From Pseudolabrys sp. (lineage in GTDB: Bacteria; Pseudomonadota; Alphaproteobacteria; Rhizobiales; Xanthobacteraceae): a stretch of DNA of 64,000 nucleotides. The DNA lies in NCBI GenBank assembly GCA_022841665.1, contig JALHRB010000001.1:198984-262983 (forward strand), given 5' to 3'. The translations under genes and the position numbers were made by a program. Each line of letters starts with the position of its first letter. Position 1 is the stretch's first letter. The notes under the pieces are model-generated. The model was not told the DNA's origin, ran no database searches, and was given only the letters and a program-made list of their open reading frames with translations. This document shows positions 1 through 64,000 of the stretch, one piece after another.

Positions 1-787
1 CGATGATCATGGCGCGTCCCGACAGGCTGTCGAGCACCTCGCGCACGAAGGCCGTCTCGACCGCGCGCCGCGCCAGCCGCGCGAAAGCTTCGGTCTCCAC
101 GCCGACCGGAAACACACCGACCCGCACGCTGCGCCCATCGATGGCGAAGGTGTCGTCGGCAACCTGCTTGAGCCGGCATTCGTCGGTGAGGTAGCGCGAG
201 AAATTGTTGGCGTCGACCTCGGTCTGAAAGCCGATCAGGTCGTAGAAACCGAGCGCCGGGATCAGCCGCTCATGGTTCGGCAGCGCGGTCAGGATTTCCG
301 GCGGTGGGCATGGAATGTGGATGAAGAAGCCGATCTTGTTCTTGTGGCCGCGCTCGCGCAACGCCTGCGCCAATGGCATCAGGTGGTAGTCGTGCACCCA
401 CACGATGTCGTCATCCTTGAGAATCTTCTCCAGATGGCGGGCAAAGTATTCGTTCACGCGCAGATAGCCGCCGAGATCGCGGCGCGAAAATTCGGCGAGG
501 TCGAGCCGGTAATGCAGGATCGGCCACAACACGCGGTTGGCGAAGCCGTTGTAGAACTCGTCGTAGTCGTCGCGACGCAGGTCGATGGTGACGTAGGCGA
601 CGTTGTCGTGCTGCGCAGTCTTGGCCGGGCCTGGGTCTTCGTCGGTGATGCGGCCGCTCCAGCCGAACCACACGCCGCCGCGCCGCTTGAGCGCCGGTCT
701 GATCGCCACTTCCAGGCCGCCTGCGCGCGCGCCGCCTTCCGGCACGCCCACGCGGTTCGATACGATGACGAGTCGCGGCAATGGCAT
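1..787 (-). CDS. otsA: Trehalose-6-phosphate synthase, C-terminus truncated by the window edge
   Basis: Minus-strand frame from ATG at 787 reads MPLPRLVIVSNRVGVPEGGARAGGLEVAIRPALKRRGGVWFGWSG...WVHDYHLMPLAQALRERG, typical GT20 OtsA; runs off position 1. Confidence 0.93.
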   Translation of the reverse strand, partial: MPLPRLVIVSNRVGVPEGGARAGGLEVAIRPALKRRGGVWFGWSGRITDEDPGPAKTAQHDNVAYVTIDLRRDDYDEFYNGFANRVLWPILHYRLDLAEFSRRDLGGYLRVNEYFARHLEKILKDDDIVWVHDYHLMPLAQALRERGHKNKIGFFIHIPCPPPEILTALPNHERLIPALGFYDLIGFQTEVDANNFSRYLTDECRLKQVADDTFAIDGRSVRVGVFPVGVETEAFARLARRAVETAFVREVLDSLSGRAMII

Positions 788-915
788 CTCCCCCAGCATT
801 GTGCCGCTTGCGCGCGGCCGAAATCCTTCGGTGCCCCCTGTGCACTCAGACCATAACGTGGAACATGAACGAAAGTTCAGCTGTATAAAAGACTTGCGCT
901 CGAGATGATTTAGGC

Positions 916-1668
916 CTAGCGCGCCGCCAATCGCAGCAATGCGGCCCGAAAGTCGGCCGGCGCGGCGAAAATGCCCGAAACGTTGTCGAAATGGCGGTGA
1001 ACGGCGAAGCCCTTCCCCCCGATCTCGGGCAGTATCTTGAAGACGGATTCGTCGGTCACGTCGTCACCGGCAAAGACCGGCGTGCGTCCGGCAAATGGCG
1101 GCTCGCGCAGCAGATCGCGCACGGCCGCGCCCTTGTTGATGCCCGGCCGCTTCACTTCGAACATCGCCTTGCCAAGAAGCAATTCCGTCGGCACGGCGGC
1201 AAATTCCGCCCGTGCGGCGGCGATGTGCTTGCGCAGGCGTTCGGCGTGCTTGGGCGCCTTGCGATAGTGCAGTGCTACCGAATAGCCCTTGTCTTCGTAC
1301 TCGACTCCGGAGCCCGGCTCCGCCGCATCGATCAAATGGCGGCGCAGATCGTCGGGCAGGTCGTCCGTGCGCACCACCTTGGCGCCGTCGCGCAGACGCG
1401 TCTCCGCGCCGTGCCCGCCGATCGCCGGCAGCATCAGCGGCGCGAACAGCCTGTCGAGATCGCGGATCGGCCGCCCGCTCACCAGCGCCAGCGCGCCGCC
1501 GGTGAGCACGAAAAGCCGATCGAGCGTGGTGATAAGCGTGTCCGGTACCTGAACCTCGAACGGCGACGGCCCGATGTCGATCAGCGTGCCGTCGACATCG
1601 AACAGCAGCGCGACCGATTCCGGATTGAGGGAAGCGAAATCATGGGATGCTTCATCGGTCGTCGGCAT
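916..1668 (-). CDS. otsB: Trehalose-6-phosphate phosphatase
   Basis: HAD motif LLFDVDGTLIDI, GGHGAE, FAGDDVTDESVF; directly upstream of otsA on the same strand. Confidence 0.92.
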   Translation of the reverse strand: MPTTDEASHDFASLNPESVALLFDVDGTLIDIGPSPFEVQVPDTLITTLDRLFVLTGGALALVSGRPIRDLDRLFAPLMLPAIGGHGAETRLRDGAKVVRTDDLPDDLRRHLIDAAEPGSGVEYEDKGYSVALHYRKAPKHAERLRKHIAAARAEFAAVPTELLLGKAMFEVKRPGINKGAAVRDLLREPPFAGRTPVFAGDDVTDESVFKILPEIGGKGFAVHRHFDNVSGIFAAPADFRAALLRLAAR

Positions 1669-1968
1669 CGTCGGTCCACGGCATATGAATACCAATATGA
1701 TAACGTCTCACGGACGATCCGGTTTTCTTATTTCCGAGCCGGCGCGCCGTCCCCCGAGCCGGGCGTCGCGGCGCCTATTCACCGCACGCGGCGGTAGGAT
1801 CGGCCATCTGCCCACTCGTTATCGTTTAATGCATGACTCAGAAAGCACACTTATTTGGGGATAAGGCGTTAGCTCAGACCTAATGTTCCTGCAAAATGCG
1901 CGTAATGATTTTCTTCGCGCGCAGGTAGAAGGTGACTCAGATTTAGCCCGGCAGCCACAGGTCTGACA

Positions 1969-2202
1969 ATGCCTAATCGAAAAACGAACGGTGGCAACAT
2001 AATCACGCTCCCGCACGTAGCGGACCGTGAAATCCCCGTCGGCCGCAGCCGTTCTTCACTGGGCAATGCCGATGATCCCCGCGTTGCCGAAGGCATGCGG
2101 CTCGTGCGCTCCTTCATGGCAATTGAAGACGCCCAGACCCGGGCTTCCATCCTTCGAATTGTTGAAGATATTGCCGAACATAGTCCGCTTTTTAAAAAGT
2201 AA
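1969..2202 (+). CDS. Small conserved hypothetical protein (77 aa)
   Basis: Intact ORF MPNRKTNGGNIITLPHVADREIPVGRS...; no competing reading frame. Confidence 0.5.
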   Translation: MPNRKTNGGNIITLPHVADREIPVGRSRSSLGNADDPRVAEGMRLVRSFMAIEDAQTRASILRIVEDIAEHSPLFKK

Positions 2203-2358
2203 TTATTGTCAATTTCGGCGTAGATAAGATTATCCGCCGCCGGTGACTCAACCATCGGACTGACATTTCGGGTCTCAACCGAAGGGCTTGGGTCGGCGGG
2301 CGTCCGAAGCACAATGGGCCTCTACCCTCGGCCTTGCCGTGGGTGTGAGTTCAAGACA

Positions 2359-3249
2359 ATGGACCTCCGTCTCCTTCGCTATTTCGTGGCCCTCGCCGAC
2401 GAGCAGCATTTCGGGCGCGCCGCCGAAAAGCTTGGCATTACGCCGCCGACTCTGACCGTTCAGATCCAGACTCTGGAGCGCGCGCTCGGCACCGTTCTGG
2501 TGATCCGCAAGGGCAAGAAGATCTCGCTGAGCGCCGCCGGCCAACGTTTTCTGGTCGAGACGCGGGCTACCCTCAGGCAGGCCGAAAAGGCCGAGCGCAT
2601 CGCGCGCGAGGCCGCGCGCGGCGAAATCGCCACCATCGCACTCGCCTACCTGATGCAGGCGGCCATGTCTGGCTTCATCTCGGAAGCGATCGCCACCTTC
2701 TCGAAAGAACATCCCGGCGTGTCGTTCCGCCTGCAGCGGCTCGAGACTATCCCGGCCCTGCGCGCCATCGCCGACGGCAGCGTCGACGTAGGTTTCACGC
2801 GCGCGCCGGTGCGCTATCCGGCTGAGCTGACGGGGTTCTCGATCAAGCGCGACCCGCTATGGGCGGCGGTGCCGACCGACCATCCCCTCGCCAAGCGAAA
2901 GGCGCTCTCGATGAGCGACCTCGCCGAGATGCGTTACCTCGCGCCCGCCATCGAGGCCGAGATAGGCTTCCGCGGCAATATCGCCGAGATTGCGCCGGTG
3001 GGCGGGCCGCAGATCAGCGCGGGGTCCGCGGCCGACATCGTGTCGGTCCTTGTGCTTGTCGGCGCCGGACAGGGTGCCACGCTGGTGTCCGAGCCGGTCA
3101 CGCGCGTGGCGGTGCCCAATGTCGCTTTCCGTCCCATGAGGGGGCTGAAAGCCGGTGCGGAACGCGTCGTGATCTATCGCAGTTCGGAAAACTCGCCCGC
3201 GGTATTGCGGTTCATCGAAACGATGCGCGAAATCGCCGCAAAGGCCTAA
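2359..3249 (+). CDS. LysR family transcriptional regulator
   Basis: N-terminal HTH MDLRLLRYFVALADEQHFGRAAEKLGITPPTLTVQIQTLERALG. Confidence 0.93.
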   Translation: MDLRLLRYFVALADEQHFGRAAEKLGITPPTLTVQIQTLERALGTVLVIRKGKKISLSAAGQRFLVETRATLRQAEKAERIAREAARGEIATIALAYLMQAAMSGFISEAIATFSKEHPGVSFRLQRLETIPALRAIADGSVDVGFTRAPVRYPAELTGFSIKRDPLWAAVPTDHPLAKRKALSMSDLAEMRYLAPAIEAEIGFRGNIAEIAPVGGPQISAGSAADIVSVLVLVGAGQGATLVSEPVTRVAVPNVAFRPMRGLKAGAERVVIYRSSENSPAVLRFIETMREIAAKA

Positions 3250-4013
3250 CCGAGCTGCCGGCGCAACATTGCAAATATCTCGCGCCAATCCTGCTCGGCC
3301 GCGGCGCGATCGTGCACGTCGCGATCGGGCATGGAGTAACCGTGATGCGCGCCGGCGTGCAGCGTCCAGCGGTAGGCCACGTTCGGATTTTGCGCGAACA
3401 TTTCCTTCAGCGTTTCGATGACCGCCGGCGAAGCCTGGTCGTCGCGCTCGCCGAAACCGCAATAGACCTCGCCTTTCATGGCGCCGACCTTCGCATGCGG
3501 CGAAAACGGCTTGTCGGTCACCAGCAGAGTGCCGTGCAGGCTCGCATTGGCGCGGAAGCGTTCGGGAAATTCCTGGCCGACATAGAACGCCGCCCGGCCG
3601 CCCATGCAAAAGCCGATCGACGCCGCCGGCCCGTCGCTCACCGGCCAAGCCTTGGCCGCCGCCAGGATAGCGCCGACGTCCTCGCGCACGCTCTCGCGCA
3701 CCGTCTGGTGCGCGTAGGCCAGCATGCTCTCGCGTATATCGGCCGGCAGCACGTTGAACGACATCGCCTTGCCGTCGGCCGTCCGGTAGGTGAAGCGCAG
3801 CTTGCCGTGGCGGTGGAATAGATTCGGCACGATGGCGAAATAGCCTTCGCGCGCTACCCGCCGTGTCAGGTCGAACAATTCCTCCCGCAACCCCCACACG
3901 TCCATCAGCAGGACGACCAGCGGAAGGCGTCCGCGCTTGTCGGGACGCGCCAAGAAGCAATCCATCGAGCCGGACGGCGTCCGGACGTCGGGCGTCTCTT
4001 CGATGAGGGTCAT
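3246..4013 (-). CDS. Dienelactone hydrolase family protein
   Basis: DLH-like GFCMGGRAAFYVG nucleophile elbow, H near C-term (AGAHHGYSMPDR). Confidence 0.88.
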   Translation of the reverse strand: MTLIEETPDVRTPSGSMDCFLARPDKRGRLPLVVLLMDVWGLREELFDLTRRVAREGYFAIVPNLFHRHGKLRFTYRTADGKAMSFNVLPADIRESMLAYAHQTVRESVREDVGAILAAAKAWPVSDGPAASIGFCMGGRAAFYVGQEFPERFRANASLHGTLLVTDKPFSPHAKVGAMKGEVYCGFGERDDQASPAVIETLKEMFAQNPNVAYRWTLHAGAHHGYSMPDRDVHDRAAAEQDWREIFAMLRRQLG

Positions 4014-4981
4014 CGGGCCGGCGGCGCGTCGGTGATTTTGTGGTCGCGCAGGATCGCCGCCCATTTCGGCCGGTCTTCCTCAGCTTGGCGGGTAACGTCG
4101 GCCGGGGTCCCGCCGTGCAGGTTGAAGCCGAGATTGTTGAAATGAGCGCGCTGGCCGGGCTTGCTCGCCCATGCGTTGATGATCGCGTTCAACCGCTCGA
4201 CGATGTCCGGCGGCAGATTGGCCGGACCGATCAGCGCCAGCCAGGTGGTCGCGAAGAATTTCGGAAATCCGCTTTCCGCCATCGTCGGAACGTCGGGCAG
4301 AAATTCCAGGCGCTTCTCGGATGCGACCGCAATGATCTTCACGTTCTTGGCGGCAGGATTGTAGGGCGGGAAGCCGGCCGCGATTTCTCCGCTTATAAGA
4401 TCCGTGATGATCGGGCCGGAGCCGCGGTAACTGATCAGGTTGAGCTTAATATCCGCGCGTTCGCCTAACATGATGGCGGCGAGATGCCCGACGGTGCCCG
4501 GCCCCGAATGGGCCATCGTGACGTTCGGATGCTGCTTGGCGTAAGCGACCAGCTCCTGCACGGTATTGATGCCGAGCTTGGGGCTGACCAGCAGCGTGTT
4601 CGGAAAATCACCGATCATGACGATCGGCGTGAAGTCGCGGTCGAAGTCGTAGCCGACGGGGGGCTCCATCAGCGTGCGGATGACAGCGGGGCCGACCGCC
4701 GTGATGGCGAGCGTATAGCCGTTAGGCTCGGTGCTCGAAGCGGCCTTCATCATGATGGAGCCGCCGCCGCCGACGCGGTTTTCGAAGACGACGCTTTGCC
4801 CCAGCGCCTCGGTGATATCGGCGCCCATCGAGCGGCCCAGGACGTCGAGCAGCGTGCCGGGCGGAGTCTGTATCAGGATCGTAATCGGCCGTTGCGGCCA
4901 GCTTTGCGCGTAAGCGACCGGCGGGCCGAGGAAAGAGGCGCCGAAAACAGCCGCGAAAACGAGCTTGAGAATCCTGTTCAC
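4010..4981 (-). CDS. Tripartite tricarboxylate transporter substrate-binding (Bug/TctC-like) protein
   Basis: Signal peptide then SWPQRPITILIQTPPGTLLDVLGR...VVFENRVGGGGSIMMKA; 4-nt overlap with the downstream DLH gene. Confidence 0.9.
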   Translation of the reverse strand: MNRILKLVFAAVFGASFLGPPVAYAQSWPQRPITILIQTPPGTLLDVLGRSMGADITEALGQSVVFENRVGGGGSIMMKAASSTEPNGYTLAITAVGPAVIRTLMEPPVGYDFDRDFTPIVMIGDFPNTLLVSPKLGINTVQELVAYAKQHPNVTMAHSGPGTVGHLAAIMLGERADIKLNLISYRGSGPIITDLISGEIAAGFPPYNPAAKNVKIIAVASEKRLEFLPDVPTMAESGFPKFFATTWLALIGPANLPPDIVERLNAIINAWASKPGQRAHFNNLGFNLHGGTPADVTRQAEEDRPKWAAILRDHKITDAPPAR

Positions 4982-5064
4982 AGCCTACCCCCGCCACCTA
5001 AGCCCCCGCGGCGACGGTAGTTGAGGTTTTTTCCGATAGCAACCGAGCGTTAGGTCGCAGCCCG

Positions 5065-6069
5065 TCAGCGCGCGACCACTTCCACGTCGCCGTCGACGCC
5101 GGTGACCACCTTGAATTCGCGCTCGAACACCTTGCCTTCGTTGCGGGCGATGGCGCGGTATTCGCCTTCGGCCAGGATCACGCGCGGGAAGGCGCCGATC
5201 GATTCCTTGATCACGTCGCCGCCGGGCGTGAGCACCGACCAGGCGGTGTTGGCGAGCGCCTCGCCTCCTTTGTCGGTGACCAGCTTGAGTGTGATGGCGG
5301 CGGCCCGGTGCGTGACGGTGACGTCGGTGAGCTTGCCCGCCTGCACGCGGATGTCGGAGCGCACCATCGAATTGGCGTCGCCGTAGTTCGACACGATGTA
5401 ATAGGTGCCCTCCGGCAGCACCACCACGCTGCCGGTCATCACCTGCTCGGCGATGGGGCGGCGGTCGCCGGCTTCGAACTGGCTGCCGCGGTAGACGTCG
5501 AACGAAATTTGTCCGGCCGGCACGCGCACGTCGCCGACGCGGCCTTCCATGCGCAGCCCGCCCGCCGGCAGGTCGAACTCCTCATGCACGGTCGCGCCGC
5601 GCAAAGTGACCGGCTTGACCGCGGTGGCAAGGCCGAAGCCGACATGCACGATGTAGCTGCCCGGCGGCAGCACAACCGTCGGCGACGGCGAGGTGTCTTC
5701 CTTGAGCAATTTGAAAGCGCCGCCCGGCTCCGGCTTGGAGGCGTAGATGCGCCAGGTCAGCCCGCCGCCGATCGGCTGCCCCTGCTTGCCGAAGCGCGCG
5801 CTCAGCGTCAGCGCCACCTGCCCCGCCGGCACCATCGGCGACGGCGCGCTCGGCAGCACCAATGGCTGCGACGGCGCCGTCAGCCCGCCCCCGAAGCCCT
5901 CGCCCTGCACGCCTGGGCCGGGCGACAACAGCCCGGTCGAGGGGGCGGACGAAAACAGCGACCCTGCTCCCTGCGCCCAAGCGCCGCTCGGCGCCAAGAG
6001 CGCGAGAACGAGCGCAATCACCGGCCGGAGGCGGCTTGCCGCGGCGTTGGATGAGGGAAAGAAGCACAT
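5065..6069 (-). CDS. Secreted hypothetical protein with repeated beta-sandwich-like modules
   Basis: Signal peptide (LALLAPSGAWAQ) and three [VI]L-x-x-G-x-Y modules. Confidence 0.7.
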   Translation of the reverse strand: MCFFPSSNAAASRLRPVIALVLALLAPSGAWAQGAGSLFSSAPSTGLLSPGPGVQGEGFGGGLTAPSQPLVLPSAPSPMVPAGQVALTLSARFGKQGQPIGGGLTWRIYASKPEPGGAFKLLKEDTSPSPTVVLPPGSYIVHVGFGLATAVKPVTLRGATVHEEFDLPAGGLRMEGRVGDVRVPAGQISFDVYRGSQFEAGDRRPIAEQVMTGSVVVLPEGTYYIVSNYGDANSMVRSDIRVQAGKLTDVTVTHRAAAITLKLVTDKGGEALANTAWSVLTPGGDVIKESIGAFPRVILAEGEYRAIARNEGKVFEREFKVVTGVDGDVEVVAR

Positions 6070-6173
6070 GACTCGGTGTTTTTCGGTCCAAATCGCGGCG
6101 AATTCAAGCCGCGCGTCCTGCTTATAGGCCGGATCGGGTTATGCTAGGTCGCTCGCCTAACCACGAGGTAGCA

Positions 6174-6752
6174 ATGCCCGACGCCCTCCAACTCCTGAAA
6201 ACCCGCCGTTCGGTAAAGCCGATAGAGCTGGCCGGTCCGCCCCCGAGCGCAGCCGAGATCGACACTCTCCTGACCATCGCCGCGCGCGTGCCCGACCACG
6301 GCAAGCTGGCGCCTTGGCGCTTCATCGTTTTCGAGGGTGCGGCGCGCGAGGCGGCCGGGCAAGCGATCGCCGATGCTTTCCGCGCCGGCCACCCCGACGC
6401 CACGCCCGACCAGATCGAATTCGAACGCAAGCGCCTAGCCCGCGCGCCGTTGGTCATCGCGGTGGTCAGCCGCGCCGGCACGCATGTGAAGATTCCGGAA
6501 TGGGAGCAGCAATTGTCGGCCGGCGCCTCGGCCATGGCGCTGGTCATCGCCGCGCACGCCATGGGTTATGCCGCGAGCTGGATCACCGAATGGTACGCCT
6601 ATGACCGCGCCGTGCTCGCGCGCCTTGGGCTTGCGGAGAACGAGCGCATTGCGGGGTTCGTGCACATCGGCAAGCCGGCAAAACCGCCCGAAGAACGCGA
6701 CCGCCCGGCGCTCGACAGCATCGTCACCCGCTATTCAGGACCGAGCAACTGA
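6174..6752 (+). CDS. Nitroreductase family protein
   Basis: MPDALQLLKTRRSVKPIELAGPPPSAAEIDTLLTIAARVPDHGKLAPWRFIV. Confidence 0.92.
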   Translation: MPDALQLLKTRRSVKPIELAGPPPSAAEIDTLLTIAARVPDHGKLAPWRFIVFEGAAREAAGQAIADAFRAGHPDATPDQIEFERKRLARAPLVIAVVSRAGTHVKIPEWEQQLSAGASAMALVIAAHAMGYAASWITEWYAYDRAVLARLGLAENERIAGFVHIGKPAKPPEERDRPALDSIVTRYSGPSN

Positions 6753-7360
6753 TGTTCTACGAGCATGACAAGCGCGATTTGTCGGTGTTGCCGCACGATC
6801 CCTTCAAGGCCATCGTGGCGCCGCGGCCGATCGGCTGGATCACCTCTATCAGCTTGAAAGGACAGGTGAATCTTGCGCCCTACTCGTTCTTCAACGGCAT
6901 CAACAGCAAGCCCAATCTGGTGATGTTCGCGAGCGAAGGCCGCAAGGATTCCGTTTCATTTATCGGTGAGACCGGCGAATTCGTCTGCAATCTCGCGACT
7001 TTCGAACTGCGCGAGAAGATGAACGCCACGGCCGCGCCGTTTCCGCGCGGGGTCGACGAAATGGAACGCGCGGGGCTCGCGCCCGCGCCCTCGCGCATCG
7101 TCAGGCCGCCGCGCGTGGCCGCCAGTCCCTGCGCGCTCGAATGCAAGCTCATCACGATCGTGCCGATGGCGACCTTCGACGGTCGGCCGGTCGATTGCCA
7201 CGTCGTCTTCGGCCAGGTCGTCGGCGTTCACATCGACGACCGCTTTATCGTAGGTGGCCGCCTGGATACCGCCGCGATGAAGCCCATCGCACGCTGCGGC
7301 TACGACGAATATGCGGTCGTGGAGAGCCTGTTTTCGATGAAAAGGCCGACGGCAACCTAA
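6752..7360 (+). CDS. Flavin reductase-like (FMN-binding split barrel) protein
   Basis: AIVAPRPIGWITSISLKGQVNLAPYSFFNGINSKPNLVMF motif; overlaps the preceding nitroreductase stop. Confidence 0.92.
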   Translation: MFYEHDKRDLSVLPHDPFKAIVAPRPIGWITSISLKGQVNLAPYSFFNGINSKPNLVMFASEGRKDSVSFIGETGEFVCNLATFELREKMNATAAPFPRGVDEMERAGLAPAPSRIVRPPRVAASPCALECKLITIVPMATFDGRPVDCHVVFGQVVGVHIDDRFIVGGRLDTAAMKPIARCGYDEYAVVESLFSMKRPTAT

Positions 7361-7522
7361 TGGCGGCTGGAGCATTTACCTTAATGTAATCCCGCGGGCG
7401 CACCCTCCTTGTCACGCTTCGGACATATGACTCCGGCAGCCATTTTCACCATGTCGGCTTGAAGCGCTTGTCCATACGCCGACCGGGGCTCGATCATTCG
7501 GGCGACAGGGAGAAATCCGGCT

Positions 7523-8563
7523 TTGGTTTTCGAAGGCTTTTTCACGCGCGGGCGCAACGGGGATCGCGCCGCCGAGGCCACCACGCAGCCGACGGCGAAC
7601 GTGACCAAGCCGACCATCGGGCTTGCGCTCGGCGGCGGGGCCGCGCGCGGCTTTGCCCATATCGGCGTCATGCGCGTGCTCGCCGCGCACGGTATCGTGC
7701 CGGACGTCGTTGTCGGGACGTCCATCGGCGCGGTCGTCGGCGGCAGCTACGCCGCCAAGGAGCTCGATACGCTCGAGACCTGGGCGCGCGGTCTCAATAC
7801 GCGCAGCGTGCTCAGCTATCTGGACATCAGCCTTTCCGGCTCCGGGCTGATCAACGGCGGCCACCTGTCCCGCCGGCTGGACGCCTCGCTGAAGGACACC
7901 CGCATCGAAGACTTGCCGCTGCGCTTTGCCGCCATCGCCACGGAATTCAACACGGGCCATGAGATCTGGCTGACACGCGGCCGCCTCGCCGACGCGATGC
8001 GCGCGTCCTACGCTTTGCCCGGCATTTTCCCGCCGGTGCGGATCGGAGGCCGCTGGCTGGTCGACGGCGCGCTGGTCAATCCGGTGCCGGTCTCCGCGGC
8101 GCGCGCCTTGGGCGCCCGCCTCGTCATCGCCGTCAACCTGAATTCCGACTTGTTCGGCCGCGGCACCATCATCGCAAGCCACGGCTCGGATGAAGATGAT
8201 CTCGCGGAAGCCGCGGCGCCGAAAGCCAATGGGCTGCGGGGCATCTTCTCGCGTGAGCCTTCCCTGCGCCGGCAGGTGCTCGGCCGGCGCGGCAGCCCCG
8301 GCATTCCGACGGTCATGATCGAAGCTTTCAACGTGATGCAGGACCGCATCACGCGGGCGCGGCTGGCGGGCGACCCGCCGGACGTGCTGATCAGCCCGCG
8401 CCTGAGTTCCGTCGGCTGGTTCGATTTCCATCGCGGCAACGAGGCGATTGCGATCGGCACCGATGCGACGGAAAAATCCATCGAGTCGATCAACGAAGCG
8501 ATTGCCGCGCTGTCGCAGCCGGCGGCCGCCGCAGCGAGCAACACCGACGTCGCCGCAAAGTGA
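7523..8563 (+). CDS. Patatin-like phospholipase family protein
   Basis: GLALGGGAARGFAHIGVMRVL, GTSIGAVVGG (GxSxG) and VDGALVNPVPV. Confidence 0.93.
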   Translation: MVFEGFFTRGRNGDRAAEATTQPTANVTKPTIGLALGGGAARGFAHIGVMRVLAAHGIVPDVVVGTSIGAVVGGSYAAKELDTLETWARGLNTRSVLSYLDISLSGSGLINGGHLSRRLDASLKDTRIEDLPLRFAAIATEFNTGHEIWLTRGRLADAMRASYALPGIFPPVRIGGRWLVDGALVNPVPVSAARALGARLVIAVNLNSDLFGRGTIIASHGSDEDDLAEAAAPKANGLRGIFSREPSLRRQVLGRRGSPGIPTVMIEAFNVMQDRITRARLAGDPPDVLISPRLSSVGWFDFHRGNEAIAIGTDATEKSIESINEAIAALSQPAAAAASNTDVAAK

Positions 8564-8564
8564 C

Positions 8565-9008
8565 TCAGGCTGTGCGGATGTAGTCGCGCATCGCCTCGGA
8601 TTCGCGCTCGATCTCTTCCACGCGCTGCTTGACCACGTCGCCGATCGAGATCAACCCGACCAGACGACCGCCCCGCATCACCGGAAGGTGACGGAATTTG
8701 CGCGTCGTCATCTGCTCCATGATGGCGGCGCAGGTGTCGTCCTCGGTGCAGGTGGCGACGTCGCGCGTCATCACCTGGCCGACCGGGATCGTCAGCGCTT
8801 TTACGCCATGCTGCGAAAGGGCGCGCACGATGTCGCGCTCGGAAAGGATGCCCGCGAGTCTGTCTCCGGCGCCGCGGATGACCACCGCGCCGACGCCGTG
8901 CTTACTCAGCAGCGCGGCCGCCGCCGCGAGGTCGGCGGTCGGTTCGATGCAGACGACGTCGCCGCCCGAGTTACGTGTCTTGGCGGCCAGGAGTTCCTTG
9001 ACGATCAT
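8565..9008 (-). CDS. Tandem CBS domain protein
   Basis: VVIRGAGDRLAGILSERDIVRAL and FRHLPVMRGGRLVGLISIGDVV. Confidence 0.92.
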   Translation of the reverse strand: MIVKELLAAKTRNSGGDVVCIEPTADLAAAAALLSKHGVGAVVIRGAGDRLAGILSERDIVRALSQHGVKALTIPVGQVMTRDVATCTEDDTCAAIMEQMTTRKFRHLPVMRGGRLVGLISIGDVVKQRVEEIERESEAMRDYIRTA

Positions 9009-9177
9009 GGCGGCCTCCTTGGCGCATGAGCCAAAGGCGACTTTCATGCGCAACAGTCGATGCGCCCGGAGCTACGGCCCTGCGGTCGATTCCGGACCTT
9101 AGCGCAACGATCCCGCCGCCTTCCCGGTTCCGTCAAGTGCATTCCGGGTGCGGCTGATTTGCGCGCACTGCATTTAG

Positions 9178-9927
9178 CTAATGCCGCATCGCACCAAAGT
9201 CTTCGGTTTGCGGTAAATGCTGCGGGGGATCGAACCAGGAAAACAGCACCAGCCCGGCCAGAAAGCCGCCGATATGCGCCTGCCACGCGACCGGTTGATC
9301 CTCGCCCGCGATCGGCAGGCTGACCACGCCGAACAGGATGTTGATGCCGAACCACACCGCCAGAAACAGCAGCACACGGCCGTCGCGCAGCACGCCGGTC
9401 AGCGGGAGCGCCGGCACGCGATAGGACTCGGCGTCGTCGCCGCGCAGCATGCCGAGCGGGCCGCCACGCTGGAAGGCGAAGCGCATCGCCGCCGCCATCA
9501 TGCCGGAGATCGCGGCCGAAGCACCGATCATCGGAAATTGCTCGCCGGCATGCGTGGCCAGGTGCAAGGCCGCACCCGCCGCCGCCGTCACCGCGAAGAA
9601 GGCGAGAAAGCGCGCCACGCCGAAACGGCGCGCCAACGCGCTGCCGAACGGCAAAAGCCAGATCGCGTTGATGCCGAAGTGAGTCCAGTCGGCGTGAATC
9701 AGCGCGTAGGTGACGAAGGTCCATATCTCCGCGCCGAAGCCGCCGGGCAGCGCGCCGCCCAGCACCACCGAAGCGTCATAACGCACCGGGATGAAGGCAA
9801 AGGTGAGCAGGAGCTCGACGTCCTGCTCGGGCGTCAGCACGTAGGCGCGCAGGATGTGAACCAGCGCCAGCACGGCGACGACGGCGATGATGACGGCCGG
9901 GATGTTGAAGAGCGGTTCGCGTTGCAC
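9178..9927 (-). CDS. Rhomboid family intramembrane serine protease
   Basis: HADWTHFGINAIWLLPFG, GASAAISGMMAAA (catalytic Ser), QAHIGGFLAG; GTG start proposed at 9927. Confidence 0.88.
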   Translation of the reverse strand: MQREPLFNIPAVIIAVVAVLALVHILRAYVLTPEQDVELLLTFAFIPVRYDASVVLGGALPGGFGAEIWTFVTYALIHADWTHFGINAIWLLPFGSALARRFGVARFLAFFAVTAAAGAALHLATHAGEQFPMIGASAAISGMMAAAMRFAFQRGGPLGMLRGDDAESYRVPALPLTGVLRDGRVLLFLAVWFGINILFGVVSLPIAGEDQPVAWQAHIGGFLAGLVLFSWFDPPQHLPQTEDFGAMRH

Positions 9928-9995
9928 GGACGGTATCCGGTGGGCGGTCCGGGTTAACCGGTTGGCCGCCTTGCCGCAAGGGATGCGCGGCCAGC

Positions 9996-10026
9996 AAAAA
10001 GAAAAAGGAGGGCTTTCGCCCTCCTT
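9996..10026 (-). terminator. Intrinsic terminator (minus strand)
   Basis: AAGGAGGGC-TTTC-GCCCTCCTT 9-bp stem followed on the minus strand by TTTTTCTTTTT. Confidence 0.75.
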
Positions 10027-10344
10027 CGAGCCGCGCTTTTCGGGTGCGCTGCTGCGCCTTGCGGCGCTTGGGTCACATCCCTTGTCTCTCCGGGCTCTTA
10101 TCTCGTCGGCGATGCGGAGTGTGTCGGCACCGGCACGCCTCAATCGCAGCCACATTAGGCCGATTGCACGGCGGCGTTCAACGCCCGTGCGTTTTTAACA
10201 CTAACCCGTCGTCGTCCCCGCCGCGGCGCAGCCACGGCATGCGCCCTGCTCCACCGAGACCATCGCGGCGGCAAGCCGGCCGCTTTGTCCCGATCCGGGG
10301 CACTAACGAGCCGGCACCGTCCCGCGACGGAACAGGTGGCGCTC

Positions 10345-10941
10345 ATGAAACACGCATCGACCAAACGGGTGTTCGAGTATTGGACCGAGCGGCGCGGCGA
10401 TCGCGCCGCCCCGCACCGCGCCGACATCGATCCGGTGCAAATTCGCTATGCGCTCGGCGACACATTCATGCTGGCCGCCGACTTCATCGAGGAATGGCGG
10501 TTCCGTCTCGCCGGCACGCGCGTCTGCGCATTGTTCGGGCGCGAGATCAAGGGCGAGGCCTTCGCCGCGCTGTGGGACGAAGGCAGCCGCAAAGCGATCT
10601 CCGAACTGATCGCCGATCTGGACGAAGGCGGTGGCATCGTGGCGGGCCTGACCGGACATGCCATCGACGGCTCAACCCTCGACATCGAGCTGCTGCTGCT
10701 GCCGCTTGCCCATGTCGGTCATGCCCGCATCCGCGCGCTCGGCGTCCTCGCCCCGCTGGCACAGCCCTATTGGCTGGGCGAGAAGCCGATCACCGCGCTC
10801 GAACTCGGCACCTTGCGCCATCTCGGCGCGCGCACGGGCGCCGGGGGCCGTCATTTCGCCGACCCCGAAGAGGTGCGCGTACGGCATGGCTTCGTTGTCT
10901 ATAGCGGGGGGCGCGGCGGCCCCGGCGAGCGGGCCGGCTAA
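10345..10941 (+). CDS. PAS domain-containing protein (PAS_5 type)
   Basis: VFEYWTERRGDRAAPHRADIDPVQIRYALGDTFMLAADF...RLAGTRVCALFGREIKG. Confidence 0.85.
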   Translation: MKHASTKRVFEYWTERRGDRAAPHRADIDPVQIRYALGDTFMLAADFIEEWRFRLAGTRVCALFGREIKGEAFAALWDEGSRKAISELIADLDEGGGIVAGLTGHAIDGSTLDIELLLLPLAHVGHARIRALGVLAPLAQPYWLGEKPITALELGTLRHLGARTGAGGRHFADPEEVRVRHGFVVYSGGRGGPGERAG

Positions 10942-11009
10942 CGCCCCATTAACAATACCTCCATAGGGTCGCTAGCGGCCGATACCGCGCCGTAAATGCC
11001 AGGTCCTCC

Positions 11010-11633
11010 ATGGCAATGCCGTTGACCAAACCGAGAATACTGCCGCTCGCCGAGGAGCGCCGGCGCCATCAGCGCGTCAAGGTCAACCTGCTCGGCCGCT
11101 ATATGCTGGCCGACCGGCGGGAGTTTCCCTGCCAGGTCATCGATATGTCGCCTGGCGGCATGGCGCTGGCCGCCCCGGTCGCGGGAATCCCGGGCGAGCG
11201 GGTGATCGCCTATGTCGATCACCTCGGCCGGCTCGAAGGCAAGATCGCCCGCGTGATCGAAAACGGCTTCGCCATGACGATCTCGGCGACGGCGCGCAAG
11301 CGCGACAAACTCGCCGCCCAACTGACCTGGCTCGCCAACCGCCAGATCCTCAACCTGCCGGAAGACCGCCGTCACGGCCGCTTCACCCCGCGCAACCCGA
11401 TGGCGCGGCTCATCATGCCGAACGGCACCAATATCGCCTGCCGGGTCATCGACCTATCGCAATCGGGCGCCGCGGTCGCGATCGCCGAGAACCTGCGGCC
11501 GGCCGTCGGCACCATGGTCACCATCGGCAAGACGCAAGGACGGGTGGTCCGTCATATCGAGGATGGATTCGCCATCGAATTCACTCGCTTGCAGCACTCC
11601 GACTTCATCGAAGACAACGTCACCGGCGAATAG
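11010..11633 (+). CDS. Tandem PilZ domain protein
   Basis: Two copies of RxxxR...(D)xSxxG: RRHQRVKV...DMSPGG and RRHGRF...DLSQSG. Confidence 0.85.
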   Translation: MAMPLTKPRILPLAEERRRHQRVKVNLLGRYMLADRREFPCQVIDMSPGGMALAAPVAGIPGERVIAYVDHLGRLEGKIARVIENGFAMTISATARKRDKLAAQLTWLANRQILNLPEDRRHGRFTPRNPMARLIMPNGTNIACRVIDLSQSGAAVAIAENLRPAVGTMVTIGKTQGRVVRHIEDGFAIEFTRLQHSDFIEDNVTGE

Positions 11634-11677
11634 CGTCACCGCTCCGTAAACGGAGCCGGTCGAATTGAGGCGATTGG

Positions 11678-11703
11678 GCCGCGGCAATGCCGCGGCTTTT
11701 TCT
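11678..11703 (+). terminator. Intrinsic terminator downstream of the PilZ gene
   Basis: GCCGCGGC-AAT-GCCGCGGC followed by TTTTTCT. Confidence 0.8.
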
Positions 11704-11985
11704 ATTCCAAGGCATGCTTTTGCGGCCGGAGTGTCCGCGGCGCAGGGTAAACGCCGCCGCGCCGGCGCCGCCGAAATCCGCGCCATTGCTGCACCAAGAC
11801 GATGAATGCATAGAATTTTACTCAAATGCGATCGTCTAAGATTTGAGACATATTAGATTTGAATACTTACAGTATTCGTCTCTTTCTTTATTTGGCTTAT
11901 ACTCAAATTGACTTGCCTCACTTAGCGGCGATGCAAATGCTTTGTGTGAATTGTGGTCCCAACAAGACGGGATGGGGCCACAAAC

Positions 11986-12657
11986 ATGGACAGGCAAGTC
12001 AACCAGGGTCGTGCGACTGCGCGAGCCATTTTCTGCGCGGCCGCACTGGCCGCCACCGCCGGCATCGCCACTGCCGGCGAGCGCACCGGATCGCTCGGCG
12101 GCGGACCGCTCTCGCCCGGCGAGCGCGTCGCCTATCTCACCGTCGGCGATGCGACGCGCGCGCCGATCGGCTGGGTCGAGTTCTGCGTCGAACACAAATC
12201 GGACTGCAACACCAAGCCGTCGGCGCCACGCGACGTCGTGCTCACGGCCAAGGCCTGGGCCGACATGGTCAAGGTCAACGCCTGGGTCAACGACACCATC
12301 AAGCCGGTGACCGATCTCGACCACTGGGGCGTGGTCGAACGCTGGAGCTACCCGGACGACGGCCGCGGCGACTGCGAGGATTACGTGCTGCTCAAGCGGC
12401 GTCTGCTGATGCAGGCCGGCTGGCCGCGCGAGGCGCTGCTCATCACGGTGGTGCGCGACAAGAAGAACGAAGGTCACGCCGTCCTCACGGTCAAAACCAA
12501 TCTCGGCGAGTTCGTTCTCGACAACCAGGAGGCAGAAGTCCTCGCCTGGAACAAGACCGGCTACCGTTTCGTGAAACGGCAGTCGCAATCCGATCAGAAC
12601 GCCTGGGTGTCGCTCGGCGAGCCGACGCGCGCACCGGCCGCAGTTTCTGCGCGGTAA
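11986..12657 (+). CDS. Transglutaminase-like cysteine proteinase (BTLCP, LapG-like family)
   Basis: Signal peptide; catalytic GRGDCEDYVLLKRRLL, GHAVLTV, EFVLDN. Confidence 0.88.
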   Translation: MDRQVNQGRATARAIFCAAALAATAGIATAGERTGSLGGGPLSPGERVAYLTVGDATRAPIGWVEFCVEHKSDCNTKPSAPRDVVLTAKAWADMVKVNAWVNDTIKPVTDLDHWGVVERWSYPDDGRGDCEDYVLLKRRLLMQAGWPREALLITVVRDKKNEGHAVLTVKTNLGEFVLDNQEAEVLAWNKTGYRFVKRQSQSDQNAWVSLGEPTRAPAAVSAR

Positions 12658-12784
12658 CGGCTCCGCGCGGCGTCGAAGTCAGCCTCGGCGCCGCGCGGGC
12701 CGCTACCTACCTCGCTTCTCCACGGAGGAAATCGCGCTCCCGGTCACGTCCCCACCCCTCCCCGTCCCCAGACCGGGTTCGCGA

Positions 12785-12824
12785 GCGGCCGGCTCTCCCC
12801 CAAGAGCCGGCCGCACCCTGTTTT
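12785..12824 (+). terminator. Probable terminator hairpin
   Basis: 12-bp perfect stem GCGGCCGGCTCT-CCCCCA-AGAGCCGGCCGC followed by accctgtttt. Confidence 0.55.
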
Positions 12825-12877
12825 ACGGTCGCCCGAAGCGCTAAAGTCGCCGCCGCCATTGCAGTGGGGGGCGCCAC

Positions 12878-13495
12878 ATGGTTCGCAGAGCCTGTATCGC
12901 GGGACTATTCGTCATCGCTCACGTCACGGCGGCTGCGGCCGACGATGCCGCCGATTGCAAATCGAATTCCAACGAAAATCGCGCGATCGCCGCCTGCACC
13001 CGCGTCATCGCCTCGGGCAAACTCACCGGCAAGGACCTCGCCAGCCTCTACTACGCGCGCGGCCTGAAGCGGCGCTACAACCGCTCTTACGATGCGGCCG
13101 TCGGCGACTTCACCAACGCGATCAAGCTGGATCCCAAGGATACCTGGTCCTATGTCGCGCGCGGCCACGCCTATGCATACAAAAAGGACTTTCCGCGTGC
13201 TTTTGCCGACCAGGAAACCGCGATCGGCCTCGAGAAAACCGCCGTGACCCACACGGGCCGCGCCATCGACCTGATGGTGGCCGGCGCCTACGACCGCGCC
13301 ATCGCCGACCTAGACGAAGCCCTGCGGCTCAATCCGAAATATTTCTACGCTTATCTCAATCGCGGCGACGCCTACCGCAAGAAACGCGATTTCGCAAAAG
13401 CCGAAGCCGACTATCGCAAGGCGCTCGAGATCACGCCGAATGAAAGCGAAGCGACCAAGGGCTTAAAGAAGGCGCAATCCCGTCTCGCCGATTGA
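12878..13495 (+). CDS. Tetratricopeptide repeat protein, secreted
   Basis: Signal peptide; TPRs DAAVGDFTNAIKLDPKDTWSYVARGHAY and DRAIADLDEALRLNPKYFYAYLNRGDAY. Confidence 0.88.
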   Translation: MVRRACIAGLFVIAHVTAAAADDAADCKSNSNENRAIAACTRVIASGKLTGKDLASLYYARGLKRRYNRSYDAAVGDFTNAIKLDPKDTWSYVARGHAYAYKKDFPRAFADQETAIGLEKTAVTHTGRAIDLMVAGAYDRAIADLDEALRLNPKYFYAYLNRGDAYRKKRDFAKAEADYRKALEITPNESEATKGLKKAQSRLAD

Positions 13496-13500
13496 CCCGA

Positions 13501-14031
13501 TCAGTCGACGCGCTTCAAGCCCTTCGCGTATTGCTGCCAGCGCCGCACATAGATATCGGCGCCGCCGCGGATCATCTCGGCCGCCTTCTCGTCGAGCGAA
13601 CGGATGACGCGCGCGGGCGCGCCGACGATGAGCGAATTATCCGGGAAGCTCTTGCCTTCGGTCACCACCGCGCCGGCGCCCACCAGGCAGTTGCGGCCGA
13701 CTTTCGAGCCGTTGAGCATGATCGCGCCCATGCCGACCAGGCTGTTATCGCCGATGGTGCAGCCGTGCAGGATGACGTTGTGGCCGATCACGCAATTCGA
13801 GCCGATCACCATCGGAAAGCCGGGATCGGTATGCAGCGTGGCGTTGTCCTGGATCTGCGAGCGCTCGCCGATTTCGATCCATTCGTTGTCGCCGCGCAGC
13901 ACCGCGCCGAACCACACGCTCGCCTCGCGCTTGAGCCGCACGCGGCCGATCAGCGTAGCGTTCTCCGCCACCCAATATTGCCCTTCGCCGGGGAATTCCG
14001 GCCCCTGTCCGTCAAGTGTGTAAATCGGCAT
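13501..14031 (-). CDS. Gamma carbonic anhydrase family (hexapeptide repeat) protein
   Basis: Left-handed beta-helix hexapeptides, HTDPGFPMVIGSNCVIGHNVILHGC, SLVGMGA. Confidence 0.9.
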   Translation of the reverse strand: MPIYTLDGQGPEFPGEGQYWVAENATLIGRVRLKREASVWFGAVLRGDNEWIEIGERSQIQDNATLHTDPGFPMVIGSNCVIGHNVILHGCTIGDNSLVGMGAIMLNGSKVGRNCLVGAGAVVTEGKSFPDNSLIVGAPARVIRSLDEKAAEMIRGGADIYVRRWQQYAKGLKRVD

Positions 14032-14091
14032 GTCCGTCCTCTTCTCGATCGAGGACGAACTTGCCCGAATGGGCTGTGCGATGGAAGCGGG

Positions 14092-14424
14092 TTAGGCGAA
14101 GAGGCCGCAGGCCTGCAAGGTCATCACCAGCCCGAGGCCGGACATCAGGCTCCAGAAGCCGGCGATCAGCGTCGCCAGGAACACGAACTCGAAGCGGCGG
14201 CTCTCCTGCCGGCGGCCGAGCAAGGTGTTGCGCATGATCAGGAACGGCGCCGAGACGATCAAAAGCGGCAGCGCGGCGAAAACGAACGGGCGCGGGCCGG
14301 TGCTGAGCAGGCCAAAAGTCGGCAGCCGGTCGGTGACCAGCCGGTAGGCCGAGGCGCTCAGGCCCGCCATGGCGAAGCCGAGCGCCAGCGCGAGCAGCAT
14401 CTGCAAGGACTGGGGGGTGATCAT
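14092..14424 (-). CDS. Small integral membrane protein, hypothetical
   Basis: Intact 110-aa ORF with about three hydrophobic segments. Confidence 0.6.
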   Translation of the reverse strand: MITPQSLQMLLALALGFAMAGLSASAYRLVTDRLPTFGLLSTGPRPFVFAALPLLIVSAPFLIMRNTLLGRRQESRRFEFVFLATLIAGFWSLMSGLGLVMTLQACGLFA

Positions 14425-14569
14425 GACGCCTCAACGCAATACGAGGCCTTCATGTGCAGCAGCGGATGCCCGCTCGCCAGCCAATCCTTAACGAATGGTT
14501 AACATGCCGGCCGCAAAGGCGCCGCGCGGCCCGTGGCATACTCGCCGTTGATTCGAATTCGGAGTGGAA

Positions 14570-15292
14570 ATGGCCTCGCTCGCGCATCGCAACGCCCGCC
14601 CCGCGCGCGCCCGCCGCAAACGTGCCGGCCATAGTCCCCTTTATGCGCCGCTGCTGCTGCTGGCCGGCGTGCTCGCCGTCGGCGCCGCCTACGTCGCCTA
14701 TGTGCTGTGGCCGCGCTGGCCGGAGGCGCCGGTGGCGCGCGACGCGCCCTCGCTGCCGGTGGTGATCGCCGGCACCGCCTTCAACATCGAGCCGGCGGCG
14801 ATCCGCCAGGCCGTGCAGCGCCGCCCCGGCACGCAGGATCGCATCGACCTCGCTTATCTGTGGCCGTCGCTGATCCCGCCCGATCCCGCGCAGAAGGTGA
14901 CCGCCGGCGCGCCGGTCGATCCGAACGAGCGGCTCTTCGTCACCATCCAGTCGGGCGAGCTCTCACTGCCGCCGATGGAGCGCGTGCAGACGATCTATCC
15001 GCGCTATCTCGCGGATGCTCCGCTCGCCAGCCCGCCGGGTTTGACCGTGCGCGGCTTCCGCGACGGCACCGCCTATCAGGACGAGGAGCTGGTGTTCGAG
15101 ACGCAGGCGCCCGAGCATTTCCTCGCGCGCTGCTCGCGCAAGGGCGTCATCAACTCGGGTAGCTGCCTGCTCGAGCGGCGCATCGGCGACGCCGACGTCA
15201 CCATCCGCTTTCCGCGCGACTGGCTGAGCGACTGGCAAAGCGTCGCCGCCGGCATCGACAAGTTGATGGCGCGGTTGCACCCGCAGCCGTAG
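14570..15292 (+). CDS. Hypothetical membrane-anchored protein
   Basis: ATG preceded by GGAG; single N-terminal TM segment (YAPLLLLAGVLAVGAAYVAYVLW). Confidence 0.75.
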   Translation: MASLAHRNARPARARRKRAGHSPLYAPLLLLAGVLAVGAAYVAYVLWPRWPEAPVARDAPSLPVVIAGTAFNIEPAAIRQAVQRRPGTQDRIDLAYLWPSLIPPDPAQKVTAGAPVDPNERLFVTIQSGELSLPPMERVQTIYPRYLADAPLASPPGLTVRGFRDGTAYQDEELVFETQAPEHFLARCSRKGVINSGSCLLERRIGDADVTIRFPRDWLSDWQSVAAGIDKLMARLHPQP

Positions 15293-15312
15293 CCCTGTCG
15301 CGAAATTGTCGC

Positions 15313-15732
15313 CTATTCCGTCATATCGGCGAGATCGACGTCGAGGATGGGCAGCTCGAAAATATACGAGCGGCGGCCCTTCTCGTTTTCGACGAACAAC
15401 ACGCCGAGAAACTCCTCGCCGAGATAGACCTCCAGCGAGTCCATCTTCTTCGGCCGCGTGACGACGCGAATCTTGTCGTTGTCAAAACGGCGGCGCAGAT
15501 AGGCGTTGAGCGCCGGAACCGGCTGAATGCTCGGGTCCTGCCCGAGCTGAATCACCATGCGGAAATTGTAGGAGCGCTCGCCCTCGTCCTCGTCGCCGGT
15601 GAGCTCGCCGATCTCGTCCTCGCCGACGAAAACATCCGCCGCGTCGCCACCCTTCGGCGCGACGCGGATGTCCGGATTGCCGAACAGCTTCTTCAGATAG
15701 GCGTCGAGTTGCCTGATTTCCTGGACGTTCAA
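15313..15732 (-). CDS. DUF3126 family protein with two tandem copies of the domain
   Basis: LDAYLKKLFGNPDIRV...VFVGEDEIGEL...RSYNF and LNAYLRRRFDNDKIRV...VYLGEEFLGVLF...RSYIF. Confidence 0.8.
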   Translation of the reverse strand: MNVQEIRQLDAYLKKLFGNPDIRVAPKGGDAADVFVGEDEIGELTGDEDEGERSYNFRMVIQLGQDPSIQPVPALNAYLRRRFDNDKIRVVTRPKKMDSLEVYLGEEFLGVLFVENEKGRRSYIFELPILDVDLADMTE

Positions 15733-15760
15733 CGGCTGGCTCCTTGTGGGTGCGACGCGC

Positions 15761-15836
15761 CTAGTGCCCGCTTTCCGAAATCCGTGATCCAGTGCAGCAG
15801 CCTCTTGGACGGATTTCGGAAAGCAAAGGGCACTAG
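15761..15836. repeat. Long imperfect inverted repeat (hairpin 1 of a pair)
   Basis: CTAGTGCCCGCTTTCCGAAATCCGT / ACGGATTTCGGAAAGCAAAGGGCACTAG, 25-bp stem with one 3-nt bulge, 23-nt loop. Confidence 0.9.
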
Positions 15837-15849
15837 CAAGTCTATGATT

Positions 15850-15926
15850 CTAGTGCCGCTTCCGATTTGAAGTTCCTGATCGAATTTTCCGCGGGCGGCA
15901 CAGGAACTTCAAATCGGCGGCACTAG
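15850..15926. repeat. Long imperfect inverted repeat (hairpin 2 of a pair)
   Basis: CTAGTGCCGCTTCCGATTTGAAGTTCCTG / CAGGAACTTCAAATCGGCGGCACTAG, 26-bp stem with one 3-nt bulge, 22-nt loop. Confidence 0.9.
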
Positions 15927-15970
15927 TTGCCCGATCGCGCCGCCCGGCGCAAGCGCCGGCGCTGGCAGCG

Positions 15971-16801
15971 TCAGCCGTCCAGCATGATGCCGTAGAGCAT
16001 CTGGTCCATGGCACGCGAGGGCTCAGGGCAGCCGGCCTCGCCGACCACCTTGGCCGGCACGCCGGCGACAGTCACGTTGTTCGGCACCGGCTTGATGACG
16101 ACCGAGCCGGCGGCGATGCGCGCGCAATGGCCGACCTCGATATTGCCGAGGATCTTGGCGCCGGCGCCGATCATCACGCCGCGGCGGATTTTCGGATGGC
16201 GATCCTCGTGTTCCTTGCCGGTGCCGCCGAGTGTGACGTCGTGCAGGATCGACACGTCGTCCTCGATCACCGCGGTCTCGCCGACCACGAGGCCGGTGGC
16301 GTGGTCGAGGAAGATGCCGCGCCCGATGCGCGCCGCCGGATTGATGTCGCACTGGAACACGACCGAGGACCGGCTCTGCAGATAGAGCGCGAAGTCCTTG
16401 CGGCCCTTCGCCCAAAGCCAGTGCGCCAGCCGATGCGTCTGGATGGCGTGGAAGCCTTTGTAATAGAGCACCGGCTCGACGAAGCGGCCGGTCGCCGGAT
16501 CGCGGTCGACCGTGGCGACGACGTCAGCGCGGAAGGCCTCGCCCAAAGCCGGCGCGTCGTCGAGCGCGGCGCCATAGGCCTGGCGGATCAGGTCAGCCGA
16601 CACGTCGGGGTGATCGAGGCGCTGGCTGACGCGATGCACGATCGCCGCTTCCAGCGAGTCGTGGTGGAGAATGTTTTCGTAGATGAAGGTGGCGAGTTCG
16701 GGTTCGCGGCGCGTCACGTCCTCAGCTTCGCTGCGGATGCGCGACCAAACCGGATCGACCTTGTCGAGGCCCTTGGCAGCCTTCGCCTGATAGTGAGCCA
16801 T
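15971..16801 (-). CDS. cysE: Serine O-acetyltransferase
   Basis: DPVWSRIRSEAEDVTRREPELATFIYENILHHDSLEAAIVHRVSQRL...HPKIRRGVMIGAGAKILGNIEVG. Confidence 0.95.
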   Translation of the reverse strand: MAHYQAKAAKGLDKVDPVWSRIRSEAEDVTRREPELATFIYENILHHDSLEAAIVHRVSQRLDHPDVSADLIRQAYGAALDDAPALGEAFRADVVATVDRDPATGRFVEPVLYYKGFHAIQTHRLAHWLWAKGRKDFALYLQSRSSVVFQCDINPAARIGRGIFLDHATGLVVGETAVIEDDVSILHDVTLGGTGKEHEDRHPKIRRGVMIGAGAKILGNIEVGHCARIAAGSVVIKPVPNNVTVAGVPAKVVGEAGCPEPSRAMDQMLYGIMLDG

Positions 16802-16897
16802 AGAATATTATTCTCCGACGCCTCCCGATCCCCTAGCTAAGTCTTTTATCACAGTTCGGAAGGGGCGAAAACTTCTCCATTCCTTCCGCCGCATGGC

Positions 16898-17650
16898 TCA
16901 TGCGCGCCGGCCGAGGAAGTCCAGCACGCCTTGTTTATAAACCTTGTCGCCGACCGCCAGCATATGGTCGCGGCCGGGGATATCGAGCGCCTGCGCACCC
17001 GGAATGAGTTTGGCCAGATCGTGCGGCGAGCCGGCGACGTCGTCTTTGGTCCCGACGGCGACCAGAACGGGCACGCTAATCGAAGCGACCTGCGCGCGCG
17101 TCAGCGTCTGACGCGAACCGCGGATGCAGGCGGCAAGCGCCTTCAGGTCGGATTTGGTCTGCTCCGCGAAAGAGCGGAAGGCGCGGCCGGTCGGATCGGA
17201 GATGTCGGCGAGCGAAGGCGCCTCCATCGCTTCGGCGATGCTCGACGGCAGGCCGACGCCTTCGACCAGCCGGACGCCGAGCCCGCCCAGCACCGCCGAA
17301 CGCACGCGCGCGGGATGCTCGACCGCGAGGAAGGCCGTGATGCGCGCACCCATCGAGTAACCCATGACGTCGGCGCGCGCGATGCCGAGGTGGTCGAGCA
17401 GCGCGCGCACGTCGTTCGCCATCAGCGAACTGTGATAGAGCGCGGGATCGTAGAGCTTGGTCGATTGCCCGTGGCCGCGATTGTCGAGCGCGATCGCACG
17501 CCGGCCGGCGCGCGTGAGCGTCGACACCCAGGCGGGATTGACCCAGTTCACTTCCTTGGTGGAGGCGAACCCGTGCACCAGAACGATGGGGTCGCCCTCG
17601 CCCTGATCGAGATAGGCGATGTCGACATCGCCGCTTTTGAAACTTGGCAT
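16898..17650 (-). CDS. Alpha/beta fold hydrolase
   Basis: PIVLVHGFASTKEVNW, GYSMGARIT nucleophile elbow. Confidence 0.9.
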   Translation of the reverse strand: MPSFKSGDVDIAYLDQGEGDPIVLVHGFASTKEVNWVNPAWVSTLTRAGRRAIALDNRGHGQSTKLYDPALYHSSLMANDVRALLDHLGIARADVMGYSMGARITAFLAVEHPARVRSAVLGGLGVRLVEGVGLPSSIAEAMEAPSLADISDPTGRAFRSFAEQTKSDLKALAACIRGSRQTLTRAQVASISVPVLVAVGTKDDVAGSPHDLAKLIPGAQALDIPGRDHMLAVGDKVYKQGVLDFLGRRA

Positions 17651-17658
17651 GCGGCCTT

Positions 17659-18816
17659 TTAGCCGCGCGCGGTCAAGGCTGCAAACCGGCGCAACCGGCG
17701 CTCCTTGCGATAGCGAATGACACGCAACGCCATGCGCTCGGTGGCGCTCTTGAGCGAGGACACGAAGGCGAAGGCCGTGAGCAGCGCGCCGAGCATCCAG
17801 ACGCCAAGATCGAAGACGGCGACGCTGAGCGCGATGGCGCCGCGCCCGACCACCTTGAGGATGGCGCGCGTCTTGCCGCCCTGCTTTTCCGCCAGCTTGG
17901 CGATGCGCGCCATCTCGCGCGGGGTCTCGGCGAGTTTAAGCCCGTCGAAGGCGGCCTGCGTGCCGGCCTTGGCCTGCACGCGGCCGACGTCGCGCGCCAG
18001 ATGCACCAGCCCGCCGGCGCGCTCGACCTTGACCGCCTCGCGTGCGGTGCGGATCGCCAGACCCGGCTCGGCAACCGAAACGGTGGCGGCCGCTTTCTTG
18101 AGCTGCCCCCAGTCGACGACGCTGCGCATGGAGCGGCCGATATAGCCGGCCATCTCGCCGCCGAGCCTGCCGGTCTTGCGCGCGGCCTTCGCCACCGACA
18201 AACCGACACGCACCGGCGCCGCAACACCCGCCGTCGCGTAACTGCCGGCAGTGACGGCGAGGCCGACCGCGGCCAGGCCCAACACAAGCTCATCGGCGTT
18301 CTGCCCGGTGGCGAGCCGCGTGCCCTCGCGCACGGCGTCGCGGATGTCGCCGAACACGAACAGATCGCCGAGCGCGGTGCCGGCCAGCCCCGCCATGTCG
18401 GACGGCTCGCCGGTGACGAGCCCGAGCGCGAAACTTTCCGCCGCCGAGCGCGCCGAGGCGGCCTCCGCCACGGCGGCATTCACCCTCTCGATCAGCGCGG
18501 AATCGAGCGCGACCTGCCGCGCGGCCGCCAGCTCGACAAAACTCCTGGCCAGATCGGCATCCTTGGCCGCCAGCGCCTCCTCGATCTCGCGCCGCGCCAA
18601 GTCCGCATCGAATTTGCCGTCGAGCGCATGCTCGGCGATTCGCGCCGGATCGTCCTCGATGGCGAGCAACGCGTTCGCCTCCAGCCCGCGCGGCACCACA
18701 TAGGAAGCCGCCGCCGCCAACAGCGCGGCCGCCAGCAAGGCCGGACCGATATGAACGCGGCGATTCACCATTTCTTCCTGCACATCCGGGGGCGCCAAAC
18801 CGAGCGCGTCACGCAT
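17659..18816 (-). CDS. Conserved hypothetical membrane protein
   Basis: Intact 385-aa ORF with N-terminal and C-terminal hydrophobic segments; compatible with an intact gene between flanking genes. Confidence 0.7.
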   Translation of the reverse strand: MRDALGLAPPDVQEEMVNRRVHIGPALLAAALLAAAASYVVPRGLEANALLAIEDDPARIAEHALDGKFDADLARREIEEALAAKDADLARSFVELAAARQVALDSALIERVNAAVAEAASARSAAESFALGLVTGEPSDMAGLAGTALGDLFVFGDIRDAVREGTRLATGQNADELVLGLAAVGLAVTAGSYATAGVAAPVRVGLSVAKAARKTGRLGGEMAGYIGRSMRSVVDWGQLKKAAATVSVAEPGLAIRTAREAVKVERAGGLVHLARDVGRVQAKAGTQAAFDGLKLAETPREMARIAKLAEKQGGKTRAILKVVGRGAIALSVAVFDLGVWMLGALLTAFAFVSSLKSATERMALRVIRYRKERRLRRFAALTARG

Positions 18817-19029
18817 ATCTATTCCTCAAAAGATTCGGCGGCGGAAATACGGTCTCACGCTAACCCTAACGCCGCCGCCTGATGCATAAGAAATGCCCGC
18901 CATTGAGCACCGTTCCGGGCTACGCACAGGCACGGTTTACGAACCGTGAGAAGCCTAGGCATAAAGGATGCGCCTCGCTATGGTGCGGCCCGTTCGCCGC
19001 CTTCCGCGCGGCCGCCGCAAGGGTTCCCC

Positions 19030-19278
19030 ATGGCTGAGCATGTCGTTCCCCACTTCCACAACGATCCGGGCATGCCGGTGATCGAAATCGGCGCCAAGGA
19101 ATTCATGTGCGTGGGCGCCAAGCCGCCGTTCGACCATCCGCACGTCTTCCTCGACATGGGCGACGACAGCGAGATCATCTGCCCCTATTGCTCGACGCTC
19201 TACCGCTACGATCCCGCGCTCAATTCGCACGCGGCCCGTCCGGCCGCCTGCGCGCTGCCGCTCACCGAAACCGCCTGA
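19030..19278 (+). CDS. Zinc-finger domain-containing protein (zf-CHCC / NDUFS6-like)
   Basis: ICPYCSTLYRYDP, FDHPHVFLDMG. Confidence 0.88.
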   Translation: MAEHVVPHFHNDPGMPVIEIGAKEFMCVGAKPPFDHPHVFLDMGDDSEIICPYCSTLYRYDPALNSHAARPAACALPLTETA

Positions 19279-19302
19279 CCTAAACCGCCGGAGCATCCGC
19301 CC

Positions 19303-20502
19303 TTGGCGAGCGAGCGCCACGTCATCGTCGCCGGCGCCGGCATCGCCGGACTGACGGCGGCGCTGGCGATGGCGCGCGCCGGCCTGCGCGTCACCGTGCT
19401 CGAGCAGGCGGAAAAGCTGGAAGAGACCGGCGCCGGCATTCAGTTTTCTCCTAATGCCAGCCGCATCCTCCTCGCGCTCGGCCTGGGCGAGCGTCTGGCC
19501 GCGACGGCGGTCGCGCCGCACGCGATCCGCGTCATGGCCGGCGGCTCGGGGCGCGAGATCGTGCGCATTCCGCTGGCCGACGCCGCGCAGGCCTATGGCG
19601 CGCCGTTCCTGACCATCCACCGGGGCGACCTTCAGGCGGCGCTCGCCGGCGCGGCGCGCACGATCCAGGACATCACGCTCAGGCTCGGCCAGCGGGTGGA
19701 GGACTTCGCCACCCACACCAAAGGCATCTCCGTGCTGTCGCGCGGCGGCCGGCAGGTGACCGACGAACGCGGCATCGCGCTCATCGGCGCCGACGGCATC
19801 TGGTCGAGCGTCAGCTCGATATTGCGCCAGCAGCGTGCGCCGCGCTTTGCGCACCGCACCGCCTGGCGCGCGCTGGCGCCGGCCGACGCCGTGCCGCCGG
19901 AATTCCGCGCGCCCTTCGTGCACCTGTGGCTCGGGCAGGACGCGCATCTCGTGCATTACCCGGTGAAGGGCGGCGCGCTCATCAACATCGTCGGCATCGT
20001 TCATGATGAATGGAGCGAAACCGGCTGGTCGGCAGCCGGCGATCGCGCCGAGATTTTGCGCCACTTCGCGCGCTGGGCCTGGAGCGAGAAGGCGCGCGAC
20101 CTCATCGCCGTTCCCGAGCGCTGGCTGAAATGGGCGCTGTACGAGCGCAACGCACCGTTCCGCGGAGGCGTCGGGCCGGTGACGCTGATCGGCGATGCCG
20201 CCCACCCGATGCTCCCCTTCCTCGCGCAGGGCGCCGGCATGGCAATCGAGGACGCCGCCGTGCTCGCGGGCTTCCTCGGCCGTTATCGCGACGATCCCGC
20301 CGACGCGCTGCGCGGCTACGAGGGCGCCCGCCGCCGGCGCACCGAGCGCGCCCAACAGCTCTCCCGCAAGCAGGGCCGCATCTATGGGCTGACGGGGCCG
20401 GAGGCGCTGGTGCGCAACATCGCGATGCGCGCGATGGGCGGAGAAAGGCTGCGCGCGCGTTACGATTGGCTCTATAATTGGCGCATGCCCGACCAATTTT
20501 AG
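19303..20502 (+). CDS. FAD-dependent monooxygenase (UbiH/salicylate hydroxylase-like)
   Basis: HVIVAGAGIAGLTAALAMARAGLRVTVLEQ; GDAAHPMLPFLAQGAGMAIEDAAVLA. Confidence 0.92.
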   Translation: MASERHVIVAGAGIAGLTAALAMARAGLRVTVLEQAEKLEETGAGIQFSPNASRILLALGLGERLAATAVAPHAIRVMAGGSGREIVRIPLADAAQAYGAPFLTIHRGDLQAALAGAARTIQDITLRLGQRVEDFATHTKGISVLSRGGRQVTDERGIALIGADGIWSSVSSILRQQRAPRFAHRTAWRALAPADAVPPEFRAPFVHLWLGQDAHLVHYPVKGGALINIVGIVHDEWSETGWSAAGDRAEILRHFARWAWSEKARDLIAVPERWLKWALYERNAPFRGGVGPVTLIGDAAHPMLPFLAQGAGMAIEDAAVLAGFLGRYRDDPADALRGYEGARRRRTERAQQLSRKQGRIYGLTGPEALVRNIAMRAMGGERLRARYDWLYNWRMPDQF

Positions 20503-20541
20503 TGCGCCGTCAGAGCGCAAGGGCAGGCCTGGGGAGAACGC

Positions 20542-21564
20542 ATGCTGTTTCCATCGACCATCGCCGGCAGTCTGCCGAAGCCGTCCTGGCTCGCCGAAAC
20601 CAACAAGCTATGGCCGCAGTGGAAGCTTGCCGGCGATGAGCTCGCCGCCGCCAAGCTCGACGCCACGCTGCTTTGGCTGAAACATCAGGAAGACGCGGGC
20701 ATCGACATCGTCGGCGACGGCGAGCAGTCGCGCCAGCATTTCGTGCACGGCTTTCTTGAATTCGTCGACGGCATCGACTTCGCGCGCAAGGTCGAGATGG
20801 GCATCCGCGCCGACCGCTACAAAGCCATGGTGCCGGTGGTGCGCGGCGCGCTGACGCTCAAGGGCCGCGTGCACCAGGTGGAGACACGCTTTGCCCGCGC
20901 TCACACGCGGAAGAAGCTCAAGATCACATTGCCCGGCCCGATGACCATTTCCGATACCATCGCCGACGCGCATTACGGCGACAAGGTGAAGATGGCCTTC
21001 GCTTTCGCCGATTTGCTCAACAAGGAAGCGCGCGCGCTCGAAGCCGATGGCGTCGACGTCATCCAGTTCGACGAACCGGCGTTCAACGTGTTCATGGACG
21101 AAGTGCCGGGCTGGGGCATCGAGGCGCTGCACCGCGCGATCGACGGCCTCACCTGCACCACCGCCGTGCACATCTGCTACGGCTACGGCATCAAGGCCAA
21201 TATCGACTGGAAGAATTCGCTCGGCGGCGAGTGGCGGCAATACGAGATGATTTTCCCGGCGCTGGCGAAAAGCCGCATCAAGCAGGTGTCGCTGGAGTGC
21301 ATCAATTCGCGCGTGCCGATCAAGCTTTTGTCGCTGCTCGAAGGCAAGGACGTACTGATCGGCGTCATCGACGTCGCCACCGACGAGGTCGAGACGCCCG
21401 AGAAGATCGCCGCAGTCATCGGCGACGCGCTGAAGTTCGTGCCGAAGGAGCGCCTCGTCGCCTGCACCAATTGCGGCATGGCGCCGATGCGGCGCGACAT
21501 CGCGGAAGCCAAGCTCAAGGCACTCGGCGCCGGCGCGGCGCTGGCGCGGCAGCGGTACGGCTGA
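20542..21564 (+). CDS. Cobalamin-independent methionine synthase-like protein (C-terminal catalytic domain only)
   Basis: TTAVHICYGYG, QVSLECIN, ACTNCGMAPM Zn-ligand region; 340 aa, lacks the MetE N-terminal domain. Confidence 0.85.
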   Translation: MLFPSTIAGSLPKPSWLAETNKLWPQWKLAGDELAAAKLDATLLWLKHQEDAGIDIVGDGEQSRQHFVHGFLEFVDGIDFARKVEMGIRADRYKAMVPVVRGALTLKGRVHQVETRFARAHTRKKLKITLPGPMTISDTIADAHYGDKVKMAFAFADLLNKEARALEADGVDVIQFDEPAFNVFMDEVPGWGIEALHRAIDGLTCTTAVHICYGYGIKANIDWKNSLGGEWRQYEMIFPALAKSRIKQVSLECINSRVPIKLLSLLEGKDVLIGVIDVATDEVETPEKIAAVIGDALKFVPKERLVACTNCGMAPMRRDIAEAKLKALGAGAALARQRYG

Positions 21565-21625
21565 TCACGTTTTCGTTTCGACCCGTGGCCTTTGATCCAG
21601 GTCAAGGCCCAGTCCGGGCAGCCTC

Positions 21626-21649
21626 CATATATTCAAAACTTAATATATG
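21626..21649. promoter_or_regulatory. AT-rich inverted repeat upstream of the YeeE/YedE genes, candidate operator
   Basis: CATATATT-CAAAACTT-AATATATG, perfect 8-bp arms, 8-nt spacer. Confidence 0.55.
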
Positions 21650-21684
21650 AACTCCGCAACTGCCCGCGGAGTGGAGGTATTTCC

Positions 21685-22200
21685 ATGCTCACCCAAAAAG
21701 CCTGGTCCCCCTATCTCGCCGGCGTCGTCATCGGCCTTCTGCAAATCCCCGCCTTTCTGCTGATCGAGACCGCTCTCGGCGCATCTTCGTCCTATGTGAC
21801 GATCGGCGCCCTGGTCGCGTCCTGGATCGATCCGTCGATCCTGACCGTCAAATACGCCAGCAGCCACGTGGCTGCGACCGGCAAGAACTGGTGGCAGGTG
21901 GCCCTCGTTGCAGGCATCGCCGTCGGCGCCTTCGTCTCGATGAAGATGTCGGGCGCCCGCCGTGCCGCAATCTCGCCGATCTGGGCCAACGCGCTCGGCT
22001 CGGCTTCGCCCGCCAAGCGCTACGCAGTCGCCTTCTTCGGCGGCTTCATCATGTTGCTCGGCGCCCGCATCGCCGACGGCTGCACCAGCGGCCACGGCCT
22101 CTCCGGCATGGCGCAGCTCGCCGTCGGCTCGACCGTCGCGGTCGCCGCCATGTTCGCCGGCGGCATCGCCACCGCCATGCTCGTCCTGCGCCGCATCTAG
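21685..22200 (+). CDS. YeeE/YedE family sulfur-compound transporter subunit
   Basis: GFIMLLGARIADGCTSGHGLSGMAQLAVGSTVAVAAMFAGG. Confidence 0.88.
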   Translation: MLTQKAWSPYLAGVVIGLLQIPAFLLIETALGASSSYVTIGALVASWIDPSILTVKYASSHVAATGKNWWQVALVAGIAVGAFVSMKMSGARRAAISPIWANALGSASPAKRYAVAFFGGFIMLLGARIADGCTSGHGLSGMAQLAVGSTVAVAAMFAGGIATAMLVLRRI

Positions 22201-22211
22201 GGAGAAACGCC

Positions 22212-22826
22212 ATGTCACTCACATTCGCCATCCTCGTCGGCATCGGCATGGGCATCGTGTTCGGCTTCGCGCTGGAGAAGTCGCGCGTGTTCGAGCCCGG
22301 CATCATCGTCGGTCAGATGCAGATGCGTAACTTCATCATGCTGAAGGTGTTTCTGACCGCGGTGGCGACCGGCGCGGTCGTGCTCGCGGTGCTCAACGGC
22401 TTCGGCTTCGTGAAGCTCGCGCCCAAAGCGGCGCTCTACTCGGCCGACATCATCGGCGGGCTGATCCTCGGCGCCGGCATCGCGCTCGCCGGCGCCTGCC
22501 CAGGCACCACGCTGGCGCAGGTCGGCGCCGGCTATCGCGACGCCATCTTCACGCTGATCGGCGGGCTGTTCGGCGCGGTCGCCTATACCTATGCCCAGCC
22601 GGCCTTGTCGAAGACGTTCCTCGCGCAAGGCGGCGGCAAAATCATCTTCAGCGACCTGATCGGCATTCCCTACTGGATCGGCGCCCTGGTGCTGGCCGCG
22701 GTTATCGTCCTAATCTTGGTGGCGCTCGAGGCCTGGAAGCCCTGGCGCGATGAGATGGGCCGCGACGTCGACGGCGATCTGCCGGCGCCCGTCAGCCCCG
22801 CCGTACGCACGCAACCCGCAGAATGA
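22212..22826 (+). CDS. YeeE/YedE family protein (second half/subunit)
   Basis: GLILGAGIALAGACPGTTLAQVGAGYRDAIFTLIGGLFGA. Confidence 0.88.
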   Translation: MSLTFAILVGIGMGIVFGFALEKSRVFEPGIIVGQMQMRNFIMLKVFLTAVATGAVVLAVLNGFGFVKLAPKAALYSADIIGGLILGAGIALAGACPGTTLAQVGAGYRDAIFTLIGGLFGAVAYTYAQPALSKTFLAQGGGKIIFSDLIGIPYWIGALVLAAVIVLILVALEAWKPWRDEMGRDVDGDLPAPVSPAVRTQPAE

Positions 22827-22840
22827 CAGGAGAGCAAGCC

Positions 22841-23035
22841 ATGACCGTCAATGTCGGAATGCTGGACCGAATCGCCCGCGTGGTGGTCGGGATCGCGTTA
22901 ATCGCCTTCGCGCTCGGCTATATCGCGCCGGGAACGAGCTGGAGCTGGGTCGGCTGGATCGGCGTCGTGCCGATCCTCACGGCGATCTTCAGCACTTGCC
23001 CGGCCTATAGCCTGCTCGGCATCTCGACGAAGTGA
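22841..23035 (+). CDS. DUF2892 family membrane protein
   Basis: MTVNVGMLDRIARVVVGIALIAFALG...VVPILTAIFSTCPAYSLLGIST. Confidence 0.9.
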   Translation: MTVNVGMLDRIARVVVGIALIAFALGYIAPGTSWSWVGWIGVVPILTAIFSTCPAYSLLGISTK

Positions 23036-23061
23036 CGGCGGGCACAATCCGCCGTCGAGAC

Positions 23062-23337
23062 TCACCGCGCCGCGCGGCCCATCACGTCCATCAGCTCGGC
23101 GACCTTGCGCCGTTGGTCGGCCTTGTCGCCGCTCTTGATGGCGTGTTCGACGCAATGGGCGACGTGCTCGCGCAACAGCTCTTCCTCGACCTTGCGTAGC
23201 GCCGCCCGCACCGCGCCGATCTGCGTGACGATGTCGATGCAATAGCGCTCGTCCTCGACCATGCGGGCGAGGCCGCGCACCTGGCCTTCGATGCGGCTGA
23301 GCCGTTTGAGCTGAGATGTCTTGCTGTCTTTCGCCAT
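23062..23337 (-). CDS. csoR: Metal-sensing CsoR/RcnR family repressor, probably CsoR
   Basis: QLKRLSRIEGQVRGLARMVEDERYCIDIVTQIGAVRAAL...REHVAHCV; C / HxxxC ligand set. Confidence 0.85.
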   Translation of the reverse strand: MAKDSKTSQLKRLSRIEGQVRGLARMVEDERYCIDIVTQIGAVRAALRKVEEELLREHVAHCVEHAIKSGDKADQRRKVAELMDVMGRAAR

Positions 23338-23342
23338 GCCGG

Positions 23343-23367
23343 CAATATACCCCCTCAGGGTATATTG
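23343..23367. promoter_or_regulatory. Probable CsoR operator
   Basis: CAATATACCC-CCTCA-GGGTATATTG, perfect 10-bp inverted repeat immediately upstream of csoR. Confidence 0.82.
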
Positions 23368-23440
23368 CGCAAGCGCACGCGGCGCGGAGCCGGTTGATGC
23401 AAGTCAAGGCGACGCGCGCCATTCTTCTTAAAAAGAAGGC

Positions 23441-23872
23441 ATGAACGCAGCGCGTCCTTTGCTCGCCGGAACAATGGCCTCTCTCGCCATGCTCGTGGTC
23501 TATTTCGTCGTGCTGTCTCTCATCTCCGGCTGGGATTTCACCGTCTCAGAGTTCCAGCGCTTTTGGTACTACATCATCCCGCTTGCCGCCGGATTTGGCG
23601 TGCAGATCGGACTTTACCTCTACCTAAAACAGCAATTAGCCCATCATCACGCCGGCAGCGTGGTGATCGCATCGGGCACCACATCGACGGCGGCCATGAT
23701 GTCATGCTGCGCCCACTATCTCGTCAACGTTCTGCCGGTTATTGGCGCCGCCGGCATGGTCACGCTCGCCGCGCAATACCAGGTCGAACTTTTCTGGCTC
23801 GGCCTGGCTTTTAACGCCGCCGGTATCGCCTTTATCGGCAGCCGCGTTCTTCGCGCCAGGAGTTTCGCATGA
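23441..23872 (+). CDS. Hypothetical membrane protein with MMSCCAHYL motif
   Basis: Several TM segments; HHH and CC-A-H potential metal ligands; ATGA overlap with next gene. Confidence 0.75.
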   Translation: MNAARPLLAGTMASLAMLVVYFVVLSLISGWDFTVSEFQRFWYYIIPLAAGFGVQIGLYLYLKQQLAHHHAGSVVIASGTTSTAAMMSCCAHYLVNVLPVIGAAGMVTLAAQYQVELFWLGLAFNAAGIAFIGSRVLRARSFA

Positions 23873-24285
23873 CCCTGACTAGACGCTTTTTCACCGCGCT
23901 TTCCGTTGCCGCCTTTATATTGTCCGCTGTGCCCGCCGCGCTCGCGCAGACTGCGGCGCTTAAGGCGGTGACCAGCGACGCCGGCGGCGTGCGCGTCGTC
24001 GTCAAGCCGAAAGCCATTGGCAGTGGAGCGTTCTGGGAATTTGAAGTGACCATGGACACGCATACCAAGCCGCTCAACGACGATATGGTCAAAACATCCG
24101 TGCTCGTGGACGGCACCCAGGCGCGCTATGCCGCCGTCGCCTGGCAAGGCGATCCGGCCGGCGGCCACCACCGCAAGGGCGTGCTCCGCTTTCCGGCCCC
24201 CGCCAGCAATGCCAAGTCTTTTGACGTGGAAATCGCCGACGTAGCCGGAACCGGCAGGCGGGTGTTCCAGTGGAAGGTCAACTAG
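23869..24285 (+). CDS. Periplasmic hypothetical protein
   Basis: Signal peptide ending ALAQ; DTHTKPL and GGHHRKGVLRFP. Confidence 0.75.
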   Translation: MTLTRRFFTALSVAAFILSAVPAALAQTAALKAVTSDAGGVRVVVKPKAIGSGAFWEFEVTMDTHTKPLNDDMVKTSVLVDGTQARYAAVAWQGDPAGGHHRKGVLRFPAPASNAKSFDVEIADVAGTGRRVFQWKVN

Positions 24286-24326
24286 CCGCAGCCTGAGTGC
24301 TTGCCAGCGCCGCGCCGACCCGCTAC

Positions 24327-24343
24327 ATACCCCCCCAGGGTAT
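24327..24343. promoter_or_regulatory. Probable second CsoR operator, upstream of copA
   Basis: ATACCC-CCCCA-GGGTAT; 16 of 17 bases match the core of the csoR-side palindrome. Confidence 0.78.
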
Positions 24344-24359
24344 CGTATAGGAGGTGACC

Positions 24360-26714
24360 ATGAGCGCGAGCCACGACCATCATCACGACCACAGCGACAG
24401 CGGTCACCATCACCACGGCGCGCCCGCCGCAGGCGGCGCGCTCGATCCCGTCTGCGGCATGACGGTCGACCCGCACACCGCCAAGCACAAAGCCGATTAC
24501 CGCGGCCATCCCTATTATTTCTGCTCGGCCGGCTGCCGCACCAAGTTCGTCGCCAATCCGGAGAAGTATCTCGGCGAGAAGACGCCCGAACCCGTCGTCG
24601 AAGGGGCGATCTACACCTGCCCGATGCATCCGGAGATCCGGCAAGAGGGACCCGGCTCCTGCCCGATCTGCGGCATGGCGTTGGAGCCGGAGATGCCGGC
24701 AGCGGACACAGGGCCCAACCCCGAACTTATCGACATGACGCGCCGCTTCTGGATCGGCCTCGTGCTGACGCTGCCGGTGTTCGTCCTCGAAATGGGCGCG
24801 CACCTCGTCGGCGCACACGGCTGGGTCGAGCCGAAACTGTCGACCTATATCCAGTTCGCCTTCGCGACGCCGGTGGTGCTGTGGGCGGGCTGGCCGTTCT
24901 TCGTGCGCGGCTGGCAATCGCTGCTCACGCGCAACCTCAACATGTTCACGCTGATCGCCATGGGCACCGGCGTGGCCTACGTCTACAGCGTGGTGGCCAC
25001 GTTCGCGCCCGGGATTTTCCCGGCTGCCTTCCGCAGCCACGGCGGCGCGGTCGCGGTCTATTTCGAGGCCGCCGCCGTCATCACCGTGCTGGTACTGCTC
25101 GGCCAAGTGCTGGAGCTGCGCGCACGCGAGGCGACCTCGGGCGCCATCAAGGCCCTGCTCGATCTCGCGCCGAAGACCGCGCGCCGCGTCAAGGACGACG
25201 GCAGCGACGAGGAAGTCGCGCTCGATGCCGTCCAGGTCGGCGACAAACTGCGCGTGCGCCCGGGCGACAAGGTTCCGCTCGACGGCGTCGTGCTCGAAGG
25301 CCGTTCGGCTCTCGACGAATCGATGGTCACCGGAGAATCGATGCCCGTCACCAAGGAAAAGGATGCCCGCGTCATCGGTGGCACGATTAACACGTCTGGA
25401 AGTTTCGTCATGCGCGCCGACAAGATCGGCCGCGACACACTTCTGTCCCAAATCGTGCAGATGGTGGCTAACGCCCAGCGCAGCCGCGCGCCTATCCAGC
25501 GGTTGGCCGATCAGGTGTCCGGCTGGTTCGTGCCGGTCGTGATCGTCATTGCGCTGCTCGCCTTTGCCGCCTGGGCGACGTTCGGTCCGGAGCCTCGCTT
25601 TGCCTTCGGCTTGGTCGCGGCAGTGAGCGTCCTGATTATCGCCTGCCCCTGCGCTTTGGGACTGGCGACGCCGATGTCGATCATGGTCGGCGTCGGGCGC
25701 GGTGCGCAGGCCGGCGTGCTGATCAAGAACGCGGAAGCGCTGGAGCGCATGGAAAAGGTCGACACGATCGTGGTGGACAAGACCGGCACGCTCACCGAAG
25801 GCAAGCCGAAGGTCGTCGGCGTCACGCCCGCCGAAGGCTTCGACGAGGCGCAGGTTTTGCGTCTGGCGGCCAGCGCCGAGCGCGGCAGCGAGCATCCGCT
25901 GGCCGCCGCCATCGTCGCCGCCGCAAGCGAACGCAAACTCGAGCTCGCGCCCGTGCACGGCTTCGACGCGCCCGCCGGCAAGGGCGTGATCGGCATGGTG
26001 GAAGGCAAGCGGGTCGCGCTCGGCAACGCCAAGTTCCTCGCCGAACTGAACATCGACGTTGCGCCGTTGGCCGCCGAAGCCGAACGCCAGCGCGCCGAGG
26101 GCGCCACCGCCATCTTCCTCGCCGTCAACGGCAAGCCGGCCGGCGTCATCGCCATTGCCGATCCGGTGAAAGCCACCACGCCCGCCGCGCTGAAGGCGCT
26201 GGCGGCCGAAGGCATCCGCGTCGTCATGCTCACCGGCGACAACCGCACCACAGCGCTCGCCGTTGCCAAGCGCCTCGGCATCACCGAGGTCGAGGCGGAA
26301 GTGCTGCCCGACCAGAAGAGCGCCGTGATCGAGAAGCTCACGCGCGAAGGCCGCGTCGTCGCCATGGCCGGCGACGGCGTCAACGACGCGCCGGCGCTCG
26401 CCGCCGCGCAGGTCGGCATCGCCATGGGCTCAGGCTCCGACGTCGCCATCGAGAGCGCCGGCGTCACGCTGCTCAAAGGCGACCTCACCGGCATCGTGAA
26501 GGCGCGCGCGCTGTCGCAGGCGGTGATGCGCAACATCCGGCAGAACCTGTTCTTCGCCTTCATCTACAATTCGGCCGGCGTGCCGATCGCCGCCGGCGTG
26601 CTTTATCCGGTGTTCGGCCTGCTGCTGTCGCCGATCATCGCCGCCGCCGCCATGGCGCTATCCTCGGTCAGCGTCGTCGGCAATGCCTTGCGGCTGCGCC
26701 GCGTCCATCTCTAG
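24360..26714 (+). CDS. copA: Copper-translocating P-type ATPase with His-rich/YHS/HMBD N-terminus
   Basis: [44 protein letters not shown]-term DPVCGMTVD (YHS) and YTCPMHPEI...[19 protein letters not shown] at 24349. Confidence 0.95.
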
Positions 26715-26723
26715 GATCACCGC

Positions 26724-27719
26724 ATGCGCCTGCTCTTCATCGCCTGCCTCGCCGCACCCGTTGCGATCGTGCATGCCGCGCAAGCCGGCGAGTGGAAGGT
26801 CGAGACCATCGAAGCGCCGGCGCGCGTGACGTCGATCGAAACGGCCGACGGCGCGGTGCGCGTCATTGCCGGCGGGCTGACGTACCGGGTCGTGCTCGAC
26901 GGCAAGCAGGCCGCGCTCGCCTTTGTCGACCAGGCGGCCGAAATCGAGCCGCCCGAAGGCGCCCTGCCCGACGGCCGCGTCGCCACCGGGACGCGCGACA
27001 TCGCGCGCGCCTGGCTCTCCGAGCCGACGCGCCGCTACGACCACGGCGTGCTCGGCGACAAGATCGAGGCGTCAAGCGTGACCCTCGAGGAGCGCGGCGG
27101 CAAGCGCAGCGTGGTCAGGCTGAAGGACGACGCGGTGTTCGAGGATCTGCACCCGCGCCTTGCCGATCTTAACGGCGATGGGCTGGACGAGATCGTGGTG
27201 GTGAAATCCTATCTTGCGCGCGGCTCGGCGCTCGCCGTGATCGGCTCGGCCAAGGGACGCTACGAGATCGTCGCCGAGACGCCGCCGCTCGGCAGCGCGA
27301 ACCGCTGGCTCGATCCGGCCGGCATCGCCGACTTCAACGGCGACGGCAAAGTCGACATCGCGCTGGTGCGCCAGCCGCATGTCGTCGGCATGCTCGAATT
27401 ATGGACCTTCGCCGACGGGCGGCTGCGCAAGACCGGCGAATTTCCCGACGTCACCAACCATGTCATCGGATCGCGCGCCATCGATATGGGCGGGATGGGC
27501 GACTTCGACGGCGACGGCATCGCCGACCTCGCTTTGCCCTCCCTCGACCGCAAGCGCCTGCGCATTATCGGCTTCGTGCCGCAGGCGCACGAGATCGCGT
27601 CGATCGCGCTGCCCGCCAAAGCCGTCACCGATAGCGCGACGAGCATCACCAAGACCGGTCCCGCGCTCGTGCTGGGATTGGAAGACGGTAAGCTGGCGGT
27701 CGTGCGCCGCGCGCCCTGA
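26724..27719 (+). CDS. FG-GAP/VCBS repeat-containing secreted protein
   Basis: Signal peptide; DLNGDGLDEIVV, DFNGDGKVDIALV, DFDGDGIADLALP. Confidence 0.85.
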   Translation: MRLLFIACLAAPVAIVHAAQAGEWKVETIEAPARVTSIETADGAVRVIAGGLTYRVVLDGKQAALAFVDQAAEIEPPEGALPDGRVATGTRDIARAWLSEPTRRYDHGVLGDKIEASSVTLEERGGKRSVVRLKDDAVFEDLHPRLADLNGDGLDEIVVVKSYLARGSALAVIGSAKGRYEIVAETPPLGSANRWLDPAGIADFNGDGKVDIALVRQPHVVGMLELWTFADGRLRKTGEFPDVTNHVIGSRAIDMGGMGDFDGDGIADLALPSLDRKRLRIIGFVPQAHEIASIALPAKAVTDSATSITKTGPALVLGLEDGKLAVVRRAP

Positions 27720-27723
27720 CGCC

Positions 27724-28122
27724 TCAGCGCGGCGGCGTGCGGCCCTGCGGCTTGGCTCTCTTAGCGGCCGGCGCGGCGCGCGGCGGCGGGCTCGCCGTCT
27801 CCCCGGCCTTCGACAGATCGCACTGCTTACCGGCCGCGGTCCTGCGCAGATCGTTGATGTCGCCGCGCACGGCCAAATACTCGGGACGATACGTCGTCGC
27901 GCTCACCAGCCGCCCGCCCGCGTCGTTGCCTGCCTTCGCCATCAACTGCTCGAGCTCGCGCTGACGCTCCATCGACGTGCCCAGGGCCAATACAATTTGC
28001 GGACAGCTGTAGTTGATGTAGCGGCCGGGATCGCTCAGCAAACCGGCCATCCGGTCGTCGGTCATCGTGCAGCCCGCCAGCAGCGGCATAGCGAGAGCGA
28101 TGGAAAAGAAGCGCGCGTTCAT
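27724..28122 (-). CDS. Putative lipoprotein, hypothetical
   Basis: MNARFFSIALAMPLLAGCTMTDD lipobox (LLAGC). Confidence 0.75.
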   Translation of the reverse strand: MNARFFSIALAMPLLAGCTMTDDRMAGLLSDPGRYINYSCPQIVLALGTSMERQRELEQLMAKAGNDAGGRLVSATTYRPEYLAVRGDINDLRRTAAGKQCDLSKAGETASPPPRAAPAAKRAKPQGRTPPR

Positions 28123-28144
28123 TCTCTCACGTATCCTGAATTGG

Positions 28145-28227
28145 TGCGGACGCTGGGACTCGAACCCAGACGGGATTACTCCCAACGGATTTTAAGTCCG
28201 TTGCGTCTACCATTCCGCCACGTCCGC
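28145..28227 (-). tRNA. tRNA-Leu (anticodon TAA), CCA encoded at 28142-28144
   Basis: Minus strand GCGGACGTGGCGGAATGGTAGACGCAACGGACTTAAAATCCGTTG...GGGTTCGAGTCCCAGCGTCCGC-A-CCA; long variable arm. Confidence 0.95.
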
Positions 28228-28283
28228 GTGGCACTTCATCCCGCGCCGGCGCGCGAGCTGAAAGCCACGCGCGAGCGGGAAAC

Positions 28284-28727
28284 CTATCTCGGTAACAGCG
28301 CCGCCCAGGCCGAGTCCCAGTCCTTGCCGGCCGAATCGACGACCCGCCCGTCCTTCTCGAAGAACTTGTTGGGGATCTGGAAGATCGCGACGAAGGTGCC
28401 CCCGTTCGGCGCCCAGGCCGAATGCCGGCTGCCGGCCGGGCGCCAGACGAATTCGCCCGCCTTCACTTCCGTGCCGGCGTCGGGACCTTCCTTGTCCACC
28501 AGCGAGCCTTCCAGCACATAAGTCTGCTCGATCAGCACGTGCTCGTGGTCCGGCAGCTCGGCGCCCGGCTCCATCTTGAACAGCAGGGTCATGAGCCCGC
28601 TCGAGGGGTCAAACATCAGCATCTTGCTCTTGCAGCCGGGAAAGCGCGTGTCCTGCCACGGCATCTCGGCCGGCTTCAAATGGTGCGAACGCTTGTCTTC
28701 GGCCGCCGTCTTGGCGTGGATGTTCAT
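28284..28727 (-). CDS. Cupin domain-containing protein
   Basis: PGAELPDHEHVLIEQTYVLEGSLVDKEG...WRPAGSRHSAWAP. Confidence 0.88.
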   Translation of the reverse strand: MNIHAKTAAEDKRSHHLKPAEMPWQDTRFPGCKSKMLMFDPSSGLMTLLFKMEPGAELPDHEHVLIEQTYVLEGSLVDKEGPDAGTEVKAGEFVWRPAGSRHSAWAPNGGTFVAIFQIPNKFFEKDGRVVDSAGKDWDSAWAALLPR

Positions 28728-28777
28728 GGTTCCCTCCGGGCTTTAGGCGTAGATTATGGAGGAGAGGGCCGCCGCCC

Positions 28778-29281
28778 TCAATCCCCGCCCGGCCGGATCG
28801 GCGGCACAAAGGCGAGCCCGGTGTCCCAGGGAAAATAGATCCAGGTGTCCTGCGACACCTCGGTCACGAAGGTGTCGACCAGCGGCCGCCCCATCGGCTT
28901 GGCGTAGACGGTGGCGAAATGCGCCGACGGCAGGATGTCGCGCACCACGCGCGCGGTGCGGCCGGTGTCGACCAGATCGTCGACGATGAGAACGCCCTTG
29001 CCCTGCGCGCGCATCGAGGTCACCTCGGCGGCCACGCCCTTGAGCACCTTCAGCTCGCCCTGGTTCTTGTAATCCTGGTAGCTGGCGACGCAGACCGTCT
29101 CGATCAGCCGCACGTTCAATTCGCGCGCCACGACCGCCGCCGGCACCAACCCGCCGCGCGTGATGCAGACGATGGCCTCGAACGGGCCGGCCTCGTGCAG
29201 CCGCCAGGCGAGCGCGCGCGAGTCGCGGTGGAACTGATCCCAGGAGACGGGAAAGATTTTTTCAGGCTGCGGCGCTGCCAT
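28778..29281 (-). CDS. gpt: Xanthine phosphoribosyltransferase
   Basis: [44 protein letters not shown] loop. Confidence 0.92.
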
Positions 29282-29348
29282 GGCCCCCTCGATTTATGCT
29301 CGGCAGCAACGTCTTAGCGCAGGTCGCGCGCAAAATCGAACGGGGCGC

Positions 29349-29930
29349 TCAAGGCGGCGCGATCCGGCCCACCAGCCGCATCTTCCGGTCGCCGGCAGGG
29401 TCCGGCGCCACCACGACCACCTCGGCCTCGCGCGGATGGATGCCGAGCAGCGACAGGACGTTCTGGCCGTGCGTCATCACCACCAAAGTGCCCGGCCCGC
29501 GCCAGGCCGCGATCGTCGCCCGCGCCTTCTCGGCGAGCGCGTCGCGCTGCCCGCTCAGCACGAAAGCGTTGTTGAACTCGGGCGCGTCTTCCAGCGGCCC
29601 GATGGCCATCAGCTCGCCGGTCTGCCGGCAGCGGCACCATTGCGAGGTAATGACCTTGCCGACCTTGACGCGCTCGGCGCGGAAACGCTCCCCCAGCGCG
29701 CGGGCGTCGGCGCGGCCTTGGTCGCTCAGGTTGCGCTGCGTCTTGCAGTCGTCGAGCTTGAGGCCGGCGGGATCGCCGGGCGCGCCCGGCGCCGAGGCGT
29801 GGCGGATCAAGGCGACATGACCGTCGCCGCGCAACGCCTCCCAGGCGCGCGCCGCTTCGTCGGCGGCTTGCGCCGCGCCGGCCGCCAGCACAACAGCGAT
29901 GAAAACCGCAAACTGCAACACATGAGCCAT
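29349..29930 (-). CDS. Histidine phosphatase family protein, secreted
   Basis: Signal peptide; VALIRHASAPG (RH motif), VMTHGQNV. Confidence 0.88.
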   Translation of the reverse strand: MAHVLQFAVFIAVVLAAGAAQAADEAARAWEALRGDGHVALIRHASAPGAPGDPAGLKLDDCKTQRNLSDQGRADARALGERFRAERVKVGKVITSQWCRCRQTGELMAIGPLEDAPEFNNAFVLSGQRDALAEKARATIAAWRGPGTLVVMTHGQNVLSLLGIHPREAEVVVVAPDPAGDRKMRLVGRIAPP

Positions 29931-29982
29931 GCGGCATTCTAACCGCACCCGCCGCGCGCTTGCGATCACGAGCGCGTCAGGT

Positions 29983-30753
29983 TCAGGTTTTGGCGAGTTC
30001 CGCGTGCACGCGCATGAGCATCGCCTCCACCGCAGCCTTGGCCGCGGCGAGCTTGGCCGCGTCGCGCGCGCGCACGACGATATTGGTATTCGGCCCGAGC
30101 TTGTCGTCGAGGAAAGGATAGCTGCCGATGATCGTGTCGGGATGCGCCTTGGCAACCGCACCCAGCTCGGTGCCGACGTCGCCTTCTTTGGCGTCGGCGC
30201 GGATGGTTTCCGACAAGAGCTTGGCGCCGGTCTTCAGCTTGGGCGCGACCTCGTCGAGCATGCTCTGCATCACCGCCGGGATGCCGGCCATGGTGATAAC
30301 ATTGCCCATCCAGAAGCCGGGGGCGCCCGACACCTTGTTGGCCACCAGCGCCGCGCCGCGCGGAATGCGCGCCATGCGCAGGCGCGCCTCGTTGAGCTCG
30401 CCGCCGGTCTTGGCCAACCGCTCCTTCAGGATCGCGACCGCTTCGGGATGCAGGTCGAGGGGGACGCCGAAGGCCTTGGCGACGCAGTCGGCGGTGATGT
30501 CGTCATGCGTCGGGCCGATGCCGCCGGTGGTGAAGACGTAGGTCCAGCTGTGCCGCAGCGCGTCGAGCGCGGAAACGATCGCCGCCTCGTCGTCCGACAC
30601 CACCCGCACTTCCTTCAGGTCGATGCCGATGGCGGTGCAGTAGTCGGCGATGTAGCCGATGTTCTTGTCCTTGGTGCGGCCCGAGAGAATCTCATCGCCG
30701 ATGACCAGCACGGCCGCGGTCACCACGGGGCTATCGGACGGCGCGGCGCTCAT
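29983..30753 (-). CDS. Competence/damage-inducible protein A-like molybdopterin-binding protein
   Basis: AAVLVIGDEILSGRTKDKNIGYIADYCTAIGIDLKEVRVVSDDE, TTGGIGPTHDDIT. Confidence 0.93.
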   Translation of the reverse strand: MSAAPSDSPVVTAAVLVIGDEILSGRTKDKNIGYIADYCTAIGIDLKEVRVVSDDEAAIVSALDALRHSWTYVFTTGGIGPTHDDITADCVAKAFGVPLDLHPEAVAILKERLAKTGGELNEARLRMARIPRGAALVANKVSGAPGFWMGNVITMAGIPAVMQSMLDEVAPKLKTGAKLLSETIRADAKEGDVGTELGAVAKAHPDTIIGSYPFLDDKLGPNTNIVVRARDAAKLAAAKAAVEAMLMRVHAELAKT

Positions 30754-30837
30754 GCGGCTCCTCGGCGGCTGGCGCCCGGCCGCCGACGCGGCCGGGCCCG
30801 CGCCTATAAAGCACGACGCGCCGCCGCTCGGAAGCCG

Positions 30838-31296
30838 TCAGGGCTTCTTCGCCGCCACGAAGACGTGGCTGCCGGCAACGACGCCGTTGAGCGTCGGCGC
30901 CGAGGCAATGGTGAGGAACCACAGCGCCTGGAATCGATTGGCGGTGTTATTGAATTGGCCCGACCACGCCGTCACCGAATTGCAGCCGGCCCAGTTGACG
31001 GAGAAGGTGATCGCGCCGCCGTTCGGCGCGGGATAGAACCAGCCGGTCACCGGATGCGGCTTGTTGGCCCCGCAGCCGACCTTGGTGGTGATGGTGCCGT
31101 TGATCAGCCCGCTCGGCGTGACGGTCAGGACGGCGAACTCGGAGCCATCGTCGTTCACCCAGGCGGTGCCCGAAGTGAATTTGCTCGGCGCCGGCACGGC
31201 CGGTTTGTCCTGCGCGAAAGCTTGACCCACGCCAGCGAGCCCGGTGCATGCGAGCAAAGCGAGCACCGCCGCGCTGCCTTTCAAGCTTGTCAGCAT
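30838..31296 (-). CDS. Secreted avidin-family protein (rhizavidin/bradavidin-like)
   Basis: Signal peptide; AWVNDDGS, VGCGANKPHPVTGW, ITFSVNWAGCNSVTAWSGQ, ALWFLT match the avidin strand/loop pattern. Confidence 0.8.
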   Translation of the reverse strand: MLTSLKGSAAVLALLACTGLAGVGQAFAQDKPAVPAPSKFTSGTAWVNDDGSEFAVLTVTPSGLINGTITTKVGCGANKPHPVTGWFYPAPNGGAITFSVNWAGCNSVTAWSGQFNNTANRFQALWFLTIASAPTLNGVVAGSHVFVAAKKP

Positions 31297-31619
31297 CGTG
31301 CTCCTCCAAAACCGCGCCCGCGTTACGCGCGGGCCCGAAGCTAGGCTAGCAGCGCGGCACCGCTTAAACTACTTTATCTTTTAATATCAATATCTTACCA
31401 TTAGTTACAGGCGCCGCGCGGGGTAATGGCGCACGCCCGCTGGTCATGCCCGCCTAAAACATGAGCATTGGACGGCGCAAAAGCGCAGTCTGGGAGTTGT
31501 TCCAGCCGCTACGGCAGGTTGGCGCGAACCTTGCTCCGTCAGAAAGCAGCCCGGGCGGCACACGCAAACCCGGGCAGGACAAGGGGAATTCGTTGCGTGC
31601 GGGTGACCGGGGGGCTGGG

Positions 31620-33038
31620 ATGGCTGCGGCCTTCGACGAGATGAAGGGCCAGGACGGCGGCGTGCGGCCGGCCTATGGCGAACTCGCGCGCTGGCTCGGC
31701 GAGGTGCCGCCCGACGTGCTCGACTACCGCCGCCGCGAGGCCGAACTGATCTTCCGCCGCATCGGCATCACCTTCGCCGTCTACGGCGAGGCCGACGCGC
31801 AGGAGCGGCTGATCCCCTTCGACGTCATCCCGCGCATCATGGCCGCCTCCGAATGGCGGCTCCTGGAGAAGGGGCTGACCCAGCGCGTCAAGGCGCTCAA
31901 CGCCTTCATCAAGGACATCTACGGCGCGCGCGAGATTCTGCGCGCCGGCGTGGTGCCCGACGACCTCATCTTCCGCAACCCGGCGTTCCGGCCGGAGATG
32001 AGCGGGCAGCCGGTGCCGCACGACCTCTATGTGCACGTCGCCGGCATCGACATCGTGCGCGTCGACGCCGACACCTTCTACGTGCTCGAGGACAATGCGC
32101 GCACGCCCTCCGGCGTCTCCTACATGCTGGAGAACCGCGAGATCATGATGCGGCTGTTCCCGGAATTGTTCTCGCGCCATCGAATCGCGCCGGTGGAGAA
32201 CTATCCGGACGAACTGCTCGCCACCCTCACCTCCGTGGCGCCCGTCTCGGCCTCGCGCGAGCCCAACGTCGTGCTGCTTACGCCCGGCGTGTTCAACTCG
32301 GCCTATTACGAGCACTCGTTCCTGGCCGACAAGCTCGGCGTCGAACTGGTCGAAGGCCGCGATCTCTTCGTCAAGGACGAGATCGTCTACATGCGCACGA
32401 CGCAGGGCCCGAAGCGGGTGGACGTGATCTACCGGCGCATCGACGACGACTTCCTCGATCCCCTCACCTTTCGCCCCGACTCGGTGCTGGGCGTGCCGGG
32501 CCTGATGGCGGCCTACCAGGCCGGCAACGTGACGCTCGCCAACGCCGTCGGCACCGGGATCGCCGACGACAAGGCGGTCTACAGCTTCATGCCGGCGATC
32601 GTGAAGTTCTATCTCGGCGAAGAGCCACTCCTGAAGAACGTGCCGACCTGGCGCTGCCGCGAGGAAGAGCACCTGGCTTACGTGCTCGACCACCTGCACG
32701 AGCTGGTGGTGAAGGAAGTGCACGGCTCCGGCGGTTACGGCATGCTGATCGGGCCCGCCGCCAGCAAGGTCGCCATCGAGCAGTTCCGCGCCAAGCTCAA
32801 GACCGCGCCGAAGAACTTCATCGCACAGCCGACGCTCGCGCTCTCGACCTGCCCGACCTGCGTCGAAGCCGGCGTGGCGCCGCGTCACGTCGATTTGCGT
32901 CCCTTCGTGCTGACCGGCCGCGACCGCGTGCGCATCGTTCCTGGAGGACTCACGCGCGTCGCGCTCAAGGAGGGCTCGCTGGTGGTAAATTCCAGCCAGG
33001 GCGGCGGGACGAAAGATACATGGGTGCTGGACGGATGA
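31620..33038 (+). CDS. Circularly permuted type 2 ATP-grasp protein
   Basis: RRREAELIFRRIGITFAVYGEADAQERLIPFDVIPRIM...LEDNARTPSGVSYMLENR...VKEVHGSGGYGMLIGP. Confidence 0.93.
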   Translation: MAAAFDEMKGQDGGVRPAYGELARWLGEVPPDVLDYRRREAELIFRRIGITFAVYGEADAQERLIPFDVIPRIMAASEWRLLEKGLTQRVKALNAFIKDIYGAREILRAGVVPDDLIFRNPAFRPEMSGQPVPHDLYVHVAGIDIVRVDADTFYVLEDNARTPSGVSYMLENREIMMRLFPELFSRHRIAPVENYPDELLATLTSVAPVSASREPNVVLLTPGVFNSAYYEHSFLADKLGVELVEGRDLFVKDEIVYMRTTQGPKRVDVIYRRIDDDFLDPLTFRPDSVLGVPGLMAAYQAGNVTLANAVGTGIADDKAVYSFMPAIVKFYLGEEPLLKNVPTWRCREEEHLAYVLDHLHELVVKEVHGSGGYGMLIGPAASKVAIEQFRAKLKTAPKNFIAQPTLALSTCPTCVEAGVAPRHVDLRPFVLTGRDRVRIVPGGLTRVALKEGSLVVNSSQGGGTKDTWVLDG

Positions 33039-33064
33039 CGGGACACATACCGTGGTTGGTCTTT

Positions 33065-33183
33065 TCCCGGGCGCAGCGCAGCACGCAGTGGTGCGCTGCA
33101 GACCCGGGATCGCACCACATCTTGAAGGTCCCGGTTCTGCAGTGCACCGCGCCGCTGCGCTGCGCGCTGCACTGCGCCCGGGA
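33065..33183. repeat. Inverted pair of palindromic repeat units
   Basis: TCCCGGGCGCAGCGCAGC...TGCAGACCCGGGA (33065-33109) and its degenerate reverse complement (33129-33183), 19-nt centre. Confidence 0.85.
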
Positions 33184-33196
33184 CACGAGGCAGTAA

Positions 33197-34138
33197 ATGC
33201 TCTCGCGCACCGCCGACAACCTTTACTGGCTCTCGCGCTACGTCGAACGCGCCGAATATCTCGCGCGCATCCTCGACGCCACGCAGCGGCTGTCGGCGCT
33301 GCCGCTCGCTTATGTCGGCACCAGCAACGAATGGGAATCCGCCGTCGCCACGGCCGGCTGCGCCGCCGCCTTCTTCAAGGTCTATGACGAGGCCAATGAG
33401 GAGAACGTCACCGACTTCCTCGCCTTCTCCACCGCCAACTCCTCCTCGATCCGCTCCTGCTTCGAGAGCGCGCGCCACAATGCGCGCGCGGTGCGCACCG
33501 CGCTCACCGTGGAGATGTGGGACGCCATCAACGGCACCTGGCTCGAACTCCAGCGCTACGGCAACGGGCCGACCTCGCGCGAGGAGTTCTCCCGCTTCCT
33601 GCGCTGGGTGCAGGAATCCTCGCTGCGCTACGACGGCTCCGCCTACCGCACCATGCTACGCAACGACGCCTACTGGTTCTCGCGCCTCGGCGTCTACATC
33701 GAGCGCGCCGACAACACCGCGCGCATCCTCGACGTGAAATACCACCTGCTGCTGCCGGAGAACGAGCGCGTCGGCGGCCCGCTCGACTATTTCCAGTGGG
33801 CGGCGATCCTGCGCTCGGTCTCGGCGCTGACCGCCTATCACTGGGTCTATCGCGACAGCCTGAAGCCGTGGCTGGTGGCCGACCTCTTGATCCTGCGCGA
33901 TGAAATGCCGCGATCGCTCGCCTCCTGCTACGAGGCGATCGTGCGCAACCTGGACGCCATCGCCGGCGCCTACGGCCGCCAGGGGCCGGCCCAGCGGCAG
34001 GCGCGCGGCATCCGCACGCGGCTCGAAAACAGCCGCATGGACGGCATTTTCCAGCGCGGCCTGCACGAATTCATCGGCGAGTTCATCACCGAGAACAACC
34101 GGCTCGGCGCCCATATTACCGAGCAGTTCCTGATATGA
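33197..34138 (+). CDS. Alpha-E domain-containing protein
   Basis: MLSRTADNLYWLSRYVERAEYLARILDATQRLSALP...SRLGVYIERADNTARILDVKYH. Confidence 0.95.
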   Translation: MLSRTADNLYWLSRYVERAEYLARILDATQRLSALPLAYVGTSNEWESAVATAGCAAAFFKVYDEANEENVTDFLAFSTANSSSIRSCFESARHNARAVRTALTVEMWDAINGTWLELQRYGNGPTSREEFSRFLRWVQESSLRYDGSAYRTMLRNDAYWFSRLGVYIERADNTARILDVKYHLLLPENERVGGPLDYFQWAAILRSVSALTAYHWVYRDSLKPWLVADLLILRDEMPRSLASCYEAIVRNLDAIAGAYGRQGPAQRQARGIRTRLENSRMDGIFQRGLHEFIGEFITENNRLGAHITEQFLI

Positions 34139-34202
34139 CCCGGGCGTTCCATCGCGCCGGTTTGTGCTAGAACAGCCGCGCCCGAAACAGCACAATTCGC
34201 CC

Positions 34203-35030
34203 ATGCGGATTCGCATCTCCCACGCGACGACCTACCACTACGACACGCCGCCCACCGGCGTGACGCAAGTGCTGCGCCTGACCCCGCGCAATCACGACGG
34301 GCAATACGTGGCGCACTGGCGCGTCGACCTGTCGGACAATTGCCTGGTGCACCAGCACGAGGACGCCTTCGGCAACATCACTCATGCCTTCACCGCCGAA
34401 GGCCCGTTCAGCACGCTGTCGGTATCGGTGGAAGGCGAGGTCGAAACGCAGGATACGCACGGCATCGTGAGCGGCACGATCGAGCGATTCCCGCCCGGCC
34501 TTTACCTGCGCGAGACCGATTTGACGCAGGCCGACGCCAGCATCGTCGATTTTGCCGAGACGGCGCGCGCCGCCAACGGCGGCGACACGCTCGCGCTGCT
34601 GCATGCGCTGCTGGCCGCGCTCAACCGCGAAATCACCTTCGATACCGATCCCACCCATACTGCCACCACCGCCGCGGAGGCCTTCGCGCTGCGGCGCGGC
34701 GTCTGCCAGGACGTGACGCACATCTTCATCGCCGCCGCGCGCCAGCTCGGCATTCCCGCCCGCTACGTCGGCGGGCATTTTTATCGCGCCGACGGCGTCA
34801 CCGCGCAGGAAGCGGGCCACGCTTGGGCCGAGGCCCATATCGAAAACCTGGGCTGGGTCGGCTTCGACCCCACCAACGGCATCTCGACCACCGCCGCGCA
34901 TGTGCGGGTCGCGGTCGGGCTCGATTACCTCGGCGCCGCGCCGGTGCGCGGCACCCGCTATGGCGGCGCGGGCGAAAGCCTGAAAGTGGCGGTGAACGTG
35001 GCGCAGGCGCGGGTGCAGGCGCAGACATGA
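34203..35030 (+). CDS. Transglutaminase family protein
   Basis: MRIRISHATTYHYDTPPTGVTQVLRLTPR; FALRRGVCQDVTHIFIAAARQLGIPARYVGGHFY; AGHAWAEAHIENLGWVGFDPTNG. Confidence 0.95.
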   Translation: MRIRISHATTYHYDTPPTGVTQVLRLTPRNHDGQYVAHWRVDLSDNCLVHQHEDAFGNITHAFTAEGPFSTLSVSVEGEVETQDTHGIVSGTIERFPPGLYLRETDLTQADASIVDFAETARAANGGDTLALLHALLAALNREITFDTDPTHTATTAAEAFALRRGVCQDVTHIFIAAARQLGIPARYVGGHFYRADGVTAQEAGHAWAEAHIENLGWVGFDPTNGISTTAAHVRVAVGLDYLGAAPVRGTRYGGAGESLKVAVNVAQARVQAQT

Positions 35031-35094
35031 CATTGCCGGACGCGCACGCATGGCTATAACCTTGCGGCGCAAAGAGCGGGGAAACGGGACGGAT

Positions 35095-35841
35095 ATGACC
35101 TATTGCTGCGGAGTTCTGGTGCGCGACGGCCTCGTGATGATCGCCGATACGCGCACCAATGCCGGCCTCGACAACGTCTCGACCTTCCGCAAGCTGCACG
35201 TCTACACGCAGCCGGGCGAGCGCATCATGGCGATCGCCTCCTCGGGCAACCTGTCGCTCAGCCAGTCCGTGCGCTCGACCCTGATCGAGGGATTCGAAAA
35301 TCCGGAGACCGGCGAGGTCGAGACGCTGATGAACGCGCCGACCATGTTCCAGGCGGCGCAACGCATCGGCCGCGCCATCCGCAACGTGCAGACCGTCGAA
35401 GGCAAGGCGCTGGCGGCGGCGGAAGTCGACCACGACGTCGCCTTCCTGTTCGGCGGCCAGATCAAGGGCGGGCCGCTGCGCCTTTACATGATCTATTCGG
35501 CCGGCAATTTCATCGAGTGCACCACCGACACGCCCTACCTGCAGATCGGCGAGCACAAATACGGCAAGCCGGTGCTCGACCGCGCCATCAGCTACACCAC
35601 CGACCTCTATGACGCACTCAAGATCAGCTTGATCTCGATGGATTCCACCATGCGCTCGAACATCGGCGTCGGCCTGCCGATCGACGTCCTGGTGGTCCGC
35701 CGCGACACCTGCGCGGCCGAGGTGAACTACCGGATCGAGCCGGGCGAGCCCTACTTCCACGACCTGCGCGAGCGCTGGTCGGCCGCCCTGCGCGCCGCAC
35801 ATATCGCCATCCCGCGTCCGCCCTATCGCGGCCCCGGCTGA
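35095..35841 (+). CDS. Proteasome-type protease (Anbu, ancestral beta-subunit family)
   Basis: MTYCCGVLVRDGLVMIADTRTNAGLDNVSTFRKLHVY with Thr2 as likely nucleophile. Confidence 0.93.
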   Translation: MTYCCGVLVRDGLVMIADTRTNAGLDNVSTFRKLHVYTQPGERIMAIASSGNLSLSQSVRSTLIEGFENPETGEVETLMNAPTMFQAAQRIGRAIRNVQTVEGKALAAAEVDHDVAFLFGGQIKGGPLRLYMIYSAGNFIECTTDTPYLQIGEHKYGKPVLDRAISYTTDLYDALKISLISMDSTMRSNIGVGLPIDVLVVRRDTCAAEVNYRIEPGEPYFHDLRERWSAALRAAHIAIPRPPYRGPG

Positions 35842-36073
35842 CAGTCCCGTTGCGGACCGGAACTCCGGCCTTTTTACGCACCTTCGATGTGGAACAGGGG
35901 CCGGTTGCAGGTTTCTGCGTCTACGCCTTAACCCTCGGTTAACAGCAACCCGCGAATTGCGGTTCCTCCTTACCGGCGGGGTGCCGGAATCGGGGCGCCG
36001 AAAGCCCTTGGCAAGCTTTGCCGGCTAATGTCCCAGGCTGAAAAGCCGAGTGGTTTGCACACTTTAAGGGACA

Positions 36074-38341
36074 TTGCCTTTGACGGCTGTGGCTCGCCCG
36101 CACTTCGCCGAGGAGCGGCAGTACACCAGTTGGGATCGCGCGCGCCTGAGCGTCGTGGTCCCGATCGGTGTCATCGTTGCCGTCGCCATCGTCTGCATCG
36201 TCGTGGCCGTGCTGTCCTCCGCGCAGCGCGCCGATGAAGTCGCCGTCGACCACGAGAAACAGTTGTTCTCGCAGTCGCTGCGCAATTACGGCGCGCGCGT
36301 GCTGCGTGAGGTCCAAAGCGTCGCCACCTCGGAAGGCGCGATCCGCAACGTCCGCTACAGCTTTGACGGAAACTGGATGCGCCAGCGCATCGGCATTTGG
36401 CTGGAAAATTATTTCAATCACGACGTCATCATCGTGTTCGATCGCAACGACCATCCGATCCACGCATTCTCCGAGCGCCGTCCGGCCGCGCGCGAATGGC
36501 TGGAACATGCGCGGCCCGACCTCGAATCGCTGCTCGGTTACATCCGCGGGCGCGAGACTGGCCTGCGCGATGCCATTCAACTGGGGCCGCGCGAAAAGGG
36601 CGGCAATCCGCGGGCGGCGATCATCGACCGCGTGCTCAACAAACCGGCGATCATTGCCGCGTCCGCCATCGGGCCGGCGGAGGGCACTGTGCCGGCGCTC
36701 GACAACGCGGCGCCGGTCCTGATGTCGGTGAAATTCATCGGCAGCGGGGTGCTTGAGGACATCAAGCGCCAGCTTCGGCTGCACAACCTGCGCCTGGTCG
36801 AGGCGGGCCCGGTCCCCTCCAACGACTTCGTCTACACGCTCGCCGGCACCGACGGCAGCGAGATCGCACGCTTCGCCTGGACGCCGAAGCAACCGGGCGC
36901 GGAAATCGTCAACAACGTCGTCCCTTTCATCGCGGTCGCGCTCGCCGGCTTCGCGCTGCTCGCCGCCTTCGTGCTGCGTTATATGCGCCGCACCGCCGCC
37001 ACCATCGCCGCCGGCGAAACGCGCCTGCGCCATCTCGCCATGCACGACCCGCTCTGCGGCCTGCCCAACCGCATCTTTTTCGGCGAGCGGCTGGAAGCGG
37101 TGATCCAGGAGGTGCGCGACGGCTCCTCGCCCGCCGCGGTGTTCTACATCGACCTCGACCACTTCAAGGACGTCAACGACACGCTCGGTCATCCGGTCGG
37201 CGACGAATTGATCCGCAACGTCACGCTGCGGCTGTCGCACACCTTGCGCGGCGGCGACTTGGTCGCGCGCCTGGGCGGCGATGAGTTCGCGGTGATCTCC
37301 GGGGTCGGCGACGACGCCGTGAAGATGATGTCAGTCGCCCAGCGCATGATCTCCGCGCTCAGCTCGCCCTACTCGATCAACGGCCAGAACATCGTTATCG
37401 GCGCCTCAATCGGCATCGCCGTCATCGATCGCGGCTGCGGCGGCGCCGCCGACATCATGCGCTATGCCGACATGGCGCTCTATCGCGCCAAGAACGAGGG
37501 CCGCAATCGCGCCTGCATCTACGACGCGGCGATGGACGCCGACCTGTCGAACCGCAAGCTTTTGGAAGCCGATCTGCGCGAGGCGATCGAGAACGACGGC
37601 CTGCGCGTGCTGTACCAGCCGATCGTCAACAAGAGCGGCGAAACCGTGGTCGGCGTCGAGGCGCTCTGCCGCTGGACGCATCCGACCCGCGGCGAGATCC
37701 CGCCGAGCGAGTTCATCGCCGCCGCCGAGCATAGCGGCCTGATCGTCGAGCTCGGCGCCTTGGTGCTGCGCCACGCTTGTGTCGACGGCAAGGCCTGGCC
37801 CGGGCTGACCGTGGCGGTCAACGTCTCGCCCATCCAGTTCCGCCGCAGCGATTTCGTCGACGTGGTCGAGCGCATCCTGGCGGAGACCGCATTCGATCCG
37901 GCGCGCCTCGAGCTGGAGCTGACCGAGAGCGTGCTGCTCGGCAATGTCGACACCGCCGAGGCCGCCATGCTGCGCCTGAAGAAGCTGGGCGTGCGGCTCG
38001 CGCTCGACGACTTCGGCACCGGCTATTCCAGCCTGCTCTATCTGCGCCGCTATCCTTTCGACAAGCTCAAGATCGACCGCAGCTTCGTGCTGTCGATCGA
38101 GAAGGCGGCCGACGCCGCGGCCATCGTGCATGCGGTGGTCAGCCTCGGCCGCGGCCTCGGCATGCAGGTGACCGCCGAGGGCGTGGAAACCGCCGACCAG
38201 CAGCTCTTCCTGCGCGCCGCGGGCGTGCATTCGATGCAGGGCTGGCGCTTCGGCAAGGCGGTGCCGCCGAACGAGATCACCGCCCGCCTGCGCACGCCGG
38301 AGGCCTACAAGCCGATCGACGTCGAAGCCTTGGCAAGTTAA
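36074..38341 (+). CDS. Bifunctional GGDEF/EAL domain membrane protein
   Basis: ARLGGDEFAVISG; VVGVEALCRWTHPTRGEIPPSEFI; DDFGTGYSSLLYLRRYPFDKLKIDRSFV; two N-terminal TM segments. Confidence 0.95.
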   Translation: MPLTAVARPHFAEERQYTSWDRARLSVVVPIGVIVAVAIVCIVVAVLSSAQRADEVAVDHEKQLFSQSLRNYGARVLREVQSVATSEGAIRNVRYSFDGNWMRQRIGIWLENYFNHDVIIVFDRNDHPIHAFSERRPAAREWLEHARPDLESLLGYIRGRETGLRDAIQLGPREKGGNPRAAIIDRVLNKPAIIAASAIGPAEGTVPALDNAAPVLMSVKFIGSGVLEDIKRQLRLHNLRLVEAGPVPSNDFVYTLAGTDGSEIARFAWTPKQPGAEIVNNVVPFIAVALAGFALLAAFVLRYMRRTAATIAAGETRLRHLAMHDPLCGLPNRIFFGERLEAVIQEVRDGSSPAAVFYIDLDHFKDVNDTLGHPVGDELIRNVTLRLSHTLRGGDLVARLGGDEFAVISGVGDDAVKMMSVAQRMISALSSPYSINGQNIVIGASIGIAVIDRGCGGAADIMRYADMALYRAKNEGRNRACIYDAAMDADLSNRKLLEADLREAIENDGLRVLYQPIVNKSGETVVGVEALCRWTHPTRGEIPPSEFIAAAEHSGLIVELGALVLRHACVDGKAWPGLTVAVNVSPIQFRRSDFVDVVERILAETAFDPARLELELTESVLLGNVDTAEAAMLRLKKLGVRLALDDFGTGYSSLLYLRRYPFDKLKIDRSFVLSIEKAADAAAIVHAVVSLGRGLGMQVTAEGVETADQQLFLRAAGVHSMQGWRFGKAVPPNEITARLRTPEAYKPIDVEALAS

Positions 38342-38460
38342 CCGCCGAATAGCGCGCTAATCTTCCGCCGGGCCCTTCCGCGCCTCGCGGCGCTTCGGTA
38401 TGATAGCCGCGGAATTCCTCATTCATCCTTCCGTCGAATTCCCCGCAATAGAAACCGGCC

Positions 38461-39081
38461 GTGGCCAGCAGGCGTACCTTCATCGCACGCGTTCTCGCGG
38501 TCGGCGCGCTGGCGGCGTCGACTTTCGCCGGTCTGTTCAAGACCGCAGCTCATGCCCGAGGAAATACCCCGATGTCCAAGCAAGCAATGATCGATACGTT
38601 TCAGAAGCATGTCGGCGCGGAGTTGGCGGGCGACCTGGAAACGACGATGGCGACGATGTCGGACGAGCCGCATCTCAACCACGTGCCGACCATGGCCGGC
38701 GGCGTCGGTCGCGAAGGCGTGCGCAACTTTTACCGCGACCATTTGGTGGGAAAGTTCTTTCCGCCGGACGTCAAGATGACGAACGTGTCCAGCACCGTCG
38801 GCGACAACCAGATCGTCGACGAAATCTACATCAGCTTCACGCACACGACCGAAATCGACTGGCTGCTGCCGGGCGTCGCACCGACGGGCAAGCCGGTCGA
38901 GATGGCCGTTGCTGTCGTCGTCGGCTTCAAGGGCGACAAGATCACCCATGAGCACATCTACTGGGATCAGGCCGGCGTGCTGGTGCAGATCGGGCTACTC
39001 GATCCCAAGGGCCTGCCGGTGACCGGCGCCGAAAGCGCCCGCAAGGTGCTCAATCCCAAGCTCCCCGCCCGCCAATTTTGA
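38461..39081 (+). CDS. SnoaL/NTF2-like protein with signal sequence
   Basis: Signal peptide; NFYRDHLVGKFFPPDVKMTNVSSTVGDNQIVDEIYISFTHT. Confidence 0.75.
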   Translation: MASRRTFIARVLAVGALAASTFAGLFKTAAHARGNTPMSKQAMIDTFQKHVGAELAGDLETTMATMSDEPHLNHVPTMAGGVGREGVRNFYRDHLVGKFFPPDVKMTNVSSTVGDNQIVDEIYISFTHTTEIDWLLPGVAPTGKPVEMAVAVVVGFKGDKITHEHIYWDQAGVLVQIGLLDPKGLPVTGAESARKVLNPKLPARQF

Positions 39082-39105
39082 CAACCCTGTTGAGCGCGCT
39101 TCGCC

Positions 39106-40128
39106 ATGCACCTGGGTAGAAAATACAGGCTCCCCGAATACCTGGTGTGGATGCGGTGGGAGACCGCCTACATCTTTCTCTGGGCGCTGTTCGTCACCGC
39201 ACTCCTCGAAGTGCTGCGCCTGAACTTCCTCGCGATACCGGCGCCGCTGCTCGCCGTCGTCGGCACCGCAGTCGCCATCGTTCTCGCCTTCAAGAACCAG
39301 CAGTGCCACGCGCGCATCAACGAGGCGCTGGCGCTGTGGGGACAAATCACGTCGGCCAGCATGATCCTGGCCAATAGACTGAAAGCGACGCTCGGCAATC
39401 TGGACGCCGGACAGTCGGATTCGCTGCTGAAGGAAATGTTCTACCGCCATTTTGCCTGGCTGACAGCGATGCGCTTCTTTTTGCGCGAACCGAAGACATG
39501 GGAGAACACGTTCGAGCCCGGCAATGCCAAATATCTCGCCGCGCTGCCGACGCCCGAAAGCCAGTCCAAGCTCCAAACCGAACTGGCCGCCTATTTTCCC
39601 GATGCGGACGTGCAGAAGGTGCTGACGCATCGCGGCGACAAGGAGGCCTTCATCCTGCAGGGTCAATACCAGGCGATCGGCGAGCTACATCGCAAGGGCC
39701 TCATCGACTCCAACGTGTTTGTCAGCCTGACCAATGCGGTCGACGACATCGTCCGGCTGCAAGGCGCCGTCAAACGCATCAAGAGCTACCCCTACGCGCG
39801 CAACTATTATTCGATCGCCATCATCCTGGTGGTTGCCTTCGTCGCCATCGTGCCGTTCGGCCTCTTTCCGTATGCCCTGGACCTCGGGCGCTCTTCCGGC
39901 ATCGAGCACTTTACGGCATGGCTGAACGTGCCGTTCAGCGTCTTCGTCGGCTGGATTTTCGTCACGCTGGAGAAGGTTGGAGAGAACTCCTCGAATCCGT
40001 TCGAGGGCGGCCCCAACGACGTGCCGATCTCGTTCCTGGCGCGGCGGATCGAGATCGAGATGCGCACCATGCTCGGCGAGAAGACCGACCTCAAGCCGAT
40101 CGAAGCGAAATACAATATCTTGTTTTGA
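39106..40128 (+). CDS. Bestrophin-like membrane protein
   Basis: FLAIPAPLLAVVGTAVAIVLAFKNQQCHARINEALALWGQI; multiple TM segments. Confidence 0.85.
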   Translation: MHLGRKYRLPEYLVWMRWETAYIFLWALFVTALLEVLRLNFLAIPAPLLAVVGTAVAIVLAFKNQQCHARINEALALWGQITSASMILANRLKATLGNLDAGQSDSLLKEMFYRHFAWLTAMRFFLREPKTWENTFEPGNAKYLAALPTPESQSKLQTELAAYFPDADVQKVLTHRGDKEAFILQGQYQAIGELHRKGLIDSNVFVSLTNAVDDIVRLQGAVKRIKSYPYARNYYSIAIILVVAFVAIVPFGLFPYALDLGRSSGIEHFTAWLNVPFSVFVGWIFVTLEKVGENSSNPFEGGPNDVPISFLARRIEIEMRTMLGEKTDLKPIEAKYNILF

Positions 40129-40220
40129 GAGACACATGACGCGAGCGGCGGCGCACCTATGACGCGCGCGCCGATTTATGTTAAGCGTCGGCGCGACAGC
40201 AAATTCAGGGAAGGAAGGCC

Positions 40221-40979
40221 ATGACTGCGAAGATTGCGCTGGTGACGGGAGCCGGAACGGGCGTCGGCCGGGCGGTGGCGATTGCGCTGGCGAAGGCCGG
40301 CTACAGCCTGGTGCTGGCCGGGCGCCGCAAGGAAATGCTCGACCAGGTGGCCGGCGAAATCAACGCCATCGGCGCGCAGGCGCTGGCGGTGCCGACCGAC
40401 GTGTCCAAGCGCGACTCGATCCTGGCGCTGTTCGCCACCGTGAAATCCACCTTCGGACGGCTCGACGTGCTGTTCAACAACGCGGGCATCGGCGCGCCGC
40501 CGGTGCCGCTGGAGGAACTGCCGTTCGAGACCTGGCAGCAGGTGGTGGCGACCAACCTCACCGGCATGTTTCTGTGCACGCAGGAAGCCATCAAGATCAT
40601 GAAGGCGCAGACCCCGCGCGGCGGCCGCATCGTCAACAACGGCTCGATCTCCGCGCATGCGCCGAGGCCGTTCTCGGTCGCCTATACCTCGACCAAGCAC
40701 GCCATCACCGGGCTGACCAAGTCCACCTCGCTCGACTGCCGGCAATACAATATCTGCTGCGGGCAAGTGGACATCGGCAATGCCGCGACGCCTTTGACCG
40801 ACCGCATGGTGCAGGGCGACGGCGTGCTGCAGCCGAACGGCAGCAAGATGATCGAGCCGCGCATGGACGCCGAGCATGTCGGCAACGCGGTGGTCTACAT
40901 GGCCGGCCTGCCGCTCGACACCAACGTGCTGTTCATGACGGTGATGGCGAACAACATGCCGTTCGTCGGGCGCGGGTGA
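40221..40979 (+). CDS. SDR family oxidoreductase
   Basis: [43 protein letters not shown]. Confidence 0.95.
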
Positions 40980-40994
40980 GCGCCAGCGCGGGTG

Positions 40995-42287
40995 CTATTG
41001 GGATTTACCCATTAGCCAATCAAAAACCTGCGCGGACTCGCTTTCATTGTCCGGCCGCAGAATTTCTCCGTTCTTACCGACCACGCACAGGATCGGACCT
41101 GAGTCCTTGGCCCCGTCTGCTGGGAAATAGGTTCGTTGCACGCGCTCGATCGCCAGTTCGAGGTTGGGCGGCGCATAGCGCATGCCTTTGCCGGCATCGT
41201 GATATTTCCGCCACCGCAGCAGGCAAGTCCAGTGCAGGTACTCGTTGTGCACGACACCACGGGGCACCAAACCTACCGGACGGTAGCGGCCGCCCTTCGG
41301 CGCGAGATTGCAAATCTTGCGGAATGCTGGAACCGGATAGTCCGGCAAAAACATCGGGAGCGAGCGCGATTCATAGATGCGTCCCTCGGCGAAGTTTTCC
41401 GGCGCCGCGTCGAGGAATGGATGATCGAAGGCGAGACCAAGCCCGCTGGCACGCACCCGATTCATCATCCAGTCGAGCACGATGCGGCTGAGCCGGTTGT
41501 CTTCATAGCCGCCGCCGACGTTAGAATGAACGCCGGGAAACCAGACCTGTTCGACCATCCTGTTGGGCTCATGCGGCGGCCTTGACCAGACCGCCGGCTG
41601 AAAGGCCCAGCGCTTTTCATCGATCGCCAGCGCGTGCAAGGCGACGTCCACCGTTTTGCCGAGCTCAGTATCGGCGAACTCGTACTTCAAGCGATTGAGT
41701 TTCGAAAACCAGTGCACGGGAATGCCGCGCGCGCCTACGGTGTCGAAAACGCCGAGGCATTGCACGCGAACGTCCGCAAACAGAAACGGCTTAAGAGCAA
41801 TACGATCTGCCGGCAAACGGCTTTTCGGCGATGTCTTGTAGTAATTCCAAACGCGCTGCTCCATCTCCGCGTTGTGATGTTCCGGCCGCAGCAGTCCGGG
41901 CGATCCAAGAAATCCGGCCACCGCGCGTGCGGTATAGGCACCGCGCGAAAAACCGAAAATGTAGATTTCCGTGGTGCTTTCGTCGTCTTGGATGAAATTT
42001 GCGCTCAGGAAGCGATAGGCGCTGCGTATTTTTTCGCCCATACCGCTACCGAAAGCACCGCCGGTAATCCGATCGAGTCCGAGTCCGGTGCCAACGCCCC
42101 AATCGTAATATGATAGCTGCGACACTCCGTCCGCGGCCGTCGGATGAAGACGGTCGCGGATTTCAACGATGTTCGTAACGGTGTGAGCGTCGTCGGTATT
42201 CCAAGTGCCGTCCAGGCAGAGCACGAGGCGGCGGACCACTTTGCGCGCCTGCTCGGGCTTTGCCGCAAATTGCGTCTTGGACACCAT
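40995..42287 (-). CDS. DUF2235 domain-containing protein (phospholipase-like alpha/beta hydrolase)
   Basis: RRLVLCLDGTWNTDD, IYIFGFSRGAYTARAVAGFL, VWFPGVHSNVGGGY. Confidence 0.92.
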   Translation of the reverse strand: MVSKTQFAAKPEQARKVVRRLVLCLDGTWNTDDAHTVTNIVEIRDRLHPTAADGVSQLSYYDWGVGTGLGLDRITGGAFGSGMGEKIRSAYRFLSANFIQDDESTTEIYIFGFSRGAYTARAVAGFLGSPGLLRPEHHNAEMEQRVWNYYKTSPKSRLPADRIALKPFLFADVRVQCLGVFDTVGARGIPVHWFSKLNRLKYEFADTELGKTVDVALHALAIDEKRWAFQPAVWSRPPHEPNRMVEQVWFPGVHSNVGGGYEDNRLSRIVLDWMMNRVRASGLGLAFDHPFLDAAPENFAEGRIYESRSLPMFLPDYPVPAFRKICNLAPKGGRYRPVGLVPRGVVHNEYLHWTCLLRWRKYHDAGKGMRYAPPNLELAIERVQRTYFPADGAKDSGPILCVVGKNGEILRPDNESESAQVFDWLMGKSQ

Positions 42288-42453
42288 TCGAACACCTCAA
42301 CCCATGGTGGCAATTCTGCCCGGGGCGATGCAAGCGAAAAACGCATCCCGGCGACGTCGATTGCTTTGCCCGCCGTTCCCCTGCACTTTTGGAAAAGACT
42401 CGGGCGCGCGATAGCCGCGAGGAGGCCGCCGGGAGACGGGCTGGGGGAACGGA

Positions 42454-43701
42454 ATGCTTCAACTGCAATCGGCGCTCGGCGTCGTGGCGCTCATCGGCTT
42501 TGCCTTCGCGATCAGCGAGAACCGCCGCGCCGTGCAGTGGAAGAGCGCGGCGGTCGCGCTGCTGATCACTTTCGCCACCGCCATTCTTCTGCTGAAGGTG
42601 CCGCACATCGCGGCGGCCTTTGCCGGCATCGGGCGGGCGGTGGACGCGGTGAGTGCGGCCGCGCGCGCCGGCACCTCCTTCGTGTTCGGCTATATCGGCG
42701 GCGGCGCCCTGCCCTTCGCGCTGACGACGCCGGGCGCCGATTTCGTGCTCGCCTTCCAGGCGCTGCCGATCGTGCTCTTGATGAGCGTGCTGACCACGCT
42801 GCTGTTTCACTGGCGCATCCTGCCGCCGATCGTGCGCGGCTTCTCATGGGCCTTGCAGCGCACGCTCAGCGTCGGCGGCGCGGTCGGGCTGTCGACGGCG
42901 GCCAACATCTTCCTCGGCATGGTGGAGGCGCCGTTGTTCATCCGGCCGTATCTGGCGCGGCTGACGCGCAGCGAATTGTTCATGGTGATGACCGGCGGCA
43001 TGGCCGGCATCGCCGGCACGGTGTTCGTGCTCTATGCCACCATCCTGCGCGACATCATCCCCGGCGTCGCCGGGCACATCCTGGTCGCCTCCATCGTCAG
43101 CGCGCCGGCGGCGCTGCTGGTCAGCCGCCTGATGGTGCCGGAAGGCCCGGCCAAGCCCACCGGCGGCGAGGTCAAGATCGGGCCGGTCGCCGACAACACC
43201 ATGGACGCCATCGTGCGCGGCACCGCGGCCGGGCTCGAACTGCTGCTCAACATCATCGCCATGTTGATCGTGCTGGTGGCGCTGGTCGCGCTCGCCAACG
43301 CGATCCTGAGCCTGCTGCCGGACGTGGCCGGCGCGCCGGTCACGTTGCAGCGCCTGCTCGGCATCGTCATGGCGCCGGTCACCTGGCTGATGGGCGTGCC
43401 CTGGGAGCAGGCGGCGACCGCCGGTTCGCTGATGGGCATCAAGACGGTGCTCAACGAGTTGATCGCCTATGTCGAGCTGTCGAAGCTGCCGGCCGACGCG
43501 CTCGACCCGCGCGCGCGCGTCATCATGCTCTATGCATTGTGCGGCTTCGCCAACTTCGGCTCGCTCGGCATCATGCTCGCCGGGCTGACGGTGATGGCGC
43601 CGGAGCGGCGCGCCGACATCATCTCGCTCGGCGGCAAGTCGATCGTGTCCGGCACGCTGACGACGTGCCTGATGGGCGCGATCGTGGGGGTGATGAGCTA
43701 G
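42454..43701 (+). CDS. NupC/CNT-family nucleoside transporter
   Basis: SFVFGYIGGG, STAANIFLGMVEAPLFIRPYL, MTGGMAGIAGTV, CGFANFGSLGIMLAGL. Confidence 0.92.
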   Translation: MLQLQSALGVVALIGFAFAISENRRAVQWKSAAVALLITFATAILLLKVPHIAAAFAGIGRAVDAVSAAARAGTSFVFGYIGGGALPFALTTPGADFVLAFQALPIVLLMSVLTTLLFHWRILPPIVRGFSWALQRTLSVGGAVGLSTAANIFLGMVEAPLFIRPYLARLTRSELFMVMTGGMAGIAGTVFVLYATILRDIIPGVAGHILVASIVSAPAALLVSRLMVPEGPAKPTGGEVKIGPVADNTMDAIVRGTAAGLELLLNIIAMLIVLVALVALANAILSLLPDVAGAPVTLQRLLGIVMAPVTWLMGVPWEQAATAGSLMGIKTVLNELIAYVELSKLPADALDPRARVIMLYALCGFANFGSLGIMLAGLTVMAPERRADIISLGGKSIVSGTLTTCLMGAIVGVMS

Positions 43702-43707
43702 CGCGCG

Positions 43708-43977
43708 CTAGTGCAACCTGAATTCGGAGCCGACCGCCTTCAGCTCGGCCGGCTTGATGAGCTTGCAGTGCGCCACCTGCACCGAGTGCAACGGCCCTTC
43801 CAGCTTCTCCTGCCAGAAGGCCAGGAAGCGGGTGAGCTCGGGAAATTCGGGGAAAAGGTCGTAGGCCTGCCAGACGTAGGACTGCAGCAGCCAATGGTGA
43901 TCGGGACGGCGGTACAAGATGTGCGCGGTGGTCAGACCGTAGCCATTCACCTGCTTCAGGAAGTCCTTCGAAACCAT
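43708..43977 (-). CDS. Usg family protein
   Basis: MVSKDFLKQVNGYGLTTAHILYRRPDHHWLLQSYVWQAYDLFPEFPELTRFLAFWQEKLEGPLHSVQV. Confidence 0.88.
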   Translation of the reverse strand: MVSKDFLKQVNGYGLTTAHILYRRPDHHWLLQSYVWQAYDLFPEFPELTRFLAFWQEKLEGPLHSVQVAHCKLIKPAELKAVGSEFRLH

Positions 43978-44203
43978 TTCAGCCCTCCGTGTGGTCGGAC
44001 TTGAAGTTTCCATTCCCGGCTTCCTCCATTGCAAGCCGAAAAGGTAAACAAGTTGTTTAAAATCAAAGCGTTAGCAGCAGATCGCCTCGCCTGCTAACAG
44101 CCCTGCCCTGGCGCTCAAGGTCCGGGTGGCGCTAACGCCAAGGCCGCGGCCGCTGTTCCCGCCAGTCCGTTAACCATTGAAACTCAAGCAATTTCCGAAT
44201 TTG

Positions 44204-44230
44204 TTGGCACTCCGCCCGGATGAGTGCTAA
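44204..44230. promoter_or_regulatory. CIRCE element (HrcA operator)
   Basis: TTGGCACTC-CGCCCGGAT-GAGTGCTAA, one mismatch to TTAGCACTC-N9-GAGTGCTAA, upstream of groES. Confidence 0.95.
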
Positions 44231-44350
44231 AAAATTTTTGGATGCCCCTTGCGAGAGAAAACTGCGCACCCATCTGGGCGCACAGGTGCTGGTAGGGGAA
44301 TGCACCAGCAACCGAAAAACAATTGTTTTCAACTACCTAGGAGGACTGCC

Positions 44351-44668
44351 ATGAAGTTCCGCCCGCTTCACGACCGCGTCGTCGTCAAGCGCATCGATGC
44401 CGAGGAAAAGACCGCCGGCGGCATCATCATTCCCGACACTGCCAAAGAGAAGCCGAGCCAGGGCGAGATCGTCGCCGTCGGCCCCGGCGGCCGCGACGAG
44501 AGCGGCAAGCTCATTCCGATCGACCTCAAGGTCGGCGACACCGTGCTGTTCGGCAAATGGTCGGGCACCGAAGTCAAGATCGACGGTCAGGATCTCCTGA
44601 TCATGAAGGAAAGCGACATCATGGGCGTGATCGAAGGCGGCGCCGCCGCCAAGAAGAAAGCCGCCTAA
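44351..44668 (+). CDS. groES: Co-chaperonin GroES
   Basis: [46 protein letters not shown]. Confidence 0.98.
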
Positions 44669-44676
44669 GGCAACCG

Positions 44677-44786
44677 CCCTCGTCCTGAGGAGCCTGCCGC
44701 AGGCAGGCGTCTCGAAGGACGGGAGCAACGAACTCATCGGCCTCATCCTTCGAGACGCGTGCTTCGCACGCTCCTCAGGATGAGGG
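44677..44786. repeat. Palindromic repeat element between groES and groEL
   Basis: CCCTCGTCCTGAGGAG ... CTCCTCAGGATGAGGG outer arms, inner arms CGTCTCGAAGGACG/CATCCTTCGAGACG and two mini-hairpins. Confidence 0.9.
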
Positions 44787-44791
44787 TCTAG

Positions 44792-46459
<1,668 letters not shown>

Positions 46460-46476
46460 GCGACGCGCAAGCGTCG

Positions 46477-46531
46477 TCCCGGACGCGGTGCAACACGAGC
46501 GAAAGCGAAGTGGTGCACCGCAGATCCGGGA
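46477..46531. repeat. Palindromic repeat unit, related to 33065-33183
   Basis: TCCCGGACGCGGTGCAACACGAGCGAAAGCGAAGTGGTGCACCGCAGATCCGGGA; shares GTGGTGC..(C/T)GCAGA(C/T)CCGGGA with the 33 kb copy. Confidence 0.75.
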
Positions 46532-46551
46532 GCGATCCAACAAAATACGAA

Positions 46552-46582
46552 GGCCCGGGAGAAATCCCGGGCCTTTTGCTTT
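46552..46582 (+). terminator. Intrinsic terminator of groESL
   Basis: GGCCCGGGA-GAAA-TCCCGGGCC followed by TTTTGCTTT. Confidence 0.9.
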
Positions 46583-46637
46583 GCGCCGGCATGCAGCTGT
46601 CCGGGAACGGCGCGGCCGCCGGCTATCCGTACGACGC

Positions 46638-46946
46638 CTACACTCGTTGCATGACGGTTTTGTACGACGGGGGTCCAGAATACCGGGAAAGCACCGCGGT
46701 GAAAGTCGCGGGCGCATAACCCGCCAGTTCGGCCGTGACCTGATAGGTCCCCTCGCCAAGGCCCATCAGCGACCATTTTCCCGCACCGGGCCCCTCCGGT
46801 TTCGCGATCATAGCGCCTCTCCCGGTCCCGAGAGAAAGCTTCACGACGACGTTGGCCAATCCTTTGTTACCGGCGTCGACGACGATGCCCTGTATGTGGC
46901 AAGGACCTTCGGGCAGCGTGCCAATGCCATATGGAGAAGCGGACAT
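46638..46946 (-). CDS. Carboxypeptidase-regulatory-like domain protein
   Basis: IQGIVVDAGNKGLANVVVKLSLG...GKWSLMGLGEGTYQVTAELAGYAP. Confidence 0.7.
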   Translation of the reverse strand: MSASPYGIGTLPEGPCHIQGIVVDAGNKGLANVVVKLSLGTGRGAMIAKPEGPGAGKWSLMGLGEGTYQVTAELAGYAPATFTAVLSRYSGPPSYKTVMQRV

Positions 46947-47220
46947 GGTCGATCCTGTTGCGGTTACGCGAATAAAATAAATGCACAACTTATGGTAGTT
47001 GGCAACCCGCGCGGCGGCTCGACTCCGCGCGGGGTGACGGAGAGAGTCGGGTGCGGTCTTGGGAATCGGGTGGCACCGCACGCGCCAAAAATGAGAACGA
47101 CCACTCAACTCGGCGCGCGTTCATCCGGCGTCGCCGCGTCGAAAGTGGCCGTTGGCGGTGGACATACGCAACGCTCCACCACACTTGCAAAGCACCTTAC
47201 AGCCCCGAAATGACAAGGAC

Positions 47221-48027
47221 ATGACAAGCACGGGCAAAATCTATGTCGGCATCGGCGGCTGGACCTACGAGCCGTGGCGCGGCGTGTTCTATCCCAAGGG
47301 CTTGCCGCACGCGAAGGAGCTGTCCTACGCGGCCGCGCGCCTGACCTCGATCGAGGTCAACGGCACCTTCTACAGCACCATGAAGCCGGCGAGCTTCCGC
47401 AAATGGGCGTCGGAGGCGCCGGACGGCTTCGTGTTTGCGCTGAAAGGTCCGCGCTATGCCGTAAACCGGCGCGTGCTCAAGGAGGCGGGCGACTCGATCA
47501 AGCGCTTTCTCGACTCCGGCATCGCCGAGCTTGGGCCAAAGCTCGGGCCTTTGCTCTGGCAGTTCGCGCCGACCAAGAAATTCGACGCGGCCGATTTCGG
47601 CGGCTTCCTCGAACTGCTGCCGAAGACCCTCGACGGGCACGCGCTGCGCCACGTCGTCGAGGTGCGCAACGACAGCTTCAAGACGCCGGAGTTCATTGCT
47701 TTGTGCCGCAAGGCCAATGTCGCCATCTGCTATGCCGAGCACGAGACTTACACCGAGATCGCCGACGCGACCTCCGACTTCGTCTATGCGCGGCTGCAGA
47801 AGGGCGACGAGAAACTCAAGAACGGCTACCCGCCGAAGGCGCTCGACGCCTGGGCCGCGCGCGCCAAGACCTGGGCCAAAGGCAGCACGCCCGCCGACCT
47901 GCCGCGCGTGGACAAGAAGGCCGCGCCGGCCAAGACGCCGCGCGATACGTTCATCTATTTCATACACGAGGCCAAGGTGCGCGCGCCGGCGGCGGCGATG
48001 GCGCTGATCGAGCGGGTGATCGCATGA
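47221..48027 (+). CDS. DUF72 domain-containing protein (YecE-like)
   Basis: YVGIGGWTYEPWRGVFYPKGLPHAKELSYAAARLTSIEVNGTFY. Confidence 0.93.
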   Translation: MTSTGKIYVGIGGWTYEPWRGVFYPKGLPHAKELSYAAARLTSIEVNGTFYSTMKPASFRKWASEAPDGFVFALKGPRYAVNRRVLKEAGDSIKRFLDSGIAELGPKLGPLLWQFAPTKKFDAADFGGFLELLPKTLDGHALRHVVEVRNDSFKTPEFIALCRKANVAICYAEHETYTEIADATSDFVYARLQKGDEKLKNGYPPKALDAWAARAKTWAKGSTPADLPRVDKKAAPAKTPRDTFIYFIHEAKVRAPAAAMALIERVIA

Positions 48028-48623
48028 AACGGCCCCGCTCATTCCCGCGCACGCGCCGCGGCGAAGCCAAAGCAGCTTTGCTTTGGCGAAGCGGGGAGCG
48101 GGAATCCAGAGCCGAGAAACCAGATGCTCGCCGCGCTGGGCCCCCGCTTTCGCGGGGGCGAACGGGGAAAGCGAGTCCCCTGTTCACCATCGGCTACGAA
48201 CAGGCCAAGCCCGCCGCCGTGCTCGGCGAGCTCAAGCGTGCCAAGGTCGATCTCGTGGTCGACACGCGCGCGGTGGCGGCTTCGCGCCGGCCGGGATTCT
48301 CCAAGCGCGCGCTGGCGGCTTCGCTCGACGAAGCCGGCATCGCCTACGTGCATTTGCAGAAGCTCGGCACGCCGGCGGAGGGGCGCGCCGCCGCGCGCGC
48401 GGGCGACGTGAAGGCGCTGTGGCGCATCTACGACAAGCACATCAAGAAGCCCGAACCGCAGGCCGAGCTCGAAGAGCTCACCGGCCTGATCAAGTCGGGC
48501 AAGCGCATCGCCCTGCTCTGCTATTGCCGCGATCCCAGCGCCTGCCACCGCAGCCGCATCGTCGCCAATGTGCAGGAGCGGCTGAAGGTGAAGGTCGAGG
48601 ACCTGATCCCGCCGCTGTTTTGA
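48024..48623 (+). CDS. DUF488 domain-containing protein with repeat-encoded N-terminal extension
   Basis: LFTIGYEQAKPAAVLGELKRAKVDLVVDTRA...RIALLCYCRDPSACHRSRI; ATGA overlap with DUF72 stop. Confidence 0.85.
   Translation: MKRPRSFPRTRRGEAKAALLWRSGERESRAEKPDARRAGPPLSRGRTGKASPLFTIGYEQAKPAAVLGELKRAKVDLVVDTRAVAASRRPGFSKRALAASLDEAGIAYVHLQKLGTPAEGRAAARAGDVKALWRIYDKHIKKPEPQAELEELTGLIKSGKRIALLCYCRDPSACHRSRIVANVQERLKVKVEDLIPPLF
48033..48167. repeat. Palindromic repeat element within the 5' end of the DUF488 ORF
   Basis: CCCCGCTCATTCCCGC...GCGGGAATCCAG...GGGCCCCCGCTTTCGCGGGGGCGAACGGGG with internal GCCAAAGCA-GCTT-TGCTTTGGC hairpin. Confidence 0.8.
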
Positions 48624-48633
48624 CGCGCGCGCG

Positions 48634-49854
48634 TCACTCCGCCGGCTGCGCCGCGCGGCGGCTTTCGGCGCCGCCGACCAGCGCGGCGATCATGAGCGTG
48701 TTGGCGACGAAGACGGCGGCGACCGCGGCCGTCACCCACAGCACGAGCCCGAAGCCGCCCTGGTCGTAGAGCCGGCCGATGCCCCAGACCGCAGGGCCGG
48801 CCAGCGTGAAATTCAGGAAGAAGCGCATCGCATAGACGCGCCCGCGTATGGCCGGCGGCGTGTAGCGCGCCAGCACGTAGTCGTTGAGCGTGACCTGCGC
48901 GTAGATGGCGGCGATGGCGGTCGCGAGCGCCACCAGCAGCGGCCAGCCGGTCGCATAATTGAGCCAGACGACGCCGATGAGCTGCGTCACCGCCACGCCG
49001 GCGAGCAAAAAATGCGGCGCGAAGCGGTCGACCAGCCGCCCGATCGATAGCTGCGCCACCGCTCCGCACAGGAAGACCGCGGTGGCGAGGAAGCCGACCA
49101 GCGCCAGCGGAATCCCCTCGCCCAGCCGCACGTCGATGATCTTCGGCAGGGTGACGGTAAGCGCGTTGAACACGAGGCCCGACGACAGCGCGAGCGTCAT
49201 GAACAGGCCGATCACGGCAATGACCAGGCGGCGGTCGAGCTTGACGTCCTGCACATGCGGCGCTGCTACGCGGCGCGCGCCGTCCTTGGGCGTGAGCACG
49301 AGATAGGCGATGCCGGTGGCGACGAAGACGACGGCCGGAATGAAGAAGGCCCAGCGCCAGCCGATCCAGGCGGTGAGCGCGGCGGTGACGGCGGCGGCGA
49401 CCGAGACGCCGACGTTGCCGAACACGCCGTTGATCGACATCGTGCGGCCGCGATTGACCGCCTGCTCGACGATCATCGGCAGGCCGACCGGGTGATAGAT
49501 GGCGGCGAAGAAGCCGACCGCGAACAGTGCGATCGCCAGCACCGTGAAATTGGGCGCGGCGCCGACCGCGGCGGCCGAGAGCCCGGTGCCGATGAAGAAG
49601 ATCGCGATCATGTTGCGCCGGCTCCAGTGGTCGGCGAGCCAGCCGGCCGGCAGCGCGAAAAGGCCGAAGGCGGTGAAGGCCGCCGTCGAGAGCGCCAAAA
49701 GGTCGCCGTAACTGCGGCCGTAGACCGCCTCCAGGCCGATGACCACGGTCGGGAAGATCAGGATGACGTAGTGGTCGAGGAAATGCGCCCAGTTGAGGAA
49801 GCCGATGGAGCGGCGGCGGGCGGTTTCGGCGGCGGGCGAGGCGTTCTGGCTCAT
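48634..49854 (-). CDS. MFS transporter
   Basis: About 12 TM segments; NWAHFLDHYVILIFPTVVIGLEAVYGRSYGDLLALSTAAF, GWLADHWSRRN. Confidence 0.92.
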   Translation of the reverse strand: MSQNASPAAETARRRSIGFLNWAHFLDHYVILIFPTVVIGLEAVYGRSYGDLLALSTAAFTAFGLFALPAGWLADHWSRRNMIAIFFIGTGLSAAAVGAAPNFTVLAIALFAVGFFAAIYHPVGLPMIVEQAVNRGRTMSINGVFGNVGVSVAAAVTAALTAWIGWRWAFFIPAVVFVATGIAYLVLTPKDGARRVAAPHVQDVKLDRRLVIAVIGLFMTLALSSGLVFNALTVTLPKIIDVRLGEGIPLALVGFLATAVFLCGAVAQLSIGRLVDRFAPHFLLAGVAVTQLIGVVWLNYATGWPLLVALATAIAAIYAQVTLNDYVLARYTPPAIRGRVYAMRFFLNFTLAGPAVWGIGRLYDQGGFGLVLWVTAAVAAVFVANTLMIAALVGGAESRRAAQPAE

Positions 49855-49938
49855 GGACTTCCGATTCCAGCGCTAATCGGCACCCATATAGCCCTTGCCT
49901 TTTCGCGATGTTAGGTCGATTTTCGTCGCAAACAGGCC

Positions 49939-50709
49939 ATGACAACCCCGGTCTACCGCCGCAATCTCGACGACGCCCCGCGCCCGGTCGCGGTGATGGC
50001 GAAGGCGTGGGGGAATGGCGAGCATATTCCCCTGCACATGCACCGGCGCGGCCAGCTCCTGCACGCGGTGCGTGGCGTGATGCGCGTGGAAACGGAAGGC
50101 GCCGCCTGGATCGTGCCGCCGGCGCGCGCGCTCTGGCTGCCGCCGGAATTGCCGCACAGCGTCACCATGCGCAGCCATACCGACATGCGCACGCTCTATA
50201 TCGACCCGGCCGCCTGCGAAGGCCTGCCGCGCCAGCCGCTGCTGGTGGAGATTTCCGGTCTGCTGCGCGAGCTGATCCTGGCGCTGCTGGAGGAGCCGGC
50301 CGACTACGCCGAAAGCGGCCGCGGCGGCATCGTCGCACGGCTGATCCTCACCGAACTCGGCCGCCTGCGCGAGCGGCGGCTGGACGTGCCGATGCCGCGC
50401 GATCCGCGCGCGCTCCGCGTCGCCCGCGCGCTGCTCAACGATTCCGGCATCGCGTATGGCCTCGACCGCTGGGCCGACGAGGCCGGCGCCAGCCGGCGCA
50501 CCCTCGCCCGCCTGTTCCGCAGCGAGACCGGCCTCGGCTTCGCCGAATGGCGGGCGCGACTGCGGGCGATCGACGCGCTCGCCCGGCTGTCGGAAGGCGC
50601 CTCGGTCAAGGAAACCGCGCGCTCGGTCGGCTACGCCAGCGCGAGCGCCTTCTCGGCCATGATCCGCCGCACGCTTGGTGAGCCGCCCCGGCGGCTGGCG
50701 CGGCCTTAA
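49939..50709 (+). CDS. AraC family transcriptional regulator
   Basis: Cupin-like N-term HIPLHMHRRGQLLHAVRGVMRVETEG; HTH WADEAGASRRTLARLFRSETGLGFAEWRARLR. Confidence 0.93.
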   Translation: MTTPVYRRNLDDAPRPVAVMAKAWGNGEHIPLHMHRRGQLLHAVRGVMRVETEGAAWIVPPARALWLPPELPHSVTMRSHTDMRTLYIDPAACEGLPRQPLLVEISGLLRELILALLEEPADYAESGRGGIVARLILTELGRLRERRLDVPMPRDPRALRVARALLNDSGIAYGLDRWADEAGASRRTLARLFRSETGLGFAEWRARLRAIDALARLSEGASVKETARSVGYASASAFSAMIRRTLGEPPRRLARP

Positions 50710-50824
50710 GAGTCCGGCCGGCGCAATCCGGGTTGGACAACAACCCGTCACTTCCTTTAAGTTGTATTTTACCGCCGTGGCCGTGTATCAGGGCGACGGC
50801 ACCAGGGCCGCGTGAGAGGCCTCG

Positions 50825-51583
50825 ATGTGTTGCGGAAGGCGCGTCCGCGCGGCGACGGCCGTCGCCGCGGCCTTCATTTTTTGTTGCCCCGGCCTCGCCG
50901 CCGGCCCCGCGCGGGCCGGCGACCCCGAAGAGGCGCGCGTCATCGTCTTTTCCGGCCGCGACCTCTGGCGCAACGGTGCCTTCACCCATACCGGCCTGCT
51001 CGTCGCGCCCGGCGGCTTCGAGCAGGACGGCTTGATGCTGAAGACGCTCTATGGCGCCGGCGTCTATCGCTATTACTCCGGCTATCTCGGCGGATTCGTG
51101 AAGGGCTTCGAAGGCCAGGCACTTGTCATGCCCGGCTGGCGGCACAAGCGCGGCAATCTCGAAACCAAAGTCTTTTTCGGCCTCGATCTGCAGCACCACA
51201 GGCTGTGGCCGGCCGACCCGGGCAACCGCCTTTCCGGCCACGCCGTCGGCCTGCGCTTTGCCGCCGAGTTCTGGTACGACCTCGCGCCCGACATGGTCGT
51301 CTTCGGCGACCTGTCGCTCTCCTCAGTCGCCACCAGCAGTTCCGGCCGCATCGCTTTCGGGCGCATGGCGATGGAGGAGATGCTCGGCGGCTTCTACCTC
51401 GGGCCGGAGGTCGCCTATTTCGGCTCCGACGGCTACCGTCATCTGCGCGTCGGCTTCCACATCACCTCGATGAAGACCGAGGCGAACGAATGGTCGGCGG
51501 CGATCGGCTGGGCCGGTGACAGCGAGAAGCGCGCGAGCCCCTACGTGCGGCTCAACCTGTCGACCAGGATAGCAAACGACTAA
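50825..51583 (+). CDS. Cellulose biosynthesis protein BcsS-like
   Basis: Signal peptide; VIVFSGRDLWRNGAFTHTGLLVAPGGFEQDGLMLKTLYGAGVYRY. Confidence 0.78.
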   Translation: MCCGRRVRAATAVAAAFIFCCPGLAAGPARAGDPEEARVIVFSGRDLWRNGAFTHTGLLVAPGGFEQDGLMLKTLYGAGVYRYYSGYLGGFVKGFEGQALVMPGWRHKRGNLETKVFFGLDLQHHRLWPADPGNRLSGHAVGLRFAAEFWYDLAPDMVVFGDLSLSSVATSSSGRIAFGRMAMEEMLGGFYLGPEVAYFGSDGYRHLRVGFHITSMKTEANEWSAAIGWAGDSEKRASPYVRLNLSTRIAND

Positions 51584-51643
51584 TCCAGCGTGCGCCGGAA
51601 TCGCGTGACCGCGATCGGTAGCTTGGCGCCGTAGCCGGATCGC

Positions 51644-52063
51644 TCAGCCCTTGGCGTCGCAAAAGAAGGTGCGGATGACGCATTCCTTGCCGCCGGCGCT
51701 GTAGCAGGACTTGAGCGCGTCGTTCTGGCTGCGGCCGAGGCGCGAGCCCTTGCCCCAGCCGTGCGCGCCGCAGGGGTTGGCGAAATCGACGGCGTAGGCA
51801 GCGCAGCCGCGCTTCACCGTAGCTACGACGCGACAGGTGTTGCCCTGGCATTTGTCGAGCGCGCTTTTGCTGGCGTCGTCGGTGCTGCCGAAGTCATAAG
51901 CTTCGCCAAAGGCGCCGCAGGAGCCGATGGCGAGCGCGCCGGCCGCCCGCGCGGTGTTCAAGGTGACCAGCATCACGGTCACGCTGGCCAGCAACAAGGC
52001 GGCGGCGACCAGCACACTCATGACTGGTGCATGCGTTTTGGTCACGGCCCTTCCCCACCTCAA
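51644..52063 (-). CDS. DUF4189 domain-containing protein
   Basis: GALAIGSCGAFGEAYDFGSTDDASKSALDKCQGNTCRVVATVKRGCAAYAVD. Confidence 0.8.
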   Translation of the reverse strand: MRWGRAVTKTHAPVMSVLVAAALLLASVTVMLVTLNTARAAGALAIGSCGAFGEAYDFGSTDDASKSALDKCQGNTCRVVATVKRGCAAYAVDFANPCGAHGWGKGSRLGRSQNDALKSCYSAGGKECVIRTFFCDAKG

Positions 52064-52114
52064 GCGTCGAAGCCAGATAGGGCTGAGTCGCGTAACCGAT
52101 CAACGATTCGAGTC

Positions 52115-53737
52115 TCAGGCGCGTTCGATTTCCGCCTTGACGGCGGAAAGCGACTCGGGGGTATCGACATCGGTGAGCGCGGCCGCGCCCGCAACCGGCA
52201 CCTCGACCACCGCCTCGGCATAGCTGCCGATGAGATGGCGCGCGCCGATGTCGCCCTGAATCTGCATGAGGTCGTGGAAAAAACGGCGCGACCACACCAC
52301 CGGATTGCCGCGGCGGCCCTCGATCGAGGGCACCACCACGAGCGCACCGCGCTCGGGGTCGAAGGTGGCGATGAGCTTGTCGATCAGCGCGCTATCTACC
52401 TGCGGCATGTCGCCGAGGCAGACGATGACGCCATCGGCCTCCTTCGGCACGGCGGCGATTCCCGCTTTCAGCGAGGTGCCGAGGCCGTCGGCATAGTCCG
52501 GGTTATGCACGAGCTTAACCGGCAGGCCGTCGAGCGCGGCTTCCACCTTTTCGCGCTGGTGGCCGGTAACGACGATGACCGGCGCAGCGCGCGAAGCGAG
52601 CGCCTGTTCGGCCGCGATTCGCACCAGCGGCTTGCCGCCGATCTCGGCGATCAGCTTGTTGACCGCGCCCATGCGCGTCGAGCGGCCGGCGGCCAGCACC
52701 AGCGCGGCGACGCGGCGGCCTTTTTCGGGCTCGGGCACCGTGCGCGGCTGCGGGCGCGTGACGATCTCCATCAACAGGCCGCCGACGCCCATGCCGGTGA
52801 CGTCTTCGCGCGAAACGGCAAGGCCGGCGAGGAGGCGCATCAGCACCCAGTCGAAGCCGTTCTCCTTCGGCGAGCGCGCGCAGCCGGGCGCGCCCAGCAC
52901 GGCCTGCCCGCGCGCGCGGCCGATCAGCATCAGGTTGCCGGGATCGACCGGCATGCCGAAATGCTCGATCTCGCCGCCGACGGCTTCGAGCGCGGCCGGG
53001 ATGACGTCGCGGCGGTCGGCGATGGCCGAAGCGCCGAACACGATGACCAGCTCGGCGCCGGCGGCGAGCAGTTCGTCGATGGCTTTGGCAAGCGCCGCCT
53101 GCTCGTGCGGCACGCGCTTCTCCGCGATAATGGCGGCGCCGGCGGGCGCGATGCGCTGCGCGGTGATCTTCAGCGTTTTGTCGATGACCTTGGGCGACAG
53201 CCCTGGCAGCAGCGTGGAGACGATGCCGACCTTGCGCACCTTGTAGGGCGCGATGCGGATGACGGGCCGCGCCTTCTCCGCCTCGGCCACGGCCCTGTCG
53301 CGCGCGGAACCGGCGACTGCAAAGGGGATGATCTTCACGGTAGCGATCATCTCGCCCTCGACCACCGGCTTGAAGGCCGGCAGCGTCGCGAGCGTCACCG
53401 CCTCGTCGATGCGGTTGAGGCGGTCGATGGCATCCTTATCGACCAGCAGAATGCCGGCGGCTTCGGCGAACAGATTGCAGCGGCCGGTGAAGGCGCGGTC
53501 GGCGCGCACGCCCTCGCCCTTGAGCGCGGCGGCGATGTCGGCGGCGGCTTGGTCCTCCGAGACGTCGCCGGGCTCGAGCCGCGCCACCACGATCTCCTTG
53601 ACGCCGGCGGCTTCGAGCGCGGCCACTTCGGCGTCGCCGATCAAGGTGCCTTTCTTGAGCACGAGGTCGCCGGTGCGGATGGAATGCACCGCGGTGGCGC
53701 CGCGCGCCTCGCCGACTGGGACGGCGCCGAATTTCAT
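52115..53737 (-). CDS. Molybdopterin-binding / MobA-like NTP-transferase fusion protein
   Basis: N-term molybdopterin-binding fold (ELVIVFGASAIADRRDVIP) plus C-term VAALVLAAGRSTRMGAVNKLIAEIGGKPLVR. Confidence 0.9.
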   Translation of the reverse strand: MKFGAVPVGEARGATAVHSIRTGDLVLKKGTLIGDAEVAALEAAGVKEIVVARLEPGDVSEDQAAADIAAALKGEGVRADRAFTGRCNLFAEAAGILLVDKDAIDRLNRIDEAVTLATLPAFKPVVEGEMIATVKIIPFAVAGSARDRAVAEAEKARPVIRIAPYKVRKVGIVSTLLPGLSPKVIDKTLKITAQRIAPAGAAIIAEKRVPHEQAALAKAIDELLAAGAELVIVFGASAIADRRDVIPAALEAVGGEIEHFGMPVDPGNLMLIGRARGQAVLGAPGCARSPKENGFDWVLMRLLAGLAVSREDVTGMGVGGLLMEIVTRPQPRTVPEPEKGRRVAALVLAAGRSTRMGAVNKLIAEIGGKPLVRIAAEQALASRAAPVIVVTGHQREKVEAALDGLPVKLVHNPDYADGLGTSLKAGIAAVPKEADGVIVCLGDMPQVDSALIDKLIATFDPERGALVVVPSIEGRRGNPVVWSRRFFHDLMQIQGDIGARHLIGSYAEAVVEVPVAGAAALTDVDTPESLSAVKAEIERA

Positions 53738-53748
53738 AAACCACCTCC

Positions 53749-53853
53749 GTCATTCCGGGACGCTCGCGCCGCGAGCGGACCCGGAATCCAGACACCTATT
53801 CCGACGCTGTCTCTGGATTCCGGGTTCGCGCCTTCGGCGCGCCCCGGAATGAC
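53749..53853. repeat. 105-bp palindromic element, copy A
   Basis: GTCATTCCGGGAC...GCCCCGGAATGAC outer arms; ACCCGGAATCCAGA/TCTGGATTCCGGGT inner arms. Confidence 0.92.
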
Positions 53854-53864
53854 AAATATCTTCT

Positions 53865-54572
53865 TCATGCCGCCTCCGACTTCTCCGCCGCGCCGCCCTT
53901 GGTGCGCAGCGCCTGGGTGATTTCGCCCATGATGGCGACCGCGATCTCGGCCGGTGACACGGCGCCGATCGGCAGGCCGATGGGCGCGCGGATGCGGGCC
54001 ATGTCGGCGTCACTCAAGCCCGCCTCCTTTAGCCGCGTCACGCGCTTGGCATGCGTCTTCCGCGAGCCGAGCGCGCCGATGTAGAAGCAGTCGCGCTTGA
54101 GCGCGTGCAGCAGCGCCGGATCGTCGATCTTCGGGTCGTGCGTGAGCGCGACGAAAGCGGTGTAATGGTCGACGTTGAGCGGCGGCAGCGCCACGTCCGG
54201 CCATTCCGCGATCACCTTCACGTCGGGAAAGCGCTCGACCGAGGCGAAGGCGGTGCGCGGATCGACGATGGTGACGTCGTAGCCGAGCAGTTGCCCGATC
54301 GGCGCCAGCGCCTGGCTGATGTGCACCGCGCCGGTGATGACCAGACGCGGCGACGGCACGTGCACGGTGAGGAAGACGCGGCCCTGCGCGGTTTCCTCCA
54401 TGCCGCTCTTGGCCATGCGCAGGCGCTTGCCGATCAGCTCGGCGAGCGAATCCTTGCCGGCGTCGGCCGCCTTCACCAGCCGCTGCGCGCCCGTATCGAC
54501 GTCGGTGACGATGACCACCGCGCGGCGCGCGGCGCGCTCTTCGTTCACGGCGTGCAAGATGTCGAGTTTCAT
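53865..54572 (-). CDS. XdhC family protein (C-terminal Rossmann part)
   Basis: VFLTVHVPSPRLVITGAVHISQALAPIGQLLGYDVTIVDPRTAFA; ALGSRKTHAKRVTRL. Confidence 0.9.
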   Translation of the reverse strand: MKLDILHAVNEERAARRAVVIVTDVDTGAQRLVKAADAGKDSLAELIGKRLRMAKSGMEETAQGRVFLTVHVPSPRLVITGAVHISQALAPIGQLLGYDVTIVDPRTAFASVERFPDVKVIAEWPDVALPPLNVDHYTAFVALTHDPKIDDPALLHALKRDCFYIGALGSRKTHAKRVTRLKEAGLSDADMARIRAPIGLPIGAVSPAEIAVAIMGEITQALRTKGGAAEKSEAA

Positions 54573-54907
54573 TACGACACCTTTTCCACATAAACGCGGA
54601 TGGTGCCGCCGCAGGACAGCCCGACCTGCCAGGCGGCCTCGTCGGCGACGCCGAATTCCAGCATCTTCGGCTTGCCCGAGCCGATCACATCGATGGCTTC
54701 GGTCACCACCGCGCCCTCAACGCAGCCGCCGGAGACGGAGCCGAGGAAGTTGCCCTCCTCGTCGATCACCAGATTCGAGCCGACCGGCCGCGGCGCCGAG
54801 CCCCAGGTCTCCACCACGGTGGCGAGCGCCACGCCGCGCCCGGCCTTGCGCCAGTCCTCGGCGGCCTTGAGGATGTCTTCATCGCGCGCGAGCATGTGAG
54901 CCTCCAT
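54572..54907 (-). CDS. XdhC family protein (N-terminal CoxI part)
   Basis: VALATVVETWGSAPRPVGSNLVIDEEGNFLGSVSGGCVEGAVV; TAATG overlap with next gene. Confidence 0.92.
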   Translation of the reverse strand: MEAHMLARDEDILKAAEDWRKAGRGVALATVVETWGSAPRPVGSNLVIDEEGNFLGSVSGGCVEGAVVTEAIDVIGSGKPKMLEFGVADEAAWQVGLSCGGTIRVYVEKVS

Positions 54908-54916
54908 TCTCTATTG

Positions 54917-55021
54917 GTCATTCCGGGACGGCCCGAAGGGCCGGACCCGGAATCCAGACACAAGCTCTGCGCCGTCTTCTGGATTCCGGGTTCGCTCGCT
55001 ACGCGAGCGCCCCGGAATGAC
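54917..55021. repeat. 105-bp palindromic element, copy B
   Basis: Same outer and inner arms as copy A, different mini-hairpins. Confidence 0.92.
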
Positions 55022-55033
55022 TGCAAACATATT

Positions 55034-56245
55034 TTACGCCACCTGCCTCAACATCGCCTTCGGATCGTAACCCTTGGCCGGCGCGCCGGACAGGGCGCGC
55101 ACCAGCTCGGTCATGGAATCGAGATTGTGGATCGGCCGCAATTCGTCAACATGCGGCAGGATGGCCCGCACCCCCTTTGCGCGCGCCTCGAAGCCCTCGA
55201 AGCGCAGCAGCGGATTGAGCCAGATCAGCCGGCGGCACGAGCGGTGCAGCCGGTCCATCTCGAAGGATAACGTATCGTCGGCGTCGCGCTCAAGCCCGTC
55301 GGTGATCAAGAGCACCACCGCGCCCTGCCCGAGCACGCGGCGCGCCCAATGTTTGTTGAAGGCGTGCAGCGAAGTCGCGATACGCGTGCCGCCGGCCCAG
55401 TCGGCGACATTGGCGCCGCAAGCGGCGAGCGCCTCGTCCGGATCGCGCTGGCGCAGCGAGCGCGTGACGTTGGTCAGCCGCGTGCCGAACAGGAACGTCA
55501 TGACGCGCTTGCGCGCGTCGGTGATGGAATGGAGGAAGTGCAAAAAAAGCCGCGTGTACTGGCTCATGGAGCCGGAGATGTCGAGGAGCGCCACGATCGG
55601 CGGCTCCTTCTCCTTCGGCCCGAGATATTTCAGGTCGATGAGCGCGCCGCCCGCTTTCATCGAGGCCCGCAAGGTGCGGCGCACGTCGATGATGTGGCCG
55701 CGCCGGTGCGCGGCGAGCCGCCGCGTGCGCACCATGTCGAGCGGCAGCGCAAGGCGCGCGATAGCGTCCTTGGCGGCGGCGATTTCGCCCGCCGTCATCT
55801 GCGCGAAGTCCTTGCGGCGCAGCACCTCGCGGTCGGAGACGGTCAGCCGCGCGTCGATCTCGACCTCGCGCTCCTGCTCGCGCGCGTTCTGGCCGGCAAA
55901 GAGCGCGTCCTGGATGCGCTGCGCGCCAGCCTCCGGCGGCTTCGGCGCCGTCGGCAGCGTGTCGGGCAGCATGGAGGCGATCAGCTTGTCGATATAGCCG
56001 CGGCGGCGGAAGAAGATGCGGAAAGCATGGTCGAACAAAATCGTATGCTCGTGCCGCTTCACGAAGACGGCGTGCAGCGTCCAGTAGAAGTCGTCGCGGT
56101 GGGCCACATGTGCGACTTCGAGCGCGGAGAGCGCGTCCAGCACCGCCCCCGGCCCGACCGGCATGCCGGCCGCGCGCAGCGCGCGCGCGAAGTAGAGGAT
56201 GTTCTCGGCGAGGCGGCCGCTTGTTTCTGTCATCCGCAATCCCAT
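55034..56245 (-). CDS. VWA domain-containing protein (CoxE-like)
   Basis: IVALLDISGSMSQYTRLFLHFLHS (MIDAS), VVLLITDGLERD. Confidence 0.93.
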   Translation of the reverse strand: MGLRMTETSGRLAENILYFARALRAAGMPVGPGAVLDALSALEVAHVAHRDDFYWTLHAVFVKRHEHTILFDHAFRIFFRRRGYIDKLIASMLPDTLPTAPKPPEAGAQRIQDALFAGQNAREQEREVEIDARLTVSDREVLRRKDFAQMTAGEIAAAKDAIARLALPLDMVRTRRLAAHRRGHIIDVRRTLRASMKAGGALIDLKYLGPKEKEPPIVALLDISGSMSQYTRLFLHFLHSITDARKRVMTFLFGTRLTNVTRSLRQRDPDEALAACGANVADWAGGTRIATSLHAFNKHWARRVLGQGAVVLLITDGLERDADDTLSFEMDRLHRSCRRLIWLNPLLRFEGFEARAKGVRAILPHVDELRPIHNLDSMTELVRALSGAPAKGYDPKAMLRQVA

Positions 56246-56248
56246 CCA

Positions 56249-56373
56249 CCGTTCGTCCCGCGCGCAGACATCGGGTTAACCCGATGTCTGCCACTCGACG
56301 TACGCAAGTCGGCTATAGCCGACTTGCGACGGGGACCCAGCGCTGGATTCCCGCTTTCGCGGGAATGAACGGG
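56249..56373. repeat. Palindromic element related to 48033-48167
   Basis: CCGTTCGTCCC...ATTCCCGCTTTCGCGGGAATGAACGGG; contains two perfect 26-bp palindromes at 56265-56290 and 56303-56328. Confidence 0.88.
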
Positions 56374-56396
56374 TGTGTTGTACGTCCTCGAAAAAA

Positions 56397-57320
<924 letters not shown>

Positions 57321-57428
57321 GGGGTCCTGATCGGAGGGTACTTTATCCTACCGCGGGCGCGGCTTACATGTGGGTATCAAAGCCGGTCCCGGCCAGCCAG
57401 GGATAGCCCCGAAAGCGAGACTTTAGTC

Positions 57429-57962
57429 ATGTCGGACGCCCCCGAAACCACCCAAGAAACGACCAAAGAAACGCTGCGTTTTCCGACCATCGACCCCGGC
57501 GTGCGCATCGGCCATGTGCACCTGAAGGTCGCCGACCTGCAGCGGGCGCTCGACTTCTATTGCGGGGTGCTTGGCTTCACGCTGACCACCAGCCGCCCGG
57601 GCGCCGCCTTCATCTCGGCCGGCGGATACCACCACCATCTCGGCCTCAACACCTGGGAAAGCAAAGGCGGCTCCCCGCCCCCGCCGGGCACGACCGGCCT
57701 CTACCACACCGCCATCCTCTACCCGACCCGCAAGCTCCTGGCCGACGCGCTGCGCCGGCTGATCGCGGCCAAGATCCCGCTCGAAGGCGCGAGCGACCAT
57801 GGCGTGTCCGAGGCGCTCTATCTGCGCGACCCGGACGACAACGGCGTCGAGCTCTATTGGGACCGGCCGAAGGAGAAATGGCCGCAGAAGCCGGACGGCT
57901 CGTTGCAGATGTATACGCGTCCGCTCGATTTGCACGATCTGCTGGCGGAGCTCGACCGCTAG
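57429..57962 (+). CDS. VOC family protein (glyoxalase/extradiol dioxygenase-like)
   Basis: IGHVHLKVADLQRALDFYCGVLGFTLTT; YLRDPDDNGVELYWDRP. Confidence 0.92.
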   Translation: MSDAPETTQETTKETLRFPTIDPGVRIGHVHLKVADLQRALDFYCGVLGFTLTTSRPGAAFISAGGYHHHLGLNTWESKGGSPPPPGTTGLYHTAILYPTRKLLADALRRLIAAKIPLEGASDHGVSEALYLRDPDDNGVELYWDRPKEKWPQKPDGSLQMYTRPLDLHDLLAELDR

Positions 57963-58081
57963 GCGGCTGGGGTCCGCCGGAGTTCTGTGTGGAACACGGC
58001 CGGCGCGGCCATTTCTCTCCGCTGATAAAATAAACTGTTAATCCCGCCGCCCTAATCTCCCCGATCCATCGGGGGAATTCC

Positions 58082-59131
58082 ATGGCAAAGGCCAGCCGGC
58101 TGCGAAAGGCAAGCGCGCTCGGCATCGCGAATGTCGATTCCCATTCGCACGAGTCAACGGCGGCCGCGGTCGCACGCCTGACCGCTTTGGTGGAAGCGCA
58201 GGCCCGTGTCATCCGCGACTACGAAGCCGCCGCCGCCCGCAGCCGGGACGTGTTCGAGCGCGCCTCGGCGGCCGCGCGGCTCGGCATGTGGGAATGCGAC
58301 TTGACCACCGAGACCTTGCAGTGGTCGGGCGGCACCTACGACATGTTCGATATCGAACGAAACGCGCCGTTGGTGCGTAAGCAGGCCCTGCCCCGCTATT
58401 CCACCCACTCGCTCAAGGCGCTGGAAAAAATCAGGAGTGAATCGCTGGCGCAGGGCAAGGGCTTCAACCTCGACGCCGAGCTCGTCACGGCGCGCGGTGC
58501 GCAGCGCTGGATCAGGATCACCGCGGTCGTCGACTGCGCCGACAAACGCCCGACCCGCCTGTTCGGCATGAAGCAGGACATCACCGAGGAAAAGGCCAAA
58601 CTGGACCGCCTGCGCTACCTCGCGGAAACCGATGAACTGACCGGGCTGGCCAACCGCAGCCTGTTCCAGGCCAAGCTGGCGGGAATGTGCGAGACCGCCC
58701 ATGCTGCCGACGCCGGGGCGCTGCTCCTGATCGACCTCGACGGCTTCAAGGAGGTCAACGACTCGCTCGGCCACGCTGCCGGCGACGGATGCCTGGCCGA
58801 GGTGGCGCGCCGCTTGTCGCGCGCCTGCCCGGACGCCGTCGTGGTGGCCCGCACCGGCGGCGACGAGTTCGCGGTGCTGCTCGGCCCGACGCCGGACGTT
58901 CGCCGCATCGCCGCCGTCGCCGCCCATATCGTCAAGACGATGGGACGTCCGGTGGACTCGCACGGCCGCCGCTTCACCATCGGCGCCTCGGTCGGCATCG
59001 CCTGGGTCAATAGTCGCGCGCCGGGAGAGATCTTCCAGCGTGCCGACGCCGCGCTTTATGCCGCCAAAGCCGCCGGCAAGAACACTTTCCGTTGGTTCGA
59101 CCCGGACTACGCGCGCACCAGCGCAGCCTAG
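58082..59131 (+). CDS. PAS-like/GGDEF diguanylate cyclase
   Basis: DELTGLANRSLFQAKL; LLIDLDGFKEVNDSLGHAAGD; ARTGGDEFAVLLG. Confidence 0.93.
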   Translation: MAKASRLRKASALGIANVDSHSHESTAAAVARLTALVEAQARVIRDYEAAAARSRDVFERASAAARLGMWECDLTTETLQWSGGTYDMFDIERNAPLVRKQALPRYSTHSLKALEKIRSESLAQGKGFNLDAELVTARGAQRWIRITAVVDCADKRPTRLFGMKQDITEEKAKLDRLRYLAETDELTGLANRSLFQAKLAGMCETAHAADAGALLLIDLDGFKEVNDSLGHAAGDGCLAEVARRLSRACPDAVVVARTGGDEFAVLLGPTPDVRRIAAVAAHIVKTMGRPVDSHGRRFTIGASVGIAWVNSRAPGEIFQRADAALYAAKAAGKNTFRWFDPDYARTSAA

Positions 59132-59171
59132 CGGCCAGAAAAGAAATGCGCGCCGCCGGTGGCCGGAACCG

Positions 59172-60383
59172 TCATGCCGCCTGCCGCGGCCGCCGCAGCA
59201 TCAGGGTCAGCAGGGTGGCGAGCACCGTGAAGCCCAGCATGATCGCAAACGCCGCCTGGTAGTTGCCGGCCTTGTCGAACAGCGCGGCGCCGAGATAAGC
59301 GCCGATGCCGCCGAAAACCTGGTGCACCATCGTGATGAGGCCGGTGAGCGCGCCGAGATGGCGGGTGCCGAAGCTCTCCTGCACGAACACCACCGTAAGC
59401 GGCGCGGTCACCAGGAACGTGGCGCCGAACACGAGCGCGAACACCGCGACCGACACTGTCGACTGATCCACCATCACCAAGGCGAACACGACGACGCGCG
59501 CGGCAAAGCAGACGGCCGTCGGCCACATCGGGCCGGAGCGGTCGCTGACCGCGCCGCCGATCACCACGCCGACGAGGCCGGTCAGCCCCATCAGCGCCAG
59601 CAGGTTGCCGGCCAGAAAAGCGTCGACGCCGCGGTCCTGCGCGAAGGCGACGACATGGGTGGAGACGAAGAAGTCGTCGAAGCCGCAGACCGCGTAGATC
59701 GCGAGCAACAGCCAGAATTGGCGCGTGCGCGCGGCCTCGCGCACGCCGACGCCGATCGCCGGCTGCGCCGCCTTGGCCTGCATGCGCGTGCTTTTGGGAA
59801 TCGCTAGGATGACCAGCGGCAGCAGCGCGAGATGCACGATCCCCAACCAGACATAGACGGACTGCCAGCTCACGGAGAGCATGACCGCCGCCAGCGCGGC
59901 GATCACCACGAGCTGGCCGACGCTCATGCCCGACGTCACCACCGCATTGGCGATGCCGGTGCGCACCGGAAAGGCGCGCGCCACCATCACGCCGACCGGG
60001 ATCATGGAGGCCGCGCCGTTGCCGAGCGCGAAGACCACGCCGTATAGCACATGCGCGTGCCACGGCGCCGAGATGATGCTCATCAGGCCGATGCCGATAC
60101 CGGCGACCACGAGGCCGCCGCCCAGCACCAAGCGCGGGCTGGTGCGGTCGGCGAGGTAGCCGGCGGCAAACATCGCCGCCGCCGAAACTGCCTGGTACAG
60201 CGCGACGGCAAGCCCGACGTCGCCGCGTACCCAGCCCAAATCGTCGACGATCGGCTTCAGCGTCAGGCCGACGGTGAAGCGCGCCCCGCCGCCGATGAAG
60301 AGCACAAGGAACCCGGCGGCAAGGATGACGGCGGCGCTCGTCGCGACCGGATGGCGCCGCGCGGGCCCCGTGGCGGAGGCCAA
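59172..60383 (-). CDS. MFS transporter
   Basis: 12-TM pattern, FTVGLTLKPIVDDLGWVRGDVGLAVALYQAVSAAAMFAAGYLADRTSPR. Confidence 0.93.
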   Translation of the reverse strand: MASATGPARRHPVATSAAVILAAGFLVLFIGGGARFTVGLTLKPIVDDLGWVRGDVGLAVALYQAVSAAAMFAAGYLADRTSPRLVLGGGLVVAGIGIGLMSIISAPWHAHVLYGVVFALGNGAASMIPVGVMVARAFPVRTGIANAVVTSGMSVGQLVVIAALAAVMLSVSWQSVYVWLGIVHLALLPLVILAIPKSTRMQAKAAQPAIGVGVREAARTRQFWLLLAIYAVCGFDDFFVSTHVVAFAQDRGVDAFLAGNLLALMGLTGLVGVVIGGAVSDRSGPMWPTAVCFAARVVVFALVMVDQSTVSVAVFALVFGATFLVTAPLTVVFVQESFGTRHLGALTGLITMVHQVFGGIGAYLGAALFDKAGNYQAAFAIMLGFTVLATLLTLMLRRPRQAA

Positions 60384-60408
60384 GACTAAAGGACCGGCAC
60401 GTTCGCGC

Positions 60409-61209
60409 CTAAGCCGCCGCCTTTGCCAGCGCCCGGCGGGCGAGCACGCCGACCAGATGCGCGCGGTATTCGGCCGAGGCGTGGATGTCGGTGTTCATGC
60501 CGGTCGCGGGGATGGTCATGCCCTCGATCGACTTGGCGGCGAAACGCTTCTTGAGCGCCTCCTCGAACGACTTCACGCGGAACACGCCGTTGGAGCCCGC
60601 GCCGGTCACAGCCACGCGGATGTCCGGCCCGCGCTTGGACACGAACACGCCGACCAGCGCAAAGCCCGAGGCCGGATGCTTGAACTTCTCGTAGGCGCAT
60701 TTCTTGGCGATGGGGAACATCACTTTGACGATGATCTCGCCCTCCTCCAGCGCGGTGGAGAACATGCCGGTGAAGAAATCGTCGGCCGCGATGCGGCGCT
60801 TGTTGGTGACGATGGTGGCGCCCAGCCCGAGGCAGGCGGCCGGATAGTCGGCGTTGGGGTCGTTATTGGCGATGGAGCCGCCGATGGTGCCGCGATTGCG
60901 CACCTGCGGATCGCCGATCGAGCCCGGCACCATGGCGAGCCCCGGCATCGCCTCCTGCAACACTTTCGAGTTGGCGACGTCGGCGTGGCGCGTCATGGCC
61001 CCGATCACGACCGAGCGGCCTTTCAGCTCGACGCCGCTCATGCCTTCGACCAGCGAGAGATCGACCAGCGCCGGCGGGTTCGCCAGCCGCTGCTTCATCA
61101 CCGGCAGCAGCGAATGGCCGCCCGCCAGAAGCTTGGCTTCCGGATTGCGCGCCAGCAGGCCGGCCGCCTGGCGGACCGTCGTCGGCCGATGGAAGGTGAA
61201 ATTGTACAT
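60409..61209 (-). CDS. CoxM-like FAD-binding medium subunit of a molybdenum hydroxylase
   Basis: MYNFTFHRPTTVRQAAGLLARNPEAKLLAGGHSLLPVMKQRLANP; RNRGTIGGSIANNDPNADYPAA. Confidence 0.94.
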   Translation of the reverse strand: MYNFTFHRPTTVRQAAGLLARNPEAKLLAGGHSLLPVMKQRLANPPALVDLSLVEGMSGVELKGRSVVIGAMTRHADVANSKVLQEAMPGLAMVPGSIGDPQVRNRGTIGGSIANNDPNADYPAACLGLGATIVTNKRRIAADDFFTGMFSTALEEGEIIVKVMFPIAKKCAYEKFKHPASGFALVGVFVSKRGPDIRVAVTGAGSNGVFRVKSFEEALKKRFAAKSIEGMTIPATGMNTDIHASAEYRAHLVGVLARRALAKAAA

Positions 61210-61227
61210 TGTCGTCTCCTTTAAACC

Positions 61228-63585
<2,358 letters not shown>

Positions 63586-63618
63586 GGCGGTCTCCTCCCG
63601 TTCGACTTTTTATAAGGA

Positions 63619-64000
63619 TTATTCGGCGGCCTGACGCGACGCGCCGCCCGGCGCCATTGCCTTGGCTCCCGCTTTGATGGCTTTCACGATGTTATGGTAG
63701 CCGGTGCAGCGGCAGATATTGCCGTCGAGCTGCTCGCGGATGGTGTGGTCGTCGAGGTCGTTGCCGCGGCGGCGTACGATGTCGAGCGCGGCCATGATCA
63801 TGCCGGGCGTGCAGTAACCGCATTGCAGGCCGTGGTGCTCGCGGAAAGCCTCCTGCATCGGATGCAGCGGACCGTTCGCCTCCGCCAGGCCTTCGATGGT
63901 GGTGACCTTGGCGCCCTCGCACTGGAGCGCGAGTGTGGTGCAGGACTTGGCGGCAATGCCGTCGATGTGGATGACGCAGGCGCCGCACTGCGAGGTGTCG
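63619..64000 (-). CDS. CoxS-like 2Fe-2S small subunit, N-terminus beyond the window
   Basis: [50 protein letters not shown]. Confidence 0.95.

Follow-up and report, generated by a model that had tools for sequence, protein, structure and literature searches.

The purpose of bacterial avidins is unsettled, and the best-known of them bind biotin almost irreversibly. The stretch of Pseudolabrys DNA analysed here (64,000 nucleotides, hereafter the window) carries a gene that a first-pass annotation had taken to encode a secreted, rhizavidin-like avidin with two altered biotin-contact positions, which raises the question of whether the product is an avidin at all and, if it is, what such a pocket binds. 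The open reading frame had been delimited exactly, down to strand, start codon and length (Table 1). A GGAGGA ribosome-binding motif can be read directly 5′ of the ATG, and the GC content of 0.86 at third codon positions (0.55 and 0.56 at the first and second, respectively) fits a real gene in the DNA of the window. The putative signal peptide is likewise apparent in the translation; its region is of low confidence in the structural model described below. Signal peptides and lipoboxes of the window avidin and its orthologues were called by eye. The signal region contains an LLAC motif, but a lipoprotein was rejected because a consistent lipobox is absent across the orthologues, and Sec/AxA cleavage is preferred for the same reason. 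The window avidin is probably exported via a Sec signal peptide.

Table 1 Features of the avidin locus, with coordinates counted from the first nucleotide of the window
Feature	Coordinates	Strand	Description
Avidin-family gene, bradavidin-1-like	30838-31296	minus	152 aa, ATG start; Ile43, His128, Leu120 (streptavidin numbering)
Putative signal peptide, ~residues 1-28	31213-31296	minus	h-region AAVLALLACTGLAGV, AFA-Q type cleavage site; by eye from translation
Eight-stranded avidin barrel, residues 45-148	30853-31164	minus	AlphaFold2 model and PDB avidins found by Foldseek
Downstream neighbour, molybdopterin-binding (CinA N-terminal-like), 256 aa	29983-30753	minus	PF00994, 111.6 bits; syntenic in 7/7 orthologous loci
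Divergent neighbour, circularly permuted ATP-grasp protein, 525 aa	31461-33038	plus	PF14403, 566 bits; syntenic in 7/7 orthologous loci

The predicted protein matches the Pfam Avidin family (PF01382) well past chance, with 59.4 bits and an E-value of 5e-16 against a curated cut-off of 24. An AlphaFold2 model, for which 11 sequences from the window and the orthologous loci served as input, shows an eight-stranded antiparallel beta barrel, with block pLDDT of ~90-96 across most of the avidin domain and a weaker loop at about residues 131-140. When this model was compared with the PDB using Foldseek, only avidin-family entries appeared among the 50 matches listed; the top E-value belonged to wilavidin, and core-bradavidin was matched with target TM-scores of 0.87-0.88 (0.88 for 4bbo), at 1.9 Å and 41% identity. 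The first-pass annotation had proposed a profile search and a structure prediction as checks, with a missing family match or another fold as the contrary outcomes; given the Pfam match and the eight-stranded barrel, neither contrary outcome was found. The open reading frame encodes a true avidin.

Orthologues of the gene were detected in 7 of the 44 Pseudolabrys genomes that made up our sample. A search of genome contigs recovered four of them with an alignment as the query and none with a single protein. In all seven genomes, the gene lies between the CinA-like molybdopterin-binding gene and the divergent ATP-grasp gene, and the spacing of these flanks is 827-927 bp, compared with 250-563 bp in the 20 genomes lacking the gene in which the site was measurable. 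A plasmid or mobile origin was rejected, given the single conserved site in seven genomes and only one distant plasmid match. One carrier, G232, has four avidin-family places (L017, L020, L021 and L022). One of these is the syntenic orthologue; of the others, one is streptavidin-like and has Tyr43 and Asp128 intact, one contains a stop codon and one is partial.

To which of the described avidins is this group related? The best PDB sequence match of the window avidin is bradavidin 1 of Bradyrhizobium (PDB 2Y32/4BBO; E = 1e-18, ~41% identity), followed by wilavidin and shwanavidin (E-values of ~1e-13 to 1e-14), whereas rhizavidin is matched at 1e-4. In a tree of 40 rows, the window gene and its six orthologues are monophyletic (support 99/96); their sister group consists of bradavidin 1 and related sequences (96/93), while shwanavidin, wilavidin, bradavidin 2 and sequences with the rhizavidin motif form a separate group. 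The members of that group share with the window protein the barrel and the cysteine pair and, for the window copy only, the absence of Trp120, but they are less similar in sequence and retain Asp128 and Tyr or Phe at position 43. The best sequence match and the tree thus led us to reject a rhizavidin-like dimer, and the name proposed initially should give way to bradavidin-1-like. The two cysteines, initially aligned with those of rhizavidin, also have counterparts in bradavidin: C75 and C105 align with its Cys39 and Cys69 and would form a disulphide connecting loops L3,4 and L5,6, and since tetrameric bradavidin carries the same disulphide (PMC5398887), the pair is no sign of a dimer. The window protein also differs from bradavidin 1, which keeps Tyr43, Asp128 and the inter-subunit Trp, has an L3,4 loop two residues longer than that of the Pseudolabrys group and ends in the Brad-tag, an intrinsic C-terminal ligand; the Brad-tag is absent from the group, and the window protein ends directly after strand 8. 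With streptavidin and chicken avidin the window protein shares the fold and the aromatic cage, although at low sequence identity and without the full set of hydrogen bonds to the ureido group found in those proteins. As a separate observation, the frame of one bradavidin-1 homologue (L005:1381-2463) continues for ~190 residues beyond its Brad-tag-like end, possibly through a lost stop codon.

Residues of the binding site were compared in the numbering of a streptavidin reference sequence, the key positions of which were checked by script. The alignment bears out the conservation of W21, N23, S27, W79, S88, T90, W92, W108 and L110 in the window copy, as well as both of the replacements initially reported, with Ile at position 43 and His at position 128. 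The ureido hydrogen-bond set (N23, S27, Y43, S/T/N45, D/N128) is consequently incomplete in the window copy. Neither loss is peculiar to it: Asp128 is lost in 7/7 orthologues (five His, one Asn, one Gln), and so is the Tyr43 hydroxyl (five Val, one Phe and the Ile of the window copy). Position 23 is Ala in three of the seven, two of which also have Phe at position 21. Val43 and His128 thus occur both with N23, as in L020, and with Ala23, as in L008. The remainder of the pocket is preserved, with the tryptophan cage W79/W92/W108, S88, T90, L110 and both cysteines present in all seven. Every other confidently aligned avidin sampled at the family, order, class and phylum levels has Asp128, with either Tyr or Phe at position 43. 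This comparison leaves out four distant sequences (L031, L099, L100 and L101), the C-terminal ends of which could not be aligned reliably. In tetrameric avidins, Trp120 seals the pocket of the neighbouring subunit. Its absence, previously likened to that in dimeric avidins, holds for the window copy, which has Leu, but the six orthologues keep Trp and the tree does not place the group with the dimeric avidins.

From these residues we infer, as to the ligand, affinity and role of the Pseudolabrys avidins, that the window gene most likely encodes an exported protein that binds biotin, or a molecule resembling it, weakly and reversibly, a reading to which we give about an even chance. The conserved tryptophan cage would capture biotin, or a close vitamer or derivative, and both this cage and the valerate end of the pocket are kept across the group. 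The ureido end, by contrast, would be gripped by fewer hydrogen bonds, with the Tyr43 hydroxyl gone and Asp128 replaced by a neutral or titratable His, Asn or Gln. In core-bradavidin, the ureido oxygen is bound by Asn, Ser and Tyr, a ureido nitrogen by the Asp equivalent to position 128, and the carboxylate and sulphur of biotin are contacted by Ser and Thr (PMC5398887). In streptavidin, the single substitution D128A carries a penalty of 4.4 kcal/mol (over a thousand-fold) and in simulation also breaks the N23 contact (PMC4888747). Binding by the Pseudolabrys proteins would then be reversible and much weaker than femtomolar, possibly with a dependence on pH through His128. The residues now found at position 128 may nevertheless keep a hydrogen bond, because chicken avidin, too, lacks Asp there and binds biotin with Asn in its place (PMC5398887). 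The suggestion in the first-pass annotation of weaker or different ligand binding was a fair inference. With N23 missing as well from three orthologues, some members of the group may have lost biotin binding altogether.

The main rival to weak biotin binding is a change of ligand, in which the barrel would accommodate a non-biotin molecule, either a peptide or some small compound of hydrophobic or heterocyclic nature, with the replacements at positions 43, 128 and 23 reflecting the new partner. Such a switch could account for ureido contacts that changed in concert around an intact cage under purifying selection, and for an L3,4 lid loop two residues shorter than that of bradavidin, the pocket of which already takes its own C-terminal peptide (PMC5398887). 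However, that tail is missing from the Pseudolabrys group, the changes are confined to one end of the pocket, with the S88 and T90 contacts to the carboxylate and the ring sulphur kept, and positions 43 (V/I/F) and 128 (H/N/Q) vary among the orthologues in a way not expected of a tightly fitted new site. We regard a switch of ligand as rather unlikely. Slightly less doubtful, and still tentative, is the broader proposition that in a branch maintained without the ureido network the barrel binds either a non-biotin ligand or biotin itself, reversibly and with pH-controlled release through His128.

Decay of the gene, with relaxed selection eroding the binding site, ureido contacts first, before the gene is lost, would fit the patchy retention and the many empty sites in the genus. 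The avidin gene is indeed dispensable, being absent at the site from most genomes and decayed in one (G158), where a frameshifted, internally deleted remnant (L063:1448-1640) lies between the CinA-like and ATP-grasp genes at a flank spacing of 679 bp. Another empty site (L086 in G034) has a long gap of 563 bp, against roughly 250-380 bp in others, in which no avidin remnant was detected. A tree built from the flanking genes intersperses carriers among non-carriers, a pattern that fits a gene present in the ancestor and lost repeatedly since; G232 is placed differently in this tree and in that of the avidin gene, so that some transfer or recombination may have contributed. The avidins also diverge faster than their surroundings, the window protein being ~50% identical to its orthologues compared with ~80-90% for the flanking proteins. 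Selection analysis with YN00 nevertheless argues against erosion: the closest orthologue pair has a dN of 0.052 and a dS of 1.30, a ratio of ~0.04, indicating that the altered pocket is maintained in that pair, and the two computable comparisons of the window copy, in which dS approaches saturation, yield ratios of 0.22-0.28; for many of the remaining pairs YN00 gave no estimate. Taken with the difference in identity, these low ratios suggest a gene that evolves fast yet under constraint. Furthermore, none of the seven orthologues contains a stop or frameshift, the cage tryptophans at positions 79, 92 and 108 are invariant, as is the cysteine pair, and D128 has been replaced only by His, Asn or Gln rather than by random residues. 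A recent pseudogene was rejected, given the lack of stops and the purifying selection among close orthologues. Decay is thus less likely for the group, for which we consider it improbable, but possible for the window copy, which could be drifting, since it sits on a long branch (0.63) and has uniquely lost W120. That these proteins are ordinary tight binders, with other side chains or waters standing in for Tyr43 and Asp128 and an affinity near that of other bacterial avidins, is very improbable: Phe43 occurs naturally in bradavidin 2 and Asn128 in chicken avidin, but here two ureido contacts, and three in some members, have changed together, where the single D128A exchange is already so costly in streptavidin.

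A role in biotin supply cannot be claimed, as carriers and non-carriers show no significant difference in bioB. This gene scores above the NCBIfam cut-off in the genome of the window, G218 and G232, and not in the other four carriers (G143, G070, G111 and G216), a result that suggests biotin auxotrophy there. Across the genus, however, bioB is found in 3 of the 7 carriers and 26 of the 37 non-carriers, a difference that is not significant (Fisher p = 0.21) and is blurred by incomplete genomes, and the link to auxotrophy was dropped.

Avidins with altered pockets are not unprecedented, because clades in which biotin contacts have changed non-conservatively were described in a survey of bacterial avidins from 2021, notably the Metavidins, for which it doubts biotin binding (PMC8033661). 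The Metavidins and the avidin domains of fibropellins resemble the Pseudolabrys group in that their biotin contacts are altered and biotin binding is doubted or absent (PMC8033661); for the Metavidins the likeness is drawn from their published description, and in fibropellins the described changes hit the tryptophan cage (PMC8033661), which is intact in the Pseudolabrys group. Our literature search found no paper joining Pseudolabrys with avidin. As far as the literature and our searches go, what is new is a defined, syntenic and constrained group beside bradavidin 1 that has lost the contacts at positions 43 and 128. With its barrel and cage kept under selection and its ureido contacts replaced, such a branch offers a natural experiment on the purpose of avidins, and it could yield reversible or pH-releasable biotin binders. 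A different pattern is seen in a divergent group from the same order (L015, L032, L033 and L034-L040), which scores just above the Avidin cut-off and sits on a very long branch: its members keep N23, S27, F43, D128 and W108, lack W79, T90 and W92, and carry a GTFKTALxDS-like motif.
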